A program made the position numbers and the translations under genes. A DNA stretch of 64,000 nt, taken from IMG/VR virus record IMGVR_UViG_3300011189_000001, positions 56,530-120,529 of that record. One strand, given 5' to 3'. The DNA is from a virus. The notes below the pieces were generated by a model. The model was not told where the DNA came from and did not search any database. It worked only from the letters and a program-made list of their open reading frames with translations. Below are positions 1 through 64,000 of the stretch, piece by piece (within the stretch, counting starts at the first letter, position 1; every line of letters starts with the position of its first letter).

Positions 1-80
1 GATTCATCAGGAAGCCCCTCTAAACGTTCACGACAATCCCCCACCAATATCTTCCAGTTATTGTGTTCTATGTCTGTCAT
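1..80 (-). CDS. DNA methyltransferase, N-terminal fragment (runs off left edge)
   Basis: Only the first 26 codons are in the window. The start ATG (78-80) overlaps the stop of the upstream ATPase gene as ATGA. The visible residues include ILVGDCRERLEGLPDES, which resembles the start of phage N4/N6 DNA methyltransferases, where a GDC...L..LPDES segment comes just before the DPPY catalytic motif. The catalytic motif itself would lie beyond the edge, so the call rests on N-terminal resemblance only. It ends the replication and recombination operon as seen here. Confidence 0.5.
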   Translation of the reverse strand, partial: MTDIEHNNWKILVGDCRERLEGLPDE

Positions 81-706
81 CGTATTTTCTTTAGTTGTAG
101 ACGCTCATTGGCGTCAGAGGATCCCATGTATGCGTTATCACTTTGATCTACAAAGTCGGCGTTATGCGTCACCAACAAAATGTTCACGTCCAGTTCGTCA
201 CACAGCTTGCGCAAAAAATCGCCGCAAGTCTCTACGTACTCCGTGGACAGAGCGCCCAACGCCTCGTCCAAAACCAGGTACCTAGCTAGGTCCGCCTTCA
301 AGAGGACTAGAATACGCAACAGAAGGCTTACAACAGACGCTACGCCGCCGCCGAAAGATTCAAGGGGGTTAGCCCGGACACCGTTCTGCTCGGTCACAAA
401 ATTGGCGTAGACCTTCCCACGCTTTTGCTCAACCTCGATATCGAACTTGACGTCTTGGTCGAAATAAATCGACTGCAAACCTTCCGTAACGATCCGGCTA
501 AAGGACTCAGCGTATTCGTACACGTACTTGTTCAGGAGGTGCTTGAATAGCTCGCCCACCTTTTCCAAAAGAACGTCCTCTTGGTTAAGATGCTCGATCT
601 GTCCCGTAAGTTCCGTTTGCCGCTCTTGGAGCATGGCGTAAGACGTCTCCACTTTACGCGCTTGATCCATCACGGATTCGTATCTCGCTTCAAAATCAGG
701 CGTCAT
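77..706 (-). CDS. sbcC: Rad50/SbcC-like ATPase, C-terminal half
   Basis: 209 aa. This is the C-terminal lobe of an SMC/Rad50-type ABC ATPase. A coiled-coil segment (about residues 10-50) leads into an ABC signature (115-124, LESFGGGVAS), a Walker B with catalytic Glu (143-154, YLVLDEALGALS) and an H-loop His (about 181, ILLVTHN). It has no Walker A. That motif is on the separate gene at 4360-5532, so the two gene products together would make one ATP site. The start at 706 is preceded by GGAGGT; the longer open frame upstream has no such site. It is expected to work with the SbcD nuclease at 3395-4363 in DNA-end processing. No zinc-hook CxxC is present in this half. Confidence 0.85.
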   Translation of the reverse strand: MTPDFEARYESVMDQARKVETSYAMLQERQTELTGQIEHLNQEDVLLEKVGELFKHLLNKYVYEYAESFSRIVTEGLQSIYFDQDVKFDIEVEQKRGKVYANFVTEQNGVRANPLESFGGGVASVVSLLLRILVLLKADLARYLVLDEALGALSTEYVETCGDFLRKLCDELDVNILLVTHNADFVDQSDNAYMGSSDANERLQLKKIR

Positions 707-980
707 CAGAAACCTCCACGGTCGTGTAACCCCAATCTTCACAAGATTCACACGGTACGAAATTCCCATCAACTTCAAGCTCACCATAGCCTTCACAGGT
801 ACTACAAAAAGTTTGGATCACGTAACGCCCATCCCCAAACTCAATGTCCTGAGCTACCTTTTTACCCTTTTTCACAAGGTAAGGACTACCACAACACCCA
901 CAACCCCCTACCACAAAACCGTGCTTATCCGTGAGATCTTGAAGATCGGATAAAAATTCCGCTACTCTATCCTTCATCAT
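696..980 (-). CDS. Small DnaJ-type zinc-finger protein
   Basis: 94 aa. It contains CGCCGSP near residue 28 and then a CSTCEGYGEL ... CESCEDWGY pair. These resemble the CxxCxGxG repeats of the DnaJ zinc-finger domain, so one or two structural zinc sites are likely. The start ATGATG at 980 overlaps the stop of the sliding-clamp gene (ATGA), and the end overlaps the start of the Rad50 C-half gene, so translation is coupled through all three. There is no J-domain. The function is unknown; a protein- or DNA-binding adaptor in the replication operon is possible. Confidence 0.7.
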   Translation of the reverse strand: MMKDRVAEFLSDLQDLTDKHGFVVGGCGCCGSPYLVKKGKKVAQDIEFGDGRYVIQTFCSTCEGYGELEVDGNFVPCESCEDWGYTTVEVSDDA

Positions 981-2161
981 AGATCGACTCGTAAGGTCAC
1001 GAGGCAAATGCGAATATTGTCGTCTTCGGTCTTTTCGTAGAGCTTGACGTATTTGGTCTGAGCACCGTCATGGGCGCTAACACCGATCGTCACCTCATCA
1101 TCGTCATACAACGACAGAGGGTTCGTCAAGAAGTGCCGGTTGACTTTGAGTGATACCGACTCGCCCGAAGACTTCACACGAACGACCGGGATCTTAACCA
1201 CCGAATCATGCTTTTCTAAGGCGTCTTTCATCTTCAAGGTCAATACGCCCTCAGCACCCTCGGGGCCAGCGACACCGATTTCAAGCACCACGTCGTCCGG
1301 GTCTGCCGTAGCTCCCAGCGCCTTAACGGCACTCTGGAGCTTCGTCTTATCTACCGACCACACTTCCGGCTCGGAAAGGTCAACCGGGATACCGGGAATG
1401 TTCGGGAGCGCCAGATGCGTATCGGGATAACCGAAAAGGGATCCGTCGTCGGATTCGACCACGAAAAGGTCGGACTTCGACACGGTGCAGGAAAGGTCAC
1501 ACGTCTTGCTGAGGAACGAAATCAGCTTTTTGATTTCATCCTTTGTGATCTTAAACCGCTCTTCGCTATCCACATACTCAGCCAGCGCATCGTCTTCATC
1601 GGCCTCAGCCAACTTGAACATGGCCAGTGAACAGGTATCGGTCGCCAGCATATCCCGGCCCCGCAACTCCGTCACTTGCAAATTGTTCGCAAGCTCGTTG
1701 TTCGTCGTAGCTTCCCCAATGAAAGGGCGCACGAATTTCAGGGAATCCACGAATGCGTTGGGGTTGATATCGAAGAGCTTGGTTTTGTCTTCGAGGCGCT
1801 TGGAAAAGTCCGGGAAAGAGGCTGCATCGAGCGATGCAAAATGGCCCTTAGCTTCGCCGCATTCCATAACCACGCCGTTAGCGTCGGCTTCCACGTCAAC
1901 CACATCGTCAAACACGCTACCGACCCACTGAGAAAGCCGTGCGGCCTCTACGGTGAAACTACCCTCACCATGAAGGGAATCTTCCACGATTGTAGTAGGT
2001 ACCTTGACCATGATTCGGCGGTCGGTAGCCCACAAGACGAGACTATCCTCCTCGACCTTGAAAAGAATCGAAGAAGTGATCACACCCGCATCGTTGGTAA
2101 CAGCGAGGCTTGCTACATCGAGGGCCGCCTTCAAAGCGTCCTTTTGAATACTAAATCTCAT
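977..2161 (-). CDS. dnaN: Beta-type DNA polymerase sliding clamp
   Basis: 394 aa, close to the length of bacterial DnaN. The N-terminus MRFSIQKDALKAAL is typical of the family, and the protein continues as three successive clamp-like domains (for example DRRIMVKV near residue 60, the clamp DxxR motif). The start at 2161 is chosen because AGGAG lies 8 nt upstream and it gives the family N-terminus. The product is a DNA-encircling processivity factor loaded by the delta/delta-prime proteins encoded at 18.7-20.6 kb. A bacterial-type clamp in a phage implies a C-family-like polymerase or use of the host one. Confidence 0.88.
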   Translation of the reverse strand: MRFSIQKDALKAALDVASLAVTNDAGVITSSILFKVEEDSLVLWATDRRIMVKVPTTIVEDSLHGEGSFTVEAARLSQWVGSVFDDVVDVEADANGVVMECGEAKGHFASLDAASFPDFSKRLEDKTKLFDINPNAFVDSLKFVRPFIGEATTNNELANNLQVTELRGRDMLATDTCSLAMFKLAEADEDDALAEYVDSEERFKITKDEIKKLISFLSKTCDLSCTVSKSDLFVVESDDGSLFGYPDTHLALPNIPGIPVDLSEPEVWSVDKTKLQSAVKALGATADPDDVVLEIGVAGPEGAEGVLTLKMKDALEKHDSVVKIPVVRVKSSGESVSLKVNRHFLTNPLSLYDDDEVTIGVSAHDGAQTKYVKLYEKTEDDNIRICLVTLRVDL

Positions 2162-2180
2162 ACCGTAACTCCTAATAATT

Positions 2181-2453
2181 TCAATCGTCATACTTGGCGA
2201 GTTTCTCTTCCACCTCTTCCAAAGCGGACTCAGCCAAGGCAACCTTGCCGTTTAGCTCTTTACGCTTCTGGGGAAGAAGGTCCGGGATCTCTTTAAGATC
2301 GTAACCCTTTTCGGCGGCCTCCTCCTTGAGGTTGCGCAATTCTTCTTGCGCATTTTTAAGGCGGGCCACCTTTTCCGCCTTTTGACTCACTAACTGCTCA
2401 CGCTGTGATTTGATCTTCTTGATGCGAGCTTCAAGATCGGTCATGTCGCTCAT
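2181..2453 (-). CDS. Small coiled-coil protein
   Basis: 90 aa, rich in Glu, Lys and Leu with heptad-like spacing over most of its length and a short break around YDLKEIPDLLP (about residues 51-61). The Shine-Dalgarno site GGAG is well placed before the ATG at 2453. It sits between the Cas4-like nuclease and the sliding clamp in the recombination operon. It is not recognised as a known family. Given the neighbouring bisected Rad50, it could be an accessory coiled-coil partner, but nothing in the sequence proves this. Confidence 0.7.
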   Translation of the reverse strand: MSDMTDLEARIKKIKSQREQLVSQKAEKVARLKNAQEELRNLKEEAAEKGYDLKEIPDLLPQKRKELNGKVALAESALEEVEEKLAKYDD

Positions 2454-2470
2454 AGTGATACTCCTTCGTA

Positions 2471-3391
2471 TTAATCCGAATCTTCGATCTTACCGCCAAA
2501 GCCTATCATAACAGATCCCTCGTTACTTTGCGAGAGGCTTGGGAGCGTTTCTTCACCACGCTCGGCGCGGTTCCATCGACGCTTTTCACGGCGGGTCGCT
2601 TTCTGTTGTTGTCGCTCAACGCATACCGCTTCCCACGGGCACCACTTACAGTGGGACGGTTCCGGGTTTGCCTTGAAACGTTTCTTCTGGATGTTGGTAA
2701 ACGCAGCTACCAGATCGTTGCGCAATTTCGCAATACTTTCCGGGTCAGGCTTGATCCAGTCAAACGCTTTCTCGGGGTCATCGGCGAAACGGTAGTAATA
2801 AAAGCCCAGACGGTCTGGCAAACGATTGTGCAATAGCTTGAATGCCAAGGCATAGAACAAGAGCTGCTCTTCGTCTACGTACTTTTCACGGTGCTTAGAC
2901 GACTTGCCGTCAATCAACAGCACTTCGTCGTTTTTCTTGCGGATCAAGAAGTCGGCGATCCCGTACAAAAAATAGCTCGACTGTAGCTGCGTGCGAAGAA
3001 CCACCTCGCTTCGCGCATACGGCCCTAAGAGCTTTTCACGCTTAATACCTTCCAGCACCTTGGGTACGATCTCCAAACACGTCTCAAGCAATTCTAGCGG
3101 CTCGTACCGGCACTTGATATCGTTGAAGTCAACGTGCTCCTCGTCGAGGAACTCGTAAAAATACTTCGGCACCAAATCAAGTAGCTTTTGCGAAGTCCCT
3201 TTGCCGGATCGCCACAACTCATCGTTGTAGAAATCTTCGTAAACACGCTGGACCACACTACCAACAACCGCATTATGCTTCGAATCCGGTTCGGGTGGTT
3301 CCTCTTTATCTACACGTGTGAGGCGGTACCTCTTAGGACACTCGCGGTACGTCTTGTACCCTGAGTACGATAACCAGTATTGCTTTCCCAT
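2471..3391 (-). CDS. Cas4/RecB-like PD-(D/E)XK nuclease with Fe-S cysteines
   Basis: 306 aa. Motifs appear in the order of Cas4/AddB-type exonucleases: a first Cys in YRECPKRY (about residue 18), GSVVQRVYEDF (the family's GxxxH helix with Gln at the usual His), GIADFLI followed by VLLIDGKSSK (D-x-K active site, about residues 148-166), QLLFYALAF, and a C-terminal C-x2-C-x5-C cluster (CKWCPWEAVC). The four cysteines fit a 4Fe-4S cluster. It would be a 5'-3' ssDNA or end-resecting exonuclease. It lies directly downstream of SbcD, consistent with recombination or host DNA breakdown. The basic C-terminal tail (about 255-280) may bind DNA. Confidence 0.85.
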   Translation of the reverse strand: MGKQYWLSYSGYKTYRECPKRYRLTRVDKEEPPEPDSKHNAVVGSVVQRVYEDFYNDELWRSGKGTSQKLLDLVPKYFYEFLDEEHVDFNDIKCRYEPLELLETCLEIVPKVLEGIKREKLLGPYARSEVVLRTQLQSSYFLYGIADFLIRKKNDEVLLIDGKSSKHREKYVDEEQLLFYALAFKLLHNRLPDRLGFYYYRFADDPEKAFDWIKPDPESIAKLRNDLVAAFTNIQKKRFKANPEPSHCKWCPWEAVCVERQQQKATRREKRRWNRAERGEETLPSLSQSNEGSVMIGFGGKIEDSD

Positions 3392-3394
3392 ACT

Positions 3395-4363
3395 TTATCC
3401 TGACGCTGCTGCTTCTAAGTAGCGGAGCGCCCGGTTTCGTACCTCGTGATCGAAATCCTCCAAGCCTTCGATAGCTTGGCGGATGTTATCTTCTTCGTTC
3501 ACGGACGCAGACTCTGATAGCGTTTTAATGAAATGGTCGATATCTTTCCGTTCCTGTTTGATACGCTCATGCTTCTCTAGATCAAACACTTCGGAAGCCG
3601 GTTTTACTTCGATTTCAATCGGTTCGGTGTGGATTTTTACCTCACCCTCCACTTTTTCCACGCGGATATAACCGATCCGGGGGATGCGCTTCAGATTGTC
3701 ATTGGTAAGCGACCCCCTGCTGAGGGAACCCAAGTTGATAAAGGGCTTCCCCAACACCTCTTGAATGCCTTGATCAATGTGGTAGTGCCCGAAAATGAAA
3801 ACGTCCGGGGAGCATTCAGCTAGTTGCTGGTATGACAAAAATTGCTCACGCCCGAAACTTTCCGTCCCGGTAGGTGAAGCATACGTATGGGCGGCCACGA
3901 TCAATACGTCTTCGTCCCCGCGCTCAATTTCAAAGTCAAACACATCGAAATCGATCTTGTAAGGCAAACCCACGACGCGGACCACAAGACCATCGTCGTC
4001 TTCGAACCGGACGTCTCCCATACGTTCAAAAACCCCGGTTGCGAATAAAACGCCAAGGGGTTGCTTTTCTACGTAATCGACGTTGGCATACGGAAAGTCA
4101 TGATTGCCGGGGTTTTCATAAACCGGACAGGGATAGGACCGGTGCAGATCAGCTACCTTACGTACCAACAAATGGCTGTTTCGTGACGCCGCCTTGTTGT
4201 GAAAAAAGTCGCCGTTATCCAACACGGCATTCACTTTCTTTTCACGGGCCATGTCGCCGATCTGTCGGAGCTTACCAAGTAGCGTTTCCATGTAATCGTC
4301 GCACCTAGACTCCGGTGGACGATCGTTAATATGGACGTCGGTTCTAACCAAAAATGAAATCAT
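3395..4363 (-). CDS. sbcD: SbcD/Mre11-like metallophosphoesterase nuclease
   Basis: 322 aa. All calcineurin-like phosphoesterase motifs are visible in order: TDVHIND (DxH), DNGDFFH (GDxxH), NPGNHDF (GNHD), AAHTY and GHYHIDQG (GHxH), so two metal ions should be bound. The C-terminal 80 residues are helical and charged, as in the Rad50-binding tail. The start overlaps the stop of the Rad50 N-half gene (ATGA). Together with the two Rad50 halves it should form an Mre11-Rad50-type complex that processes DNA ends during phage replication and recombination. Confidence 0.92.
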   Translation of the reverse strand: MISFLVRTDVHINDRPPESRCDDYMETLLGKLRQIGDMAREKKVNAVLDNGDFFHNKAASRNSHLLVRKVADLHRSYPCPVYENPGNHDFPYANVDYVEKQPLGVLFATGVFERMGDVRFEDDDGLVVRVVGLPYKIDFDVFDFEIERGDEDVLIVAAHTYASPTGTESFGREQFLSYQQLAECSPDVFIFGHYHIDQGIQEVLGKPFINLGSLSRGSLTNDNLKRIPRIGYIRVEKVEGEVKIHTEPIEIEVKPASEVFDLEKHERIKQERKDIDHFIKTLSESASVNEEDNIRQAIEGLEDFDHEVRNRALRYLEAAASG

Positions 4364-5532
4364 GGGGACACATCCCGTTCACAAGTAGGACAGGTACCTG
4401 CCTCGTGCAGGGTTACATGCAACTCATCCTTATTGGCCTCGATCTGCTTGTCAAGGTCGCCGATCTCAGCCTTAGTGGCGGGGATAAGCGAAAGGATACT
4501 GTCCAGACGGGTTGCTATTTTGTCAAGGTCTTTACATTCGATATAGGCATCTTCAAGGTCGCCTAGCGTCGGCAATTCCAAACTGCCAAGATCCTTGAAA
4601 CGCCTTACCACACTTCCGATGCGGCGGGTCTTGGCGGCTAGGGATTCTAGCTCCCTGATCTCACCAAGCAACCCATCGTCATCCCATTCAGGAATATCGA
4701 CCTTTTCTACACCCGCGAACTTCTTGAGTTCGGTGCGACCACGATCGAAACGCCGGGCATACCGCGCCAGCGTTTCAACCTCTTTAACAGCATCGTCGCC
4801 ATCCCATGAGGGAACGGAAAGAGCTTCGACCCCATCCAAATGTTGGAGTGTAGTGCCCAAAGTGGAACGCTTCTTTTCGAACCCATCGAGGACTTCGATC
4901 TCCTTGTTAAGAGCCGTAATGCCTCGGTAGTAGGTCCGTACTTCCTCTACCTGTGCCATATCGTCGTCGTAATTCTCGTAGCGATTTAGTTCTTCTTTTA
5001 CAGCATCGAGGTCCGTGCGTCGGACCTTCCGCGTGCTCCGCACTTCCCGACGTTCCTTATCGCAATTTCTAAGTGCGGTCTGGACGTCAGTAAGGCGGCC
5101 CACATCGGAAATGGCTTCGGCTGCAAGGCTGCCAACCTCATTCAAAAGGAATAGGGGGTGGAACTGATCGGAGATCTGAACGTTGATGGAATCACGTCCC
5201 ACCTTCATCTCACCGAATCCGGCCTCGGCCACGTGGGGAAGGCTGCCCCTCCCCACGCTTTCAAGAACCTCTCCGTTGATCACGTAACCATTGTGACCGC
5301 CGCCCTTTTTCCAAATGAGATTGAACTCCGGGCAATCCAATTCGACCTCGGCGTGATCAGCGGTTCCGCCTTTCGTTACGAAATCATCGCCCTCTCGGTT
5401 AACGAGGGCTCCTTGAATTGCCCGGACCATCGCCGACTTACCGATGTTGGACTTACCAACTACTACGGTAAAGCCGTCGATTTCGATCTCAGCGTCCTCA
5501 ACGGACTGGAAGTTCTGGATTCGAACTTTCAC
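4360..5532 (-). CDS. sbcC: Rad50/SbcC-like ATPase, N-terminal half with zinc hook
   Basis: 390 aa. The N-terminus MKVRIQNFQSVEDAEIEI and Walker A VVVGKSNIGKSA (about 24-35) are those of Rad50/SMC ATPases. A long coiled coil follows, and the protein ends with GTCPTCERDVSP, a CxxC zinc-hook motif, where a full-length Rad50 would turn back. The signature motif and Walker B are on the gene at 77-706. The start is GTG, overlapping the RecA stop as GTGA; the end overlaps the SbcD start. The polypeptide therefore appears naturally cut at the hook apex and is not a truncated pseudogene. Confidence 0.87.
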   Translation of the reverse strand: MKVRIQNFQSVEDAEIEIDGFTVVVGKSNIGKSAMVRAIQGALVNREGDDFVTKGGTADHAEVELDCPEFNLIWKKGGGHNGYVINGEVLESVGRGSLPHVAEAGFGEMKVGRDSINVQISDQFHPLFLLNEVGSLAAEAISDVGRLTDVQTALRNCDKERREVRSTRKVRRTDLDAVKEELNRYENYDDDMAQVEEVRTYYRGITALNKEIEVLDGFEKKRSTLGTTLQHLDGVEALSVPSWDGDDAVKEVETLARYARRFDRGRTELKKFAGVEKVDIPEWDDDGLLGEIRELESLAAKTRRIGSVVRRFKDLGSLELPTLGDLEDAYIECKDLDKIATRLDSILSLIPATKAEIGDLDKQIEANKDELHVTLHEAGTCPTCERDVSP

Positions 5533-6863
5533 GTATCATCCATCTCGTTTTCGAGGAATACGGCTGTGGCCGGGTTTTCGTCGAGGTAATCAATAGCGGC
5601 ATCTCTGCCCCGTACTGATTGCTCTTCACCATCTTCATCGGTGAATTTATACCACGGACCGGCTTGGTCGATCAATCCCTCTTCAAGAGCTAGATCAACT
5701 AGCGCTTCGATAGCAGGGTCCACGACCTTTTCAGACGTAGTTTCACCCGTAGCTTCGGAGGTATCATCCTCGTTCTCGCCGATCTTAGTGACGCCGCCCA
5801 ACGCTGAGAAAGACGAAATCTGATTGACGAGGTGCATGAACTGCGAGGTGTTTTCAAGCAAGTAATCCCGAAGGTTCTCCTTGCCCTGCAAGCTCTGCTC
5901 TTCACCTTGCTGGTCCACGAACTTGTACCACGCGCCCGCACGTTGAATCAGATTGCGATTCTCAGCAATGTCCATGATAGAACGCACGTTGTCGATTCCT
6001 TCGCCGTAGCGTAGCACAAAATCAGTGCTGTGGCCTTGGTGCATCGACACTTTGTTCTTGGTGCATTGGGCGCGAACGATGTTGCAAATCGGCTGCTTTT
6101 CGCTATCGCCAGTGAGATCGTTTTCGATCTTGGAGTATTCGGTTTTCACCCGCTTGATCTTCAAACGGAGCGAAGCGTAATACTTCAAAGCGCGGCCACC
6201 CGACGTATCCTCGTCCGGTCCCGTATCGTACTTGCTCGTCTTGATCCGGCAGCGAAGCTGGTTCAAGTAAATAAGCGACGTTCCCGAATGGCGGAGGTCG
6301 TGAACAAGGTTCGGCAAAAAGCTCGATTGAAGTCGAGCAAGCAAACCGATCTGTCCCGTTTCAGACACATCCTTTTCGAAAGTCGCCTGCGGTACCATAG
6401 CCGACACTGAGTCAATGATGATCAGGTCGACTTTAGCGTTGACCATGATCTTGATGATCTCGGCACCCTCTTCCCATGTGATCGGGGAATACAGGTCCCA
6501 TTTGTCGTCGCTAAAATCCACACCCAAGGCTTGGGCATAGGCGGGAGCAATGGCGTTCTCATAATCAAGGAAGCAAACACTGCCTCCTTCGCTCTGGCAC
6601 TTCACAGCCGCTTCAAGCGCAAGCGTCGTCTTACCGGACCCTTCGGGACCGTAGATTTCTGTCATGCGCCCACGGGGAAGTCCGGGGCATTGTCGTTGAC
6701 CGTTAGGGAGCTTGTTGCCCCCGATCAAGAAATCAATAACAAGCGAACCGGTCGAAATTGCATCAACCGGCGTCGTGTTATTGGGGTCGAGTTCGACTCG
6801 GTTCTTGAAGTCGATCTTCTTGTTCTTCTTTAAGGCCGCTCGGGCCTTTGCTAGATTGGACAT
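5529..6863 (-). CDS. recA: RecA recombinase with duplicated C-terminal module
   Basis: 444 aa, about 90 longer than E. coli RecA. The core shows Walker A GPEGSGKTT (72-80), Walker B LIIIDSVSA (about 147-155), the mobile L1/L2 loop region (157-170; 205-225) and NQLR. After the core, the RecA-type C-terminal module (303-348; AGAWYKF ... LRDYLLEN) is followed by a linker and then a second clear copy (395-440; AGPWYKFTDEDGEEQS ... AIDYLDENP). The tail is acidic. It catalyses strand exchange on ssDNA coated by the phage or host SSB. It heads the recombination block, with stops and starts overlapping into the Rad50 N-half. Confidence 0.95.
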   Translation of the reverse strand: MSNLAKARAALKKNKKIDFKNRVELDPNNTTPVDAISTGSLVIDFLIGGNKLPNGQRQCPGLPRGRMTEIYGPEGSGKTTLALEAAVKCQSEGGSVCFLDYENAIAPAYAQALGVDFSDDKWDLYSPITWEEGAEIIKIMVNAKVDLIIIDSVSAMVPQATFEKDVSETGQIGLLARLQSSFLPNLVHDLRHSGTSLIYLNQLRCRIKTSKYDTGPDEDTSGGRALKYYASLRLKIKRVKTEYSKIENDLTGDSEKQPICNIVRAQCTKNKVSMHQGHSTDFVLRYGEGIDNVRSIMDIAENRNLIQRAGAWYKFVDQQGEEQSLQGKENLRDYLLENTSQFMHLVNQISSFSALGGVTKIGENEDDTSEATGETTSEKVVDPAIEALVDLALEEGLIDQAGPWYKFTDEDGEEQSVRGRDAAIDYLDENPATAVFLENEMDDT

Positions 6864-6912
6864 GTGGGTTGTCCCCTTGTCGTCGTAATCGTTTCATTCG
6901 ACTTAACTTCCA

Positions 6913-7575
6913 TTATTCTTCGTAGAGGTAGTCGTACTTTTCGTCTTTCAACAAATAGTATTTTTCATCCTCTTGATAGATCAAGCCTTTGTACTCGATC
7001 TTCCCCGTTTTACGCTTTTTGACTGTCTTGGTGAACGCCTGTGCCTCTTTCGAGGATAGATCATCTTCGGTGATATCACCGTCGAGGAGCGACTTGAATC
7101 GGGCAGCAAAGTACCCGATCAAATAGGCGTCAGCCACGTTGTTATTGAGGCGACCTTCCCACTCACCATCGAGTAGATCCTTCATCGCATCTTTCATGTC
7201 GCTCTTGAACATCTTGCCTTTATCGTCCAAAACGTCTCGGACAAAAGCCTTCAGTTGCGTCGGCATGAAATATACGAAAGGGAGCCGGTGATTCATCAAG
7301 ATCTCGATCGTATACATATAGAGGGCATAAAGCCCCATAGCATAGCTCGCCCGGTAAGGCGGATGCTCGATCCCAACGAAATCAATGTCGTGTCCGCAGT
7401 CTTTAATGATCTCATCAAGACCATCAGCTAACATGCGGTAGCGACGTGGCATAAAGGTTTTGGCGGTCGTCTTCATGACACCATAGTCAAGAACGGAATC
7501 CATCCCATCCTTATCAGTGTCAATCAGAGTCCACCCGTAACCCGTTATAGACGGGTCCAGTCCAAGTACAATCAT
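6913..7575 (-). CDS. ruvC: RuvC-like Holliday-junction resolvase
   Basis: 220 aa. The RNase H-like fold of RuvC is supported by LGLDPSITGYGW (first Asp, about residue 7), FVGIEHPPYRAS (catalytic Glu, about 69) and NVADAYLIGYFAARF (late Asp, about 146-150). This is the usual RuvC spacing apart from a lysine- and tyrosine-rich C-terminal extension of about 50 residues. It would cleave branched recombination intermediates before packaging. It lies just upstream of recA in the same operon. Confidence 0.88.
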   Translation of the reverse strand: MIVLGLDPSITGYGWTLIDTDKDGMDSVLDYGVMKTTAKTFMPRRYRMLADGLDEIIKDCGHDIDFVGIEHPPYRASYAMGLYALYMYTIEILMNHRLPFVYFMPTQLKAFVRDVLDDKGKMFKSDMKDAMKDLLDGEWEGRLNNNVADAYLIGYFAARFKSLLDGDITEDDLSSKEAQAFTKTVKKRKTGKIEYKGLIYQEDEKYYLLKDEKYDYLYEE

Positions 7576-7632
7576 AGGCTATATAGGGGGCAAAGGGGCG
7601 GGACCCGAAAGCCCCACCCCGATAGACTTCGA

Positions 7633-8325
7633 TTAGTCGATGTCTTCCATCAGATCATCATAGTCGATGTCTGAGGAAACGTCGGGTACGACGTCCGTAT
7701 CCTCGCCGAAGTGCTGCTTGATCTCATCAACAGAGAGATCACGGCAAAGAGAAAGGGTGTGCTCCTGTTCGGCAACACGCTCCAGAATCTTTTCACGGAT
7801 CTGGTCGTTGCGCTGCCACAAAGCCTGACCGTTGCACGCGGTGAACGACAGTTTTTGGTACTGATCGTCGGTGCAAGTGACTTTGATATCATGAGCGGTG
7901 AGGGGGAATTCCTCGTGGATCGTAGCAAGAAGACGGTACTTGTCTTCACCGAATTGCCACTCCAAGACTTCGAAGTCCAGTTGCGGCTTTCCGTCTGCGC
8001 CTTTCGGCAGTGATCCGTTGCGGTCGGTCTTGTACTTCAGGACGAAAGTACCGATACGACGCTTCGGGGGTCCGAATTTTTGCGTCGTGTACTCCCCTTT
8101 GGCATTGATGTATCCAAGGCCGGGGGCGTAGTGGTAATTAGCCATCTTGAACTTGGGGGTGTCAGTCTCCGCCATGCGACGGTTACCCTCCTCGTCCTTG
8201 AAAAACCATACGATCGCGAGACGATCGGTGTGGTTCTTCTTACCTTTGTACCGCTCAACGCGGCCTCCGGTCATAACTTTCTTGTCGTCTTGCCCAAAAC
8301 CAATCAACTGTTCTGCATCAGACAT
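7633..8325 (-). CDS. Probable single-stranded-DNA-binding protein
   Basis: 230 aa. No family motif is certain. Support comes from the strongly acidic C-terminal tail (last 16 residues include DIDYDDLMEDID), a feature of ssDNA-binding proteins that recruit partners, a beta-rich aromatic and basic middle part (residues 30-130), and its place between the histone-like gene and the ruvC-recA block. If correct it would coat ssDNA for RecA and the replisome. It could also be another DNA-binding recombination mediator. Confidence 0.5.
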   Translation of the reverse strand: MSDAEQLIGFGQDDKKVMTGGRVERYKGKKNHTDRLAIVWFFKDEEGNRRMAETDTPKFKMANYHYAPGLGYINAKGEYTTQKFGPPKRRIGTFVLKYKTDRNGSLPKGADGKPQLDFEVLEWQFGEDKYRLLATIHEEFPLTAHDIKVTCTDDQYQKLSFTACNGQALWQRNDQIREKILERVAEQEHTLSLCRDLSVDEIKQHFGEDTDVVPDVSSDIDYDDLMEDID

Positions 8326-8538
8326 AGGTATGTCCTCATCGTTTTAGACGGCCTACCAGCGCGTGGACTACTTTGGCATCCAATAAGGTGCGATGGTCGC
8401 TGCGCTTTAGCACCGTCAGTTGTTATTAAGTGGCCGATCACCAACCCATTTGGTGAGGGCCTAGAGAAGTTAGGTGGGAAGATATCAGGCAGTGTGTAAA
8501 AGGTAGGTTATGTGATCACTGCCTGTGATCTAGCTGTT

Positions 8539-8558
8539 AAAAACGCCTTATTCGGCGT
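8539..8558 (-). terminator. Intrinsic terminator after the histone-like gene
   Basis: On the minus strand a 5-bp GC-rich stem (ACGCC/GGCGT) with a 6-nt loop is followed by a run of five T. The stop codon of the gene at 8548-8784 is inside the loop. It ends the transcript coming from the right. Confidence 0.7.
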
Positions 8559-8784
8559 CTTCGACGTTGAACTGAGCCGTCACATCGCGAGGCTCAGTGC
8601 CTCCCTTGTCTGGACCCTTGCCACAAGCCAAAAGCTCTTTACGGCAATCGTTGAGTGCCTCACGGGCATTCATCAGGGTCTTTCTTGCTCGGGTTGCTGC
8701 GGCACGGTTTCCACCGTAACCTTTCACAACGTCTTCCTCGGAAGCCCGGAGGGCTTTTACGAGATCTTCGTAGGCGCTAGCCAT
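8548..8784 (-). CDS. Histone H1/Hc1-like small DNA-binding protein
   Basis: 78 aa. The central part (GGNRAAATRARKTLMNAREAL, about residues 24-44) resembles the helical segment of bacterial histone H1-like (Hc1) proteins and related phage proteins, in which GN.AA.TR.RK..M is followed by a helix. It could compact or coat phage DNA. An 18-bp perfect palindrome lies 20 nt upstream of the start. The similarity is short, so the family call is tentative. Confidence 0.5.
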   Translation of the reverse strand: MASAYEDLVKALRASEEDVVKGYGGNRAAATRARKTLMNAREALNDCRKELLACGKGPDKGGTEPRDVTAQFNVEDAE

Positions 8785-8803
8785 AATTAACTCCGTTACC
8801 TTG

Positions 8804-8821
8804 CCTTCTCTATAGAGAAGG
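8804..8821. repeat. 18-bp perfect palindrome upstream of the histone-like gene
   Basis: CCTTCTCTATAGAGAAGG reads the same on both strands. It lies between the acidic coiled-coil gene and the histone-like gene. There is no T-run, so it looks more like a protein-binding operator than a terminator. No copy was noticed elsewhere in the window. Confidence 0.5.
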
Positions 8822-8844
8822 AATTATCAAAAGAATACCGAATC

Positions 8845-9654
8845 TCAGGCGAGGCTTTCCAGTGCCGCTTCGAAATCGAGGTCCATTTCGGATTCCTCTT
8901 CGAAAACCGCTGTCTTGTCAGCCTCCCCCACATCCGGCTTGTCCGATACGGACTGATCCGTATCGCTAGACTCTACTTTAACATCTTGATCTGCGCTGTC
9001 AACCCCTTGATCACTCTTTTCTTGATCTTCGCCGATAACGAACAGGTTCTCATAGTCCGGCTCGGCTTTCCCTTTGGTTTCGGGATCTTCGTCCGGGTTT
9101 TCAAACATGTTATCGGAGTCAACTTCGATATCTTCGGCTTCGATCTGGGGTGAATCAAAGTCCCCCATATCGTTGCCCCACATGGCACCGGTTTCGATCT
9201 CCGCCTGAATCAGTTGCTTTTGCAAGCGAATGTCCCGGTTCACGTCCCTAAGCTCACGGAGCTTCGATTCGATCACAGTATCAACGTGACCGGCGTCCGT
9301 AAGGGAAAGCTGCAAATCATTGATCTGGCCGATCTCCTCTTGCAACTTGGTACGGGCCAGTGCCTCACGATCGGCTTTCGATAGGCCACGCATCTGAACG
9401 ATCTCAGGGTCGTTTGCCATGAGGTCGTTGTACTGTAGCTCGAAATCAGCTTCCACCATGCGGAGCCGCCGTTCGATCTGGCGCATATACATCTGGCATT
9501 CACGGGCGAAACGCTGCACTTCATTGGTGAAGTTACGGCACTTAGCGACCATGTTGTTCAGGAACTTTGGGCCTCGTTCGATTGGATCGTAATCCAACTC
9601 AAGGTCCATTTCCGAAATGCGCTCAAAAATTACGTCTACTCTTTCGTCGTCCAT
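8845..9654 (-). CDS. Acidic coiled-coil protein of unknown function
   Basis: 269 aa. The first 155 residues are helical and coiled-coil-like with many Arg/Glu (MYMRQIERRLRMVEADF). The last 110 are very acidic and low in complexity (repeated D/E/S/V, for example DQEKSDQGVDSADQDV), ending with MDLDFEAALESLA. The bipartite design, a DNA- or protein-binding helical part plus an acidic tail, occurs in replication scaffolds, but no family is recognised. It is spaced 18 nt from the upstream gene and probably lies in the same operon. Confidence 0.65.
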   Translation of the reverse strand: MDDERVDVIFERISEMDLELDYDPIERGPKFLNNMVAKCRNFTNEVQRFARECQMYMRQIERRLRMVEADFELQYNDLMANDPEIVQMRGLSKADREALARTKLQEEIGQINDLQLSLTDAGHVDTVIESKLRELRDVNRDIRLQKQLIQAEIETGAMWGNDMGDFDSPQIEAEDIEVDSDNMFENPDEDPETKGKAEPDYENLFVIGEDQEKSDQGVDSADQDVKVESSDTDQSVSDKPDVGEADKTAVFEEESEMDLDFEAALESLA

Positions 9655-9672
9655 ATTACCCTCCTATTCCGA

Positions 9673-10065
9673 TCATGATTGTGCGACCGGATTACGAATG
9701 GCCTCATCATTAGCCGACGATTGACTGTCGGTATCCGATTCCTCGACCGCTTTAATACGCGCACGCTGCAAAGCCTCGTACATCGGCGTGAGCTTTTGCA
9801 CCTGCGCTTGTCTATTGTTCTTTGTGATCTGCTGGCGGATGAATGCGTCGGTGTAGAGGTCCTCGACCACTTTCTGGGCCAAACACGACTCTGTATACCG
9901 GGCCTCTTCCATCGTCCACCCCTCGTCGTCTTCACACTTGGCGGTGTACGACAAAAAGGATGAGGTCTTAATCCCGGCTGGGCTTCGCCCTTCCAGTGAA
10001 TAGGAAGACGTCACCCGTTCGATTCGGATCGAATCTCGGAGTTCCTGCTCTGTTCGTTTGCTCAT
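9673..10065 (-). CDS. Unknown 130-aa protein
   Basis: A hydrophilic, mostly helical protein with an Arg-rich N-terminus and a Ser/Asp/Gln-rich tail. It has no recognisable motif. It lies between the RecD2/methyltransferase block and the acidic coiled-coil gene. Correct-looking codon use and a start just after a typical intergenic gap support it as a real gene. Confidence 0.6.
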   Translation of the reverse strand: MSKRTEQELRDSIRIERVTSSYSLEGRSPAGIKTSSFLSYTAKCEDDEGWTMEEARYTESCLAQKVVEDLYTDAFIRQQITKNNRQAQVQKLTPMYEALQRARIKAVEESDTDSQSSANDEAIRNPVAQS

Positions 10066-10133
10066 AGTAGTGCTTCCTCGTTAGTAATCACGAACGGATC
10101 GTAACCCTTACCTTACCAGATCGAACCACCTAG

Positions 10134-10808
10134 TCAATAGGTGATCTTCGTGGGTCCAACAAATAGTTTTGCGAAATGATCTACTACGTCTTCGATGGTT
10201 TCAAAATGATGATAGAAACGGGAAGCCCCTCCGGTATCAGCATAGCCGGGACTTTTCGTTTTACCAATGCCCCCATCATTGCCGTATACTTTTACCCGAC
10301 CAACATAATCATCACCTATCCCCTTGTTACTCGAAGGACAAGCCCCGCTCTGAGCATCCATGATCTCCGCCGTGGCTCCCGTCAACATCAAGTTGGCGGG
10401 GTAACGTCCCTTGGAAGTATCAAGTGCGCCGCTACCTGAGCTACGTTCGAACGTCCCTAACTGCCCTTTGCTGGCATACATCCTACCAGACTTAGGGGTG
10501 TTACACCGTTCCATAGCTTCTTGGTCCCATTTATCAACAGGTATCCGGCACGTATTCACATCCAACGTCCCGACCCCCTTGCGTATGACCTGATCGACGT
10601 ATGTGCTATCTACAGGGACGCGGCCTACCAGAACCACGACCGGAATGTCATCGGTCTGGTAACTGATAGCATCCCGGATCTCAAAGCCTAAGCGCCTTAG
10701 TGAGAAGCCCGCGCAATCTACCCGAGCGATGGGGCTTACAAAAGCTACCAAAGCCCCTGCGTCTAAATCAGGGGCCTCTGTGGTGGGGTATTTAGCTATC
10801 CAGTTCAT
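10134..10808 (-). CDS. DNA methyltransferase-like protein lacking the N-terminal catalytic part
   Basis: 224 aa. It matches the C-terminal two thirds of phage DNA N4/N6 methyltransferases: GFEIRDAISY (AdoMet-region strand), DVNTCRIPV, GRYPANLML and GGASRFYHHF follow each other in the family order. The N-terminal DPPY catalytic motif and the GDC...LPDES start are missing here; such a start is seen on the other gene at 1-80. It may therefore be a degenerate or a split enzyme. Its start overlaps the end of the recD2 gene by 17 nt. Confidence 0.6.
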   Translation of the reverse strand: MNWIAKYPTTEAPDLDAGALVAFVSPIARVDCAGFSLRRLGFEIRDAISYQTDDIPVVVLVGRVPVDSTYVDQVIRKGVGTLDVNTCRIPVDKWDQEAMERCNTPKSGRMYASKGQLGTFERSSGSGALDTSKGRYPANLMLTGATAEIMDAQSGACPSSNKGIGDDYVGRVKVYGNDGGIGKTKSPGYADTGGASRFYHHFETIEDVVDHFAKLFVGPTKITY

Positions 10809-12993
10809 CCATACTCTCGGCCAACCGCTCTGCTAGTAGAGTATTGCGTTTGGCGACTTCATCGTTGCGGACCGCCTTTTGGATGGCTTCCCAATCACCG
10901 AAAATGAACACCTTGCGCTTTGCTCTAGTCACAGCGGTATACAAAAGGTTTCTTTGAAGCTGGATCGAAAAGCCCTTGACAAATGGCATGACCACGTAAT
11001 CGTACTCCATGCCCTGTGACTTGTGGATCGTGATACAGAAGGCCAGATTAAGCATGTCCGGGGCCTCCTTGAACTCGATCGGGATGAGCTTGGTCTTACC
11101 AAAGTCCCGGATACGGATTTTGATTTGGGAATTTTTCGAGTCGATTTCCGTAATCGTACCGATTTCCCCGTTGTAGACCCCTTTTTCATAGTCATTGGCC
11201 GTCACGATGATTCGGTCGCCTTCACGCAAACGTAAGCCTCCGCGCAACGTCGTCTCCCGCTGGTTTTCCAACGGGTTCAAAACTTCCCGGATACGCTGGT
11301 TGAGGTTGTTCACGCCGAGGTCGCTCTTCCATCGTGGGGACAGCACTTGGAACGTGGCGTCTTTATCGACCTTCGCCTGAAGCCCCTGAATGACACGTAG
11401 AATGCCATCTACGATTTCTTCGTCACTGTCACGGGGGATGAACCTGAAATCGGTCTTGGGGTCTGTGGGGTCGCCTACACGGGGATCCTCGCCACGGTTA
11501 ATACTGTGGGCGTTGAGGATGATATCGCTGGCTTCCTCTTGACGGAAAATCTGCGTCAGTTGGGTACGAGCAATCTGGCCAGATCGAATCAGTTCGTGCA
11601 ACACGTTACCCGCACCAACCGAAGGCAACTGCGCATGGTCGCCGACAAATACGAGGATCGTCTCTTTCTTCAAGGCCGATAGCATCCGAAACATCACTTG
11701 CTGGTCGACCATTGAAAATTCGTCGACGATCACGGCGTCTACCGGGAGCATGTTGTTCCGGTTGTAAAGCCATTCGCTGCCCTCACCACGATAGCCCAAG
11801 GCCCGGTGGATCGTCGCTGCAGCCTCACCAACCACGTTCGATAGACGCTTGGCGGCAATACCGGTAGGCGACATCAACTGGACCGCGAGGTTTTGCTTCT
11901 TGAACAGGTCCATAATCGCTTTCGTGACCGTCGTCTTACCTGTGCCCGGAAGGCCAGTCAAAAGGATGACCTTGTGGTCCTTGAGCGATTCAATGGCTTG
12001 ACGCTGTTCGGTGGAAAACTGAATCTTGTGGCTTTCTTCGTACATCGAAATGAAATCTTCGAGGTCCATTCGGAAATGGTCGTGTTCCCCCACAAAGGTC
12101 GATAGCAACTCCGCGCTGCGTTGTTCGTAGGTATGCAGGGGCGCTAGGTAAATCTTACCCTTGTCCGTAACGATACGGTCACGGCTCTTGAGATCCTGAA
12201 GGGCCGTGCGTACATCTTCGGTGGTGAGCTTGCGCCCAAAATCTGTCACCTCGTTTCGCCGGATGAGGTAGTACACCTGATTGATAAGCTCGCTGGCTTC
12301 CAAATAGAGGTGCCCCGTACCGTTGGATGCGTTGTGTAGGGCGTACTCAATGCACGCTCCGATGCGGAAGGTCGAATCAGGCTCTACACCAAGGGCAAGG
12401 GCCACGCGGTCCGCTATGACGAAACCAACGCCTCTGATTTCCATCAAGCGGTACGGATTCTCTTCCACATTATTAACGGCGTCCGTTCCCCACTCGTCGT
12501 AAATGCGTTTGACCACACCATTAGGCAGGTCGAGATCCAACAGGTGGATAGCAATTTCACGGTACTCGTTGTACTTGGCCCATTCTTTAGCAAGGTTGTC
12601 ACGCTGGACCTTGTTGAGGTTGGACACCTCTTCGAGCCGTTCGGGATGGTTGGACAAGACGTCAAGGGTATCGGTCCCGAAATGATTCACCAGCCGTTTG
12701 GCGGTTACGGGTCCAACACCGTGGACGTAGTTTTCCAGATACTTCTGAATCCCGTCGTTACTGTCGAGATCTCCGGGCACGAAAGCAGCGGCGTCGAAGG
12801 TGAGGCCATATTTCGTCTGTTCCCACTCACCTTCGAGCACCACCTCTTGGCCGGGGTAAGGCTTTTCGAAAAGGAAATTGCCTTTGGCCTTTTTCGGGCG
12901 TCGATTGTCGGTCGAGTCTTCCACCACGAATACGTAGAAATTCGATTCTTCGTTGGTGAAAATAACCCGCTTTACAGTGCCTCGTAATTCCAT
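10792..12993 (-). CDS. recD2: RecD2-type SF1B DNA helicase
   Basis: 733 aa, full length for RecD2. An N-terminal OB-like region (1-75) is followed by tandem helix-hairpin-helix segments (HGVGPVTAKRL at 91-101; IRGVGFVIADRVA at 186-198), Walker A LLTGLPGTGKTT (about 344-355), Walker B VIVDEFSMVD, the GDHAQLPSVGAG motif, and a C-terminal UvrD-like half with TIHKSQGMEYDYVV and TAVTRAKRK. It is a 5'-3' helicase likely used in replication restart or recombination. The NAD-dependent ligase lies just upstream. Confidence 0.95.
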   Translation of the reverse strand: MELRGTVKRVIFTNEESNFYVFVVEDSTDNRRPKKAKGNFLFEKPYPGQEVVLEGEWEQTKYGLTFDAAAFVPGDLDSNDGIQKYLENYVHGVGPVTAKRLVNHFGTDTLDVLSNHPERLEEVSNLNKVQRDNLAKEWAKYNEYREIAIHLLDLDLPNGVVKRIYDEWGTDAVNNVEENPYRLMEIRGVGFVIADRVALALGVEPDSTFRIGACIEYALHNASNGTGHLYLEASELINQVYYLIRRNEVTDFGRKLTTEDVRTALQDLKSRDRIVTDKGKIYLAPLHTYEQRSAELLSTFVGEHDHFRMDLEDFISMYEESHKIQFSTEQRQAIESLKDHKVILLTGLPGTGKTTVTKAIMDLFKKQNLAVQLMSPTGIAAKRLSNVVGEAAATIHRALGYRGEGSEWLYNRNNMLPVDAVIVDEFSMVDQQVMFRMLSALKKETILVFVGDHAQLPSVGAGNVLHELIRSGQIARTQLTQIFRQEEASDIILNAHSINRGEDPRVGDPTDPKTDFRFIPRDSDEEIVDGILRVIQGLQAKVDKDATFQVLSPRWKSDLGVNNLNQRIREVLNPLENQRETTLRGGLRLREGDRIIVTANDYEKGVYNGEIGTITEIDSKNSQIKIRIRDFGKTKLIPIEFKEAPDMLNLAFCITIHKSQGMEYDYVVMPFVKGFSIQLQRNLLYTAVTRAKRKVFIFGDWEAIQKAVRNDEVAKRNTLLAERLAESMDELDS

Positions 12994-13008
12994 TCGTATG
13001 CCTATGCC

Positions 13009-14934
13009 TTACATCATGTTGTAGAGTTCGTTCTCGGAAATGATGGGAACACCATACTTCCGAGCCTTCGCAGCTTTGCTTGACGACGTATTAGGATCGG
13101 CGGCGACCAGATAGTCAGTCGACTGCGCCATCCCCTTCACTGTACCACCTGCGTCCTGAATGTCACGCTTAATGTGAGCGCGGGGCTTGGACATGGCTCC
13201 AGTCAGGGTGATGCGCTTGCCCTTGAGGTTGCCTTCACGCTTCTTGATGGTCACGTAATTCCGATCGAGCAACTGCCTCAGAACCGGTTCACGGTCCTTG
13301 ATACCTTTCGTGAATGCAAGCGCCGTGGCCTCACCGATACCGTCGATGTAAGTGAGTTCGGTAGCATAAGCCGTCGTGAGCTTGTCCACCGTATCGTATC
13401 CGGCCTGCATGAACTTTTGCACCGTGCGATTACGGATTCCTTCGATACCAAGGCCGCCGATAAGGGCGTCCAGAGTGACCTCCGAATTCTTCACAAGCTG
13501 CTCGATAAGGCTGGTAGCTGTGCTACGCCCCACGACCGCCCCATTGGACTTCTGAAGGTCTTTCAAGTCGGAAACGGACAGGCGATAAAGGTCGTCGACA
13601 TCTTCGACCAGACCCTGTTTGACGACTTCCTCGATGATGAAATCGCCCCATTCCAGAATCGAAATGGATTCGATCCACTGCTTGATACGTCCCGCTGCCG
13701 ATGCCGGGCAAACCGTTCCGCCCGTGCAAACGACGTATTCGCCTTCCGACTTGGTTTTGCTACCACAAGAGGGGCACTGCGTCGGTGCCGTAAGGTAGCC
13801 CACGCTTTTCTTGGAAATCAATTTCTCGACGCGGGGGATAACATCGTTGGCCCGCTTGACCATAATCTGGTCGTCGATGTTGAGATTCATTTCCCGGATG
13901 TAGCTGCTGTTGTACAGGCTGGCCCTGCGGACTTCCGCACCGGCCAGATCCACCGGATCGAATTCAGCGACCGGAGTGATGCGGCCCGTGTTACCCGTCT
14001 GCCACACGACGTTTCGAAGCGTCGTAATAGCACCCTCAGCGGCGAACTTCAAAGCCACGGCCCCATAAGGGTTGCCACTACGCTCCCCGGCCCTCTTGAA
14101 GTGTGTGGACTTCTGGAGGCGAATCACAAGCCCGTCGATGTCGTAGTTCAACTCGTCACGGAGCGTGTTTTCGTACTCCTGATAGATGGTTTCCAGACCC
14201 GCACGACCGAAACCGTGGTTGGGAACCTTCAATCCCAACTCCGTCTTGATGAAAAAGAACTTTTCCTCGTCATCTTCGAATTCCAGTCCCCGGCTGGCGA
14301 CGTCGTAGCACATGACCGTCAGGTGCTGGCACCCTTGCGCCTTGTCCCGACTTTCCCGCTTGGCGATACCAGCGGCGGCATTGCGTGGGTTGGCGTAGTC
14401 CGGGAAATGGGTCCTCCACATGTCATGGGTGAGTACGATTTCGCCCCGGATCGAACCGGTAAGGGCGTGCGGCAGCTTGCGCTTGACGCCGCGCATCATC
14501 ACGACATTGGCGAGGATATCTTCGCCCACGAAACCATCACCACGGGTGATAGCGCTAACGAGGTTGCCATTTTCGTAGTTCAAAGAGATGCTGATACCGT
14601 CCAGCTTCTCCGACCAGCTAAGAAGGCCGCTGGCGGGTACTTTCGTGGGCTGAAGGGTCGTTGACACCGAGGCAAACCAATCACGCAAAGCCGTGATGCT
14701 GTTGACTTTGTTGAGGCTGGTCATCGCCATCTGGTGGCGCATCTTGGACCATTTGGTTTTACCAGAAGGGGCCGCCCCTACGGACGTAAGGAGGTCATTG
14801 TCGGGATCCAACCGCCGAAGCTCATCTTCCAGAGCATCGTACACATCATCTTCAACGAGCGGATTGTCGTTGTAGTAGGCTTCGCGGTACTCAGCGAGTT
14901 TTCCCTCTAGCTCATGGATCCTTTCCTTCGACAT
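13009..14934 (-). CDS. ligA: NAD+-dependent DNA ligase
   Basis: 641 aa with the complete LigA order: an N-terminal Ia-like YREAYY segment (NAD+ binding), adenylation motif KLDG (about residue 107), OB fold, a four-Cys zinc finger (CPSCGSK ... CTGGTVCPAS, about 420-440), helix-hairpin-helix repeats, and a C-terminal BRCT domain (about 565-641). The start at 14934 is set by a GGAG 6 nt upstream. The enzyme consumes NAD+ and releases NMN, which makes it a direct customer of the NAD-synthesis operon at 48-53 kb. Confidence 0.95.
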   Translation of the reverse strand: MSKERIHELEGKLAEYREAYYNDNPLVEDDVYDALEDELRRLDPDNDLLTSVGAAPSGKTKWSKMRHQMAMTSLNKVNSITALRDWFASVSTTLQPTKVPASGLLSWSEKLDGISISLNYENGNLVSAITRGDGFVGEDILANVVMMRGVKRKLPHALTGSIRGEIVLTHDMWRTHFPDYANPRNAAAGIAKRESRDKAQGCQHLTVMCYDVASRGLEFEDDEEKFFFIKTELGLKVPNHGFGRAGLETIYQEYENTLRDELNYDIDGLVIRLQKSTHFKRAGERSGNPYGAVALKFAAEGAITTLRNVVWQTGNTGRITPVAEFDPVDLAGAEVRRASLYNSSYIREMNLNIDDQIMVKRANDVIPRVEKLISKKSVGYLTAPTQCPSCGSKTKSEGEYVVCTGGTVCPASAAGRIKQWIESISILEWGDFIIEEVVKQGLVEDVDDLYRLSVSDLKDLQKSNGAVVGRSTATSLIEQLVKNSEVTLDALIGGLGIEGIRNRTVQKFMQAGYDTVDKLTTAYATELTYIDGIGEATALAFTKGIKDREPVLRQLLDRNYVTIKKREGNLKGKRITLTGAMSKPRAHIKRDIQDAGGTVKGMAQSTDYLVAADPNTSSSKAAKARKYGVPIISENELYNMM

Positions 14935-15154
14935 TTTCGGCTCCTCGTTGCAATAAATTCTGAAGGTGTTCGGCTTCTTTGAGATCCACCGTCGTAAGGC
15001 GAATCTCCTTGTTTTTATATTCGTCCAGAACGTCGTCGAGACGCTCTTCGGTTCCGTCGTAAGTTTCAATCAACCAGCCGTCCTCGCTCTTCCGTAGGAC
15101 GCCCTCTAGAACATACCCTAACTGCGAGCCTTCGTCAAAAGAAATCTTGCTCAT
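14912..15154 (-). CDS. Unknown 80-aa protein upstream of ligA
   Basis: A small, charged, probably beta-then-helix protein with a strong GGAGGT 4 nt before its ATG. Its end overlaps the ligA start by 23 nt, implying coupled translation. There is no recognisable domain. It could be a ligase partner, but only its position suggests that. Confidence 0.65.
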   Translation of the reverse strand: MSKISFDEGSQLGYVLEGVLRKSEDGWLIETYDGTEERLDDVLDEYKNKEIRLTTVDLKEAEHLQNLLQRGAENVEGKDP

Positions 15155-15191
15155 GGCACCTCCAATTCTTCAAAAACGCAAATCAATCGGT

Positions 15192-15317
15192 TCATCGTTG
15201 GATCCTGTAGGTGATATATGAACCTCTGGAGCTATCCCGATCCACTACAGCAATGCCTGTATCGTTCATGCCCTTGAAAAACCCGGACTTACATGCGTAA
15301 GGATAACCAAAGAGCAT
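15192..15317 (-). CDS. Candidate 41-aa peptide between ligA block and endonuclease remnant
   Basis: A short open frame with an AAGGAGG immediately upstream (only 2 nt before ATG, closer than usual). The predicted peptide looks protein-like (LFGYPYACKSGFFKGMNDTG) but matches nothing known. It may be a small gene or a decayed tail of the endonuclease fragment just upstream, which ends in another frame. Confidence 0.3.
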   Translation of the reverse strand: MLFGYPYACKSGFFKGMNDTGIAVVDRDSSRGSYITYRIQR

Positions 15318-15346
15318 CCCCTCCTTCCCAGAAGGGGACACCCCGC

Positions 15347-15874
15347 TTACCGTGAAGCCACAGACTTTTTGCGGAGCGTCTCTTTGTCTTGTGGTGGGCG
15401 AGACATTCCTCGGTGGGCATTACCAATCTTTTCTTTTACCCGATCAAGATGCGATACATTAGCCACCCCATACTTTTCCTGCACCACTTCCCGGATCTTG
15501 TCTTGGGTTTTGTCAAGTGAAAATCCTGCATTCTTTCCACTACATTGGTACGAACAGTAACTGAGGGGTGAACCCCTTTTGAACCCTACGGGATCACCGC
15601 ATTCATCACAAATAGGCTGGCCGTGGTTTTCGATGTACTTTGTTTCACGCCATTCAAAGGATCTATGACCCGTGGCGTACTTACGAAAAGAGCCTCGATA
15701 GAAATTGGGCCGCTCTTCACAGTACCCGCATTTGCATCGAGGCTCTTTGCCGTTGTATTCAGTCAAGATCACATAATCTGCAAGGGACAAATCATGCTCA
15801 TCCCCCAAATGACGTGTCAATTGACCGGCTTTGTTGTTCTTGAATTCTGAGCTACAGATTTCGCATTGGATCAT
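15347..15874 (-). pseudogene. Homing-endonuclease remnant: zinc fingers and DNA-binding repeats without a nuclease domain
   Basis: 175 aa. An N-terminal C-x2-C...H...H finger (CEICSSEF ... RHLGDEHDLSLADY) is followed by Cys-rich fingers (CKCGYC; CDECG; CSYQCSG) and a DNA-recognition repeat of the kind found before Vsr-like nucleases (EKYGVANVSHLDRVKEKIG). The reading frame stops where the nuclease domain would begin. It sits directly after the class II ribonucleotide reductase gene, a favoured target of phage homing elements. No Shine-Dalgarno site is seen. It is probably a decayed homing endonuclease; a free-standing DNA-binding protein is the alternative. Confidence 0.6.
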
Positions 15875-15937
15875 GATCCAACCACTACTGGAGGTTAAAG
15901 GTGTACCAATAGTGGTTGGATACCAAAGGATTATCAA

Positions 15938-18703
15938 TCAACCACAACCGCTGTGTCCACAAGACCGGCAAGCACTGCAGCCACTTTCAAATATGATATC
16001 ATCTGATCCACAACTCGGACACTCAGCATTCGTGGCTTTCGTACCGTCCAAAATGTGCTCCGTGAGGAACTGACGAACAGCAGTCAAGGTAGTGGCGATA
16101 TAGTCGCCTTCGATATCACTGATTGAAGCCACGATATCCGGGAGCGAGATATTGTGTCGCATCGCCATCGAAATGACCTTGCCCAGCTTCACGTGATACG
16201 CATCCTCATGGAGCTTATCGACTTGATCTAGCACGAGGTCCTGCGACACGCCCTTTGCCAACAGGAGCTTTGTGACGGCCCTGAAAGCCCGGTTCATGGT
16301 AACGTATTCGCCCGTTTCATACGAATTGCTGTGAATCCACAGAGCCACGGGGTTAACCAGATCGTTCGGCAAGTATGACAAATGCATGTAATACTTATTG
16401 CCTTCACGACGGATCGTGTGCGTAGGCCCGTTCGAAAATTCGTCAGGCAGTTTCACATCCTTTACCACCACGCTTTCATCAGTGATCTCCGCATCTTCGG
16501 GCGTGCATCCATACTCAATCAGCGAAAGGAGCAGCTCACCACTTTGCTTCGGGGCACCACTTTCTTCGCCGGTGGAAAGCACTGACTCCATTGTTCCCGC
16601 CCTGTACGTCGTGAATCCGACAAGACCAGCTTTCCATGAATCCATGTAAAGCTGCTTGAAATCATCAAAGGGGTACTCCTCGGGGACGTTGGCGGTCTTT
16701 GAAACGCTCTGATCACACGACTCTTGCACTTTCGCTTGCATGTAGACATGCTCCCGGACCGGCAAATCCTGTGCGGTCACGAGATAATCATCACCCTCTT
16801 CAAGGGCTTCCGGGAAATGCTCCTTGAGCCATGAATAGCCATAGTCCTCTACGGGGTCGATGAAACAAAGCCCCCGGTTGTGCGGCTCATAGTACCAGAT
16901 ACGACCTTCGTACTCGCCCCTCCAAGCAACCGCGTCTCCCACTTCGATTTCGTCAAGAATGTCCTTGACGTTATCTTGTGTCAGACCTTCGGGCCAGGCC
17001 GACGCGATCATCGTGCGCTCGTAACCATGCGCGAAAACCGGCTCGATGCCGTTAGACACCATGTCACAGATAATCGAACTGTTGCCCAGCGGCGGGTTCG
17101 TCAGGCGCTTGGCATTGCGTACACCGTACTTACGAACCAACTCAATCGTATCTTCCGAAGCCGTACAGACGTTTTTGAAATACGGCGTTTCCAGATACCG
17201 CTCGTCGTACATCGGGAACGGACCCTTCTCCTTCGCCAGCAATGCCGAAGCCCTAAGCGTCACTTCGTCTTTGATCCGATGGATCTCATCAATGAAATCC
17301 GCAGCCTCATCGGTACCATAACGGATCCCCAGCATATACATACTGGACCCTAGCCCGTTGACGCCCATACCAAACTGGCGGATCTGAGATACCGCCCATT
17401 CGTAAGCCGGAAGAGGTACCGTACCCGTGTCGTTGACGTTATCCAGCATCCGGGTAAAGACTTCAATCGTTTCTGCATAGCCTTCGTAATCGAAAGTACG
17501 GTCGTCCGTAATGAACTGCGTCAGGTTGATCGAACCCAGCAAACAAACGGTCGTGAACCCTAGCAAGTGGTCGTCCCACTCTTCCATGTAAGGCTTGAGG
17601 TACTCCGCTGGCTGATACCCTTGGTCCATGAACGACGTGCCGGGGATTTCACCGCATGGGTTTGAAGCGCTGACGGGTCCAAGATAAATCAGGGGGTTGT
17701 TCCGGTTCATGTTATCGAAATACATGATGCCCGGCTCATTCCGGTTGTACGTGGACTCCATGATCAGATCGTATAGATCACGTGCCTTGACCCGCTTGTA
17801 AGTTTTCCCGTTGAAATGGAGGTCATAGAAATCATCCGCTTGCACGGCTTCCATGAACGCATCGTCAACCATCACGCTGATATTGAACTTGGTCAGGCGG
17901 CCCGCCTCCTGTTTGGCGCGGACGAACTCTTCAACATCCGGGTGCCATACCGGAAGGATAGCCATCATAGCACCTTTACGGGGCTGGGCTTTTTCCACCC
18001 GATCCTTAACCGCCTCCTCAAAGTGGTTGACGATCTGGTCTTCATAACCGTCGTTATCCCCCTTGACGATCATACCGCTCATTTTATCCCATAGCTCCAT
18101 GTAACTGACAACGCCGGGGTGACGGATGCCGACACCACCGATGAAAGAGCCACGCGGACGGATGAAACCGAAATTCATCCCGTATCCACCTTCGGACTTG
18201 AGCGTTTCGGCGGCCTCAAGCAGCGAAAGGAAAATGTTGGTCAGGTTGTCGGGTGTCTCTTCGGTGTCGAGGCTGCAGTCAATCACCGCATCCGAATTGG
18301 GAACGCGCTTGCTGTAATTGATCTTGGCGTTGGACACCGGGCTGTTGATAAAGCAGTTCCAAACGGTAGCTTTATCGAAATCCGTACCGGCGTTCGCTGT
18401 GATGCGGCCCGCTGGTGTAGCCTTCATACCCACAGCACGATAGGTCTGACCCGTGATCTCGCTCGTATACAGGTCTTCGTCGTCCTTTGAATACTGTGAA
18501 CCAACCGGAAGCGGCTCGAACTTCACAAGGGTCTTTAGGTAGCGGTCATACCACTCTTCAACCTCTTGATCACTGGCACCATACTGGCGCTCTACCTCTG
18601 CAATTGACCGTGCCACACGCTTGTAGGTTTCAAGCGCTGTTTCACCATCATACTGATACTTGGAAGCCCAATTTTCGCGGGCCAATCGGGTGTTAAAAAT
18701 CAT
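15938..18703 (-). CDS. nrdJ: Class II (adenosylcobalamin-dependent) ribonucleotide reductase
   Basis: 921 aa. It shows the catalytic barrel motifs SNPCGEIPG (Asn, Cys, Glu of the active site), WNCFINSPV with the first redox Cys, GGYGMNFGFIRPRG, and TTVCLLGSINL. The C-terminus carries a four-Cys zinc-ribbon-like tail (CPSCGSDD ... CSACRSCGHSGCG) that re-reduces the active site. No separate small subunit or activase gene is near, which supports the B12-dependent class. It makes dNTPs for phage replication without oxygen dependence. The CobS/CobT-like pair at 26-30 kb may be related to its cofactor. Confidence 0.93.
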   Translation of the reverse strand: MIFNTRLARENWASKYQYDGETALETYKRVARSIAEVERQYGASDQEVEEWYDRYLKTLVKFEPLPVGSQYSKDDEDLYTSEITGQTYRAVGMKATPAGRITANAGTDFDKATVWNCFINSPVSNAKINYSKRVPNSDAVIDCSLDTEETPDNLTNIFLSLLEAAETLKSEGGYGMNFGFIRPRGSFIGGVGIRHPGVVSYMELWDKMSGMIVKGDNDGYEDQIVNHFEEAVKDRVEKAQPRKGAMMAILPVWHPDVEEFVRAKQEAGRLTKFNISVMVDDAFMEAVQADDFYDLHFNGKTYKRVKARDLYDLIMESTYNRNEPGIMYFDNMNRNNPLIYLGPVSASNPCGEIPGTSFMDQGYQPAEYLKPYMEEWDDHLLGFTTVCLLGSINLTQFITDDRTFDYEGYAETIEVFTRMLDNVNDTGTVPLPAYEWAVSQIRQFGMGVNGLGSSMYMLGIRYGTDEAADFIDEIHRIKDEVTLRASALLAKEKGPFPMYDERYLETPYFKNVCTASEDTIELVRKYGVRNAKRLTNPPLGNSSIICDMVSNGIEPVFAHGYERTMIASAWPEGLTQDNVKDILDEIEVGDAVAWRGEYEGRIWYYEPHNRGLCFIDPVEDYGYSWLKEHFPEALEEGDDYLVTAQDLPVREHVYMQAKVQESCDQSVSKTANVPEEYPFDDFKQLYMDSWKAGLVGFTTYRAGTMESVLSTGEESGAPKQSGELLLSLIEYGCTPEDAEITDESVVVKDVKLPDEFSNGPTHTIRREGNKYYMHLSYLPNDLVNPVALWIHSNSYETGEYVTMNRAFRAVTKLLLAKGVSQDLVLDQVDKLHEDAYHVKLGKVISMAMRHNISLPDIVASISDIEGDYIATTLTAVRQFLTEHILDGTKATNAECPSCGSDDIIFESGCSACRSCGHSGCG

Positions 18704-18706
18704 GAA

Positions 18707-19666
18707 TTACTCCTCAAAGTCTTGACTAAGAAACCAGTTGATTAACAGGGGACCGTTTTTCCCGCGCTTGGCCATAGATTCAATTTCGCACATCTGACGA
18801 TACGCTTTTCGCAACTGCTTGAGGTTCCAATGAACCGATTGCCGATGCAACTGGTCGTAGACGTAGTGGGAAATTCCCATCAGGCTGCATACATCGTTTT
18901 TGCTGAACTCGCTCTTGAAATAGGACTCGAAAAGAATGAGCTTTTCGATCTGCCCCAAAAACATCGAAATCAGCGGGAGACACGCATAGATGTCTGTGGA
19001 CTGGTGAAAGTAAATGGTGGCCATTCGAAGGGCCGTCGACATTTGCTTTGCACCCCACGCCTTCAAAACGTTGAAGGGGTTGATCGTTTTGTGTTGGACC
19101 AGAACCGAAGTGATATCCTTGGGCGTGATGGTCGTTCGATCGCCCATATTCAAAAACACCTTTTCCATCTCATTCGATAAAGCGTAAAGGTCGTCCCCTA
19201 CGTTCGCATGGATGTTTTCGGCGTAACCCTCATCGAGGTTGAAACCCCGCCTCCGGCAATACGACACCACCCAATCCTTGTATTCCCAAGGCTTGGGCGA
19301 AACACACTTGACCTTTTCGTCGCATTTGAGCTTTCCAAACCACTTCGGCTTACGTCCACCCGAAGCGATCAAAATCACCACGTGATTAGGGTTGGGATCT
19401 TTACAGTACCGCTCCAAAAAACCCGAATCATCCACCCGGTTTGCATCCCGGATCATGATCAGCTTTTTGGTCGGAATGAGGGAACCCTCAAAGAGGTGGT
19501 TGCGGATCGCATTATCCGAATCAATCCCCGCCCATACAAGAACGGAGCTATACCCGTCAAGGGTACGCTTGGCTGATTCAGTGATTTGGTCCTTGAAATA
19601 TTCTTCGGAACCGTCAACCACAACAACGGAGGGCTCATCTGTCCAGTCAATCGTAGGCGTTTTCAT
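18707..19666 (-). CDS. holA: DNA polymerase III delta subunit (clamp-loader wrench)
   Basis: 319 aa. The HolA pattern is visible: an N-terminal strand VVVVDGSEEYFKDQI, then LIMIRDANRV, VVILIASGGRKPKWF, a helical lid region, and a C-terminal three-helix bundle ending FLSQDF. It lacks Walker motifs, as delta does. It is translated just after the delta-prime gene (4-nt overlap) and just before nrdJ (4-nt gap). It would open the phage beta clamp encoded at 977-2161. Confidence 0.82.
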   Translation of the reverse strand: MKTPTIDWTDEPSVVVVDGSEEYFKDQITESAKRTLDGYSSVLVWAGIDSDNAIRNHLFEGSLIPTKKLIMIRDANRVDDSGFLERYCKDPNPNHVVILIASGGRKPKWFGKLKCDEKVKCVSPKPWEYKDWVVSYCRRRGFNLDEGYAENIHANVGDDLYALSNEMEKVFLNMGDRTTITPKDITSVLVQHKTINPFNVLKAWGAKQMSTALRMATIYFHQSTDIYACLPLISMFLGQIEKLILFESYFKSEFSKNDVCSLMGISHYVYDQLHRQSVHWNLKQLRKAYRQMCEIESMAKRGKNGPLLINWFLSQDFEE

Positions 19667-20625
19667 GTTCTAAATTCGTCTTTGAGATCCAACAGTACGC
19701 TCTTCACGTGGTGGTCAAGCGCAATCGGGTCCTCTTGTCGATGACGCACAGCGCGTACTAAAGAGAACGCATTAAAGCATTTTGGACCAAAACGATTTTT
19801 CAGACCAGAAAGTTGTCCTAAAATGTCTTGATTTTGCACGAAATCTGTCAGGTCGCGCTCCACCAAACACAGGTCGGAAAGCAAGACATACAGGGTTTCC
19901 AAAAACTCGCCGATCTGATCCGAATATTCATTGACTTTCGTGATCACCCGGAAATCTTTGATGTGTGGGTATTCGCAAAGGAGCGACAACACGTCGTTGC
20001 GCAACTGAAGTCCCTCGCCCTCCAGAAAATAGAGTGTCTTGCTTATGCTCCCACCACCGAGACGTACCGCATGATCTACGCTAGCGCCCCGATGCCCTTT
20101 ACTTTCGAGGACGCTCCGCACAGCATCGTCGGACAAGGCCCCGAAATAAAAGTCAAGCGACCGGCTAACCAGCGTAGGTACCAGCGCGGTCTTCGACGTC
20201 GATAGCAAAATGAAAAGGGTGTTTTCCCGCCCATCTTCGAGCGTCTTGAGCAACGCATCGGCGGCTTTTATCCCAAGCCGCTGTGCATCGTTCAGGAGGA
20301 ACACCCGCACGTTACCTTCCATGCGGGAGCGATTGGATTCGTTAATGAGATCACGCACTTGGTCGATCTTGAAGGTCTTACCATCCGGCACATAGTCCAT
20401 GATATCCAGATGGTTGCCGCTCTCGATCTTGTGGCAAGAGGCGCAAGAGCACCCGGCTTTGCGAGTGCCCGTACAGTTGAGTCTCTTAGCGACTTCGAGT
20501 GCCGTAGTTCGTTTACCTACGCCCTCGGGTCCGTGAAAAAGGAGGCAAGATGGGAGATCCCCCGTCTCGATGAGCCTTTGCAAATAATCTGTGATTTGGC
20601 CGTGGCCGAAAATATTCGTAAACAT
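19663..20625 (-). CDS. holB: Clamp-loader ATPase, delta-prime/gamma type
   Basis: 320 aa. An AAA+ protein: Walker A FHGPEGVGKRTT (about 29-40), a Cys-rich zinc module (CTGTRKAGCSCASCH, about 51-65), a Walker B-like LLNDAQRLG (Asn replaces the usual Asp-Glu pair) and TLVSRSLDF at the SRC sensor position (Cys replaced by Ser). The intact P-loop suggests gamma-like ATP binding, while the weak Walker B suggests delta-prime-like behaviour. Possibly it serves both roles with the phage delta subunit. The gene overlaps holA by 4 nt. Confidence 0.82.
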   Translation of the reverse strand: MFTNIFGHGQITDYLQRLIETGDLPSCLLFHGPEGVGKRTTALEVAKRLNCTGTRKAGCSCASCHKIESGNHLDIMDYVPDGKTFKIDQVRDLINESNRSRMEGNVRVFLLNDAQRLGIKAADALLKTLEDGRENTLFILLSTSKTALVPTLVSRSLDFYFGALSDDAVRSVLESKGHRGASVDHAVRLGGGSISKTLYFLEGEGLQLRNDVLSLLCEYPHIKDFRVITKVNEYSDQIGEFLETLYVLLSDLCLVERDLTDFVQNQDILGQLSGLKNRFGPKCFNAFSLVRAVRHRQEDPIALDHHVKSVLLDLKDEFRT

Positions 20626-20685
20626 AGTTCTTCGTAATAGTGCGATCTTAACGTATCAGAGCCTACCATAACGCCCGAGATAATC

Positions 20686-20716
20686 AAGGGTGATCTCCGA
20701 CATGAAGACCACCCTT
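20686..20716 (-). terminator. Hairpin after the zinc-ribbon gene
   Basis: A 7-bp perfect stem (AAGGGTG/CACCCTT) lies between the gene at 20745-21092 and the start of the clamp-loader gene. It has no real T-run, so it may be a weak terminator or an RNA-stability element. Confidence 0.35.
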
Positions 20717-20744
20717 GCTCGGTGCCTATCCCCGCCACCATCAA

Positions 20745-21092
20745 TTAGTATTTGAAAGTGCCGCCTGTCGAAACCGACCACGAATAGCCGCAATCAACAC
20801 AACGGTAAATCGAATGCCCCATCTGAACGTTGTCGATCACGTCAGTCATAACATACGCCCGCTTGCTGGCGCACGTGGTAGCACTCTTACCAACATCACC
20901 GTCACCCGAAGATGCTCCGGGTCGTCCGTCGACATGCTCATTGCGACGGCACCCCATATTCACTTGGCGGAGGTCGCCTTCGTGCTTGCTCAGGGCCGCC
21001 TCGATCTTTTCTTCTTCGACTAGATTCTCTGAATGAGCGTCTAGGTTGAGTTGATCGTTCTGTTCTTCCGACATACCATACTCCTGTGTCAT
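20745..21092 (-). CDS. Zinc-ribbon protein of unknown function
   Basis: 115 aa. An acidic helical N-terminus is followed by NMGCRRNEH and a late YRCVDCGYSWS knuckle, so one zinc-ribbon is likely. The start ATG overlaps the stop of the upstream gene (ATGA), which is why 21092 is preferred to the internal Met at 21074. Its role is unknown. Confidence 0.65.
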   Translation of the reverse strand: MTQEYGMSEEQNDQLNLDAHSENLVEEEKIEAALSKHEGDLRQVNMGCRRNEHVDGRPGASSGDGDVGKSATTCASKRAYVMTDVIDNVQMGHSIYRCVDCGYSWSVSTGGTFKY

Positions 21093-21682
21093 GTGCGGTC
21101 ATCGAACTTGGAAAACAAGCTCTCAATTTGACCTTCAAGTAATTCCAAATGCGCATCCACGTTGTTCAACAAGGGATCTTCCCTCGCCGTAATCTCGCCA
21201 ATCACATCTTTAACTGACGAACCCGATAGCAACGTCACTATCTTAGCCCAATCCCCCCGAGTCAAAACTGACTTGAACCGGCTATTTCGTGATGAAACCT
21301 GTATCCCCTCTTTATGGGGCCGCACGAACAGTTCGTTGCGGGCGGCTAAAAGCGAAATGATAGGCACCACCCGTAAGGCTTCCCCGTAATACATCGACCG
21401 CTGAGGGTAAGATTTTCCCCGTTGATCGACGAATTCGGCGAATTTAACGCCGTCATTTCCCGCGTAAGAGCCACTGTGGTGTCGACCACCCTCTTTGTAA
21501 GACAGTCCTCTGGAATATGACGGGCCGCTGGAGGACGACGTTTTCCCGAAAGTGGCCGTTCCCAGAATCGAAACCTGCCGTTCCGCCTCTGAGATAGCTT
21601 CACCGGAAAGGTACCCCGTCGTCATAGTGACCGAGGTATCCCCACTGATAAACCCATTTGTGGCTTTCGAAAGAGCGTCCAT
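21089..21682 (-). CDS. Unknown 197-aa protein
   Basis: A Ser/Gly/Tyr-rich first half (FGKTSSSSGPSYSRGLSYKEGG) looks disordered; the second half is helical. No domain is recognised. It is coupled to the zinc-ribbon gene downstream by ATGA and lies 7 nt after the gene upstream, so the three form one translational unit. Confidence 0.6.
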   Translation of the reverse strand: MDALSKATNGFISGDTSVTMTTGYLSGEAISEAERQVSILGTATFGKTSSSSGPSYSRGLSYKEGGRHHSGSYAGNDGVKFAEFVDQRGKSYPQRSMYYGEALRVVPIISLLAARNELFVRPHKEGIQVSSRNSRFKSVLTRGDWAKIVTLLSGSSVKDVIGEITAREDPLLNNVDAHLELLEGQIESLFSKFDDRT

Positions 21683-21688
21683 AGCTGA

Positions 21689-22384
21689 TTACGCTCCCAT
21701 AATAACGGCCATAAGGCGATCTGCAGCTTGTTCAGCTACATCGGTGGGTTCCATCTCACCGGTAAATTCGTCTCTTTCCAGAACTTCGTCACCGGCCATG
21801 TACTCCACGACTACCAAGACGTTATCCAGATCACAGGCGTCTACGCCGAAACGTGCCCGGTATCGAGTCCGACTCGCTTTGTGCGTGACCTCCAGATAGT
21901 GCTCCACCTCGTTTACACGGTGAGACACGACTTCGGATTCACGACGTAGGATCTTTTGGCCCACTTTCGCAAGTTCGTTGCAAAACTCAGCAAGCGTTTC
22001 AAACAGCGACTCACCCGCCGCCTCTTTAGCGCGCTCTTCGGAAGCCATTTTCTGACGCCGTAGAGTAGCCAGTACGGGACGAATGTGGGGCCGAAGCTCT
22101 TTTCGAACCGACCCCATTTTCACTAACTGATCATATAAATTCATGGCACCCTCTTTAGAAATCTCGGCCTCTTCACCATCGACTTTGATGCTGGTCACAG
22201 CATCAGGTCCATCCCCATCAATATAGAATGGTCCTAGATCCTTGTAATCTTCGATCGTTACTGACCGCGAGGAGCCTACGTTACATAGGTATTTCACGGC
22301 GTCCAACAGCGGCAAAAGGTTTTCCTTTGCCCACCCGTTGCATTCGATCTCGATCACATGTGAATTATATAGCTTGTCGCCCAT
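21689..22384 (-). CDS. Unknown protein with internal LRPHIRPVLATL motif
   Basis: 231 aa. Residues about 84-108 read NLYDQLVKMGSVRKELRPH followed by IRPVLATL. This short helical motif recurs in three other proteins of this window (32498-32920, 32941-33654, 46960-47928). The rest is a charged N-terminal domain and a helical middle that end in an acidic stretch. The shared motif suggests a common binding partner or a sorting signal. The function is unknown. Confidence 0.65.
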   Translation of the reverse strand: MGDKLYNSHVIEIECNGWAKENLLPLLDAVKYLCNVGSSRSVTIEDYKDLGPFYIDGDGPDAVTSIKVDGEEAEISKEGAMNLYDQLVKMGSVRKELRPHIRPVLATLRRQKMASEERAKEAAGESLFETLAEFCNELAKVGQKILRRESEVVSHRVNEVEHYLEVTHKASRTRYRARFGVDACDLDNVLVVVEYMAGDEVLERDEFTGEMEPTDVAEQAADRLMAVIMGA

Positions 22385-22438
22385 CGTGGAGACCTTCTGG
22401 TAGTATTAAGAATACACCAAGAGGGTGCTATCAAAAGA

Positions 22439-22681
22439 TTATGATTCCTCGTCATCTTCGAAAGGTTTGATGCGTAGGCGCTGGACATAACCGTTTTCAC
22501 GGGTGTCGTACATATCCAACCGCTTTTCCACCACGAACAGACCTTCGATCTTGCCCTTGGTGGGCATGGTGAAATGCAAAAAGATAAGGTTGCCTTCCGG
22601 TTGCCACGGTAACTGGAGCTTCATATCACCGGCCCACAAGTCGTGGCAAAGGATTTCGGTTTTCAAAAGGCCATTACTCAT
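22439..22681 (-). CDS. Unknown 80-aa beta-rich protein
   Basis: The start at 22681 has GAGG 7 nt upstream and overlaps the end of the preceding gene. The protein has alternating hydrophobic strands (GNLIFLHFTMP; KIEGLFVVEKRLDMY) and an acidic tail. No family is recognised. Confidence 0.55.
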   Translation of the reverse strand: MSNGLLKTEILCHDLWAGDMKLQLPWQPEGNLIFLHFTMPTKGKIEGLFVVEKRLDMYDTRENGYVQRLRIKPFEDDEES

Positions 22682-23261
22682 CATCGGACCTCGGCATGAT
22701 GATCTGAGGATCCTCATCCTCAGCACGAATAATCAGCCGCTCTTGAGCGTGCCGTGGCTTATAACCCGACACGACTTCCGTATCCGCATTTTTGAATTGC
22801 GTATCCAACATGTTTTTGTGGGCATCTTGGCGGGCGTCGATCTCATCTTGGTAAGCGAAAAAAGCCTCCAAGGCTTGAGGAGCGTCTAATTCGTCCTCAC
22901 CAATATGGGCATAATTGTCCAGATAAAACTGGTGCCCGGCCTTGTCGTCTACGATACGCTCTTCAAAAGCGATGTACGCCTGTTCAATATCGGGATGACC
23001 CTCTTCGAGATCACCTATTTCCCGTTCAAGGTACACCTCTTGGATGTCCCGTTTGAACCAGTAATAGTCCCGATCCACGACCCCGATTTCGTTAGCAAGA
23101 GCTTCAAAATCAACGGGGTCGTGGTCTTCGGGTGTCTCATCAAGCGGCTTGAAATCTAGTTGTGACCAGACTTCACCCTCATCTTCCGCCTCAGCAAGTT
23201 GTTCGGCTCTTTTCGCCGTTTCCTCTTCACTGCGGCCAGCAAACAAATCGTCGTTTGACAT
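22674..23261 (-). CDS. Unknown acidic helical protein
   Basis: 195 aa, rich in Glu/Asp with long helices and several aromatic positions (DRDYYWFKRDIQEVYLEREI). No domain is recognised. It follows the KH-domain gene by 3 nt, so the two are co-translated. Confidence 0.6.
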   Translation of the reverse strand: MSNDDLFAGRSEEETAKRAEQLAEAEDEGEVWSQLDFKPLDETPEDHDPVDFEALANEIGVVDRDYYWFKRDIQEVYLEREIGDLEEGHPDIEQAYIAFEERIVDDKAGHQFYLDNYAHIGEDELDAPQALEAFFAYQDEIDARQDAHKNMLDTQFKNADTEVVSGYKPRHAQERLIIRAEDEDPQIIMPRSDDE

Positions 23262-23264
23262 GCC

Positions 23265-23525
23265 TTACTCCCTGATTTCTAGGAGGACCTTCTTACCATG
23301 CTTGCAACCAAGCGCACGAAAAATGGTCTTGAGGCTGTTGATGATGGAACCACCACGCCCGATAATCTTGCCGCGATCATCATGTACGACGTCAATGGTA
23401 TAAATGAGGGTCGTAGAGCTTTCAGTCTTTTCGATCTCTACTTCATCGGGGGAAGCGACAAGCGCCTTGATGTAGTTTTCAAGCAACTCGTCGATGCTAG
23501 GGCCTTCTTCAAACGTGTAAATCAT
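23265..23525 (-). CDS. KH-domain RNA-binding protein (KhpA-like)
   Basis: 86 aa. The C-terminal half has the type II KH core with the GxxG loop in DRGKIIGRGGSIINSLKTI (about residues 50-68). This is the layout of KhpA, a small bacterial KH protein that binds RNA. The N-terminal 35 residues form a helical segment as in KhpA. It may bind phage or host RNA post-transcriptionally. It is the first gene of the left operon, after the 1.5 kb non-coding region. Confidence 0.85.
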   Translation of the reverse strand: MIYTFEEGPSIDELLENYIKALVASPDEVEIEKTESSTTLIYTIDVVHDDRGKIIGRGGSIINSLKTIFRALGCKHGKKVLLEIRE

Positions 23526-23586
23526 GTGAATCTCCGTATTCGTTTTGCTACCAATTTGAGGGACCGCCCCTCAAGTAATCTCACTT

Positions 23587-23618
23587 ATTATACCCAGATC
23601 ACACTTGGACCGGTCGAA
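23587..23618 (-). promoter_or_regulatory. Candidate promoter for the KH-gene operon
   Basis: On the minus strand TATAAT (23587-23592) is a perfect -10, preceded by GGG. The best -35 (TTCGAC, 23613-23618) lies at a long 20-nt spacing. It is upstream of the KH gene and differs from the repeated phage promoter found to the right. Confidence 0.4.
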
Positions 23619-24304
23619 AAAAGTTAGAGATCTCCATCCGGTAGCTACGATCGTTAAAAATAGCACCACAAAAACGGTTTCTATTCCGTTCGGAAATTCA
23701 CTCACCAACCCTCGCCAAGTCTATTAGATCCTCATCAAGGGTAAATACTCTGGTTTTACTGTCCCCAATAGTATTTTACCCCTTAAAAGCCCGGATCCAA
23801 AAGTATTCTCAGAGGCTATCAAGCGCTCCAAGAGGCTTCAGGTGGCTATCCCCCGTGCCCACCAAGGCACTCAGTTATCGGATACTTCACAAGGTCACTG
23901 TGGCTATCTCATACACTTCCAAAAATCGGTAGTCTATCCCCGTAGGGGACACATACACGTGCGTGGGTGCTTACGCTGCTACACCTGTTGCCGGTTGTAT
24001 TGCTGTTGCTGTTTCTACTGCTGCTGCTCTTACTTTTACTTCTGTTTCTTTTACTTCTGTTTCTTTTACTGTTTCTTATATGGCTATTGCTTAGGTTCTT
24101 ATTAGGTAAAGGTGAAGACTGATCAAGGAAAGTAAGAGAGGAAGAAGAGAGAGTAGAGTAATAAGAACAACCTAGAGTACTATAACTCTGAGTACTTATT
24201 ACGTATGTTGGTAGGACATTACTCACTAAACTACCTGACTGCTTATCATTCCAAGACCTCTTGCCTCCGTTACCAAATAGCTACCAACTGTAGAGCCCGT
24301 CGTT

Positions 24305-24333
24305 CCCCGACTCAGGAAGTCATTGGGGAATCC
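24305..24333. repeat. 29-bp direct repeat, copy 1
   Basis: Identical to 24485-24513. Within each copy CCCC pairs with GGGG and GACT with AGTC around a CAGGA loop, so each copy can form a stem-loop on either strand. Confidence 0.8.
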
Positions 24334-24484
24334 ATGAGGTTCCAATTGTTACTTGCCAAGATAGGTATCACGGGTGGTCAAACCTCTTGACCGGTAAACT
24401 ACCCGGTGCTTGACCGCCCCGATGGGCGTGTTCCCGACATCCGACTAAGGATCCATAGGGAAACGATTCCTACCAGCCTTCATC

Positions 24485-24513
24485 CCCCGACTCAGGAAGT
24501 CATTGGGGAATCC
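24485..24513. repeat. 29-bp direct repeat, copy 2
   Basis: The second copy of the hairpin-forming repeat, offset by exactly 180 bp. Sequence after both copies is loosely similar (a GATAGG motif about 25-30 nt downstream in each), hinting at a larger diverged unit. Confidence 0.8.
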
Positions 24514-24688
24514 GTCAGCTACATGCCTTGATAGGCACGAAAGCAAGTGGCGGCTATCGGAGTCATCGAGCTAGTAACCCTTTTGACAGGGCAATGGTTC
24601 TCGATCCTTTACATCGACACTCTTTGTTGATGGGGGAGTGCGGAGTACCCCGACCGGCTTTCCATCTTCGGCCCACAGCGAGGTTGCT

Positions 24689-24840
24689 ATGAGTCAAGCA
24701 CCGGCGACGGTTGTTAACCCGTCCGATCTGCCAACACGCAGATCACCAATATGATTCCGCAAGAACTCGAAGGCGTCAAGGTCAATTACTACGTAACGCC
24801 TCCAGACTCCGCTTGGCTAAGTGATATGTGTGCGCTTTGA
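24689..24840 (+). other. Two tiny coupled open frames (21 and 29 codons)
   Basis: A frame starting ATG at 24689 ends in TGA that overlaps the ATG at 24751 (ATGA), the coupling pattern of real genes in this phage. The second peptide (begins MIPQELEGVKVNYYV) looks protein-like. Both are very short and the Shine-Dalgarno site is weak, so they may be remnants of one decayed gene. Confidence 0.25.
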
Positions 24841-24949
24841 GACGGCCCCTAAGCTATTTGTCCAGCGAAGGTGACTAGTGGGGTAGGCAAACACATCTAA
24901 AGGGCTGTGCTATCTTGTGGGGAATTGTCAGAGGGATGTTGGGGGTAAT

Positions 24950-24987
24950 GCAAAGCCCCCAATGGAATTAACCACCGGGGGCTTTGC
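24950..24987. terminator. Strong hairpin, probable bidirectional terminator
   Basis: An 11-bp perfect stem (GCAAAGCCCCC / GGGGGCTTTGC) with a 16-nt loop lies just after the gene at 25054-25497. T-runs are weak on both sides. It most likely ends the minus-strand transcript from the promoter at 25.57 kb. Confidence 0.6.
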
Positions 24988-25053
24988 CCTTGCGACGACA
25001 AGGAGTGCGACGATGAAGACCCCGGCTGGACCGGGGCCGGTTTTCCCGAAAGT

Positions 25054-25497
25054 TTACTTCGGGAAGCTGACACGCGGGGTGGCTGCTTTCTTCTCGACCG
25101 CGCTTTCCAGTTCTTGACGCTGGAGGGGATCCTTGACCTTGACGATGTTGTCCTCGAAGTCGGATTCGACGCTGTACGAGGTTTTCTCTTTGAAGAACAT
25201 CGCGAACAGGAGTTCGCCGAGATCTTCGCGGATGGAAGCCATCTCGTCGTTGTCGGACTTCACCTTGAGGCTGGGGTCCGGGAACGTGACGGACACGGTG
25301 TGCTCGCCGTCCTCGGTGGTGAGTTCCACCGTCTTGACGCCGTTGCGCTTGGCCTCAGCGTGCTGGCGGAGCATGTCTTTGATTTCGCTCAGGCGGCTTT
25401 TCTTTTCCCGCAGGTCGCGGTAGAGTTCGATGCCCTCTTCGAGCATTTCGTTGAAGGTGGGCTGGGCGTTGTCTTGCTTTTGGGCGGCTTGTGCCAT
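25054..25497 (-). CDS. Unknown 147-aa helical protein
   Basis: The N-terminal half is coiled-coil-like (LYRDLREKKSRLSEIKDMLRQ). The middle has a beta hairpin rich in Val and Thr. It has its own copy of the repeated phage promoter 73 nt upstream and a strong terminator hairpin after it, so it is probably expressed alone and at a high level. The function is unknown. Confidence 0.65.
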   Translation of the reverse strand: MAQAAQKQDNAQPTFNEMLEEGIELYRDLREKKSRLSEIKDMLRQHAEAKRNGVKTVELTTEDGEHTVSVTFPDPSLKVKSDNDEMASIREDLGELLFAMFFKEKTSYSVESDFEDNIVKVKDPLQRQELESAVEKKAATPRVSFPK

Positions 25498-25569
25498 TTT
25501 CTTTTCCTCTCAAATCAGTAGTAGTGAAACTTCGTTTTCGTTTCGAGCCTTGCGACTCACCGTCACCCT

Positions 25570-25598
25570 CTTATACCAAAGTAACGGTGAGTCGTCAA
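25570..25598 (-). promoter_or_regulatory. Phage promoter copy for the 147-aa gene
   Basis: TTGACG, 17 nt, TATAAG on the minus strand, with TTTGG before the -10. One of fourteen copies of the repeated promoter. Confidence 0.75.
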
Positions 25599-25606
25599 AA
25601 GGTTTT

Positions 25607-26356
25607 TCAGATAAGTGCGGCAACCCGTTCGATTTCGGATTTGCGCACCGCCGCTTCTTCTTCGCGGATGGTGCCCGCATCTTTGCCCTTGTCCAATCCA
25701 TTGGCTACGGTGGACATGATGCGGAACCGGGACTTGGCGCACGCTTCGAAAAAGGCGCAGTTTTCACTGCACTCAGTGTTCGTCTCGTCGGCGTACCCGA
25801 AACAACTCTGGACGTTCTTGAAATCGTGCTTGGCCTCTGGCCCTTCGGGAACTTCGTCAGACCCCATCGCGAAATTGAAGGGCAAGACGTCCGGGGTGGG
25901 CCGATTTTTCCATGCCATATCGCCGCCGCTACTTTCGGACGTATCGGTGGACACATTTTCGGTGCTTGTGGCCGTGGCGGAATCATCAACCGGAACGGCG
26001 GTCGGGTCGTAGACGACCTTGTAACCCTTTCCATCTTCACGTGCCTCAAGCTGGCTGACGTCGCCCACGGCATAGCCGCTTCGTTCCAGATACCGCACGA
26101 TACGGGCGTACTCTTGCTTGTCCTCGATGACCGGCTTTCGTCGGAGCTTGCTGGACCCGAGACGTCCCGTTTCAACAAGCTGGCGCTTGCCTTCCAAAAT
26201 CTCTTCGGGTTTGAAGTAACAGTCGCCACCGTCCGAAAACTGGATCGGATTGAGGGCATTCCGCTCACGGGCGGCCCATATTTGACCATCGGTAATCCCG
26301 AGGAAAGCCCGAATGTCTGGCGTCTTGAAGTAAAGTTTGCCGTTAATCATTTTCAT
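25607..26356 (-). CDS. Unknown protein with N-terminal HTH-like and C-terminal Cys cluster
   Basis: 249 aa. Residues about 10-55 (FKTPDIRAFLGITDGQIWA ... YFKPEEI) resemble a MerR- or excisionase-type winged helix. A Ser/Thr-rich linker follows (about 125-145), then a four-Cys cluster (CFGYADETNTECSENCAFFEAC) that could hold zinc or an Fe-S cluster, and a helical tail. It has its own phage promoter. A DNA-binding role is possible but unproven. Confidence 0.6.
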   Translation of the reverse strand: MKMINGKLYFKTPDIRAFLGITDGQIWAARERNALNPIQFSDGGDCYFKPEEILEGKRQLVETGRLGSSKLRRKPVIEDKQEYARIVRYLERSGYAVGDVSQLEAREDGKGYKVVYDPTAVPVDDSATATSTENVSTDTSESSGGDMAWKNRPTPDVLPFNFAMGSDEVPEGPEAKHDFKNVQSCFGYADETNTECSENCAFFEACAKSRFRIMSTVANGLDKGKDAGTIREEEAAVRKSEIERVAALI

Positions 26357-26400
26357 GGTGCGTCTCCTTGTCGCTTACGGTAACGTCATCGTCTCGTCAC

Positions 26401-26429
26401 TTTATACCCTAGTTTGCCATATCCGTCAA
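26401..26429 (-). promoter_or_regulatory. Phage promoter copy for the HTH/Cys-cluster gene
   Basis: TTGACG, 17 nt, TATAAA with CTAGGG before the -10 on the minus strand. It sits in the short gap after the CobT-like gene. Confidence 0.8.
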
Positions 26430-28801
26430 AACCTATTTTCCCGAAGCATCTTGAACAGGTGCTCGTTCATCACCGTACCGAATGAATCGAGGTTCGGGAT
26501 GTACACGCTGTTATCGAACTTATTGATGCTGCGCTCACCGTAGCCTACGAACAAGGTTTGGATACCCATCGAAGCCAACAGCTTGGTTTCGTTGTTGCAA
26601 ATCTGAACCATTGCGTTTGTACCGAACCGGGTTCCGCTGGACCCCGAAGGCTTGCCGTCAGTAATCACGATAAGCACCTTACGGGACTCTTTGCGCTGGG
26701 CTAGCCTCCGGGCCGCGAAATCCATCCCATCGGCTAAGGGCGTACCACCGTTGGCCCTCGTGTTCATTAGCTTGCTCAGGGACTTGTCCGTAAGCGGCTC
26801 GTCGAAGGTGCGAAACACATTGAACCTGCGTGCCGCAATCCGCGTGAACCGTGCTTTCCATTCTTCAGTCCTCTTGGACTTTTCGTAGGCATCCCCGGAG
26901 ATCCCCCGTTCCCGGAAATATCTTTGCTGGACGTTATGGGCGTTGTCGCAACCTTGAATCGTCCCCTGCTGGAACCCGATAACTTCAAACGGGATCCGAA
27001 GCTGCTGCAGGGACACGGCGAACGTGGTCAGGATGTACCGCGCTTCATCGAGATTCATCGAACCCGATTCGTCGATAACGATGGACACCGCCGCGTGCTC
27101 TTTCTCGGCCTTGATACGCTTCATGAACGGCTTGGGCTTTTTCTTGTACACGATTTCATGGATGCTACGGCCAGACAATCGCTGGCCCTGCTCAAGCCGG
27201 TGCTTGCGACGGGACTTTTTCATACCCCGTAGGAAAGCGACCATTTTGGGTCGGATATACAGCGTATCCCGGCGCACATCACCCGCAAACTTTCTGAACT
27301 TTTTGAGGTTGCCTTTCGACTGTGTTACCTCATGGATGATATCGTATTCACGGGTCATGGGAATCGGATGACTCGGCACGCCCGAGGCTTGTGTTTCCTC
27401 TTCCCACTGGTCTTTAATGACGTCCGACAAATCTTGCCCGCCATTCGCCTCGTCAGTGTTGGCGATTTCATCTGCCAAGCGGTCAAAATCCGGGGGGAGC
27501 GCGTCACCATCACGGTGGCCTTCTTGGTGCCCGCCTTCGCCGCCACCCTTTTCACCGTCCCGGCTGTCCTGACCGGCCTTAGAATGGTTTTCGTTACCGG
27601 ATGTACCTTGCTGTCCACCTTGGTCGCTTGAATCGCCGCTCTGTCCCTCTGAGCCGTCCTCAGAGCTATTTCCGCTGTCACCATCGGCGTCAGAACCGTC
27701 GTCCCCGCTTTCGCCTTCGGAATCTCCGCCTTCGGAATCCCCGCCTTCACTTTCACCGTCGTCTTCGCCTTCGCCTTCTTCGGAGTCACTCTGGCCGTCC
27801 CCGCTCTGGCTTTCACCATCACCGGACTGCTCATCATCCTGTTGGCTTTTTTCACCGTTGCCGCCGCCCCCGCCTTCTTGCTGTTCATCGCCCTGTTTTT
27901 CTTGCTCTTGGGGGTCGCCGTCACCGTCGCCTTTCCCGTTGGCAGCGCCCTTGAGCTTGGACAGACGATTCAGCGCTTGGAAAGCCAACTCGAAGCATTC
28001 GTAGGTGTCTTTTGACTGACGACCTTCTTCGACGAGATCGCCAAGCAACACATCAACAATCATCCGCGCTTGCGGGTCGTATTCGTCGAGGGGAGCGTCG
28101 TCGAGGTAGTTTTCAACTTGGTCCCGCAGGTAGTAGACCACGTGGTCCAGCATCGTGAAGGCTTTGCACCTGCGATTGTTTTCGTCATAGAAAGTGCCCC
28201 CGACCGGCCCACGTCGCCCCGGTGTTTCACGATCCCAGACCAGTTGGTGTACCATTTGGATCGAATAGATAGCGCCTTCGAACCGCTCCATGCCCCGCCG
28301 TTCAATCATCGAATCTTCGAAGATGTTCCAGAGGGTCTTGAGCAGCTTGGCTTTCTTTTCGTAGGGAACCTCGGGGTCGTAGTGGTTGCCGATGAATTTC
28401 GCCAACCGTTGGTAGTCGAGGTTACGCCCCTTGTGCGTGTAGAGGCTGTGGAAAGATTCGTGAAGAATCCCGCCGTCCAACGTGCGGATGTATTCTTGGG
28501 ACACCTCGTCCGGGGTGGACGCGATGACAATTTTGTTGTCGCCCCGCAGTTCACTACGAGCGGACAACCAGACTTGCTTGATATCCCAAGTGGAAAAGGA
28601 ATCGGGCCGCTGACCCGTTTCTTTTTTCCCCCGCCTCACACGCTCACAAAACTTGAACATGAAGGGAAGGATGGGAAAGTCATTGGCGTTGTAGAAGTCG
28701 CTACCCGCCGATACCACGTTGACTTTGCTGTCCCGGAGCAAGCCCCGCGTCAATGCGGTGTGCCCTTGCCGGACTGCGATGCCTGAAATTTTACGTGCCA
28801 T
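26426..28801 (-). CDS. cobT: CobT-like VWA-domain protein
   Basis: 791 aa. It has a helical N-terminal domain with HESFHSLYTHKG (about 117-128), then a long acidic, glycine-rich low-complexity stretch (about 290-420), then a C-terminal VWA domain with the metal-binding (MIDAS) motifs IDESGSM (about 577), TRANGGTPLADG and VITDGKPSG. This order is that of CobT, the VWA subunit of aerobic cobaltochelatase and of related MoxR/VWA chaperone pairs. The AAA+ partner is the next gene upstream (28896-30116). Each has its own copy of the phage promoter, so both are probably made together. Confidence 0.82.
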   Translation of the reverse strand: MARKISGIAVRQGHTALTRGLLRDSKVNVVSAGSDFYNANDFPILPFMFKFCERVRRGKKETGQRPDSFSTWDIKQVWLSARSELRGDNKIVIASTPDEVSQEYIRTLDGGILHESFHSLYTHKGRNLDYQRLAKFIGNHYDPEVPYEKKAKLLKTLWNIFEDSMIERRGMERFEGAIYSIQMVHQLVWDRETPGRRGPVGGTFYDENNRRCKAFTMLDHVVYYLRDQVENYLDDAPLDEYDPQARMIVDVLLGDLVEEGRQSKDTYECFELAFQALNRLSKLKGAANGKGDGDGDPQEQEKQGDEQQEGGGGGNGEKSQQDDEQSGDGESQSGDGQSDSEEGEGEDDGESEGGDSEGGDSEGESGDDGSDADGDSGNSSEDGSEGQSGDSSDQGGQQGTSGNENHSKAGQDSRDGEKGGGEGGHQEGHRDGDALPPDFDRLADEIANTDEANGGQDLSDVIKDQWEEETQASGVPSHPIPMTREYDIIHEVTQSKGNLKKFRKFAGDVRRDTLYIRPKMVAFLRGMKKSRRKHRLEQGQRLSGRSIHEIVYKKKPKPFMKRIKAEKEHAAVSIVIDESGSMNLDEARYILTTFAVSLQQLRIPFEVIGFQQGTIQGCDNAHNVQQRYFRERGISGDAYEKSKRTEEWKARFTRIAARRFNVFRTFDEPLTDKSLSKLMNTRANGGTPLADGMDFAARRLAQRKESRKVLIVITDGKPSGSSGTRFGTNAMVQICNNETKLLASMGIQTLFVGYGERSINKFDNSVYIPNLDSFGTVMNEHLFKMLRENRF

Positions 28802-28838
28802 GTCGTCGCTCGGATTAAGGTCGTAGTCTTATCGTCGT

Positions 28839-28867
28839 CTTATACCCTAACGAGCCGAGGCCGTCAA
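28839..28867 (-). promoter_or_regulatory. Phage promoter copy for the CobT-like gene
   Basis: TTGACG, 17 nt, TATAAG with TTAGGG before the -10 on the minus strand, 38 nt upstream of the start codon. Confidence 0.8.
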
Positions 28868-28895
28868 AAGAAACTTAACGACCCCGGCAGGTAGC

Positions 28896-30116
28896 TTACT
28901 TGAAGTTGTCCCGATCCCCATGCGGGATGTAGGCTCGAAGCGTCCGGTCAAACAGTGCCTTGCGGGTGTCTTCGTCGAAGCGCTCAAGCCAGTCATAAGC
29001 CGCTTTGCCTACGAGAACTTTGTCGAAGCGCTCATCGTTTTCTTGGATGAGTTCTTCGAGGCACGTGGCCCATTCCGTCAGGATACGGTGCGAGAATCCG
29101 ATGTGGATTTCCCGATTCGTAATCATGTGACGGATCGTTTTCGTGACGTCCATGATGGTGTCGAAGGCTTGCGGAGCCACCTTCTTGAGGTACGGGAATT
29201 TGGCCTTGAGGATTTTCTTTTCCTCTTCGACTTCGAGGTAATGGTATTCGATGAAACGACCGAAGCGGTCGAGAATCGAATCATCCATACTTTCGACGCT
29301 GCTGTAGAACCCGAAATCGTCACCACGCCCTCTGGAGTTGGCCGTTGCCACGATGGTCGTGCCCGGAAACACCGGGATGGACTTGCCCAACTCGGGGATG
29401 AACACCTCTTTGGCTCCGTCGAGAATGTGACGGAACAATTCGTGGCATTCGGAAGGCGCACGGTCGATATCGTCGATCGTAATCATTACCGCACGGCGGA
29501 TACCATCTTTGCCAATACGCCCTTGGATATCTTTCAGGAGGCGACCTTCGACGAATTGGGTCTTGTTGACCTTCGTCTCAGGGTCGATGACAACTTGCAT
29601 CTGGCCCATGTAGAGAGCCGTGTCGAGGTCTTCTCGCATGGGATACAGACTGAATTCCATGTTCAGATCGTGGGCAAGGCAGCGGAACATGTCCGATTTG
29701 CCCGTACCCGCTGGACCGTACAGGAAAATGTTGCGCCCATACTTGACCGCACGAGCCACACGCTGGGCCGCTTTGCCTGCCGCCCCCTTTTCGGGATACA
29801 TGTATCCGTTGGGACGGGAAGGGCGCTGGGACATCATGCCGACTTGCGCCCGCATCTTGATGTTGCCCACTGCCACGTATGTATGGTAAGAACGGGACCC
29901 TTTGCGCTCGATTTCACGGTCAAAGAATTCCTTGAAAACCCGACCCCCGAAGACCGTCGCATTTTTGCCGTAACGGCGCTGATAGTCCGCCACAGACATA
30001 TCGTGCTCTTCGGCGAGGTGCGTCTCAAGGTTGTGGTGAGTAGCGTAATCTTCCCGACACACCGCCTTGGCGTTTTCGAAATCAATTTGCTTACTGCCCG
30101 ACGTAATCACTCGCAT
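28896..30116 (-). CDS. cobS: CobS/MoxR-like AAA+ ATPase
   Basis: 406 aa. An N-terminal C2H2-like finger (CREDYATHHNLETHLAEEHDMS, H...H spacing) precedes a MoxR-type AAA+ domain: Walker A YGPAGTGKSD (about 130-139), Walker B MITIDDIDRAPSE, sensor 1 TTIVATANSRG and the arginine region DRFGRFIEYHYLEV. This is the architecture of CobS, which drives metal insertion with CobT. The start at 30116 is set by AGGAG 8 nt upstream. In the phage it may help make or load cobalamin for NrdJ, or remodel another target. The finger is unusual and resembles that of the endonuclease remnant at 15347-15874. Confidence 0.82.
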   Translation of the reverse strand: MRVITSGSKQIDFENAKAVCREDYATHHNLETHLAEEHDMSVADYQRRYGKNATVFGGRVFKEFFDREIERKGSRSYHTYVAVGNIKMRAQVGMMSQRPSRPNGYMYPEKGAAGKAAQRVARAVKYGRNIFLYGPAGTGKSDMFRCLAHDLNMEFSLYPMREDLDTALYMGQMQVVIDPETKVNKTQFVEGRLLKDIQGRIGKDGIRRAVMITIDDIDRAPSECHELFRHILDGAKEVFIPELGKSIPVFPGTTIVATANSRGRGDDFGFYSSVESMDDSILDRFGRFIEYHYLEVEEEKKILKAKFPYLKKVAPQAFDTIMDVTKTIRHMITNREIHIGFSHRILTEWATCLEELIQENDERFDKVLVGKAAYDWLERFDEDTRKALFDRTLRAYIPHGDRDNFK

Positions 30117-30166
30117 CTTGTTTCTCCTAATCGTCGTCACTTGTCGTCGCTGCTATCTTCCACACC

Positions 30167-30195
30167 CTTATACCATAGGTTCGAAGGTTCGTCAA
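30167..30195 (-). promoter_or_regulatory. Phage promoter copy for the CobS-like gene
   Basis: TTGACG, 17 nt, TATAAG on the minus strand, with CTATGG before the -10. Confidence 0.75.
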
Positions 30196-30210
30196 AAACC
30201 TTTTGAGACT

Positions 30211-30246
30211 GAAAAGCCCGCACCAGAGCGAACTGGTACGGGCTTC
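30211..30246 (-). terminator. Intrinsic terminator after the sigma-like gene
   Basis: On the minus strand a 13-bp near-perfect stem (AAGCCCGTACCAG / CTGGTGCGGGCTT) with a 6-nt loop is followed by TTTTC. It separates the sigma-like gene from the CobS-like promoter. Confidence 0.85.
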
Positions 30247-30275
30247 GGGGATGCGGCTGCTAAGGTAGCAGTACG

Positions 30276-31226
30276 TCAGCTTTTGCTCAAGTCACGCAAC
30301 ACGTCGTCGATGTCCGGCCACTTGTTGCGGAGGAACTTTCTTAGTTTCTTGACACGGTAGCCCAGCTTTCCGGGGTTGGACGAATCGCCTTCCTCGAAAC
30401 CGAGTGCCCGCCACAGAGGTACTTTTCCGCGTGCCCCAGCTTTGAACGTTACGTCCACTTTGAGCAATTCACGCATCGAAGATGCGGGGTTGTTCATGTA
30501 GGCTTCCCAAATCATCCCCAGATCGTCGTAACGCTGGTTGAGTTCCTTCTTGATCTTCTCAATCAGTTGCTTCGCAGCCGGGTTGCTTCGCATTAACGAG
30601 TAATAGCCCGAAAGCTGTCCGCTGCTAAGACCGTCGAGGGTGAAGAGATCTTCAAAAGTGTCCCGCCCTTCGTAACCATCATCCGGGGTACCTTGCTGAA
30701 AACCCGTGTCGGCGTCACCGGTTTCGGCTTTCCAACGCTTGTACAGGTTGGAAACCTTCATCTTGACCCATTTGGTCAACGAGGCTTTGATCCGGTTGTC
30801 ATTGTAGCCTTCACGTACCCAATCCTCAATCTGTTCCATGAGGTTGCGCTTCCACGGGCCAGTATCGCGGAGGCTCATGATGCTCTGGCCCATGATCATA
30901 TCCCCAACCACGTCATTGAGGAAATCCTCACGCTGGGTGTGCTCCAAATTGAGCTTGCGGGCCATCGAGTTGACACCGACTTTGAAAATTTTGCCCCAAT
31001 CAATGGTGGGGATTTCGAGGCCGTCGCCTTCAAGCTCCCGTCTGATCCCTTCGCGGTCAAGCATTTGCTCGACGAGCTTTGTGATCTGCCCCTCACTAAA
31101 GGCCCGTTTTCGACGGGGACTCGCAAGACGCATAAGTGCGTGGAGAGTACGAATTTCGGCGGGCAAGGAGGCGTAAACCTTTCGCTTGGCTTTCCGCACG
31201 TGGTTCGCTAATTTGTTGTGTGACAT
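30276..31226 (-). CDS. Possible sigma-factor-like protein
   Basis: 316 aa. A sigma-region-2-like segment (REDFLNDVVGDMIMGQ, about 98-113, then KASLTKWVKMKVSNLYKRW, about 146-164) is followed far downstream by a candidate region-4 helix-turn-helix at the C-terminus (ALGFEEGDSSNPGKLGYR then KLRKFLRNKW). This arrangement resembles divergent phage sigma factors. No motif is diagnostic, so it could be another transcription regulator or structural protein. A strong terminator follows. Confidence 0.4.
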   Translation of the reverse strand: MSHNKLANHVRKAKRKVYASLPAEIRTLHALMRLASPRRKRAFSEGQITKLVEQMLDREGIRRELEGDGLEIPTIDWGKIFKVGVNSMARKLNLEHTQREDFLNDVVGDMIMGQSIMSLRDTGPWKRNLMEQIEDWVREGYNDNRIKASLTKWVKMKVSNLYKRWKAETGDADTGFQQGTPDDGYEGRDTFEDLFTLDGLSSGQLSGYYSLMRSNPAAKQLIEKIKKELNQRYDDLGMIWEAYMNNPASSMRELLKVDVTFKAGARGKVPLWRALGFEEGDSSNPGKLGYRVKKLRKFLRNKWPDIDDVLRDLSKS

Positions 31227-31239
31227 GTGAATCCCTTGA

Positions 31240-31425
31240 TCAGATAATAATAATTACTTTAAACTTTTTTACCCATTTCCCAATACAGGCTTGGGATACA
31301 CCATATCTTTTTCCGATCTGTGCTTGCGTTAGGTCGGAAGATAGATAGTCCTTAACTGCCGCTTTTCGTTCAGCATCGGAAAATTGTTTGGTTGGATCTT
31401 TCATGGGGTTGTTACAGGACATCAT
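31240..31425 (-). CDS. Helix-turn-helix peptide, probably detached tail of the GIY-YIG endonuclease
   Basis: 61 aa. It contains a clear HTH (LTQAQIGKRYGVSQACIGKW, about 32-51). Its ATG overlaps the end of the GIY-YIG gene by 14 nt in another frame. In complete GIY-YIG homing enzymes such an HTH is the C-terminal DNA-binding part, so a frameshift in an A-rich stretch near 31415-31435 may have separated the two. It may still be made as a separate peptide. Confidence 0.6.
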   Translation of the reverse strand: MMSCNNPMKDPTKQFSDAERKAAVKDYLSSDLTQAQIGKRYGVSQACIGKWVKKFKVIIII

Positions 31426-31828
31426 TTTTGCGTGTTTTTCCAGTGTGAGCTACACTCAGCTTTTTTCGGGTTTCAGGGGATAAACCGCCGTAATTAGGGT
31501 TATCCTCACCCTTTAATATAGGAGGATGTGCGGCAATAGGGTTGATATTGTATAGGTGTTTCCAATCACCTGCATTTTTATGGCGGTCAAGATATTTTTG
31601 TTCAAGTTCGACTAGTTGTTCGACGGGAACATTTTCAATAGGCTCAAATACGAAATTATTTGCGCCATATTTGTCCCACGACCTTTGCAAATAGATATTT
31701 TCATGTACCCTCTCCGAACTTTTCAAGGTAGACCGGTGATCTCTTAGTCGGCGTGGGATATCCTTGCTGCTCCCGATATATGCCTTTCCGTTGACTAAAT
31801 TCTTGATATGGTAAATGCCTGATTTCAC
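31412..31828 (-). CDS. GIY-YIG homing endonuclease
   Basis: 138 aa. The nuclease core is plain: SGIYHIKNLVNGKAYIGSS (about 3-21), then the Arg-containing helix RRLRDHRSTL and Glu in LVELEQKYLD. A NUMOD3-type DNA-binding repeat follows (GEDNPNYGGLSPETRKKLS). The expected HTH is in the overlapping downstream frame. The start overlaps the stop of the transglycosylase gene (ATGA), a typical site for an inserted mobile endonuclease. A/T-richer codon use than its neighbours supports recent arrival. Confidence 0.88.
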   Translation of the reverse strand: MKSGIYHIKNLVNGKAYIGSSKDIPRRLRDHRSTLKSSERVHENIYLQRSWDKYGANNFVFEPIENVPVEQLVELEQKYLDRHKNAGDWKHLYNINPIAAHPPILKGEDNPNYGGLSPETRKKLSVAHTGKTRKNDVL

Positions 31829-32487
31829 AAAAAAGCCCGTGTTAGTAACAAGTTTTCAGGGACTTCTATCATACCATTGTCAATCCCATAAATAAAATCA
31901 TTAAACCATGATACATACCGGTCAATTCGAGTTTTACCATAGGCGATCAAGTGCCAACTATTTCGTGTGGTTTTTCGCACTGATCCCGCATTATATCCTG
32001 AACAAATAAGAGGTGGATCTACCCCGTATTTTTCGATCTGGTGAGCCATGTAGGCCGCGCCTAACAAAATGCTGTAGTGCGGGTCGAACAGAAATTCGCG
32101 GTCGACCTCATTTTCGGGCACTAGGTCGTATTTGGAAGCCATTGACTTCGCGGTTGAAATCAATGTCTGCATGAGGCCCGGAGATACCCGGTGAGGTGTT
32201 TCCTCATCGGAAGTGTAGCCCGGCTCTTCGCGAATTGACTTCGGGTCGTAATGCCCGTCACTTTTTCGAACAGCTTCGATGGGAATCATCGCCGCAATCA
32301 TATCAGCCGGGACTTCAAGCTCTTTTGAGGCGTAATAGATCTCGTCACCGAAATCTTCCCACAAGGTTTTCATGGTGATAGGCTCACCACGGCTACGAAG
32401 AAGTCCCTCGTCCTTTGTTTCGATACCCTCGGATGTGATCCGCCAAGAGCGGCCCCCGAACTTGTTGTGCCAGTCTGAAAGACTCAT
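31825..32487 (-). CDS. Lytic transglycosylase (SLT domain)
   Basis: 220 aa. Soluble lytic transglycosylase motifs appear in order: catalytic Glu in AAMIPIEAVRKSDGHYDP (about 66-83), SPGLMQTL (the G-L-M-Q motif), ILLGAAYMAHQI and SGYNAGSVRK. It cleaves peptidoglycan glycan strands. There is no signal peptide, so it may be a virion-associated or holin-dependent enzyme used in DNA entry or lysis. The following two genes upstream carry the shared LRPHI motif, hinting at virion proteins. Confidence 0.85.
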   Translation of the reverse strand: MSLSDWHNKFGGRSWRITSEGIETKDEGLLRSRGEPITMKTLWEDFGDEIYYASKELEVPADMIAAMIPIEAVRKSDGHYDPKSIREEPGYTSDEETPHRVSPGLMQTLISTAKSMASKYDLVPENEVDREFLFDPHYSILLGAAYMAHQIEKYGVDPPLICSGYNAGSVRKTTRNSWHLIAYGKTRIDRYVSWFNDFIYGIDNGMIEVPENLLLTRAFL

Positions 32488-32497
32488 AATCTAACCC

Positions 32498-32920
32498 TTA
32501 GAGGTAGTAATCCGTGATATTGTCTCTGATTTCCGCTACCACCTTTTTCATGATTTTTCGCTTGAGGTCGGTAGAGGCAAAAGTCACCGTGCTGATATTT
32601 CTACCGTCGATATCTTCGAGGTAGGCAATAATACCGTTGCCCTTATTTCTTGGATCAAGGGTGATGGTAACCGACCAGCCACCGTCAGTGTCGATGCGAC
32701 CGCCGTCCCTAGAACGACCTGTATTGACGTCGAATTCTCGCTTGATCCTCTCTTCCATCAAGCCCGCTAGATCCGTAGCAAACTTACGCTTGGCGTCCCC
32801 TACGACTGCCGCAAGGGAATCACCGTCCACCTTGTACAAGGTAGCGAGTACCGGTTTGATATGCTTTCGAAGGCTCTTGTTATCGGAGCCTAGCTTGATG
32901 AGTTGGTCTTTCAAATCCAT
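32498..32920 (-). CDS. Unknown protein with N-terminal LRKHIKPVLATL motif
   Basis: 140 aa. The first 29 residues (LKDQLIKLGSDNKSLRKH then IKPVLATL) are a clear copy of the motif shared with three other proteins here. The rest is a compact alpha/beta domain (GWSVTITLDPRN; IIAYLEDIDG). It is adjacent to the transglycosylase and to a second motif-bearing gene. The function is unknown. Confidence 0.65.
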   Translation of the reverse strand: MDLKDQLIKLGSDNKSLRKHIKPVLATLYKVDGDSLAAVVGDAKRKFATDLAGLMEERIKREFDVNTGRSRDGGRIDTDGGWSVTITLDPRNKGNGIIAYLEDIDGRNISTVTFASTDLKRKIMKKVVAEIRDNITDYYL

Positions 32921-32940
32921 TGTGATCTCCTACGAAATGA

Positions 32941-33654
32941 TTAGATACGGTCGGAATTGCCGATTTCCACGATCCATTGTCCTGCCCCTTTCCCACGTCG
33001 GACATAAGCCCAATCAGTGACACCGGAGGCTACTACAGCATCGCCGATCTCCTCTTTGGACCGGGGATATTCCGCATTATCTGTGATCTTGAGTTGCCCG
33101 CCGACAAGAAGCCCGTCGCTACCGTGGTTACGATAACTCAGCCATGATGTGTTGCGCCCAAAGATGTTGATCTCTAGGTCTTGTTTCGCAAGGCTTTTCT
33201 TGGCGTCTTTCAGGAGCTTTTCGAACCCTTGCTCAATCGCCCCGACATGCTTGCGGGCAAGCTCCGATGCTTTTTCATACAGGCCGTTGTTTGCCTGTTT
33301 CCGGGTCGTGGCATATTTTCTGGCCCAATCTTTAGCTGCATCTTCAGGGCTGCGGCCTTCAAATTGGTAGACCATGCCTCCCATCGCTACATCCAGTCTT
33401 CCGGGACGTGTGGATGTGACCCATGCGGCCTCAACTGTTTTGCTTTCCGTCGATATCTCAACCAACTGAAAAGAGTGGTGATCACTCTTGAGGCCAGACA
33501 GGTGCTGGGCAAAGCGTGGCGAATCCGGCAAACCCCTTTTCGGAGTTACGGTGACGGACGCCAGCTTTTTCAGTTCAGCCAAAACCGGTCGGATATGGGG
33601 ACGAAGGTTTTTGCGCACCTTGCCCAATTTGATCAGTTGCTTTTTTAGCGACAT
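32941..33654 (-). CDS. Unknown protein with N-terminal LRPHIRPVLAEL motif
   Basis: 237 aa. The N-terminus (LKKQLIKLGKVRKNLRPH then IRPVLAEL) repeats the shared motif. The remainder is mixed alpha/beta with WSY/NHG segments near residue 175. Two consecutive genes carrying the same leader suggest a duplicated module and a common destination for their products. Confidence 0.65.
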   Translation of the reverse strand: MSLKKQLIKLGKVRKNLRPHIRPVLAELKKLASVTVTPKRGLPDSPRFAQHLSGLKSDHHSFQLVEISTESKTVEAAWVTSTRPGRLDVAMGGMVYQFEGRSPEDAAKDWARKYATTRKQANNGLYEKASELARKHVGAIEQGFEKLLKDAKKSLAKQDLEINIFGRNTSWLSYRNHGSDGLLVGGQLKITDNAEYPRSKEEIGDAVVASGVTDWAYVRRGKGAGQWIVEIGNSDRI

Positions 33655-33727
33655 GGAGTTACCCTAATTATGTCTGACGTGAGATCAAAAGGATTCACTT
33701 CAACCACCATATAAAAAGTTTATTGCT

Positions 33728-34141
33728 ATGTTCCCCCCAATTGTTGAATACGAGGAGGGCCTTACTGCTTCCGGGGAACCTGTTTTCCCGAACGTGGCAC
33801 GGTATGTGTTGTGGATCCGAGATACGTACATCAAGTCCACCCCTTTCACGTATCAGGATGTCCGGGAAATCCACGATGAGCTACAGGATTTGAGGCCGGG
33901 GCGTTACTATTACAAGTGGGAGTCGATACGGTCGTATCTGTGGATGTGGCGCAAGGAAGGGCTGATCGAAGTGCTAGACGGTTACGACAAGAACCCCGGA
34001 AACCACACGCTCATGTGGGCCGCCTATTACAAGCGGCAAATCGCCAAGGTCCAACGCAAAAGCAAGAGCACCCCGTCCATTACCGAAAAGTTCGCTCAAC
34101 AGCTTGAGTCAGTGCTGGAAAAACATTTTGACGGTGAATAG
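33728..34141 (+). CDS. Unknown protein, possible winged-helix
   Basis: 137 aa. The part YQDVREIHDELQDLRPG ... WESIRSYLWMWRKEGLIEVL (about 40-80) looks like a winged helix. The C-terminus is basic. It is transcribed divergently from the motif-bearing genes. The Shine-Dalgarno site is weak and the region just upstream is A/T-rich. Confidence 0.55.
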   Translation: MFPPIVEYEEGLTASGEPVFPNVARYVLWIRDTYIKSTPFTYQDVREIHDELQDLRPGRYYYKWESIRSYLWMWRKEGLIEVLDGYDKNPGNHTLMWAAYYKRQIAKVQRKSKSTPSITEKFAQQLESVLEKHFDGE

Positions 34142-34156
34142 TATATAAGGTATAAG
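34128..34156 (+). promoter_or_regulatory. Phage promoter copy for the SWIM gene
   Basis: TTGACG, 17 nt, TATAAG, with TAAGG before the -10. The -35 overlaps the end of the preceding gene. Confidence 0.75.
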
Positions 34157-34209
34157 AGACTGCAGGCACGAACCTACTACGATTCCATTACGACGACGAC
34201 GAGGTGCCT

Positions 34210-34515
34210 ATGGGCCATTACGACTACAGTAAAGTTATGCGGGCCTTGTACAAGCAAGCTCCAGACCGGATACGGATGCGGGCCAAGGGTTACTTTTCCG
34301 AAGACCGCATCAAGTCGCTCAATATCACGGGCGAAGGTGTACTGAAAGCGAGGGTGCAGGGGACAGCACCGGAACCTTATTATGTCGAGATCGACATGAA
34401 AGAGCGAACCCGGAAGTGCTCTTGCCCGGCCCACCACAATTACCGGGACATCCCCTGCAAGCATCAAGTGTTGGTTGTGCTCCCTTTCATCGGGACGGAT
34501 GCAGGTCGTCGATGA
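34210..34515 (+). CDS. SWIM zinc-finger protein
   Basis: 101 aa. The C-terminal CSCPAHHNYRDIPCKHQ is a SWIM motif (CxCx(n)CxH), a zinc-binding module seen in DNA- or protein-binding proteins, including partners of recombination factors. The ATG at 34210 has GAGGTG upstream; the GTG two codons earlier is less likely. It overlaps the convergent sigma-like gene by 29 nt. Confidence 0.75.
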   Translation: MGHYDYSKVMRALYKQAPDRIRMRAKGYFSEDRIKSLNITGEGVLKARVQGTAPEPYYVEIDMKERTRKCSCPAHHNYRDIPCKHQVLVVLPFIGTDAGRR

Positions 34516-35005
34516 AGTCCTCAGCAAGGTCCCGAAGCCTCCCCTTTTGCTTCTTGACTTGGTAGAGGGTTTCGTCAAGGAGTTTGCAAATCTCCTTTCG
34601 TGTGTAGCCCATGCGAAGCAAAAGGAACACACGCCGTGGTAGCGTATCTTCGAAAGTGAGTGAATCTTTCAGGTGCTGTTCGAAGCCTTTGAGCAACTCT
34701 TCATTCCATTCAAGCAAGCACACTTTTCGGTGCCCGGATCTAGGAATTAAAGACGCAGTATCCGCGCCTTCGGGAACTTTGTCCCGGTTCAGTTGCTTGA
34801 TCAGGACACCCCTCGCCACCATATAGATGTAGGTCGAGGGCGCACACCTCGAAGCTACATACGGGCTGGACCCTTGGTTGAGCTTGAGGATCTTTTCGCA
34901 CACGTCATGCACCAAGTCGTCGGGGTCTTCGGCCTCGGCTCCGAATTTAGCGTAAACGATTCGAACTACGTCTTCGTAGTGCTTTGTAAGATCAAGGCCG
35001 TTCAT
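34487..35005 (-). CDS. ECF-like sigma factor
   Basis: 172 aa. Region 2 is visible as DPDDLVHDVCEKILKL (about 27-42) and CAPSTYIYMVARGVLIKQLNRDK (about 55-77). Region 4 is FLLLRMGYTRKEICKLLDET (HTH, about 128-147) followed by the KKQKGRLRDLAE helix. The size and spacing match ECF sigma factors. The start overlaps the lipoprotein gene stop (ATGA). It could direct host RNA polymerase to a phage promoter class. Confidence 0.7.
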   Translation of the reverse strand: MNGLDLTKHYEDVVRIVYAKFGAEAEDPDDLVHDVCEKILKLNQGSSPYVASRCAPSTYIYMVARGVLIKQLNRDKVPEGADTASLIPRSGHRKVCLLEWNEELLKGFEQHLKDSLTFEDTLPRRVFLLLRMGYTRKEICKLLDETLYQVKKQKGRLRDLAEDFIDDLHPSR

Positions 35006-35553
35006 TGCGTGCATGTCGTTTCGTGGTGGTTTGCAAGGACTCGGCAGCTAAGTGAGCAAGTATCCGTGTCGGCGTCACAGCTTTCAACGGACAGCAAAAC
35101 CGAATCGCTGAATGTGGGGTCGATCACACGGAGGGAGTTTCGATCTGCTTTCCCGTCGTAGTTCGCCGTCCCACCATTGACCGCATAGACGAGTCGGTCA
35201 CTGAAACGGGTGTTGCCATTGATATCGTAACGAAGGTACGCCCATCCTCGTTGGGTGTCGTCTTTGTGTACCCGCACGCTGAAATCCCCGCCAGCAGGAT
35301 TGCACGGAACGTCTACATCTTCGTCACCAACTTCAAAGTATTGGACATGGTACGTTTCGACGACCGTTTTCAGTTTTTCGCAAAGTTCGGCTTGCTTTTT
35401 CTGAGCCGTGTCTTCGCACAAGGCAATGGTAGTTTCTTGGTCACTGATCTCTTGGCGGGCGTCCGCCAGTTGGGATTGGGTTTCAAGTAACTCCTCATTT
35501 TCACAGGCTACTAAGGCGGTGAGGGCTACGAATGCAACTGTCAGTCTTTTCAT
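35002..35553 (-). CDS. Lipoprotein
   Basis: 183 aa. A signal peptide with KR at positions 2-3, a hydrophobic core and the lipobox LVAC (Cys about 17) predicts lipid attachment at the membrane. A short coiled coil and a Cys-containing beta domain follow, with six later cysteines that could form disulphides in the periplasm. Phage lipoproteins of this kind sometimes block superinfection or act in lysis (spanin-like); neither role is proven here. Confidence 0.75.
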   Translation of the reverse strand: MKRLTVAFVALTALVACENEELLETQSQLADARQEISDQETTIALCEDTAQKKQAELCEKLKTVVETYHVQYFEVGDEDVDVPCNPAGGDFSVRVHKDDTQRGWAYLRYDINGNTRFSDRLVYAVNGGTANYDGKADRNSLRVIDPTFSDSVLLSVESCDADTDTCSLSCRVLANHHETTCTQ

Positions 35554-35627
35554 GTGATCTCCTATTTGGGTTCGTCCAAATTCATTTCATACATAGTAAA
35601 GTATTTTGCGATCTCATGCCAGTCCGA

Positions 35628-36038
35628 TCAACCGATACGGGAAACGGCATGACTGAATACTTGATCCCGGTAGTACGGAGTCAGACGCTTGGCACACAGC
35701 TTCAAGTAAGAGCGTACATCGTAGCGGTCGTTGACGTTCAGTCTACCCACTACGACGCCTTCAATCGTTTCTCGATGGTCTTCTAGGATAAACTCAGCGG
35801 TGTCATACACGTCGTAGAACGAAAAACTGCTGTTGAGGTAACAGCAAAGTTGCCAGTAAGGGACGAAGGCCGGGAGTTTTCGGTTGGTTTTGTATTCCCG
35901 GAGGGGTTCATAGTGGCCCACGAACAGGTTGAGCCGGTTGAGGTATGAAAATCGTGATGAAAATTCAAGTAGTGATATTTGGGATACTACAACCAGATCG
36001 CCTTCCGTGTAGCGCTTTTTTCGCGCAAACAGAGGCAT
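35628..36038 (-). CDS. Unknown protein, paralogue of the next gene
   Basis: 136 aa. It begins MPLFARKKRYTEGDLVVV and ends with VVGRLNVNDRYDVRSYLKLC. Both segments align with the gene at 36045-36479 (MPLFIKNPRPRPGDLLLF; VVGRLNLTDEHEVWQYLTQC). This is a tandem duplication. The small beta-barrel-like start is followed by a helical C-terminus. The function is unknown. Confidence 0.65.
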   Translation of the reverse strand: MPLFARKKRYTEGDLVVVSQISLLEFSSRFSYLNRLNLFVGHYEPLREYKTNRKLPAFVPYWQLCCYLNSSFSFYDVYDTAEFILEDHRETIEGVVVGRLNVNDRYDVRSYLKLCAKRLTPYYRDQVFSHAVSRIG

Positions 36039-36044
36039 GGGGGA

Positions 36045-36479
36045 TCAATCCTTTGAATGGTATCTCGACACCCGTTCCATGTGTTTAAGTGACCGGGCAC
36101 ATTGCGTCAAATATTGCCAGACCTCATGTTCATCGGTGAGGTTAAGGCGTCCAACTACACTTCCGGCCAACTTATACAGATGGTCCAAGTGTTCAGGAAC
36201 TACCCAGCCTTTTGTCCGGGCGAATTCACCGAGGAAATGGGCACTTTTACGCGGCTGAATTTGGTTGGCTTGGTATTCAACGTCATAGTACAGTCTAATT
36301 TTCGCTTCGCTCTGTTTTTTGAAAGACTCATACGTCCCCAAAGCTAGCACGATCTCAGGAACATAGATGTTGAATTCAAGCGCTAAATTCGTGTCCTCAG
36401 CCGGAAAATAGAATCTATCAGCGCGGAATAGTAAAAGATCACCGGGCCGGGGTCGTGGGTTTTTGATAAATAGGGGCAT
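36045..36479 (-). CDS. Unknown protein, tandem paralogue
   Basis: 144 aa. It is similar to the downstream gene at both ends and diverged in the middle. The MPLF/MNLF-plus-barrel start is also seen in the gene at 53654-54016, so a small family of related proteins is scattered in this genome. It lies 2 nt from the upstream gene. Confidence 0.65.
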   Translation of the reverse strand: MPLFIKNPRPRPGDLLLFRADRFYFPAEDTNLALEFNIYVPEIVLALGTYESFKKQSEAKIRLYYDVEYQANQIQPRKSAHFLGEFARTKGWVVPEHLDHLYKLAGSVVGRLNLTDEHEVWQYLTQCARSLKHMERVSRYHSKD

Positions 36480-36481
36480 GT

Positions 36482-36859
36482 TCAGTTGAGGGCCGTGAAA
36501 ATGAAATACAAAACCGTTTCGGTGAGTTTGGGCCTGTCAGATTCCCGGAAAAGCCTCCATTGGGATTGCCAGAGATAAGCCTGTGTTCCGGGGTCTTTGA
36601 CCCTCGCCCTCATTTTGCCCGCTTTGGTACGAGGCACCTTGAGCAAACCTTCGGTGTCCACCAGATAGACGTCTTCTTCACCGACTTGCAAATCGACCGA
36701 ATCGCTTTTCGTGGTGTTTAGCACCTGACCCACATAGATGGTGGTGCTAGGGCTCTTTTTACCACGGGTTTTGATGAGGACCCAATCCCCTATTTCCACC
36801 TTTTTCGTGTGGGTTATCCGCTTATAAGCGCCATGTAATAGGAAATAGTTGCGTAGCAT
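36482..36859 (-). CDS. Unknown protein with SH3-like start
   Basis: 125 aa. KVEIGDWVLIKTRGKKSPS ... IYVGQVLN (about 20-46) looks like a small beta-barrel. The start MLRNYF resembles the MIKNYF/MIRNYF starts of the genes at 40652 and 41233. It is the first gene of a three-gene minus-strand unit with the tandem paralogues. Confidence 0.55.
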   Translation of the reverse strand: MLRNYFLLHGAYKRITHTKKVEIGDWVLIKTRGKKSPSTTIYVGQVLNTTKSDSVDLQVGEEDVYLVDTEGLLKVPRTKAGKMRARVKDPGTQAYLWQSQWRLFRESDRPKLTETVLYFIFTALN

Positions 36860-36914
36860 GGTCGTTTTACCTGTCGTGGTACGTACCAGATAATTTTCGC
36901 ACACGGAGATACGT

Positions 36915-37505
36915 ATGTCAAAGGTACCGTTAGAAAAGGTCCAAGAACTTCGCGACTTTATTGATCGGGAAATCCCTGATTTCAAAGTGGTTTACAAAGA
37001 CGAACCGGGCTGGCACAAGACGAATTTCAGTACGTTTGTTGCGTGGCTCTTTGTTGGTTTCGTGGGGTTTTTCGTCGCCTCTTTCAAGAAAAAGTTCAAC
37101 GAACGCTATTCGAACGGCTTGCAAGGGAACACCCTCGTATTGCCGAGCCGATCCACTTACGGTGATTGGACGGACGCCAACGTATACAAAATCGTGCGGC
37201 ATGAAGTGATGCACTTGCTCGACCAACGAAAGCATCCTATCTGGTTCCCTTTGAGTTTCATTTGTGTGTTGCCCGTCATTTTTACGATGCGGGCCTATTG
37301 GGAGCTTCGCGGTTACACGGCGACGATGGTAGCCCACTATGAACTCAACGGGAACATCCCGGAATGGATGATTTCGTTTATCGCCAAAAAATTCACGGGT
37401 GGGATGTATTTTTGGATGTTCCCTTTCCCTAGCAAAATCAGAAGCATCCTCGAAAAAACCCGCGATAAAATCTACAAAGGCGACATTGAAGGGTTCTACT
37501 GGTAA
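36915..37505 (+). CDS. Membrane-associated zinc metalloprotease-like protein
   Basis: 196 aa. IVRHEVMHLLDQRKHP (about 92-107) contains the zincin motif HExxH. Two hydrophobic segments (FVAWLFVGFVGFFVASF, about 41-57; PLSFICVLPVIFTMRAY, about 110-126) flank it and should span the membrane. GGAG precedes the start. It may cleave a host membrane or envelope protein. It lies immediately upstream of the Y-RNA/Ro60 locus on the same strand. Confidence 0.65.
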   Translation: MSKVPLEKVQELRDFIDREIPDFKVVYKDEPGWHKTNFSTFVAWLFVGFVGFFVASFKKKFNERYSNGLQGNTLVLPSRSTYGDWTDANVYKIVRHEVMHLLDQRKHPIWFPLSFICVLPVIFTMRAYWELRGYTATMVAHYELNGNIPEWMISFIAKKFTGGMYFWMFPFPSKIRSILEKTRDKIYKGDIEGFYW

Positions 37506-37519
37506 GGAATACGTTTGAC

Positions 37520-37626
37520 ACTTCCCATTGTTGGGTGCTACTACGTATCTTCGCTCGTACCTATACGAGCCGTTACGTAACTCATTGGACTTGCTCGTTT
37601 GTAAGTCCGCACCCAACAATGGAGGT
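37520..37626 (+). ncRNA. Candidate bacterial Y RNA (Ro60-bound RNA)
   Basis: About 107 nt between the metalloprotease and the Ro60 gene. The ends form a long helix: 14 perfect pairs (37525-37538 with 37609-37622). Allowing one bulged C gives a longer helix to 37520/37626. Inside are a TACGTA helix (37542-37547/37574-37579) capped by a 7-bp hairpin with CCTA loop (37553-37570), and a second hairpin (37587-37592/37603-37608) stacked on the outer helix. Y RNAs have this design (end-paired stem with a bulge, branched top), and bacterial ones are usually encoded beside the Ro gene. A TTGACA lies at 37515-37520 but no good -10 follows. Confidence 0.6.
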
Positions 37627-37631
37627 GTTTC

Positions 37632-39254
37632 ATGGATTATTCGAAGCATTTCAAGACAGACCAGAAGACGGGTGCGACTCCCCAAGATGAGCCGATTAGC
37701 GCAGACCAGATCAAGAACAATGCTGGAGGCTTTGGTTACGAAGTCGACATGCAGCAGCGACTTGATCGGTTTTTGATTCTCGGTTCCGAAGGTGGGTCGT
37801 ATTACGTCACCGAGCGCAACCTGACGGTGGACAATGCGAAAGCCGTGAACGATTGCCTCCGGGTAGCTGGCCCCGCAACGGTACAACGCATCGTCGATAT
37901 TTCCGATAGCGGTCGCGCTGTCCGAAACGATCCGGCCATCTTTGCACTGGCTTTGGCGCTGAAGTTCAATGACGGCACGGAGCAATCCGTTGAAACCCGG
38001 CGTGCTGCGGCCCAAGCAGTCCCACAAGTGTGCCGTACTTTTTACCACCTCACGCAACTGGCAGAGTTCATCAAGCCATTTGGCGGGTGGGGACGTGTCA
38101 CGATGCGGGCGTTTGAGAACTGGTACAAGGCTAAGTCTGACGATGACGTGGCCTATCAGATGATCAAATATCAGAACCGCAATGGTTGGTCACACCGTGA
38201 CATGTTGCTCAAGGCGCATGTCAAGCCGGAAAACGATACCCGTGACGCCCTATATCATTGGGCGGCACAGGGGACACTGGTTTCCGACGCGGAATCCGAT
38301 GAAGTCCTCAAAAGGGTGTGGGCTTTCGAACGTGCGAAGCAAGCGGGTTCGGTCGAGCAGCTTATCGGTTTGATTGAAAACCATAATTTGCCTCGTGAGT
38401 GCATCCCCACGGAGTTCCTCAACGACGTCAAAGTCTGGGAGCAACTCCTACAGAAAATGCCTCTGTGGGCGACGATCCGTAACCTGTCCAAGATGACCTC
38501 TTTGGGCCTCCTGACGAACACGTCGGATGCTACGAAAATTGTTGTCGAGCGATTAACGGACCGGGAATACCTCAAGCGTGCGCGGGTTCACCCTCTCAAT
38601 CTTTTGAATGCCCAGCGTACTTACGCTAGGGGCCGAGGTTTCCGGGGTTCGTTGACATGGAATCCGGTTCCGAAGATCACGGATGCTCTGGACGATGCGT
38701 TCTACGCCGCTTTCGATTTCGTGGAGCCTACCGGCAAGAACATTTGCCTTGCTCTCGACGTGTCCGGTTCGATGGGTATGGGATCGGTGGCAGGACTGGA
38801 AGGTCTGACGCCCCGTGAAGTAAGTGCCGCGATGGCGATGACGGTGATGCGGACCGAAGAGAACTATGAAATCATGGGCTTTTCCCACGATTTCATCCCT
38901 CTGAACATTTCGCCCCGTCAGCGACTGGACGATGTGATCAAAAGCATCTCTGGCATTCCTTTCGGACGTACCGACTGTGCCCTTCCGATGGTATGGGCAA
39001 AGCGGACGGCAAAGGACTTCGACGCTTTCGTTATTTACACGGATAGCGAAACGTGGTATGGGGATATCCACCCCAAGCAGGCGCTTGATCAGTACCGGCA
39101 GTCCCGGAACAATGGGTCACGGGTAGCTGTTGTGGCGATGGAAGCCAGCCGCAACACCATCGCAGACCCCAAGGATCCCGGTATGATTGATATCGTGGGA
39201 TGTAACACTTCGGTGCCTACATTGCTCAACGAGTTCATCAACGGGAATCTGTAA
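37632..39254 (+). CDS. rsr: Ro60/Rsr homologue (TROVE plus VWA)
   Basis: 540 aa, the usual length of Ro60. The TROVE domain is recognised from RFLILGSEGGSYYVTE (about 43-58) and the helical HEAT-like repeats that form the RNA-binding ring (FYHLTQLAEFIKPFGGWGR). The C-terminal VWA domain has an intact MIDAS (LALDVSGSMG, about 373-382; FGRTDCALP; VIYTDSETW). Ro60 binds misfolded RNAs and Y RNA and, in bacteria, works with exonucleases in RNA quality control. A structured RNA directly upstream is the likely partner. A terminator follows the gene. Confidence 0.93.
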   Translation: MDYSKHFKTDQKTGATPQDEPISADQIKNNAGGFGYEVDMQQRLDRFLILGSEGGSYYVTERNLTVDNAKAVNDCLRVAGPATVQRIVDISDSGRAVRNDPAIFALALALKFNDGTEQSVETRRAAAQAVPQVCRTFYHLTQLAEFIKPFGGWGRVTMRAFENWYKAKSDDDVAYQMIKYQNRNGWSHRDMLLKAHVKPENDTRDALYHWAAQGTLVSDAESDEVLKRVWAFERAKQAGSVEQLIGLIENHNLPRECIPTEFLNDVKVWEQLLQKMPLWATIRNLSKMTSLGLLTNTSDATKIVVERLTDREYLKRARVHPLNLLNAQRTYARGRGFRGSLTWNPVPKITDALDDAFYAAFDFVEPTGKNICLALDVSGSMGMGSVAGLEGLTPREVSAAMAMTVMRTEENYEIMGFSHDFIPLNISPRQRLDDVIKSISGIPFGRTDCALPMVWAKRTAKDFDAFVIYTDSETWYGDIHPKQALDQYRQSRNNGSRVAVVAMEASRNTIADPKDPGMIDIVGCNTSVPTLLNEFINGNL

Positions 39255-39262
39255 ACCCATCA

Positions 39263-39294
39263 AGCCCCCGGTCGCTTTGACCGGGGGCTATTTT
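39263..39294 (+). terminator. Intrinsic terminator after Ro60
   Basis: An 11-bp perfect stem (AGCCCCCGGTC / GACCGGGGGCT) with a 5-nt loop, followed by ATTTT. Confidence 0.9.
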
Positions 39295-39305
39295 CTGGAG
39301 GTTAT

Positions 39306-40076
39306 ATGTTTTTACGAGATCAGATCAAGAAAGTTGGCGACGCTGTTTACCGTAACGTGTTCACCAAGCGTTTCAGTAAGCGGACACGACGCCGCACAGA
39401 TAACGATTCACTGAGTTTGGACTTGACCGAGCACAGCTACACGGAGAATGAAAACCTTGTCCGTTTGTCCGTCCCTTTCCTGAAAAAGACGTACACGGCA
39501 AGTTACAAGTACCCGTCGAATGTCAAAGCTCTTCGCAAAGCCGTCGATGACGCTTATTTTGAGATCACGACCCTAAAGGGCCGTAGCATTGATGATGCGC
39601 TCGAAGACCTTTTTGACGTAGGCCCACAGGTACGCAAAGAAGAGAAAATGACCAAGGCGATGGTGGACGATGCGTTTGATAACCCGACGCCGCCCACCAA
39701 AGAGTCTCTGGAAGTCAAGGATTCGGCCTTAGCCCTCCTTGATATCATCCAAGAGGAAAACGACCTCACACGTTTCCAAGCCTATTACGTCTTTTCACGT
39801 GTGTTCGTATCAGGCGTCCCTGCGGCAGAAAAGACGGGCCACTTGATCGAAGAGGCGATTGAGAAGGTACGGGAGTATATGGCTTCAAGCGCTGATATGG
39901 ATAAAATCCGACAGCTTCAACCGAAGCATCCTTTCCCGAAGCAACACCAAGCGCCTATCGGTGTTCGGGCTAGCGGCCCTGTTCATACGGAAACCCGAGT
40001 ACGTGACCTTAGTGGGTCATCCCCTACTATCAATGCGCCTTCGGATATATCGAACTTGGACGATTCCGACGAGTGA
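39306..40076 (+). CDS. Unknown protein downstream of Ro60
   Basis: 256 aa. A basic N-terminus (KRFSKRTRRRTD, about 22-33) could bind nucleic acid. Helical middle segments follow, then a disordered acidic tail. Its start lies just after the Ro60 terminator with a GGAGG upstream, so it depends on readthrough or its own start. No domain is recognised. Confidence 0.6.
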   Translation: MFLRDQIKKVGDAVYRNVFTKRFSKRTRRRTDNDSLSLDLTEHSYTENENLVRLSVPFLKKTYTASYKYPSNVKALRKAVDDAYFEITTLKGRSIDDALEDLFDVGPQVRKEEKMTKAMVDDAFDNPTPPTKESLEVKDSALALLDIIQEENDLTRFQAYYVFSRVFVSGVPAAEKTGHLIEEAIEKVREYMASSADMDKIRQLQPKHPFPKQHQAPIGVRASGPVHTETRVRDLSGSSPTINAPSDISNLDDSDE

Positions 40077-40097
40077 CGCATTTTCCAGACCACTAAG

Positions 40098-40129
40098 AAG
40101 GCCCCGGCTATGTTGCTGGGGCTTTTCTT
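40098..40129 (+). terminator. Intrinsic terminator
   Basis: A GC-rich stem (AGGCCCCGGC / GCTGGGGCTT, with wobble) and TTTTCTT after it. It ends the Ro60-region transcript. Confidence 0.8.
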
Positions 40130-40195
40130 CTCCTTGCTATTGCGACTTTCGATCGGTATGGTAAGGGGGTATTTTACACGTATACTAGGTGTGCT

Positions 40196-40636
40196 ATGTC
40201 TGATTCGAAGATCATCCCTCTATACCACCTCGGGTTGTTTCTCAGCCTGATACCCGAAAGTCCTTTGCGTAAGACCCTGTTCGAACATCGATGTACGCCG
40301 ACACGAATCACGGGGATACGCAAGGATCAGATCAATGATCAGGTGGAGTTTCAATTTCGGTTTCAAGAAAACGGACGCTCTAGGGGCGAACAGTCTTTTG
40401 TTGTAGTATGGGATACGGTCGAGGGTACACTGAAGTATTACCTCTCGAAACGGACGGGACGTAGTTCGAGTTCGAACAAGAGACACCTCAACGATATGAC
40501 TTGGTTCATCGAAATCCGAACCCTTCTGGATCACGGGGGTTGGGAATGCGTGAGGTCAAGGATCAAATTCCTTGATAGCTACATCGAAAACAATTTCGAC
40601 GATTTTCTGCAGCGTTTCGAAACCGCCGAGGAGTGA
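40196..40636 (+). CDS. Unknown 146-aa protein
   Basis: Alpha/beta, with a basic Ser-rich loop (SKRTGRSSSSNKRH, about 84-97). No known family. It starts a run of three unknown plus-strand genes after the terminator at 40.1 kb. Confidence 0.6.
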   Translation: MSDSKIIPLYHLGLFLSLIPESPLRKTLFEHRCTPTRITGIRKDQINDQVEFQFRFQENGRSRGEQSFVVVWDTVEGTLKYYLSKRTGRSSSSNKRHLNDMTWFIEIRTLLDHGGWECVRSRIKFLDSYIENNFDDFLQRFETAEE

Positions 40637-40651
40637 AAATAAGGTATTACG

Positions 40652-41236
40652 ATGATCAAAAACTACTTTCACGAAACTATCCGCTTTCATCCTGAGCACC
40701 TCAAGACTCTAGAACCCGCCGTACAAGTTTCCGAGGTCTCGATGCCTCGTGACGAGGCCAGCCGGAAAGTCCGGGGGATTGAGTTTACCGTCCGTGGTTT
40801 CCGATATCGGGCTGAATACAACCCCGCTTATGATGCGTTCCGCGTCGTGTTCCCGATGCAATATGGTTTCGAACGGACAGTGCTCCCTTATTTTAACGCC
40901 GACACCTTGCTGGATGCGGTGGAACATGGGATCAACCATTTCGAAGATGAGATTTTCCTGAATTACGTGACGTACATCGTCGCTAACACGTTCAAGACAC
41001 CTTACACTTATCACACTGTGGACGTGGTGAAGCGGGACAATAACAAAAAGGTCGCACAGCTTTTGATAGGTGGTCTTGTGAAAGCGGTTATCGCTTACCG
41101 GCCTGCGGACAAGGAATCTTTCAAGATGCGCCTTGCTAGCCCCTCCGGGGTCGTGAAGATAGAGGATCTCACTTTGTGGGGTGTTACCTCAAAAACGCGC
41201 AAGGCTGTGGCCATGATTTTCCGAGGTGAAGGATGA
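40652..41236 (+). CDS. Unknown protein of the MI(K/R)NYF group
   Basis: 194 aa. The start MIKNYFHETIRF parallels the next gene's MIRNYFTLPPKI, and both are followed by a beta-rich domain and a helix of similar placement, suggesting distant paralogues. Its end overlaps the next start (ATGA). The function is unknown. Confidence 0.6.
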   Translation: MIKNYFHETIRFHPEHLKTLEPAVQVSEVSMPRDEASRKVRGIEFTVRGFRYRAEYNPAYDAFRVVFPMQYGFERTVLPYFNADTLLDAVEHGINHFEDEIFLNYVTYIVANTFKTPYTYHTVDVVKRDNNKKVAQLLIGGLVKAVIAYRPADKESFKMRLASPSGVVKIEDLTLWGVTSKTRKAVAMIFRGEG

Positions 41237-41955
41237 TCCGTAATTACTTTACGCTCCCCCCGAAAATTATCATCGAAGAGGCTTTCGAGGGTGTCCTTCA
41301 CATTTATGATCAAGGCGAAGGTGAGATGTGGACGTCCGCCACGAACATCTTTTGCAAATTTGGCGATTGGGACGTTGAAATATACTGCAACCCCAAAGCC
41401 GATGTGAACATGGACCGGGGCATTTATATGGCCCGGATTCCTATCCTCGGTTCTCATCTGCAGTTTAGTCGCTGGACGCCTGAGAGCTTCGCTAAGGCGC
41501 TTGATACTGTGTTGGGCCGACTATACAACAACCGGCTGAAGTTGAACGGAGAAGGTTTCTGGGTGGAAGGTCATGGTGATCTGGAGTTCATACCCGTCGA
41601 TAAAATTGTCGAAAGGGCGATGCGGGGTGGCGGAAGCGCTTTGGAGGTTGGCCGTAGCGTCCACCAACTAGTTGAACATTTCGTCGGACATCCCCGGAAC
41701 AACAACACCTTTTTCGAAATTCGTAGCCAATTGACCAATCAAATGCGGCGGGTAGGTGTAGCGATTGAAGACACAGCGGACGCTATGTCTTCAATGAACC
41801 GGGCTTTCAGTAGCTTACAGACGGAATCTTTGATGGGGCCAAGCACCTTGCGGAACCCCTGCGGAGAAATAGGCTTTGTCGAAGAAGAGATGTATAGGAG
41901 CTTAGGGGTTCCGCTTGAGTTTTTGGAAGACGACGACAACTACAGTTCTAGTTGA
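41233..41955 (+). CDS. Unknown protein of the MI(K/R)NYF group
   Basis: 240 aa. An N-terminal beta domain similar in layout to the preceding gene, then a helical region (AMSSMNRAFSSLQTE) and an acidic C-terminus. It is coupled to the preceding gene by ATGA and overlaps the convergent gene by 8 nt. Confidence 0.6.
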   Translation: MIRNYFTLPPKIIIEEAFEGVLHIYDQGEGEMWTSATNIFCKFGDWDVEIYCNPKADVNMDRGIYMARIPILGSHLQFSRWTPESFAKALDTVLGRLYNNRLKLNGEGFWVEGHGDLEFIPVDKIVERAMRGGGSALEVGRSVHQLVEHFVGHPRNNNTFFEIRSQLTNQMRRVGVAIEDTADAMSSMNRAFSSLQTESLMGPSTLRNPCGEIGFVEEEMYRSLGVPLEFLEDDDNYSSS

Positions 41956-42259
41956 GCATCTTTTCGGGCAGCCGGTCCGAGAACTCACTGAAAATTGCCC
42001 AGATCCAATCGCGGTTATAGTCCTGAAGGACCATCATGAACCGCATCTGGATACGATGGAAAATCTCAACCTGTCTGTCGGGCGTCGCCGACTGGAGGAT
42101 TGCCTGTACCATCGTTTGCATCAACAAGATGCCGGTCCGTTCAACGGTGTCCAGTTCCTTTTTGGAAAGGTCTTGCGTACAAAAGGACCGGACATTGTTG
42201 AAGTAATCTTCAATCATCAGATCGGTGATTTTGTCAGATTCAATTTCCGTCATGAACAT
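41948..42259 (-). CDS. Unknown 103-aa helical protein
   Basis: All-helical, with many Met and aromatic residues (HRIQMRFMMVLQDYNRDWIW). It is a single minus-strand gene among plus-strand ones and divergent from the promoter at 42.36 kb. It is not recognised. Confidence 0.6.
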   Translation of the reverse strand: MFMTEIESDKITDLMIEDYFNNVRSFCTQDLSKKELDTVERTGILLMQTMVQAILQSATPDRQVEIFHRIQMRFMMVLQDYNRDWIWAIFSEFSDRLPEKMLN

Positions 42260-42357
42260 CGGTATATAACCTCATTATGAGTTGTTTTGGTAGCGATAGC
42301 CATGTGGATTACCACTATATATAACGTAACATCCAGTGTTCCCTACGTCAAAGTCTT

Positions 42358-42385
42358 TTGACAAAGGGGATAGTTAGGGTAAAAG
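42358..42385 (+). promoter_or_regulatory. Phage promoter copy for the 283-aa gene
   Basis: TTGACA, 16 nt, TAAAAG with TTAGGG before the -10. The spacing and -10 are slightly off the consensus of the other copies. Confidence 0.65.
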
Positions 42386-42437
42386 GTGGTAGTGACTATT
42401 GATACGTAGCATTAACTTACGAATTGGAGTGGTCCAA

Positions 42438-43289
42438 ATGGGACTCGACGTATACCTGTACCGGTTCACCGAACCAATTAGCGAATTCAAAGGCCGAAGG
42501 CGTTCCTTTACCGAAGCGGAAGATGGGCTGTTGTCCACCTTTTTCAAAAAAGCCGGTGTTTCAAAGCGGCGGGATTTGCCCCTTGGCATGAAAGCCGAAT
42601 TGGACGACCAGCTAACCGCATTGCGTGAAGAGTATGTGGTTGACGAATACGGTAACCCCTTGGAAGACAGCCGCATAGAAATCACCGAGGATTCTGAGCT
42701 TTACCCGGACCACATGTTTAAGATTGGGTACTGGAGGTCAAGCTACAACAGCGGCGGCCTGAACCAAGCGCTCCAACGGCGTATTGGGCGGGACCTGTAC
42801 GACGTGTTCGAAAAGGAAAGTGACTATTACGTCGAGGTGGATTGGGAAACCGTGCTCCCCAAGGCCAAAGCACTTCTTGATGACTTCAAAAAAGACATCG
42901 AGACGAAGGGTGATTTCAACGTGATGAAGATGGAGTACAACCCTTTCAAAAACATCGAAGAGGAAGACGTCACAAACGAAAAGATCGCCCTCGAAGTGTT
43001 CGCGGAAGAGCAAAAGAGACAAGCCAACAGCATCCACGGCGGCCCTTATATGAACCACCGGGGCCATTTCTTTTTGCAAGAGGGCGTCACGGTTCACGGT
43101 TTCATCGAAGGTCGCAGCGAAATGACCGGGGACCCGATGACTTACGTCGTGTACAAAAATGAGGTGGCGGAAGGTGACGAAACCTCTTTCGACTGGTACA
43201 TTCACGCACTGGAAATCGTGGTTGAGACGATCGAATATGTGCTCAAGCAAGACGACCCGTCGAGGTACGCATTAGCATGGAGCGCCTAA
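42438..43289 (+). CDS. Unknown conserved-looking protein beginning MGLDVYLYRF
   Basis: 283 aa. The start at 42438 has GGAGT upstream. The N-terminus MGLDVYLYRF and the middle FKIGYWRSSYNSGGLNQAL look like those of a widespread uncharacterised phage family whose members start MGLD.YL. The rest is charged and helical with two glycine-aromatic loops. The function is unknown. Confidence 0.65.
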   Translation: MGLDVYLYRFTEPISEFKGRRRSFTEAEDGLLSTFFKKAGVSKRRDLPLGMKAELDDQLTALREEYVVDEYGNPLEDSRIEITEDSELYPDHMFKIGYWRSSYNSGGLNQALQRRIGRDLYDVFEKESDYYVEVDWETVLPKAKALLDDFKKDIETKGDFNVMKMEYNPFKNIEEEDVTNEKIALEVFAEEQKRQANSIHGGPYMNHRGHFFLQEGVTVHGFIEGRSEMTGDPMTYVVYKNEVAEGDETSFDWYIHALEIVVETIEYVLKQDDPSRYALAWSA

Positions 43290-43570
43290 CGCCCACGAAA
43301 ATCAAAAATATGAACCTACAAGACCTCCGGTATCTGCTTCGCAGTGCCAAGAGGATGCAGGTTCAATCAATAGCCATAACGGTGGTGTTACCCTTGCTGG
43401 TCCTATCCGACCTTTACCGGGCGGAGAGTCTGCAGGGGCTTCACGTGTTGGGAGTCATTTTTGCCGCCCGAATTGTTATGGGTATGTGGAAAGATTATGG
43501 TACACTGGAAGCGGACAAGGAATTGCTCCGTGACCGGATCGCTGTATGGGAGGCCGAACATGAATCATGA
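43277..43570 (+). CDS. Small membrane protein with two transmembrane segments
   Basis: 97 aa. The segments VQSIAITVVLPLLVLSDLY (about 29-47) and LHVLGVIFAARIVMGMW (about 55-71) should span the membrane; the ends are charged and cytoplasmic. Its start overlaps the preceding gene by 13 nt. A holin or a host-membrane factor is possible, but two short segments alone do not decide. Confidence 0.6.
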   Translation: MERLTPTKIKNMNLQDLRYLLRSAKRMQVQSIAITVVLPLLVLSDLYRAESLQGLHVLGVIFAARIVMGMWKDYGTLEADKELLRDRIAVWEAEHES

Positions 43571-43985
43571 AGAAATGACAATGCATGATCTCGCTGTCTA
43601 TCTGCCCAACATCATGCCGGAAGGTCAGATGGTCCGGGAAGGTGACGCGGTACTGGTGAGGCTCATGAAACAGTCGGCGATGATTCACCGGGCCACCATC
43701 TTGAAAGTGTTCGAGTCCGTGACAGGTGAGGACACAGAGTCTACTGTCCTGAACCGTCCCGAAGCTAAGGAACTTTGCATCAAGGTGGAGTTCGAAGGTC
43801 AAGAGGGGTCTGAGTATCCCGTGTGGCCCTTTCAAGACAGCATCTATACCTACGATTGGGTTAATGATTGGGCCGGTGCTACGGTCGTCGAGGCCCCCAA
43901 CCAACCCGCACCTAAAAACCCCGATGAAGACAGCGGAAAGGTTCGCCGTCTGGCTAAAAGGTTCAAGAACATCATTGAAAGGTGA
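43560..43985 (+). CDS. Unknown 141-aa protein
   Basis: The ATG at 43560 overlaps the end of the membrane-protein gene. The first 45 residues are helical. A beta-rich middle includes EYPVWPFQDSIYTYDWVNDWAG. The tail is basic (VRRLAKRFKNIIE). The DWVNDWAG segment is echoed by LNDWAG in the next gene. Confidence 0.6.
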   Translation: MNHEEMTMHDLAVYLPNIMPEGQMVREGDAVLVRLMKQSAMIHRATILKVFESVTGEDTESTVLNRPEAKELCIKVEFEGQEGSEYPVWPFQDSIYTYDWVNDWAGATVVEAPNQPAPKNPDEDSGKVRRLAKRFKNIIER

Positions 43986-43995
43986 GGGCTAGGCT

Positions 43996-44373
43996 ATGAT
44001 CATCAACCGGTTTGCAGACCGAATGTTCCTAGAAATCCTACCTCCGACAGGGGGCGTTTCAGATTTCCTCACCAAAACACACTTCCCCTTGCCACGGGAA
44101 TTCAAAGTGTACAACCACGGGGAAAACGTCCATGTGAAATGGGTTTACCAATTGAATGATTGGGCGGGGACCACGACCTTTGGCTTGCGGTGGTATGTCG
44201 ACACCGATCAGATCCAGACTTACCATGAAGGTTCCCCGTGCAAGGCGGCCAAGTGGATATCCGAGTTTCAAAAGGTGCAAGGCAAGGGTCCGTGGATTTC
44301 AGACGGCGACACGACCTTACCGGAAAACCTCCTGCGGCACCTGTGGGATAGGGTGCAGGCTAAGTACTCGTGA
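43996..44373 (+). CDS. Unknown 125-aa protein of the MI-N-F group
   Basis: It starts MIINRFADRMFLEIL, similar in type to the other MI.NYF starts, then a beta domain with VYQLNDWAGTTTFGLRWYV and a helical end. It is the last gene of the unit begun at 42438. Unknown function. Confidence 0.55.
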   Translation: MIINRFADRMFLEILPPTGGVSDFLTKTHFPLPREFKVYNHGENVHVKWVYQLNDWAGTTTFGLRWYVDTDQIQTYHEGSPCKAAKWISEFQKVQGKGPWISDGDTTLPENLLRHLWDRVQAKYS

Positions 44374-44550
44374 CTTAGAGAGCACTTAGAGAGATTCGTG
44401 ATCTCGATGTTCGCCGGATTTTATAAAATAAATTAGTCTCGTGACGTTTATATCCCTGATTCTAGCCCAGATCTCTCTGGGACTCTCCTCCAACCTGTGC
44501 TCTAAAACACCTCTGACTTTTGTGTCATACCCTCTGCACAATAAAATGTT

Positions 44551-44579
44551 TTGACGTGAGGACGTAAGTAGGGTATAAA
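44551..44579 (+). promoter_or_regulatory. Phage promoter copy for the HTH-like gene
   Basis: TTGACG, 17 nt, TATAAA with GTAGGG before the -10. Confidence 0.8.
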
Positions 44580-44615
44580 TGGGTAGTATCAACTAACTAC
44601 TCCGAGGATACGACT

Positions 44616-45137
44616 ATGAATATCACGACCCTGAGAAAAAGCGGTTCACTGACGGCTGAGGAACTCGAACTGGTCAAGACCCTTTATGGTCAATGGGTTA
44701 ATGCGGGCTGTCCACCTACCAAGGAAATGACGAAAGTGGCGGTGCCCCGGTTAATCAAAACCGTGGAAATCCTGAAAAGCCGCATGGAGTATGAGGGGCG
44801 TCTGGAAACCCAAGTCGAGAACCTCCAGAACCAACTCAACGTGCTGGAGCATACCGTGGGCCGGTATCGTAATCTGGTGCGGGAATCCGAAGGGATTCGA
44901 GAAGGCGGCGCTACGCAACCCAAGGCGCGGGCAATCATCACCGAGCGTGACGACCCTGCCAAGTACCAATGGCAATCAGCCAACGAGCTTGCGGACGTAC
45001 TGGACTTGTCGACCGGCTACGTCCATAATATGGCTGCCGGGAAAGTCAAAAACCGCTACAACCTCGAACGTCGCCTTTCTAAAGCGAAAGGTCGTAAGTA
45101 CGATTTCAGGGTCAAGCCGGAAGACGAAAACGCATGA
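44616..45137 (+). CDS. Coiled-coil protein with C-terminal HTH-like segment
   Basis: 173 aa. A coiled coil (YEGRLETQVENLQNQLNVLE, about 60-79) is followed by WQSANELADVLDLSTGYVHN (about 118-137), which looks like a helix-turn-helix, and by a basic tail. It may be a small phage regulator. It is coupled to the next gene (overlap at 45134-45137). Confidence 0.6.
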   Translation: MNITTLRKSGSLTAEELELVKTLYGQWVNAGCPPTKEMTKVAVPRLIKTVEILKSRMEYEGRLETQVENLQNQLNVLEHTVGRYRNLVRESEGIREGGATQPKARAIITERDDPAKYQWQSANELADVLDLSTGYVHNMAAGKVKNRYNLERRLSKAKGRKYDFRVKPEDENA

Positions 45138-45811
45138 TTCGCAACAGACAAATCGAAGGCGTTTTACAGTCCTTTCCTATGTGGGCCGGGTTCCTCGTAA
45201 AAGGGGAACCCGTCACCGAATTACAACGGGCGGAGATCCTTTTCAGAACCTCCGATTTCGAGACGTGGTGTAACGACACTGATTGGGTCGAAACTATTCA
45301 GAATCACCTTTACACAAGGCGGCCCGAGCGGAATAGACGCTATCAGCGACAACCACCTTGGGATGTTTACGAAACTGAGTTTCATGAACGGTACCAGATC
45401 CTAGACCTGAAGGTCTTGCACAATTACCGAATCATGTCGCCCTGTTGGGAAGGGTCTAGGGGCTGGTGTGGTTGGGACGGGACAGTCGGGTGCAACAGTT
45501 ACAATCTGGATAGGGTGTCCGCTGGGGACCTCATGGCCGATTGGATCCTGATCGCCAAGACCTTCCCTTACCTCAAGTTGCGGTCACAGATACTAAACAA
45601 ACCGGTGGAGCTAGCGCACAAATGCAGACCACTTGTGGAATTCGTGGTGGCTGACGGGAAAGTAGATATCAGAGAACCGGAAGGGCTATCGTGTGATACC
45701 AACCCTCCAAAAGACCTCCGGGATCGCACGGAAAGATGTTGTTCACCTGCCCAACTGCAACTGGCCATCCAAGTCAGTGATACCCAGCCAGACCTAGCTG
45801 AAGAAACGTAG
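45134..45811 (+). CDS. Unknown 225-aa protein
   Basis: An alpha/beta protein with many Trp and Cys residues (SPCWEGSRGWCGWDGTVGC) and a HKC...C late cysteine set. No family is recognised. Its end overlaps a small convergent minus-strand frame by 38 nt. Confidence 0.55.
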   Translation: MIRNRQIEGVLQSFPMWAGFLVKGEPVTELQRAEILFRTSDFETWCNDTDWVETIQNHLYTRRPERNRRYQRQPPWDVYETEFHERYQILDLKVLHNYRIMSPCWEGSRGWCGWDGTVGCNSYNLDRVSAGDLMADWILIAKTFPYLKLRSQILNKPVELAHKCRPLVEFVVADGKVDIREPEGLSCDTNPPKDLRDRTERCCSPAQLQLAIQVSDTQPDLAEET

Positions 45812-45896
45812 GGCGGTCCAAAATAGCAACCCCATTGATGAGACGGACAAGATAATCGAACGGCGTACCGGGCGGATAGTGGCGTTCTAGTTCCAT
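45774..45896 (-). CDS. Small 40-aa protein
   Basis: The peptide has a protein-like composition (YPPGTPFDYLVRLINGVAIL). Its ATG overlaps the stop of the upstream minus-strand gene, the coupling pattern used throughout this genome, which supports translation despite its size. The function is unknown. Confidence 0.45.
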   Translation of the reverse strand: MELERHYPPGTPFDYLVRLINGVAILDRPTFLQLGLAGYH

Positions 45897-46129
45897 ATCG
45901 TCGTCGTCTCGGACAACCAGAGCGATATCAGCAAGACCCCACCCTCATAAAACCATTGCACCACATACAGGATGAGGCACCCATCCGGCTCCGTTTGTTC
46001 GGATGGTACGCCCTCCCGAATGTCTCGCCGCCGATCCTGTGCAGGTGCCACGATGCAGTAATGCTCGGGATTAGCAACAGGAACGCGGCGTTGGTAGCTA
46101 CGCACTTTATGAATCCGCCCGCTACTCAT
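45887..46129 (-). CDS. Unknown 80-aa protein
   Basis: The start overlaps the end of the acetyltransferase gene. The C-terminal part CLILYVVQWFYEGGVLLISLWL is hydrophobic and could be a membrane segment or a buried beta pair. No family is recognised. Confidence 0.5.
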   Translation of the reverse strand: MSSGRIHKVRSYQRRVPVANPEHYCIVAPAQDRRRDIREGVPSEQTEPDGCLILYVVQWFYEGGVLLISLWLSETTTIWN

Positions 46130-46496
46130 AGTTTTCTCCTAGATCCTTTTTCATCCATCCATCTTCGTCATAGATTCGGAAGCCCCAGCGCTCGTACATG
46201 TGCTGGAGTTCCTTTTCCGACAGCGGACAATCAGTATAGGGATGTGCTTGAAGAATAATCGTATACCCTTCAAAGTCCTTTTCAACGCTCTGTAGGATGG
46301 CCTTCGCCATCCCTTTCTGACGGTGTTCCGGCTCTACGTACAACCCAACAAGATATGTGAATCCTTTTTCCGGTGTGTCGGGTAAGATGACGGCGTAAGC
46401 CAGAACATCACCCTCATCATCACGTATCTGGTGGTGCCGGTGGTCATCCAAGTCACCTATCGGATACCGAATGACCACAAGGTCTTCATTCCCCAT
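46122..46496 (-). CDS. GNAT-family acetyltransferase
   Basis: 124 aa. The acetyl-CoA site is visible as VGLYVEPEHRQKGMAKAIL (about 50-68; R-x2-G-x-A motif A), with a later YERWGFRIYDEDGWM strand typical of the fold's end. The substrate is unknown; it could be a host protein, an antibiotic-like molecule or RNA polymerase. The start at 46496 overlaps the preceding gene. Confidence 0.8.
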   Translation of the reverse strand: MGNEDLVVIRYPIGDLDDHRHHQIRDDEGDVLAYAVILPDTPEKGFTYLVGLYVEPEHRQKGMAKAILQSVEKDFEGYTIILQAHPYTDCPLSEKELQHMYERWGFRIYDEDGWMKKDLGENYE

Positions 46497-46833
46497 TGCA
46501 GGCGTCCTCCATCTCTTCCCACGAATCGAACACCGGCGAATCCATGTCGAGTTCACGGCGGTCGTACATCCCTAACCGTTCGGCGACCCGGATTGAGTTA
46601 GTGGGTGTTTCGAGCTTTTCCATAAGGATGAGCGCCCCGGCACAGTGCTGGGTGTCTTCGGTGTTGCGGCCATCCTCTTCGCTGTAGTCCACGGTTTTGT
46701 GGCAGCTAAACGTAGAAAATTTATCGGCCTGCAGAGTTTCTTGCAACGAACGAACCCGGCCTTTGCGCAAATACGCTGATTTGTCGTTGCGGAACGGGCA
46801 CTCTTTGCACGGTTTTTTCAGATCGAATTTCAT
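46486..46833 (-). CDS. Cys-rich protein with CxxCPFR motif
   Basis: 115 aa. The start has CKECPFRNDKSAYL, then FSCHKTVDY and QHCAGALIL. The four cysteines and a histidine suggest a metal site. This CxxCP(F/W)R...CH...C pattern looks like a small uncharacterised family common in phages. It is driven by its own phage promoter and followed by the acetyltransferase. Confidence 0.65.
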   Translation of the reverse strand: MKFDLKKPCKECPFRNDKSAYLRKGRVRSLQETLQADKFSTFSCHKTVDYSEEDGRNTEDTQHCAGALILMEKLETPTNSIRVAERLGMYDRRELDMDSPVFDSWEEMEDACNGE

Positions 46834-46854
46834 AGTTCCTCCTTAGTATACTTC

Positions 46855-46883
46855 CTTATACCCTAACGTCACCTTTCCGTCAA
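46855..46883 (-). promoter_or_regulatory. Phage promoter copy for the Cys-rich/acetyltransferase unit
   Basis: TTGACG, 17 nt, TATAAG with TTAGGG before the -10 on the minus strand. Confidence 0.8.
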
Positions 46884-46959
46884 GAGGGCGGTATTCCTTT
46901 GATAGTGCATGAGAATGTGAATCAAAAATGTCCCGTTGGATACTGTACAGGTAATTTCC

Positions 46960-47928
46960 ATGTCCAAATACGACCGCTTAATTGACCGCGCCTATCGGAC
47001 CGCCAAAGGTCAAAGCCAACTCAAAGCCTTTGTGAAAAAGGCGATGGATGGCTACCGCACAATAGCTGATGCTACCGAGGTAACCGGGGATCCCCGTTAC
47101 GGTGGTCGTGGTGCTAAAATCTGGTATTACAAGCGGGATTACAGTCGAGACATTACGATGGGGCATGATTGGCTGTCTAAAAACATGCCGGAGTTGATCC
47201 CTTCGTCCCTCCAAGACTTGAAAGAGACGCATGTCCTTCTTGGTGAAGTGGGCGAGGGCAACCCGGACGAGGTTTTCCAGATGATGCAAGGGACAATCTG
47301 GAGTCCTAGAGGCCAAGCTAATTCGTTGATCCGGTCCAAAAAGCTGAATCATACCAGCATGAATGTGGGTGATGTGATTCAGTTCGGCAACCAGCTTTAC
47401 ATGGTTGATCAGGTTGGATTTGAGCGCGTTGCTTCGGTCAAGACTGCACGCCCGGACACCCCCGAGGCTAATAGCCTGCTGTTGCATATTGAAAACAACT
47501 ACGATCTTCACAAGGCGGTTCGAGAACAGGAGAAGGATTTGATGAAAGCCCTCCTTGAAGGCAAGCAACCCAGCGCCCGGCTGATGCTTCCCGTAGTTGA
47601 AACGGCAGCGAAGGGTTATTTCAAAGAGTACGCCCCCAAGTCGTGGAAAGACATGTTCAGTGTCGACGAGATTAAAAACGTCGCCACCGAGCTTACCAAG
47701 CATTTCTTGATTTCCGTCAAGAGTGGTGAAGCCGTTCCAGACAATTATGACCTTGATGGTGAAGTGGACCGTTCCAAAATCAACCCCCGCAATGTAAGAG
47801 CTATGGACAAAAAACTCAGAGACGACTTGATCAAACTGGCGTATAACAAACCCGAATTACGTCCCCACCTTTTGCCCCTGTTGAAAACAGCCGGTGATTT
47901 TGAGGATGACGTCAAGGGCAAGAAATAA
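46960..47928 (+). CDS. Unknown protein with C-terminal LRPHLLPLLKTA motif
   Basis: 322 aa. It begins MSKYDRLIDRAYRTA; the middle has a small beta-barrel (MNVGDVIQFGNQLYMVDQVG). Near the end comes LRDDLIKLAYNKPELRPHLLP then LLKTAGDF, the fourth copy of the shared helical motif, here C-terminal instead of N-terminal. A virion or complex-targeting role is possible. The start has AGGT upstream. Confidence 0.65.
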   Translation: MSKYDRLIDRAYRTAKGQSQLKAFVKKAMDGYRTIADATEVTGDPRYGGRGAKIWYYKRDYSRDITMGHDWLSKNMPELIPSSLQDLKETHVLLGEVGEGNPDEVFQMMQGTIWSPRGQANSLIRSKKLNHTSMNVGDVIQFGNQLYMVDQVGFERVASVKTARPDTPEANSLLLHIENNYDLHKAVREQEKDLMKALLEGKQPSARLMLPVVETAAKGYFKEYAPKSWKDMFSVDEIKNVATELTKHFLISVKSGEAVPDNYDLDGEVDRSKINPRNVRAMDKKLRDDLIKLAYNKPELRPHLLPLLKTAGDFEDDVKGKK

Positions 47929-47932
47929 AGGC

Positions 47933-48328
47933 TCAGACTGAGCACAAAGAGGTTAACCCTTCTACCAGTTTCTTGTAGAACTGATAGCTCATGCCCTTGC
48001 CGGGTACACGCCGCCAACCGTAATTGGCTGCATTTTCCCCAATTTTTATGAGCTTGAAAAGACTGGTATAGTTAGTGAGATTCGTACCTTCACGGAGTTC
48101 GATACTTTCTACACTTCCTATCGGGGAACATTTCACAATCAGATCACGTTCGTGGGTCCTCATATCCCCGTAGATGCTTACAAAAGGTCGCTCGTATTTG
48201 AATATGATCTGGATGTCGTATCCAGATCGACGAATAGAAGTAGGGCCGCCTATCCGTTTTGCCACTATATGTACTTGCTTGGATAGGCGGCCCAAAAAGT
48301 GTCCTGTGAGCGCCCTATTTCGAATCAT
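47933..48328 (-). CDS. Unknown protein at the end of the NAD operon
   Basis: 131 aa, basic alpha/beta (HIVAKRIGGPTSIRRSGYDI). Its start overlaps the end of nadD by 14 nt, so it is the last gene of the NAD operon. It is not a known NAD enzyme. It could be an unrelated passenger or an accessory factor. Confidence 0.55.
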   Translation of the reverse strand: MIRNRALTGHFLGRLSKQVHIVAKRIGGPTSIRRSGYDIQIIFKYERPFVSIYGDMRTHERDLIVKCSPIGSVESIELREGTNLTNYTSLFKLIKIGENAANYGWRRVPGKGMSYQFYKKLVEGLTSLCSV

Positions 48329-48995
48329 CGTACACACCGTAATAATTGATGTATCCCAGCACCATCTTGTCGAGGAACCCCGCCACTGAAGCCTTTCGCC
48401 GCATCATTTTGATGATCCTTGACGACGAAATAGCAGGCAACTGAAAGCCGAGATCCACTTCGGTATAGTCCCCGAGAATGTCGGGTGCATCAACCACCGG
48501 ATGCCCTTGTCGTGGAACCACGATGATTTGAGCCAAGTCACACAGACCCTCCGCATTGTTCCATTCGGGGATTTCCTCTACCAGATCCCCACCGATGATG
48601 TAAGAAAAGTCCACCTCGGGACACGCCTCTTTGAGCGCGGTGAGCGTCTGAACCGTGTAGTTGGGTTGTGGGAGTTTCTCTTCGACGGTGAGGACATGAA
48701 CGCCATTCAAATGTTCGAACGCCAGACGACACATCTCGACCCGCTGCTCGAACGGAGCAAGGTGGTCTTTGAACGGGTGGTCAGCACACGGCAAAATCCA
48801 TAGCTGGTCCAAATCTTGCGTCTGAAGCACGCTCAACAGCATATAGACGTGCCCCATGTGCGGGGGGTTGAAACTGCCACCGTAAATCCCAACCCGATGA
48901 CCCTTTCGTCTCGCTGTTCCGACGATTCCAACCCGTTCATCGGGATCGATATCCACCCATTTCAAAATGTGGTTTTCGTCGTTGACGTGTTCCAT
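48315..48995 (-). CDS. nadD: Nicotinate-mononucleotide adenylyltransferase
   Basis: 226 aa. The nucleotidyltransferase signature is complete: GIYGGSFNPPHMGH (about 35-48; GxFNPxHxGH) and the late ISSSRI (ISSTxxR-like). It joins NaMN and ATP to give NaAD. The start at 48995 overlaps the pncA stop by one base (TAATG). The first 34 residues are an extension relative to bacterial NadD. Confidence 0.92.
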   Translation of the reverse strand: MEHVNDENHILKWVDIDPDERVGIVGTARRKGHRVGIYGGSFNPPHMGHVYMLLSVLQTQDLDQLWILPCADHPFKDHLAPFEQRVEMCRLAFEHLNGVHVLTVEEKLPQPNYTVQTLTALKEACPEVDFSYIIGGDLVEEIPEWNNAEGLCDLAQIIVVPRQGHPVVDAPDILGDYTEVDLGFQLPAISSSRIIKMMRRKASVAGFLDKMVLGYINYYGVYDDSK

Positions 48996-49618
48996 TATTT
49001 GAATACCAGCTTTTTCTTGACGATCCCGGACCCGGCGTCCAGCATCTGTGACAAGGCAACACCGACGTCGCCTTCGTTTAACTCGACGCCTTCGGTGGCA
49101 TCCCAAATGAGCTTCGTGTTGAAGCCCTCTTTGCAAGCGTCCAATACCGTGAACTTGACGCAGTAGTCGGTTGCTACGCCACAGACGTAGACCGATTTGA
49201 TATCTTGCTCACGGAGGTAGTCCGCAAGGCCGGTGTCTTCACGGTGCCCGTTGTCGTAGAAACCGCTGTACGAGTCGACCAGCGGATTCATACCCTTTTC
49301 GAACACGGTATCGAACCGGTCGGTATTCAAACCATCGACGAATTCCGCACCCTCCGAACCCTGAACACAGTGGGTGGGCCAGAGAATCTGTTCCAGACCG
49401 TCGAGTTCGATAACTTGCCCCGGTTCCTTACCCTCGTGGTTCGAAGCGAAGGAGCCGTGGTCAGCGGGGTGCCAATCTTGGGTGGCAACGACGAGATCGA
49501 AAACGGGGCTTTCCATCAATTCGTTGATGGTTTCTACCAAGTCACGAGATCCCGGAACCGCTAAGGCACCGTCATCCATAAAATCGTTTTGCATGTCGAC
49601 TACGATGAGTGCATTCAT
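48995..49618 (-). CDS. pncA: Nicotinamidase
   Basis: 207 aa. The Cys-hydrolase triad is visible: Asp in VVDMQNDF (about 8), Lys in VFEKGMNP (about 107) and Cys in CGVATDYCVKFT (about 151). The metal site is TQDWHPADH (D-x-H...H, about 47-55). It converts nicotinamide to nicotinate, the entry step of this operon's route, and could recycle nicotinamide released by NAD-degrading defences. Confidence 0.94.
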   Translation of the reverse strand: MNALIVVDMQNDFMDDGALAVPGSRDLVETINELMESPVFDLVVATQDWHPADHGSFASNHEGKEPGQVIELDGLEQILWPTHCVQGSEGAEFVDGLNTDRFDTVFEKGMNPLVDSYSGFYDNGHREDTGLADYLREQDIKSVYVCGVATDYCVKFTVLDACKEGFNTKLIWDATEGVELNEGDVGVALSQMLDAGSGIVKKKLVFK

Positions 49619-49627
49619 GGGGCGTTC

Positions 49628-51574
49628 CTAATCAGAGGTTTTGATTTTCGATCGAAGGGCTTCTAGTTCTTCTTCGAAACCACTTGACAAAATAGGGAAA
49701 CGGCACCACGTCTTGGGGTCCAAGTTTTCGTCGTCCAAATGGAACGACGGTGCGTAGCGTTCGCGTTTCCATTGGTTGCGGCACCACAGTCGAAAGAATC
49801 TTTCGATCCATTCCACGAGCTTCACCGCTTCGTGTTCCGTGTTGTACTGGAACCATTCGAAAATTTCCACCGGACTTAGCTTGTCCCGGATAGCTCGCTT
49901 TTCGATAAGGTCCAGCACCTCGTAAGGCATGAGGTCGCTTTCGTCAGTCTGGTCGTACTCTTCCGGCTTGAGTTCCGCCGTAGGTTTTTGGTTGTTGACG
50001 TACCTAAGTTCCGGGATTTCTTTTTCCATTTCCTGCAGCCATTCAAGCAAGAAGGCTTTGTCAATGCCTCCGAGAGGTGACAGGCCGCCCGAAGTATCTC
50101 CGTCCATCGTAGCATATCCGACCGCCGCTTCCGAACGATTGGAGGTCGCCAACAGAATCTTGCCTTCGGCATTGGCTATCATCCACGCTGAGGGACTCCG
50201 GGTGCGCGCTTGAATGTTCTGGAGAACCACATCGTGCTTTTCCCATTCCCATTCGATACCCAAGGCGTCCCCTATTAGCTCCTCGTAAGCCATAGCAATA
50301 GGGTCTACATCAAGCTCTACGTACTTGGCGTTGATAGCCTTAGCGACCATCTCAGCGGCTTCACGGGTTGTTTCCGAGGAGTTGTGTGTTGCTTGATAGA
50401 CGCATGTCAAAAGACGCTCGGGCCACATGCCTGTATAGCCGTTATGCGCCAGCTTGGCGGCAAGTTCCTCTTTGGTGTATGCCTCTTTTGCGTACTTACT
50501 CATGAGGTATACCAGTACGGCAGCCGCCGAAGAATCAGCACCACCGGACAGGGATACGACGTAGCCCCGGACGCCGGACTTGCGGTAATAATCGAACATA
50601 CCCAAGGTCACGGCGCGGCTGAATTCTTCGAACTTGGACAGGTTCTGGGGGACAGCAGGCTGCGCCTTTTGTCGGAGTTTTTCGGTGGTCGTACCTCCGA
50701 TCGACAAAACGTTGCGTTCGTCTTCATCCTCGGGCCTAAAACCTTCCCGGCTGAAACGTTGCATGTGGAGTGTGTCAAGATCCACATCTGCGCATACGGT
50801 AGTGTGGTCCCGAAACGAGAACCGCTCACCTTCCACAAGCACCTCACCACCCGATGCGATGAAAGTGGAACCGTCGAATACTAGCCTCCCGGATTCGTTG
50901 CCAAGGAGGTTGGCATAGACGTAGGCCGAACTAAAGGCCCTCGAACCTTCAACCACGAATTGCCTCCGCACTTTTTGTTTGCCGAAAGCAAAGTGGGAAG
51001 CAGACGGGCTGAAAATCACATCCACACCTCTTTGAGCAAGGTGGGATCCGGGCCGGTCAGCGACCCATGCGTCTTCACAAATTTCAAAGCCAAGCCGAAT
51101 CCCGTTCCGCGTTTCGAATACGAAATCCCCGATAGGAACTTTCCCTATTTGGGGGATGTAAACAGAACCTATTTGCCCCGGAGGCCACGGCTTGAACCAG
51201 CGATGCTCATAATGCACACCATCCTTGGCGAGATTTTGCTTGGGGACAAGACCTTCGATGCGGCCATTTTGTATCACGGCCATGCAGTTGTAGATCCCGT
51301 TGCCGTAGACGACCGGAAGACCCACCACCGTAAGCATCCCGAAGTCCCCGAGATCCTTGAGTTTATCCAAGGCTTTAAGTGCTCGTTGATGGACGTGGGG
51401 GGATAAGAACATATCCTCACAACCATAGCCCGTGATGCAAAGCTCAGGGAGGCACAGCATCTGGACGCCTTTGGCGGAGGCTTCTTCCGTGGCTTTGATG
51501 ATTCGGTCGATATTTCCTTCCCAATCCAGAGGTGTCTGGTTGAGGGAAGCGGCTCCTATACGGACGTACTTCAT
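49628..51574 (-). CDS. nadE: Glutamine-dependent NAD+ synthetase
   Basis: 648 aa, the long two-domain form. The N-terminal nitrilase-like glutaminase has Glu ([13 protein letters not shown], about 44), Lys (PKQNLAKD, about 115) and Cys (FEICEDAW, about 170). The C-terminal synthetase has the P-loop [14 protein letters not shown] (about 344-357) and the ATSNRSE segment. It amidates NaAD to NAD+ as the last step. The start overlaps the pncB stop (ATGA). Confidence 0.94.
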
Positions 51575-53055
51575 TCGTCGTCTCCGTGACCACGGGCTTC
51601 AAGAATAAGTTGGGTACGCAATTCGTCGAGCGGCTTAGACAGACCGACCGGGTATTGGTGCGGGTTGGTGAAACGGCGGACACCACCGTGGAAACGCGCC
51701 TTTTCACGCTGGGCACGTTGCTTGATAGCATCCAACGGTTCTTCTTGGTACGTTTCAACCACAGAATCGCCCAAGCCGCCTCTAAAGACCGACTGTAGCA
51801 TGTCTATGGATTGGTCGAAATCCAATTTCGTGCGGCGAGTGTTATCCATCGGATCGACGATAGTCGTACCGGGATCGCCTTGGTGCTCGTTGTAAATCAT
51901 GTCGCCCCGGTACTCATTGCCGTCGAAAAACCGACGCACTTGCAAGTAACCGGGATTGCTGATTTTGATACGTTGTTCACTCAGCTTGATGCGGGGTTCC
52001 CATTCGCCCCCTTCCCGCTTGATAGCGGATAGCTTATACACACCACCCAACGCCGGTTGTCCCTTCGCTGTGACGAGGTTGGTGCCTACACCCCAGAGGC
52101 GAATCAAAGCGCCCTGTGACTTGAGCGACTTGATAGTGTGCTCATCCAATCCATTCGACGCCACGATTTTAGCGTTTTCGAACCCGGCATTATTCAAGAT
52201 GCGACGAGCCGCGATACTGAGGTAGGCCAAGTCCCCGGAATCCAACCGGATACCGACCATTTCATGGCCGCGTTCACGGAGCTTCTTGCCCACTTTCACA
52301 GCGTTTTTGACACCTTCGATCGTGTCGTAAGTGTCCACAAGGAACACGCAATTGTTGGGCATGGCCTCAGCGTACTCTTCGAAGGCTTCCATTTCCGAGT
52401 CGTAGGACATAATCCACGAATGAGCGTGTGTCCCTTTGACCGGAATATCCAGTAGCTTTCCAGCGAGTACGTTGGACGTAGCAGAGCAGCCTCCGATATA
52501 AGCTGCCCTCGACGCCATGATGGATCCGTCAATCCCCTGCGCCCTACGCAACCCAAACTCCAGCACCGGCTCACCTTTGGCGGCCTCACAGATGCGGGCT
52601 GATTTGGTGGCGATAAGCGTTTGGAAATTGATAATGTTCAGGAGGGCCGATTCCAACAACTGACACTGAATGAGCGGGCCACGAATGCGGACCAGAGGTT
52701 CGTGTGGGAAAACGACCGAACCTTCTGGTACGGCGTCAACGTCACAGGTGAAAGTGAGGTGTTTGAGGTAATCGAGGAATCCCTGTTCGAACAGGGGCTT
52801 GCCGTCGTTCCCTTGAAGGCTCGACAGGTATTCGAGGTCTTCGGAATCGAAATGGAAATCACGCATGTATTCGACGAGCGTGCCTAGCCCGGCAGCGATT
52901 GCGTAACCTCCCCCGAAAGGGTTCTGTCGGAAAAACTGATGGAAGACCGCTTCGTCGTGTTGCCGCCCTTGTTTCCAATAGCCATAGGCCATCGTGAGTT
53001 GGTAAAGGTCGGTTAGGAGCGTAAGCGAATGACCGTAGAGCTTACTCAGATACAT
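51571..53055 (-). CDS. pncB: Nicotinate phosphoribosyltransferase
   Basis: 494 aa. Family hallmarks are [13 protein letters not shown] (about 16-28), FGLRRAQG with the catalytic-loop region, [11 protein letters not shown] (about 216-226), [11 protein letters not shown] (phosphoribosyl site) and ASNGLDE. It makes NaMN from nicotinate and PRPP. It is the first gene of the NAD operon, directly behind a phage promoter. Confidence 0.94.
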
Positions 53056-53091
53056 GACGTCCTTCGTATGGGTTAGCTTTCGTACTGGTCC

Positions 53092-53120
53092 CTTATACCC
53101 TTAATGCTCGTATTCGTCAA
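53092..53120 (-). promoter_or_regulatory. Phage promoter copy for the NAD operon
   Basis: TTGACG, 17 nt, TATAAG with TAAGGG before the -10 on the minus strand, 37 nt upstream of pncB. The -35 lies inside the end of the preceding gene. Confidence 0.8.
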
Positions 53121-53523
53121 AAACCTTTCCGTCTTTTATGCAACTATCGAGGTCGAGGTTTGCGCGGCCAATCGTGTTTTTTGCTTTTTCCCAATCGGAC
53201 CCCTTAAATTCGATCACATCCCAATTATCAACCCACAGTTCGGTGTCTTCCACATCGAACATGAGGCGGTTCGAGCTACTAATAACCGTCTCTTGACCAT
53301 ACAGGAGCCAGCACCGGTCCCCTGAAATTACAAGAGCGCTTTCTGGTTCAGACGAAACGACCCCAGCCTCTTGAAGACCAAATAAAGTGGACCACATGAT
53401 GATGCAGCACCCCACAGAAATGAGCACTACCCGACCCGTACCGGTTTCCCAGAGTTCTTTGACTTGATCTTTGGTCCAGTCAAATGCGTTGAGGAATGCC
53501 CCCAAGATGATACCGCAGATCAT
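53101..53523 (-). CDS. Small membrane protein with periplasmic domain
   Basis: 140 aa. A short hydrophobic N-terminus (ICGIILGAFLNAF) and a strong membrane segment (VVLISVGCCIIMWSTLFGL, about 31-49) precede a soluble acidic domain with three cysteines. The ATG at 53523 overlaps the stop of the 43-aa gene (TGATG). The function is unknown; superinfection exclusion is one possibility. Confidence 0.6.
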   Translation of the reverse strand: MICGIILGAFLNAFDWTKDQVKELWETGTGRVVLISVGCCIIMWSTLFGLQEAGVVSSEPESALVISGDRCWLLYGQETVISSSNRLMFDVEDTELWVDNWDVIEFKGSDWEKAKNTIGRANLDLDSCIKDGKVFDEYEH

Positions 53524-53654
53524 CAAAAAACCGTAACAACTTTGCGCAAGGCTTTGATAGCGTACTCCTTACTGACCCGACGCCACCGTTGGAAACGGGT
53601 TTCCTCTTTTAGTCGTTTCTGACGGGCTGCTTCTTTGATGATTTTGGGATTCAT
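53523..53654 (-). CDS. Small basic 43-aa protein
   Basis: Very basic helical peptide (KEAARQKRLKEETRFQRWRR). Both ends overlap neighbours by TGATG, so it is translated as part of a three-gene coupled set. Too short for family assignment. A nucleic-acid-binding or ribosome-associated role is possible from charge alone. Confidence 0.65.
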   Translation of the reverse strand: MNPKIIKEAARQKRLKEETRFQRWRRVSKEYAIKALRKVVTVF

Positions 53655-54016
53655 CACTCATCCACCACATCGCATTCGATTGTGTTGACGTCTTCGAGTT
53701 CGGCCCAGAACCGATAGCCTCTTTTACCGAAGAGGTGGCGGTTTGATTCGTAATTTTCATCCGGGCATGAGTCAATCAAGAAGGTGACAGAATCGTAGTC
53801 CCCGGCTTTTTGGCGGATGTAGATCCGGTCGACGGTCAACACCGTCCCTTCAGGCAGGGTGAGGTCATATTTGATGCCTTTACCGTACCTTTTGTCGTAA
53901 GGGACGTCCATTGCCCCTTCGATCAGGTTTTTATTCCGGCGCTCGTTTTGTACGCGAAGACTCCAGTCTTGGGTAAGACGGAGCTTGGTTCCAATGGTGG
54001 GGATAAACAGGTTCAT
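53654..54016 (-). CDS. Unknown protein of the M(P/N)LF barrel group
   Basis: 120 aa. It starts MNLFIPTIGTKLRLTQDW and has a beta-rich, barrel-like pattern through TVLTVDRIYIR and VTFLIDSCP. The start type is like that of the tandem paralogues at 35.6-36.5 kb. It is first in the coupled set with the 43-aa and membrane proteins. Confidence 0.6.
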   Translation of the reverse strand: MNLFIPTIGTKLRLTQDWSLRVQNERRNKNLIEGAMDVPYDKRYGKGIKYDLTLPEGTVLTVDRIYIRQKAGDYDSVTFLIDSCPDENYESNRHLFGKRGYRFWAELEDVNTIECDVVDE

Positions 54017-54127
54017 GATCGTAGTGTAGCTCGTAGTAAATTAAAATGAGTCTAGGGGTGGTCCTCAGGCTAAGCTGAAGGACACACCCCCAGACCAGTG
54101 GCTATTTTACTGACTTTGTGTGTCCTG

Positions 54128-54680
54128 TCAAGTCTGATACGTAGCAACGGCCTTACAGAAGGCTATTACATCTGTGTCTGTGAACTTATTGCGGCATATG
54201 TTAGCTATATAGCTCACGTACCTTACATTTGACTGTACGTAGGGCTGGCTTATTTGAGTCGATTCGGTCAAGGCTGGCTGTGCGAGGGGTGATCTCCCTA
54301 CCCTCCCATTCTGTTGTTGATGCAGGGAGGTAAAGTTCAACGCCAGAAATCGCACACTTCCCCTCTTGGTCTTCCCATAAGGCTTTGAGGTAGGGAAGGT
54401 CTACAGCTTTATCTTGCGAGGACACTTTATGGCCCTTGGACTTATGGCGTCTGCGTATAGCTGCAGTGAAGTACCTAAAAGGAGAATACTCGTCCCGCTG
54501 GGAGCCTACTTTCAGGTTCTCCGGCTTGCCTTTTAGGTTGGTTACGGGATCTTTCCCTTTATTGGAGCAGGGCTTAGAACAGAACTGTTGGTATCCCCGT
54601 TTCACTGCGCGGTTATGCTCCCCCAAGCGCCGGAGGAACTCCTCGCCACAATGATCACATTTTACAGATACTTCGGACAC
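54128..54680 (-). pseudogene. HNH homing endonuclease, frameshifted
   Basis: The N-terminal frame (54201-54680) has a zinc finger (CDHCGEEFLRRLGEH ... FCSKPCSNKGK) and the HNH part CAISGVELYLP ... TASLDRIDSNKP, then goes out of frame. The other frame resumes with YVQSNVRYVSYIANICRNKF, the family's expected end. The break is at a tandem GGCT/GGCT (54243-54250); removing one 4-bp copy restores one continuous protein. The duplication therefore probably inactivated the gene recently. It lies directly downstream of the tmRNA terminator. Confidence 0.85.
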
Positions 54681-54728
54681 AAAAAATCCCCTTGTAGAAC
54701 CTCTACAAGAGAAGCTCTACAAGGGGAT
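54681..54728 (-). terminator. Intrinsic terminator of the tmRNA gene
   Basis: A 12-bp perfect stem (ATCCCCTTGTAG / CTACAAGGGGAT) with a 19-nt loop, followed on the minus strand by six T. A second CTACAAG in the loop allows an alternative fold. Confidence 0.88.
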
Positions 54729-54730
54729 TA

Positions 54731-55137
54731 TGGAGACGGAGGGAGTCGAACCCTCGTGTCGGAACTCTACTCACAAACGTCGTCTTACGTACATAGCGAC
54801 CATTTGCTCTATTACCCTGCGAAGGGATTTGATGGCAAGTCGAGCGGTCGTCTTTGCTTGCCTCTAGTCTACTACCCTCAAGGGGTTAGTGATTACAACC
54901 TCCACCTATAGACTGGCTTCTATGAGGTACCCTAGTCACCGAAGGGTAAAGCGGGATCTCCGACCATTTACGTCCCGGTCCTTTTATCGGAGTCCGAGGT
55001 GGGACGAACGGCTATGCTGCCGCTGCGTACTGAGTTTCGTCAGTTGAACGAGTATGTCTTTGTTTGTGGCGGTCACATACACCCGCCAGAACGCGACGTC
55101 CATTTTCGTCAGCTCCGGTCGAAACCAGTGCGTCCCC
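54731..55137 (-). ncRNA. ssrA: tmRNA (SsrA)
   Basis: 407 nt. The 5' end GGGGACG (55131-55137) pairs with CGTCTCC (54732-54738) as a tRNA-like acceptor stem with one G-U. It is followed by ACTGGTTTCGAC, the conserved 5' tmRNA motif. The 3' end has the T-arm GGGTTCGACTCCC and discriminator A; CCA is not encoded. An open tag frame in the middle ends SerThrAspGluThrGlnTyrAlaAlaAlaAla then TAG (stop near 55010), much like the ANDETxYALAA tags of proteobacteria, with Ser as the probable resume codon. It rescues stalled ribosomes and marks products for proteolysis. A terminator follows and a promoter precedes it. Confidence 0.93.
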
Positions 55138-55151
55138 AAATGGTACAACCA

Positions 55152-55180
55152 CCTTTACCACAGGACACCTCCCCCGTCAA
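55152..55180 (-). promoter_or_regulatory. Promoter of the tmRNA gene
   Basis: TTGACG (55175-55180), 17 nt, TAAAGG (55152-55157) on the minus strand, ending 15 nt before the mature 5' end. That leaves a short leader for RNase P to remove. It is close to the repeated phage promoter but with a weaker -10. Confidence 0.65.
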
Positions 55181-55324
55181 ACATAAAACAGGGTTTGGTA
55201 CGTGTGAGGTAGGTTGCATTTCGTATCAGTACATACAAACGGTAGCCGTACCAAATTCCCGTTGCACCTAAAACACCTTTCCGGTACCCATAAGAGTGTT
55301 GCTGACCCACCCCGGCTTTCCACC

Positions 55325-55705
55325 ATGATTATCGACAAAACAGTTGTAGGGCTGATTTGGGGGGCTTTCCGGCAGGATACCGGCATGTCTTTACCCTTCC
55401 CCGCCGAAATTTTCGGGACCGGTTCGAATGCTTTCTACAGGGCTGAACCCGCCAAAGATGATGAACACTCTATTTGTATCCTCTACTCCGTCCGAGATAC
55501 TGTAGATGAACACCTCCAAAAGGTGATCATAGCGGGTTACTGGTACCCTGAAACCGACATGTTCAAGTACGAGATGCTGGACTCCGGCTATTACAATATG
55601 CGGTGGATGCAGGCGGATGAATTTGGGATTTTAGCTTTGCTATCCATCCACGGCCCCCAGCGATACACCCTGTCGGACCTCCAAGAGATTTTTGACGGCT
55701 CCTAA
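55325..55705 (+). CDS. Unknown 126-aa protein
   Basis: Alpha/beta, with many aromatic residues (AGYWYPETDMFKYEML; NMRWMQADEFG). The ATG at 55325 is the likely start although the Shine-Dalgarno site is weak. The next promoter's -35 overlaps its stop. No family is recognised. Confidence 0.5.
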   Translation: MIIDKTVVGLIWGAFRQDTGMSLPFPAEIFGTGSNAFYRAEPAKDDEHSICILYSVRDTVDEHLQKVIIAGYWYPETDMFKYEMLDSGYYNMRWMQADEFGILALLSIHGPQRYTLSDLQEIFDGS

Positions 55706-55720
55706 ATCTTAGGGTATAGG
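55692..55720 (+). promoter_or_regulatory. Phage promoter copy for the 93-aa gene
   Basis: TTGACG, 17 nt, TATAGG with TTAGGG before the -10. Confidence 0.8.
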
Positions 55721-55762
55721 TTGGTGAGACGAGGACAAGACCCTACGACCTTGGAGGCACTG

Positions 55763-56044
55763 GTGGCCCGCAAAACGATTGACCTGACAAGTCTTATCGA
55801 GACTGTCAATTACCGCAACCGCAATTCGAAAGTCGCTCCCGAAGTTCGTGAGGGCTGGAACTCCCTGTTGGAATCGGCTTTACACGGGGCTGGCGTCTAT
55901 TCGGGTTTCAACTACCTCCGTGAAAAGGACGTCCCGGAAGGGGAAAAGCCGGGCATCGTTTTCGACCACAGCGTGTCGAAAGACCACCAATTCCCGGACC
56001 CAAGTCGCCGTTTCTACAATGTCCACCCCAAATTGCAAAAGTAA
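55763..56044 (+). CDS. Unknown 93-aa protein (GTG start)
   Basis: The GTG at 55763 is preferred because it has GGAGG 5 nt upstream and lies well after the expected transcription start of the promoter at 55.70 kb. Earlier in-frame codons would be at or before that point. The protein has a helical start and a long aromatic-rich loop (HGAGVYSGFNYLREKDVPEG). Unknown function. Confidence 0.6.
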   Translation: MARKTIDLTSLIETVNYRNRNSKVAPEVREGWNSLLESALHGAGVYSGFNYLREKDVPEGEKPGIVFDHSVSKDHQFPDPSRRFYNVHPKLQK

Positions 56045-56046
56045 TT

Positions 56047-56075
56047 TTGACACCGCCGCCCCGCTAGGGTATAAG
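56047..56075 (+). promoter_or_regulatory. Phage promoter copy for the 107-aa gene unit
   Basis: TTGACA, 17 nt, TATAAG with CTAGGG before the -10. It starts right after the preceding stop codon. Confidence 0.85.
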
Positions 56076-56123
56076 TTAGTGAGGCGGCGATAGTCCTAAT
56101 TCCTTTGATCTGCAGGAGACACC

Positions 56124-56447
56124 ATGACAAGGCGACAAGAAATCATCGAAGAGATTGCAAACAAGTTTGTGGACATCCAAGATGTGACCTCCCGCCAATT
56201 GAGTCGGAGTCATGTTGAGGGGCACATGGATCTCATTTACGAATTCGATTTTTGCGCCGCCAAGATTCCGGGCGTTCTGGAATACAGCCGCCCCCACCTT
56301 GAAGGTGCTGTTTTTCGTCGGGTCAAAGAGCTTCTCGAAGAACAAGAAGAAAAGCGCCCCGTGTTGGTCAATGTATTGACCGGTGAAGAACAAGTGGGAC
56401 CCAAGGGCATGTCGCCCGACAACTTTTTCGAAATGATGTACAGCTAG
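56124..56447 (+). CDS. Unknown 107-aa protein
   Basis: Helical and charged (RRVKELLEEQEEKRPVLVNVL), with a CAGGAG just before the ATG. No known domain. First gene of a small plus-strand operon running to 57433. Confidence 0.6.
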   Translation: MTRRQEIIEEIANKFVDIQDVTSRQLSRSHVEGHMDLIYEFDFCAAKIPGVLEYSRPHLEGAVFRRVKELLEEQEEKRPVLVNVLTGEEQVGPKGMSPDNFFEMMYS

Positions 56448-56457
56448 GAGCAGTGCG

Positions 56458-56760
56458 ATGGCCACGGAAGGCAAGACACTCAAGAGGACTCACCCCGAAA
56501 CGGACCTGCTAGTGACCGCCAGATGGAACCTAGCGGGTTCCGGGATGGTTTACGAGGTTTGGGAAGCATCTGACGACCAAGACCTGTATGATGTGTACAA
56601 CGAAGGTTTTGGTCGGTTGGATACCAAAGTAGAAGGTGCTGATATCGAACGCATCCGGCAAATAATCCGGGACACTTACCCCGTATCCGATGAGGCAGTG
56701 CCCGTAGCTAGTGGGCTGTTACTGGTCGTGTTACGGAGGGGAGTTGACTACGATACGTGA
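56458..56760 (+). CDS. Unknown 100-aa protein
   Basis: It follows the preceding gene by 10 nt with GGAG in the gap. Alpha/beta, with WNLAGSGMVYEVWEASDDQD in the middle. No family is recognised. Confidence 0.6.
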   Translation: MATEGKTLKRTHPETDLLVTARWNLAGSGMVYEVWEASDDQDLYDVYNEGFGRLDTKVEGADIERIRQIIRDTYPVSDEAVPVASGLLLVVLRRGVDYDT

Positions 56761-56802
56761 CCCGAGGCATAATCGACGCCTACCCCAAGCGAGGGCTGTA
56801 CG

Positions 56803-57126
56803 GTGTCGGACCGATTATCGCTTCAGAAATGTGATCAGATATTAGCTCGCGCCCTGAAGGCCCATGAATCGGGCAAAAAGGCGCTGAAGCTATCTACCAA
56901 AGAATTGATCGCCCTCCTGAAATACATCCGTAGCTTGCACACAACCATGAGGGACGTTCAGTTGGACCTCTTGCAAGGGTCGTTTCAGAACGACTTAGAA
57001 GCGTTGCAAAGCGCTGCTGATGCAAGCCTCGACCGTATCGAAAAACAGCTAGGGCCTATCAAGACGTTGTTCGAAGATATATCTGAAGTCGAGATATCGG
57101 AGTTTTCAGATGTCGACGAAGAGTAA
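56803..57126 (+). CDS. Unknown 107-aa coiled-coil protein (GTG start)
   Basis: GTG start with GAGGG upstream. Almost entirely helical, with heptad-like Leu/Ile spacing and an acidic end. It overlaps the next gene by 17 nt. Confidence 0.6.
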   Translation: MSDRLSLQKCDQILARALKAHESGKKALKLSTKELIALLKYIRSLHTTMRDVQLDLLQGSFQNDLEALQSAADASLDRIEKQLGPIKTLFEDISEVEISEFSDVDEE

Positions 57127-57433
57127 GATACCCCACAGGGTCGTGATCAAGATGCTGCGGGACAGTGGCGGCGTCTACGAATATGACGTCCATTACAAGG
57201 ATGCTCTGTCTTGCTTACGTTCCTACCACAAAGAGCGGTTCCCGTCTGAACCAACCGGCGACGACGTGTGCGATTACATTACGTATATGGGCGCTGGGGG
57301 CATCGAAGACCTCATTGGACGCGAGGCTTCACGTGTGTGGGAAAGCCTTTCCACGTGCAGTATCAGCGTCGTTTACAAGCCCCTAAAGATTCAGTCCCCT
57401 TCCGACCGCTTCGCTTACCTTATCGAAAAGTAG
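57110..57433 (+). CDS. Unknown 107-aa protein
   Basis: Alpha/beta, starting MSTKSKIPHRVVIKMLRDSGG. It overlaps the preceding gene by 17 nt, so translation is probably coupled. No domain is recognised. Confidence 0.6.
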   Translation: MSTKSKIPHRVVIKMLRDSGGVYEYDVHYKDALSCLRSYHKERFPSEPTGDDVCDYITYMGAGGIEDLIGREASRVWESLSTCSISVVYKPLKIQSPSDRFAYLIEK

Positions 57434-57440
57434 CACCCTT

Positions 57441-57486
57441 GACAGCCTCTTAGGTCTTACGGTACCAATTAAGATTGGTACGTATT
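57441..57486 (+). promoter_or_regulatory. Candidate promoter and inverted repeat before the RNA ligase gene
   Basis: CCTTGACAG gives a good -35 but the -10 about 18 nt on (TACCAA) is poor. It lies in an 8-bp inverted repeat (GTACCAAT-TAAG-ATTGGTAC, 57461-57480) that could be an operator. GGAGG then precedes the ligase ATG. Confidence 0.35.
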
Positions 57487-57503
57487 GATAAAATGGAGGC
57501 CGT

Positions 57504-58289
57504 ATGTCTGAGCACAAAGTACTCGTAGAACGATTAACCATCCAACAACATCCTGATGCGGATCGTCTGGAGGTAGCGCAGGTGGGGGATTACCAGTCCA
57601 TCGTGATGAAAGACCAGTTCGAAACGGGTGATCTGGCTGCCTACATCCCGGAAGCATCTTTGGTGCCGCAAGACATACTGAAGGAGCTAGGACTTGAGGG
57701 CCGCCTTGCCGGTTCAGATCACAACCGCGTCAAAGCTATCCGACTCCGAGGCGTCCTGTCGCAAGGTATCTGTTACCCGGCAAAGGACGGTTGGGAAGAG
57801 GGCGACGACGTGACCGAAGATTTGGGTATCACGAAATATGAGCCGCCTATCCCCGCCTCCATGTCGGGTGAAGTCTATGCTGCGGGTGGACGCCGGTGCA
57901 TGAAATACGATATCGAAAATATCAAACGGTATCCCGGTGTCCTCAAAGAGGGTGAAGAAGTCGTGATCACGGAGAAGATCCACGGATGTGCGGACAAGGA
58001 CACCGAAATAGAGACGTTGGAACATGGAACTCTAACTATCTCAGAGATTGTAGAAAACAAGATCCCTTGTCATGTTAAAAGTATGAATGTGAAGACCGGA
58101 GATATCTCTTTTGAGTCTGTTGAGGGTTACTCTCAAGATCCTAATGAGGGTGATTGGTATGAATTGGAGATGGAAGATGCTGTTGTGGTTTTAACGGGGA
58201 ATCATCCTGTGTGGTTGCCTGAGTTGAAATGCTACCGTCGAGTTGATCAATTAAAAGGGGATGAGATTTGCTTGCTTGATCGGGACTGA
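57504..58289 (+). CDS. RNA ligase (Rnl5/DRB0094 type), N-terminal part fused to split-intein N-half
   Basis: 261 aa. Residues 1-161 are the N-terminal OB-like domain and start of the nucleotidyltransferase domain of the DRB0094-type RNA ligases, ending in motif I TEKIHG with catalytic Lys158. Immediately after Gly161 begins an intein N-half of 100 aa. It has Cys162 as first residue, a block A (CADKDTEIETLEHGTLTI), and block B with TGNHPVW, where the usual TxxH appears as GNH. It then stops. It needs the C-half at 59250 for protein trans-splicing into a 357-aa ligase. From 57987 the DNA is visibly more A/T-rich than the ligase part. Confidence 0.9.
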   Translation: MSEHKVLVERLTIQQHPDADRLEVAQVGDYQSIVMKDQFETGDLAAYIPEASLVPQDILKELGLEGRLAGSDHNRVKAIRLRGVLSQGICYPAKDGWEEGDDVTEDLGITKYEPPIPASMSGEVYAAGGRRCMKYDIENIKRYPGVLKEGEEVVITEKIHGCADKDTEIETLEHGTLTISEIVENKIPCHVKSMNVKTGDISFESVEGYSQDPNEGDWYELEMEDAVVVLTGNHPVWLPELKCYRRVDQLKGDEICLLDRD

Positions 58290-58354
58290 AAAGACGCATG
58301 GTTATCCTTTTGTGGATTTTCTCTGTAGTTCATTGACTACAGGAAAAGGGAACC

Positions 58355-59257
58355 ATGTCAGACTATGAAGATTGGAATTGTCCTTATTGTAATACTACCT
58401 TACCTCTAAAAAGCAAATACACAAAAAGTGGACATTTATCTAGATGTTCAGCTTGGAAGGAGTGGCGAGACTCCACCCTAACCGAAGAATTCCTTTACGC
58501 ACATTATGTTCAACAAGGGAAAGCCATGTCACACATTGCGCAAGAATTGGGATTATCTTCAGTGGCTACTATTAATAGGAAAATGAAAGAATTTGGGATC
58601 GAAACCAGATCCATCTCCGCAGCTAAAAAGATGCCTAAAGCTAGGCAGAGGGCTAAAGACACACACTTGGATAAATATGGTTCCCCTCATAATTTTTGTG
58701 CTGATCACCCTTCTAGACACGAGTGGGAGGCAAGGCTGCTAGAAGAAGAGGGTATTACCAATGTTTTTCAAAGGGAAAGCGTTAAGGAGAAGATTAAGCA
58801 ATCTTATGAAGAAAGGTATGGTACTAGGAACTTATGGACTCTAGACTGGTATCGCTCCAAGATTGCTCAGTCAATGGTATTCTCTTCCATCCACCAACAA
58901 GTGTACCAATACTTGAGTAAAATAGGAATCCCTTGTTCCGTGGAGTTTCACTTAGATAAAGATGGCGATAAAAAGGCGTTTTTCGACATCCATGTAGAAG
59001 GAACTACCAAGTTGATAGAGGTGCATGGTGATTATTGGCACGCCAACCCTGAAATTTACAATGCGGATGATGTTTTTAATTACCCTCAAGAGAGTATGAC
59101 TGCTCAAGAGAAATGGGATTATGATGCCGAACGTGTAACTTTAGCAAACGAAGCTGGATTCGACGTTCTGGTTTTGTGGGAGAAGGATATTATTAACGAA
59201 GATTGGGAAGATTGTTGCGATAAGTTAGATGAATATATAGGAGTAAAAGATGCCTAA
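58355..59257 (+). CDS. Vsr-like (EDxHD-type) homing endonuclease between split-intein halves
   Basis: 300 aa. It shows an N-terminal zinc finger (CPYCNTTLP ... H...C), an HTH (MSHIAQELGLSSVATINRK, about 50-68), DNA-recognition repeats (KARQRAKDTHLDKYGSPHNF; VKEKIKQSYEERYGTRN), and a C-terminal Vsr-like nuclease with FFDIHV and KLIEVHGDYWH followed by WDYDAERVTLANEAGFDVLVLWE. This matches the free-standing endonucleases described between split-intein genes (fractured genes). The whole gene is A/T-rich. Its end overlaps the start of the C-intein gene by 8 nt, so that gene is probably translated by coupling. It would cut intein-free ligase genes and spread the element. Confidence 0.9.
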   Translation: MSDYEDWNCPYCNTTLPLKSKYTKSGHLSRCSAWKEWRDSTLTEEFLYAHYVQQGKAMSHIAQELGLSSVATINRKMKEFGIETRSISAAKKMPKARQRAKDTHLDKYGSPHNFCADHPSRHEWEARLLEEEGITNVFQRESVKEKIKQSYEERYGTRNLWTLDWYRSKIAQSMVFSSIHQQVYQYLSKIGIPCSVEFHLDKDGDKKAFFDIHVEGTTKLIEVHGDYWHANPEIYNADDVFNYPQESMTAQEKWDYDAERVTLANEAGFDVLVLWEKDIINEDWEDCCDKLDEYIGVKDA

Positions 59258-59960
59258 AAAGGTCAAGATCAAGAGTATCAGAAAACTGGAAAGTCATGAT
59301 TCGGATCGATATGACTTACAGGTCCGTGGGAATCATAATTTTTTCGCCAATGGTGTGTTAGTTCATAACTCATGGTGCCAGATTGGTGTGATCCCTCAGC
59401 AGTTGACCTACCAAGATTACGGGCGTCTCGTCGTATGTTCGAAAGGGCTGGGGTCGAAAGGGCTGGCTTTCAAACCGGAGGCCGAACAGAACGCAAACAA
59501 CCTGTACCTTCGGGTAGCCCGGCACCTCAACGCACTGGAAAGGTTGGCCGATTACGAGGTGCCGATCTTCGTTATTGGCGAGGTGTTTGGCTCAGGGGTC
59601 CAAGATTTGGGTTACGGGGCACACACAAAATCGGATGAGACGTTAGGTTTCCGCGTGTTCGATGTGTACGAGGGTCAACCTCAACACGGTCGGTACCTCA
59701 ACGACGACGAACTCACGCAGTTTTGTGAAGAGCGCGGATTCGAACGGGTGCCGGTACTTTACCGTGGCCCCTTTTCGAAAGCCAAAATGCTTCAACTAAC
59801 TACCGGCGCTGAAACAGTCAGTGGTGAAGAGGCGCATATCCGGGAAGGGGTCGTAGTTAGACCTACAGAGGAGCGGCGTGATCTCCTGATTGGCCGGGTC
59901 CAACTCAAAAGCGTCAGCGACGATTACCTGCTTCGAAAAAACGGAACGGAACTTACATGA
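59250..59960 (+). CDS. Split-intein C-half fused to RNA ligase C-terminal part
   Basis: 236 aa. Residues 1-40 are an intein C-half: block F (YDLQVRGNHNFFANGVLVHN) ends in His39-Asn40, and the first extein residue is Ser41. From there the ligase resumes with SWCQIG, then GEVFGSG (motif III), HIREGVVVRP (motif IV) and RVQLKSVSDDYLLRK (motif V). Joined to residues 1-161 of the N-half it gives KIHG-SWCQ, an uninterrupted motif I. Without splicing neither piece can be an active ligase. Codon use returns to the phage norm after Ser41. Confidence 0.92.
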   Translation: MPKKVKIKSIRKLESHDSDRYDLQVRGNHNFFANGVLVHNSWCQIGVIPQQLTYQDYGRLVVCSKGLGSKGLAFKPEAEQNANNLYLRVARHLNALERLADYEVPIFVIGEVFGSGVQDLGYGAHTKSDETLGFRVFDVYEGQPQHGRYLNDDELTQFCEERGFERVPVLYRGPFSKAKMLQLTTGAETVSGEEAHIREGVVVRPTEERRDLLIGRVQLKSVSDDYLLRKNGTELT

Positions 59961-60553
59961 ACCTGCGCGAACTCAAATGGCTATCGTCTTTACAGACCAA
60001 GTTACAGGATCAAGTGGCGGAGCTTATCAACGAAGATATCCTCTTTAAGGGGATGTATGTGTATAGCCTCAATCAAGTGTCTATCGAAGGCGAAGAGATC
60101 AGAATCGAGGTTAACGTAGAAACCCTTAAAGATAGGACGCTCACCTCTGTCCAATCCCGCCTTCTCTTGAGCGAATTCGTCAAGCTGGGGCGTACTGAGG
60201 ATGAGGTGGAAGAGGTGGAAGAGGATTTCCATGTGAACCGGTCCGTAATCATGCAAATGGCCCGTGATCACGACGACCGCGCCGAGGGGAAGGAACCTAT
60301 GGAACCCGAGGAACCCCAATTGAAATCTATGGAGGGCCTCGACCTCGATGGTGACGGTTATTCATCGCCTTCGGTTCGGCGTGACCGGAGGACGCAAGTA
60401 GCTGAGTTGCTAAGAGGGGTGGAAGGGCGTGCGTCGTTAGAAATGTCGCACAGGGACGCGGGGTATGTTAAGTCCGCAGAGGAAGAATTCCTTGCAGGCA
60501 TAGAGCGCAATGGGATGTGGGCGAAGTTGAATGAGCTTATGGAAGACGAATGA
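59957..60553 (+). CDS. Unknown 198-aa protein co-translated with RNA ligase
   Basis: Overlaps the ligase stop (ATGA). An N-terminal alpha/beta part (VSIEGEEIRIEVNVETL) is followed by an acidic stretch and a helical end. There is no known domain. Tight coupling to the ligase makes a partner role possible. Confidence 0.6.
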   Translation: MNLRELKWLSSLQTKLQDQVAELINEDILFKGMYVYSLNQVSIEGEEIRIEVNVETLKDRTLTSVQSRLLLSEFVKLGRTEDEVEEVEEDFHVNRSVIMQMARDHDDRAEGKEPMEPEEPQLKSMEGLDLDGDGYSSPSVRRDRRTQVAELLRGVEGRASLEMSHRDAGYVKSAEEEFLAGIERNGMWAKLNELMEDE

Positions 60554-60579
60554 GGCCCTCATTTTGAGGGTAAATCAGC

Positions 60580-60620
60580 CAAATTTTTGGTGCAGACCAA
60601 ATTCGATTTTTTTGATTTCA
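60580..60620 (+). terminator. Possible terminator between convergent units
   Basis: A 6-bp stem (TTTGGT/ACCAAA) with a 4-nt loop is followed, after a short gap, by ATTTTTTTG on the plus strand. The stem is weak, so confidence is low. Confidence 0.35.
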
Positions 60621-61166
60621 TTCGGGGGCTTCGGAAGTTAAGCAAGCGGTTTTAGGGATCAGGCCGAACCCCCGCTCAAGCATCCCCGCCACCATGTTGA
60701 ACACTTGATCTGCATCCAGATCCCCTGTGTGAATACATATCTCGCTATCACACCGGAACTCCCAGATATCGGCATTGACCTCAACCGCCGCATCAATGTC
60801 TGTGAACCCGTGGTCACGACGGTCCATACGGGCCATACGGGCCTGTAGCGCTTCCCGGTTCGCAACCAGAGACACTACCCTATGCGTCACCCCCTCCTCT
60901 TTCATAACGTCCACGGGGGCGACGATCTTGCCTTGGTAAAACGTGTCCACAAGCATCACCAGATCACGCCCTTGACGCTCTAAAGCGCCCACAAGAGCCT
61001 GTTGGATAGCTTCGGTATGTTGCCAGTCGTCTGTCCAGTCGTTTTCTGGCAATGCTTGGCGGATGTGATCGACCTCGATCACCACGCTATCCCTGAAGTG
61101 TTCTAGCAAGCTATGTGCGAGGGTGGTTTTACCCACCCCCGGTGCGCCTTGTATGAATAAAATCAT
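60618..61166 (-). CDS. P-loop kinase-like protein
   Basis: 182 aa. The N-terminus MILFIQGAPGVGKTTLAHSL is a textbook Walker A; EVDHIR and a lid segment RMARMDRRDHG (about 107-117) fit a small nucleotide or polynucleotide kinase fold. The substrate cannot be read. Since an RNA ligase is next door, an end-healing 5'-kinase is a fair guess. Coupled or close (8 nt) to the HD hydrolase gene upstream. Confidence 0.7.
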   Translation of the reverse strand: MILFIQGAPGVGKTTLAHSLLEHFRDSVVIEVDHIRQALPENDWTDDWQHTEAIQQALVGALERQGRDLVMLVDTFYQGKIVAPVDVMKEEGVTHRVVSLVANREALQARMARMDRRDHGFTDIDAAVEVNADIWEFRCDSEICIHTGDLDADQVFNMVAGMLERGFGLIPKTACLTSEAPE

Positions 61167-61174
61167 GTCCGACC

Positions 61175-61666
61175 CTACAGCAGTTTGCGAATCTCACCGA
61201 CGATCTTGACTTGGCTCCCGGATAGATTGCGTTTCGTTTCCAACGTGTTCAGCATATCCGCAGTATCTTCACGGTACGATTCAGTCGGACTGTCCATGAT
61301 GTTTGACAGACGATCGGCAAGTTTGATGACCAACGCATAGCTAGACATGCCGGTCATTTTCTTGGTGAGATATTCGTTTTTGCCGATACGCTCAATCTCA
61401 TCGTCGTCCGACGTCAGTTCGTGAACCAACGACGCTACCAGCGGCGTGAATTCACTGGCTAACTCTTCGAAGGTTGTGTCCGTATCTTCCAGCGTGTCGT
61501 GCAGGAGGCAGGCGACCATCAATTCTTCAAGCCGCTTGGACTCTTTGTTGTCCGCCAACAGAAACGCCACCGTGATGGGGTGGATAACGTAAGGCAACCC
61601 AGACACCTTGCGGGTTTGACCCTTGTGTTTTTCACTGGCGAATTGGACAGCTTTAATCAGTAGCAT
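61175..61666 (-). CDS. SpoT/MESH1-like HD hydrolase, likely (p)ppGpp phosphohydrolase
   Basis: 163 aa. The motif order matches the hydrolase domain of SpoT and the stand-alone MESH1: HKGQTRKVSGLPYVIHPITVA (about 14-34), LLHDTLEDTDTT (HD-ED, about 54-65) and VIKLADRLSNI (about 113-123). There is no synthetase domain. It would remove the alarmone (p)ppGpp, keeping host growth going during infection or blunting alarmone-based defence. Other nucleotides are possible substrates. It has its own phage promoter. Confidence 0.85.
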   Translation of the reverse strand: MLLIKAVQFASEKHKGQTRKVSGLPYVIHPITVAFLLADNKESKRLEELMVACLLHDTLEDTDTTFEELASEFTPLVASLVHELTSDDDEIERIGKNEYLTKKMTGMSSYALVIKLADRLSNIMDSPTESYREDTADMLNTLETKRNLSGSQVKIVGEIRKLL

Positions 61667-61700
61667 TTCGATCTCCTACAGTCACGTTATGTTCTACTCC

Positions 61701-61730
61701 CCTATACCGTAGGGTTACGCCTTCTGTCAA
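61701..61730 (-). promoter_or_regulatory. Phage promoter copy for the HD hydrolase unit
   Basis: TTGACA, 18 nt, TATAGG on the minus strand, back to back with the plus-strand copy at 61.75 kb. Confidence 0.75.
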
Positions 61731-61745
61731 AACTCAAAGAAACTT

Positions 61746-61774
61746 TTGACAGACCTATGACACTAGGGTATAGG
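61746..61774 (+). promoter_or_regulatory. Phage promoter copy for the SprT-like gene
   Basis: TTGACA, 17 nt, TATAGG with CTAGGG before the -10. Confidence 0.85.
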
Positions 61775-61822
61775 TTAGTGAAGCAAGGGACGACACCTAC
61801 TACGAACCAAACGGAGACGACG

Positions 61823-62680
61823 ATGCTTAAAAGTGATGGAAAAGTTGGAATGAAAGTGCTGTTCGGTCGAGGCAGCGGTGAGAAAACCCTCGGCAAGATC
61901 GTCAAAATCAACCGCAAAAATTTCAAAGTAGAGACGCTGGAAGTGCGCGGTACCAAAAAGACGCATCGCAAGGGTGGCCGATGGAACGTGCCGCCTTCGC
62001 TTTGCAAACCGGCCCCGAGTGCCGAGCCTAGCCGCCAATCGGCCCCGCAGCCGAAGGCCAGCCGGGTGAAAATCAAAACCACCACCAGCTATTCGTACCG
62101 GTCCAACAACAAAGAGGTTCGAAACAGACGGGCGAGGGAAGCCGCTGGCCGGTCCGCTGATGTGTTGAAAGCCGCTTGTGACCTGAGCAACCCGCCCACG
62201 TACATCAAAGCGTCGAGGCGCTATTTGGACGGCACCACGATCCGTAAGCGTGGCGATGAGTATGATGGTCAGCGCCAGAAGCTGTACGATGCTGAAAAGA
62301 AATGCACCCGTGGCACCGAGTTCAAAACTTTCCGTCAGGCGGAGCGCTACTTGGACAAGATGTTGAATTCGGCATGGTTCAACCGCCGTTTCAACAACCC
62401 GAACGTCACGCTTCGACCGGGCCGAGGTAGCGGCAGCGCTTGCTACAGCAACGGTAGCATCCGCCTCAGCACCAAAAACCACATGTGCGAACGCATCCTG
62501 ATTCACGAACTGACGCACGCCTTGGTTCCGAAGCCGCACGCTGGCCACGGTCGTCTGTTTTGCGCCATCTACCTTGACCTTGTGCGACACTTCATGGGCG
62601 AAGACGCCTACGACCAGTTGGTTGCTGGCTACCGTGCCAAAAACGTGAAGTACCAGCCGCACAGATCCGCGAAGCGCTAA
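61823..62680 (+). CDS. SprT-like zinc metalloprotease
   Basis: 285 aa. The start at 61823 follows GGAG. An N-terminal KOW/Tudor-like barrel (VGMKVLFGRGSGEKTLGKIV, about 9-28) is followed by a basic linker and a C-terminal SprT-like domain with RILIHELTHALVP (HExxH, about 224-236) and HAGHGRLFCAIYLDL carrying the third ligand. Related proteins process DNA-protein crosslinks. The very basic sequence suggests nucleic-acid binding. Confidence 0.85.
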   Translation: MLKSDGKVGMKVLFGRGSGEKTLGKIVKINRKNFKVETLEVRGTKKTHRKGGRWNVPPSLCKPAPSAEPSRQSAPQPKASRVKIKTTTSYSYRSNNKEVRNRRAREAAGRSADVLKAACDLSNPPTYIKASRRYLDGTTIRKRGDEYDGQRQKLYDAEKKCTRGTEFKTFRQAERYLDKMLNSAWFNRRFNNPNVTLRPGRGSGSACYSNGSIRLSTKNHMCERILIHELTHALVPKPHAGHGRLFCAIYLDLVRHFMGEDAYDQLVAGYRAKNVKYQPHRSAKR

Positions 62681-62681
62681 A

Positions 62682-62729
62682 TCAAGGCCCCTTCGAATGC
62701 CCCACAGTAGTGGGGCTATTCGACCTTGA
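62682..62729 (+). terminator. Hairpin after the SprT-like gene
   Basis: Nested stems (TCAAGG...CCTTGA outside; GCCCCAC/GTGGGGC inside, loop AGTA) follow the stop codon directly. The T-run is poor, but the stem is very stable. Confidence 0.6.
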
Positions 62730-62767
62730 CCTCCAGCGCTCCGAAGCCTACTTGCTCTCTAGGACTT

Positions 62768-62797
62768 TTGACGGAGTAGGTACACTTAGGGTATAGG
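62768..62797 (+). promoter_or_regulatory. Phage promoter copy for the 163-aa gene unit
   Basis: TTGACG, 18 nt, TATAGG with TTAGGG before the -10. Confidence 0.8.
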
Positions 62798-62833
62798 TTA
62801 CTGGTAACACATAAGACACACGGAGATTCGACC

Positions 62834-63325
62834 ATGTACACATTCGGCAACGTTGTTAAAAACGGCATTTTCGTTAAGGATGGCCACCGCTATCGTCGCA
62901 TCCCCAAGTCGAAGTTCTGGAACAATGAGGGCAACGAATGGGTATTTTTCAATGCGGTGAGTACCGACCGCGATGCAAGCCCGCAGTTGTTCTTCGAAGA
63001 AGATGAAGCCGTCGACGATATCCCGTGGCGTCCGTACCGCAAAGAGGCGGTTCCGCTGGAAGATATTTTCCGCGAATTCGAACAGGTGGTTACGCATTTC
63101 CGTAAACAAGCCCACGACGTCCGGGAAAAGGAAAAGGACCCGGACTTGGCTGAGATGTACGAGGATGATGCGGACAGTCTGGAATACGTCCTCACGAATG
63201 CCCGTGACGGCCACTGGAATTTGGCGTATTCAAATATGCGACGGCTGGATACCGCCGTGCGGGAACGGATTCCCCGTGAAATGTACGACGAGATTTGCGA
63301 ACACCACATGATGGATAACCAGTGA
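62834..63325 (+). CDS. Unknown 163-aa protein
   Basis: A beta-rich start (FGNVVKNGIFVKDGHRYRRI) is followed by acidic helices (DVREKEKDPDLAEMYEDDAD). It has GGAG before the ATG and its own promoter. Its end overlaps the next GTG start. Not recognised. Confidence 0.6.
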   Translation: MYTFGNVVKNGIFVKDGHRYRRIPKSKFWNNEGNEWVFFNAVSTDRDASPQLFFEEDEAVDDIPWRPYRKEAVPLEDIFREFEQVVTHFRKQAHDVREKEKDPDLAEMYEDDADSLEYVLTNARDGHWNLAYSNMRRLDTAVRERIPREMYDEICEHHMMDNQ

Positions 63326-63648
63326 CAGTTTGCGCAGTTTATATCGAACGGGTCGGGGGACCAACTTTGGAAATACGGGGATACAACAAAATCCCCAACA
63401 CCCTACCCGACCGGGGTGATTTCATCCGGGTTCCCGGTAAAGCTAATCCGTACCGCGTGGTCGAACGTATGTGGACGTACAGCGACCAGCCAGAGGCCCT
63501 AGACTGTTTCGTAACCCTGTACGTGACCGAACGTAAGCCTTCCCTACTGCGACGTCTCTGGAGGCGTCTGAGAGGCCGAGATGGATCGCAAAGAATTCAA
63601 CAAGATACTCCGCAGGTACGATTACCAGCGGAAATCGAGCAAGGATGA
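63322..63648 (+). CDS. Unknown 108-aa protein (GTG start)
   Basis: GTG start overlapping the preceding stop. A small beta domain (CAVYIERVGGPTLEIRGY) with a basic end (LLRRLWRRLRGRDG). It overlaps the following gene by 68 nt, so one of the two ends may be misjudged. Confidence 0.5.
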   Translation: MTVCAVYIERVGGPTLEIRGYNKIPNTLPDRGDFIRVPGKANPYRVVERMWTYSDQPEALDCFVTLYVTERKPSLLRRLWRRLRGRDGSQRIQQDTPQVRLPAEIEQG

Positions 63649-63901
63649 GTACGGCGACCGTATCTACACCTACACGCACGATGAGGTGGGGGTCGTGCTA
63701 ACGGTTGACCAACATACAGTGGACCTTGAGGGGTCGTCGTGGTCGTGCTATCACTTCGAACAGGCTGCAGCGTTACTTGTCGGAGCCGTAGGTTCAAGTA
63801 AATGCGGAATCCGCAGTCGAGATCAACGTCAATGGTATCTGCATCAACGACACGTTTCACAACAGCTTGTTAGTTCCAAAGATCCATACTATCCTCCGTA
63901 A
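63581..63901 (+). CDS. Unknown 106-aa protein, C-terminus doubtful
   Basis: The first 70 residues look like a real coding stretch (YGDRIYTYTHDEVGVVLTVDQH). Beyond about residue 70 the frame loses protein-like character, while the minus strand there reads like the start of a staphylococcal-nuclease domain. A frameshift or gene overlap near 63780 is likely. Confidence 0.45.
   Translation: MDRKEFNKILRRYDYQRKSSKDEYGDRIYTYTHDEVGVVLTVDQHTVDLEGSSWSCYHFEQAAALLVGAVGSSKCGIRSRDQRQWYLHQRHVSQQLVSSKDPYYPP
63771..63854 (-). pseudogene. Staphylococcal-nuclease-like N-terminal fragment
   Basis: On the minus strand a GTG-started frame reads VKRVVDADTIDVDLDCGFRI followed by YLNLRLR. This closely resembles the first strands of thermonuclease/SNase domains (RVVDGDTIDVDIDLGF). 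The rest of the domain does not follow in frame. It is either a short remnant or a chance match on the strand opposite to the predicted gene. Confidence 0.35.
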
Positions 63902-63940
63902 GGTAAGTTAGGTCCTACCTCCGATACAAGGAGATTCTAT

Positions 63941-64000
63941 ATGTGGAAAGAGATCAAACAGTGGCTTTATCGACGCCTCCACTTCCATAGCTGGAGGTAT
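63941..64000 (+). CDS. Start of an unknown gene (runs off right edge)
   Basis: ATG at 63941 with AAGGAG 7 nt upstream. The first 20 codons (MWKEIKQWLYRRLHFHSWRY) are basic and aromatic. Nothing further can be said. Confidence 0.55.
   Translation, partial: MWKEIKQWLYRRLHFHSWRY

What the first reader, a model, noticed from the sequence alone, without database searches (positions are those of the whole stretch)
57504..59960. RNA ligase rebuilt by a split intein inserted just after the catalytic lysine motif
The ligase gene is cut in two. Part one ends KIHG plus a Cys-started intein N-half of 100 aa; part two begins with a 40-aa intein C-half ending His-Asn, followed by Ser and the rest of the ligase. 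Splicing would restore motif I, where Lys158 is the nucleotidyl-accepting residue. Each half alone cannot work, so ligase activity depends on protein trans-splicing. Split inteins with short C-halves are known from phage genes for helicase, RNR and other enzymes. One in an Rnl5-type RNA ligase, three residues from the catalytic lysine, may be new.
Basis: partly seen in the sequence, partly recalled or inferred. Interest (0 to 1): 0.9.

Follow-up and report, generated by a model that had tools for sequence, protein, structure and literature searches.

The report
RNA ligase split at its active site
A phage carries its RNA-repair ligase gene in two pieces that should be stitched together as protein by a split intein placed right after the ligase's catalytic lysine motif, and the same intein family turns up at that spot in several other kinds of RNA and DNA ligase, which suggests a mobile element specialised on ligase active sites.

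Summary
At 57504-59960 an Rnl5-type RNA ligase is encoded in two parts. Part one ends in motif I (Lys158-Ile-His-Gly) plus a 100-aa intein N-half; part two starts with a 40-aa intein C-half ending His-Asn, then Ser and the rest of the ligase. The insert is AT-rich against its flanks. This is a 'fractured gene' of the kind named by Dassa et al. 2009, in a host enzyme for which my searches found no report.

Following the intein outward gave the larger result. Of 46 intein clusters tabulated (the window's included), 44 interrupt ligase or ligase-like genes and 33 sit exactly after the motif I Gly, in Rnl5, Rnl1, other RNA ligases, ATP- and NAD-dependent DNA ligases. Family models support 31 of the 44. 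The search seeds were themselves ligase inteins, and six weak non-ligase hits were left out. One ligase has its halves 5.2 kb apart. Splicing, ligase activity and homing are inferred, not shown. Monophyly of the ligase inteins is weakly supported.

The parts
57504..57986 (+). Ligase N-extein (aa 1-161): OB-fold domain and nucleotidyltransferase start, ending in motif I
   Evidence: TIGR02306 model 2-171, E 1.1e-43; PF21189 OB-fold 4.3e-13; best PDB relatives are Naegleria RNA ligase entries such as 5cot, 2.3e-13
57975..57986 (+). Motif I, K158-I-H-G161; Lys158 is the expected adenylated residue
   Evidence: K158, H160, G161 invariant in a 7-sequence alignment with three intact and three other split relatives; the role of the Lys is established knowledge of the superfamily
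57987..58289 (+). Intein N-half, 100 aa, Cys1, block B TGNH, then stop TGA
   Evidence: 33-54% identical to relatives in other ligases
58355..59257 (+). Free-standing Vsr-like homing endonuclease, 300 aa, with Cys/His-rich N-terminus, a weak helix-turn-helix match and a C-terminal Vsr-like catalytic domain
   Evidence: phrog_22677 4.1e-15, phrog_3339 'homing endonuclease' 4.1e-10; HTH_50 0.0027, below its cut-off; 97 relatives found in IMG/VR, 80 loci returned; AF2 model (pLDDT 78.9, pTM 0.43) has Vsr 1cw0 and I-Bth0305I 3r3p as Foldseek ranks 1 and 2, E 1e-3 and 6.5e-3
59250..59369 (+). Intein C-half, 40 aa, ending VLVHN; its start codon overlaps the endonuclease stop
   Evidence: TIGR01443 34.9 bits, cut-off 15.6; PF14890 36.0 bits, cut-off 35.8; coordinates
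59370..59960 (+). Ligase C-extein, 196 aa from +1 Ser, with the remaining nucleotidyltransferase motifs (SKG, GEVFG, FRVFD, REGVVV, LKSVSDDY)
   Evidence: PF09414 1.9e-20; TIGR02306 model 178-341; blocks aligned with three intact relatives
57490..57503 (+). Purine-rich ribosome-binding-like sequence (GGAGG) before the ligase start; similar ones before the endonuclease (about 58340-58354) and the C-half (AGGAG, about 59239-59249)
   Evidence: read from the sequence; not tested

Best explanation
This is a fractured gene. Three adjacent same-strand genes make (i) ligase N-part with intein N-half, (ii) a Vsr-like homing endonuclease, (iii) intein C-half with ligase C-part. The intein halves pair, Cys1 and Ser+1 carry out protein trans-splicing with Asn cyclisation, and a whole 357-aa Rnl5-type RNA ligase results, with motif I rebuilt as KIHG-S. 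The endonuclease would cut ligase genes that lack the insert, near motif I, so that repair copies the whole 1.38-kb unit in (homing). Motif I is a good landing site because an imprecise loss kills the ligase, and because its Gly at -1 and a natural Ser/Thr/Cys at +1 suit splicing. Shown here: the architecture, the conserved intein residues, homology of intein and endonuclease with the same unit in other ligases, the compositional mismatch of the insert, and conservation of both ligase parts. Inferred: co-transcription, splicing, ligase activity, DNA cutting and homing.
For: Both halves match intein and ligase models in the right order. Insert GC is 0.406 against 0.538 and 0.541 in the two exteins; of 1198 sliding windows of that length that do not overlap it, none is as low (minimum 0.443). 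The endonuclease has a Vsr / I-Bth0305I-like predicted fold. Two other Rnl5 ligases (L105, L106) carry intein N-half, an endonuclease-like gene (by eye) and intein C-half at the same site. Of 46 intein clusters, 33 lie exactly after K..G of motif I. In one search every comparison with finite, non-zero dS has dN below dS (for example L112/L116: 0.367/1.206, 0.165/0.798, 0.195/1.428, 0.467/1.156 for N-extein, N-intein, C-intein, C-extein). In G003 the ligase halves lie 5.2 kb apart with ten same-strand ORFs of 50 aa or more between, none of which looks like the endonuclease by eye, and both parts still match ligase models, which is hard to explain unless the parts work together.
Against: No splicing, ligase or cleavage assay. 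The intein N-half is below the curated cut-offs when scored alone (19.3 vs 24.5 bits). Synonymous sites are saturated for the window's own pair, window/L105, so selection on this copy cannot be measured; the near-identical copy has one mismatch in 10.8 kb. The cleavage site of the endonuclease is unknown. The Foldseek E-values are borderline and pTM is 0.43. No relative of the window's N-half was found in the isolated-phage collection, so the family is known here from metagenomic contigs.
Confidence: 0.87

Rival explanations
1. Dead ligase: an endonuclease insertion broke the gene, the intein halves no longer splice, and the phage lives without this ligase.
For: RNA ligases are often dispensable for phages (general knowledge); the N-half scores poorly alone; the window copy has no suitably diverged relative on which selection could be measured. 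One relative, L030, does look decayed: its N-half is in a broken frame.
Against: Ligase motifs, Cys1, block B TGNH and HN|S are intact. Frames are open with ribosome-binding-like sequences. The arrangement recurs in many phages with both parts kept, dN is below dS in relatives, and one pair of halves persists 5.2 kb apart.
Confidence: 0.06
2. The two parts assemble into an active ligase without covalent splicing (complementing fragments), and the intein remnants only act as a pairing clip.
For: Split-intein halves bind each other tightly (general knowledge); [quoted passage not shown]
Against: Residues needed for splicing are kept: Cys1 in the clusters (partly by construction, because matches were anchored there), Asn followed by Ser/Thr/Cys in the C-halves listed. 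Pure clips would be expected to lose these.
Confidence: 0.05
3. Splicing works and is conditional, a timer or switch for RNA repair: the ligase stays inactive until both products are made or until a stress or redox signal allows Cys1 chemistry. This is a variant of the best explanation, not an alternative to splicing.
For: Conditional splicing is documented for other inteins (PMC6195587 and PMC7360933; only titles and abstract openings seen). The insertion sits in the motif needed for the first chemical step. The window also has a P-loop kinase (PF13671, 2.1e-11; phrog_505 polynucleotide kinase 1e-6) 0.7 kb away, on the other strand.
Against: No evidence for regulation in the sequence; a selfish-element reading is sufficient.
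Confidence: 0.12
4. The split is an assembly or frameshift artefact of an ordinary contiguous intein with an inserted endonuclease domain.
For: Metagenome record; a contiguous mini-intein exists in a relative (L128).
Against: A second virus record has the same sequence. The endonuclease has its own start and ribosome-binding-like sequence and its stop overlaps the C-half start. L105 and L106 have the same layout, and in L003/L004 and L031/L032 the endonuclease runs on the opposite strand, which no single-chain reading allows.
Confidence: 0.01

Closest known systems
Fractured genes with split inteins and Vsr-like (EDxHD, I-Bth0305I-like) endonucleases (Dassa et al. 2009; recalled, title seen only in reference lists)
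   Same: Gene cut in two by a naturally split intein; free-standing Vsr-like endonuclease between; phage enzyme of nucleic-acid metabolism; intein C-half of about 40 aa
   Different: Known hosts, as recalled, are gp41 helicase, IMPDH and NrdA/NrdJ. Here the host is an RNA ligase cut right after the nucleotidyl-accepting Lys motif, and the intein belongs to a family found mostly in ligases
gp41-1 and NrdJ-1 split inteins
   Same: C-half aligns to gp41-1 (6qaz, 1.1e-4) and NrdJ-1 (8ubs, 0.0012); N-half weakly to NrdJ-1 (0.092)
   Different: Different host, low similarity; the N-half is nearer to DnaE inteins (6e-5) than to either
Omegavirus mycobacteriophage RNA ligase (Phoebus gp158, MK524529)
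   Same: Intein at exactly the same site, KLHG|C ... VLVHN|S, in a PF09414 RNA ligase
   Different: Contiguous 357-aa intein (residues 198-554) with an internal LAGLIDADG domain, and a ligase with no TIGR02306 hit; placement in the intein tree unresolved
ATP-dependent DNA ligase intein of Halobacteria (PMC4071816; passages seen)
   Same: An intein in a covalent nucleotidyltransferase ligase
   Different: Found in one halobacterial genome; its insertion position and whether it is split were not in the passages I saw
Rnl5 RNA ligases (DraRnl, NgrRnl)
   Same: OB-fold domain, motif order, TIGR02306 match
   Different: Those are single chains (recalled)

Membership tests
Fractured gene (Dassa type) | Host gene in two ORFs, one ending and one starting in an intein half | tested here: met
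Fractured gene (Dassa type) | Free-standing endonuclease gene between the halves | tested here: met
   58355-59257
Fractured gene (Dassa type) | Endonuclease of Vsr-like fold | tested here: met
   Top two Foldseek hits Vsr 1cw0 and I-Bth0305I 3r3p at E 1e-3 and 6.5e-3, probability 1.00, on a model of pLDDT 78.9, pTM 0.43; borderline E-values, and a sequence search of the PDB gave no such hit
Split intein (HINT, class 1) | Cys1, block B TxxH, block F, C-terminal HN, S/T/C at +1 | tested here: met
   CADKD..., TGNH, RYDLQVRGNHNFFANGVLVHN|S
Split intein (HINT, class 1) | Curated model cut-off reached | tested here: inconclusive
   C-half above TIGR01443 and just above PF14890; N-half below TIGR01445 and PF14890
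Split intein (HINT, class 1) | Trans-splicing observed | not testable with these tools
   needs expression
Rnl5 RNA ligase | N-terminal OB domain plus nucleotidyltransferase motifs I, Ia, III, IIIa, IV, V | tested here: met
   motif names recalled
Rnl5 RNA ligase | TIGR02306 equivalog cut-off (151.15 bits) | tested here: inconclusive
   Parts score 149.4 and 104.5 bits singly; the spliced chain was not built or scored
Rnl5 RNA ligase | 3'-OH/5'-P RNA sealing activity | not testable with these tools
   needs enzyme assay

The most novel reading that the evidence does not exclude
One split-intein family has specialised on the catalytic motif I of covalent nucleotidyltransferases and moves, with or without its Vsr-like endonuclease, between ligase families that share almost only that motif: RNA ligases of Rnl1, Rnl5 and other types, ATP-dependent DNA ligases and NAD-dependent LigA. 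Intein identity across families supports such jumps: the intein in a site-b Rnl5 ligase (L119) is 58% identical to one in an Rnl1 ligase (L126), but the intein of that same contig is 43% identical to the window's Rnl5 intein. In some phages the halves have drifted apart and the ligase has become an obligate trans-spliced enzyme.
Probability: 0.6. Interest if true: 0.82.

Novelty: new variant of a known kind. Interest (0 to 1): 0.72.

Why it matters
If it splices, it puts a natural, testable protein-splicing step between a phage and its RNA-repair enzyme, at the motif that starts catalysis. The wider family is a ready panel of split inteins with natural G|S, G|T and G|C junctions, and a natural experiment on how a mobile intein changes host: by DNA homology, or by landing wherever a protein motif offers Gly at -1 and Ser/Thr/Cys at +1. 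It also means that ligase genes in metagenomic phages may be missed or called broken by annotation when they are fractured.

Tried and rejected
Plain pseudogene, assembly artefact and unspliced complementation were considered and are given as rivals. A first intein tree put the Omegavirus ligase intein away from the others, which suggested an independent invasion; a mixture-model tree put it among the ligase inteins on a very long branch, so I dropped that claim. Bacterial and archaeal genomes: two scans with intein alignments found no relative; these are pattern scans seeded by conserved stretches and can miss. Isolated phages: no tblastn match to the window's N-half at E up to 0.1; a relative's N-half found 15 records, of which I opened three regions (Streptococcus phage GXN1, Salmonella phage S16, one uncultured phage) and none looked like a ligase. 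The RNA family search of 57000-60500 found nothing, so no known intron family there explains the split. Promoter-like sites (6 against 3.6 expected, sd 2.0) and terminator-like sites (2 against 2.5) are near chance number. The KTDG group (L136, L141, L142/143) is counted as ligase-like by its motif only: L136 matched phage families of unknown function, cytidyltransferases and ParB-like proteins and L141 matched nothing but the intein, so these three clusters may not be ligases. L105's C-half was missed and L132's misread by the pattern; they were read. My first GC figure (1 of 1253 windows as low) counted a window that overlaps the insert itself; one search corrects it to 0 of 1198 non-overlapping windows.
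Full report
What is there. The window lies in a 120.5-kb virus record. Between 57504 and 59960, three same-strand ORFs follow each other. The first (57504-58289, 261 aa) is an RNA ligase N-part of 161 aa ending in K158-I-H-G161, followed without a break by 100 aa that start with Cys. The last (59250-59960, 236 aa) starts with 40 aa that end in VLVHN and goes on with Ser and the rest of the ligase. TIGR02306 (the DRB0094, Rnl5-type RNA ligase) matches model positions 2-171 in the first and 178-341 in the second; PF09414 RNA_ligase matches the second at 1.9e-20 and a PHA02142 OB-fold the first at 4.3e-13. The closest solved relatives of the first part are Naegleria RNA ligase entries (2.3e-13). 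The 40-aa piece passes the intein models and aligns to gp41-1 and NrdJ-1 inteins among others. The 100-aa piece is a weaker match, below the curated cut-offs, and aligns best to DnaE inteins.

The middle ORF (58355-59257, 300 aa) matches phage families of unknown function and homing endonucleases (phrog_22677 4.1e-15; phrog_3339 4.1e-10). An AlphaFold model from a nine-row alignment of relatives (pLDDT 78.9, pTM 0.43) has Vsr endonuclease 1cw0 and the homing endonuclease I-Bth0305I 3r3p as its two best Foldseek matches in the PDB (E 1e-3 and 6.5e-3). Residues invariant in the nine sequences include D211, E222, D226, W228, H229 and D257. The endonuclease stop overlaps the start codon of the C-part. 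The insert from the intein Cys to the final Asn is 1383 bp with GC 0.406 against 0.538 and 0.541 in the exteins; of 1198 sliding windows of that size that do not overlap it none is as low, the minimum being 0.443, as expected of a recent arrival.

Comparison with uninterrupted ligases. The best intact relative found, in an uncultured phage record (LR756508, L010), is 45.0% identical over the N-part and 50.5% over the C-part. It and two IMG/VR relatives (L006, L007) run straight through the site as KLHG|TFCC, KIHG|TLMM and KLHG|TFTG. So the insert is precise, and the +1 residue is Ser here where these three have Thr. The later motif blocks (SKG, GEVFG, FRVFD, REGVVV, LKSVSDDY) are present. A second virus record, IMGVR_UViG_3300028377_000003, carries the same split with one mismatch in 10.8 kb.

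The same unit elsewhere. A search with the endonuclease found 97 relatives in IMG/VR, of which 80 loci were returned. With profiles built from the inteins collected here, 42 of the 80 have an intein N- or C-half and 29 have both; by eye the hosts include RNA ligases, NAD-dependent DNA ligase, UvsX/RecA, IMPDH-like, DnaE and ribonucleotide reductase genes. Searches with intein N-halves gave 40 loci, 21 (partly the same) and 27 (partly the same). The queries held no ligase sequence, but all their seed inteins came from ligase genes, which biases what is found. I tabulated 73 loci: L104-L147, L165-L191, L025 and L033. Left out were L148-L153, six weak hits (E 2e-6 to 9e-5) that by eye look like terminase or other genes and not ligases, and L030, an Rnl1-like ligase whose N-half is in a broken frame. 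The 73 collapse to 46 clusters at 90% intein identity, the window's own among them. Of these 46, 33 lie exactly after K..G of motif I, 2 lie two residues later, 1 lies one residue before the Lys, 3 lie directly after the Lys of a KTDG motif, 5 lie at a second RNA-ligase site (KTDEER|CQN type, 20-23 residues before the motif I Lys by my count), and 2 are not ligases (a helicase and a terminase-like gene, by eye). Cys1 is present in 46 of 46, partly by construction because matches were anchored there, and block B TxxH in 40 of 46; the six exceptions (L107, L109, L111, L112, L114, L116) have Asn or Asp there.

How sure are the ligase calls. For 31 of the 44 ligase-labelled clusters a ligase family model matches at least one extein part (some through another locus of the same contig), some weakly (L111 PF09414 2.5e-4; L124 TIGR02306 8.8e-4). 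For the other 13 I rely on alignment or motif only: L112 and L116 (no ligase hit, but C-parts 54% identical to each other and 42% between L111 and L116), L113/L026 and L125 (no ligase hit in the parts scanned), L025 (N-part scanned only, no ligase hit), L144 (a 72-aa piece scanned only), L172, L173, L174 and L183 (not scanned), and the three KTDG clusters (not identified as ligases; L136 matched cytidyltransferase and ParB-like families instead). Families reached by model are Rnl5 (TIGR02306), Rnl1 (TIGR02308), PF09414 ligases of other types, ATP-dependent DNA ligase (L114, L121, L133) and NAD-dependent LigA (L118, L033).

Forms. From the intein start to the +1 residue, 35 of the 46 clusters have 1.07-1.95 kb, room for an endonuclease gene (L105); I did not test every gap for one. 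In L003/L004 and L031/L032 (Rnl1-type) the endonuclease runs on the strand opposite to the ligase. L110, L136, L139, L141, L142, L144 and L173 have only 466-556 bases, too little for an endonuclease, and L176 and L185 about 0.8 kb. L128 is a contiguous mini-intein in an Rnl1-type ligase. In record G003 the N-part (L122) and the C-part (L158) of one Rnl5-like ligase lie on the same strand with 5.2 kb and ten same-strand ORFs of 50 aa or more between, one of which looks by eye like a T4 Pnk-type kinase-phosphatase. Both parts keep ligase matches.

Relations among the inteins. On a 43-row, 134-column alignment of intein N- and C-halves set side by side, a standard-model tree separated 29 ligase inteins from the ten non-ligase inteins, the three KTDG inteins and the Omegavirus one at 92.9/94 (SH-aLRT/bootstrap). 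A mixture-model tree put all 33 ligase-labelled inteins on one side at only 52/88 (bootstrap/SH-aLRT), with the label changing once against 9.1 in shuffled labels (0 of 500 as low); an AU test did not reject the 32 rows without Phoebus as one clade (p 0.247). The reference set is small and was gathered by similarity, so this shows clustering, not a proven clade. The window intein groups with L105, L106 and L110, all Rnl5 at the same site (95/81). Cross-family sisters occur: LigA L033 with Rnl5 L139 (97/92). L119 (Rnl5, site b) is 58% identical to L126 (Rnl1) and 60% to L113, but the intein of the same contig as L119 is 43% identical to the window's. I take this as evidence of movement between ligase families.

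Signs of function. In the eight pairs of relatives compared, every value with finite, non-zero dS has dN below dS; many dS values are saturated, including all four of the window's own pair with L105. Together with the dispersed pair in G003 this favours working trans-splicing over decay.

Omegavirus. Six of 267 phage records that match the N-part do so with one place covering at least 80% of the query. I translated one, Phoebus gp158: a contiguous 357-aa intein with a LAGLIDADG domain at KLHG|C ... VLVHN|S of a PF09414 ligase; a second (Hannaconda) was viewed as annotation only, the other four not opened. Its tree position is unresolved.

Literature. Searches for intein with RNA ligase or DNA ligase, fractured genes and Vsr (in only 20 of 32, 25 of 35 and 15 of 29 papers were listed) showed no title or abstract opening about an RNA-ligase intein. 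I saw passages, not whole texts, of PMC3706429, PMC5050341, PMC7090010, PMC6669764, PMC5259590, PMC7824862, PMC4071816, PMC11437467, PMC2988022, PMC7765530, PMC3653736, PMC10448857 and PMC3322345. PMC4071816 reports one ATP-dependent DNA ligase intein in Halobacteria. PMC3322345 reports split genes with inteins in a Campylobacter phage, in terminase, PhoH and ribonucleotide reductase, and lists an RNA ligase 1 gene without saying that it holds one (passages). The mycobacteriophage intein survey PMC5050341 holds no 'ligase' word in its main text. The Dassa et al. 2009 paper is not held; what I say of it is recalled. The library is open-access only, so absence here is weak evidence of novelty.

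Verdict. A genuine fractured RNA-ligase gene, very probably mended by protein trans-splicing. The kind is known; the host enzyme and the active-site focus across ligase families appear to be new.

Noticed in passing
window 54731-55137 (-): A phage-encoded tmRNA gene with tag peptide DETQYAAAA.
   Followed up: no
G000:C1:7800 region (locus L012, outside the window): A second intein in the same virus record, contiguous and of full-length-intein size, inside an ATPase that looks actin-like by eye. The other copy of the phage (G002) had no match to this gene, which may only mean that the record does not cover it.
   Followed up: partly
L018/L014 and L015 (record G001): The phage with the fractured Rnl1 ligase also has a fractured UvsW-like helicase and a fractured NrdA whose intervening gene looks GIY-YIG-like by eye: apparently three fractured genes with different endonucleases in one genome.
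   Followed up: partly
L155, Salmonella phage S16 (HQ331142) gp114, gp114.1, gp115: UvsW appears as a fractured gene annotated as two helicases with a hypothetical protein between; tblastn places an intein N-half at the end of gp114.
   Followed up: no
L038, L049, L068, L069, L079, L086, L087, L098: Vsr-like endonucleases next to intein C-halves followed by sequence like SxCxTRxxTG, which looks like the active-site loop of IMPDH or GMP reductase: again an active-site insertion.
   Followed up: no
L027:3995-5549: A Vsr-like endonuclease gene converging on an uninterrupted ligase-like gene with KMDGQN, with no intein half found by the profiles: possible homing beside a ligase without an intein.
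   Followed up: no
L107, L109, L111, L112, L116: Inteins in the KxHG|T ligase group have Asn in place of the highly conserved block B His (TGNN or TSNN), and L114 has Asp; whether they splice is worth testing.
   Followed up: no
window 60618-61166 (-): P-loop kinase of the AAA_33 type with a polynucleotide-kinase-like match 0.7 kb from the ligase on the other strand; a possible partner in RNA repair.
   Followed up: no
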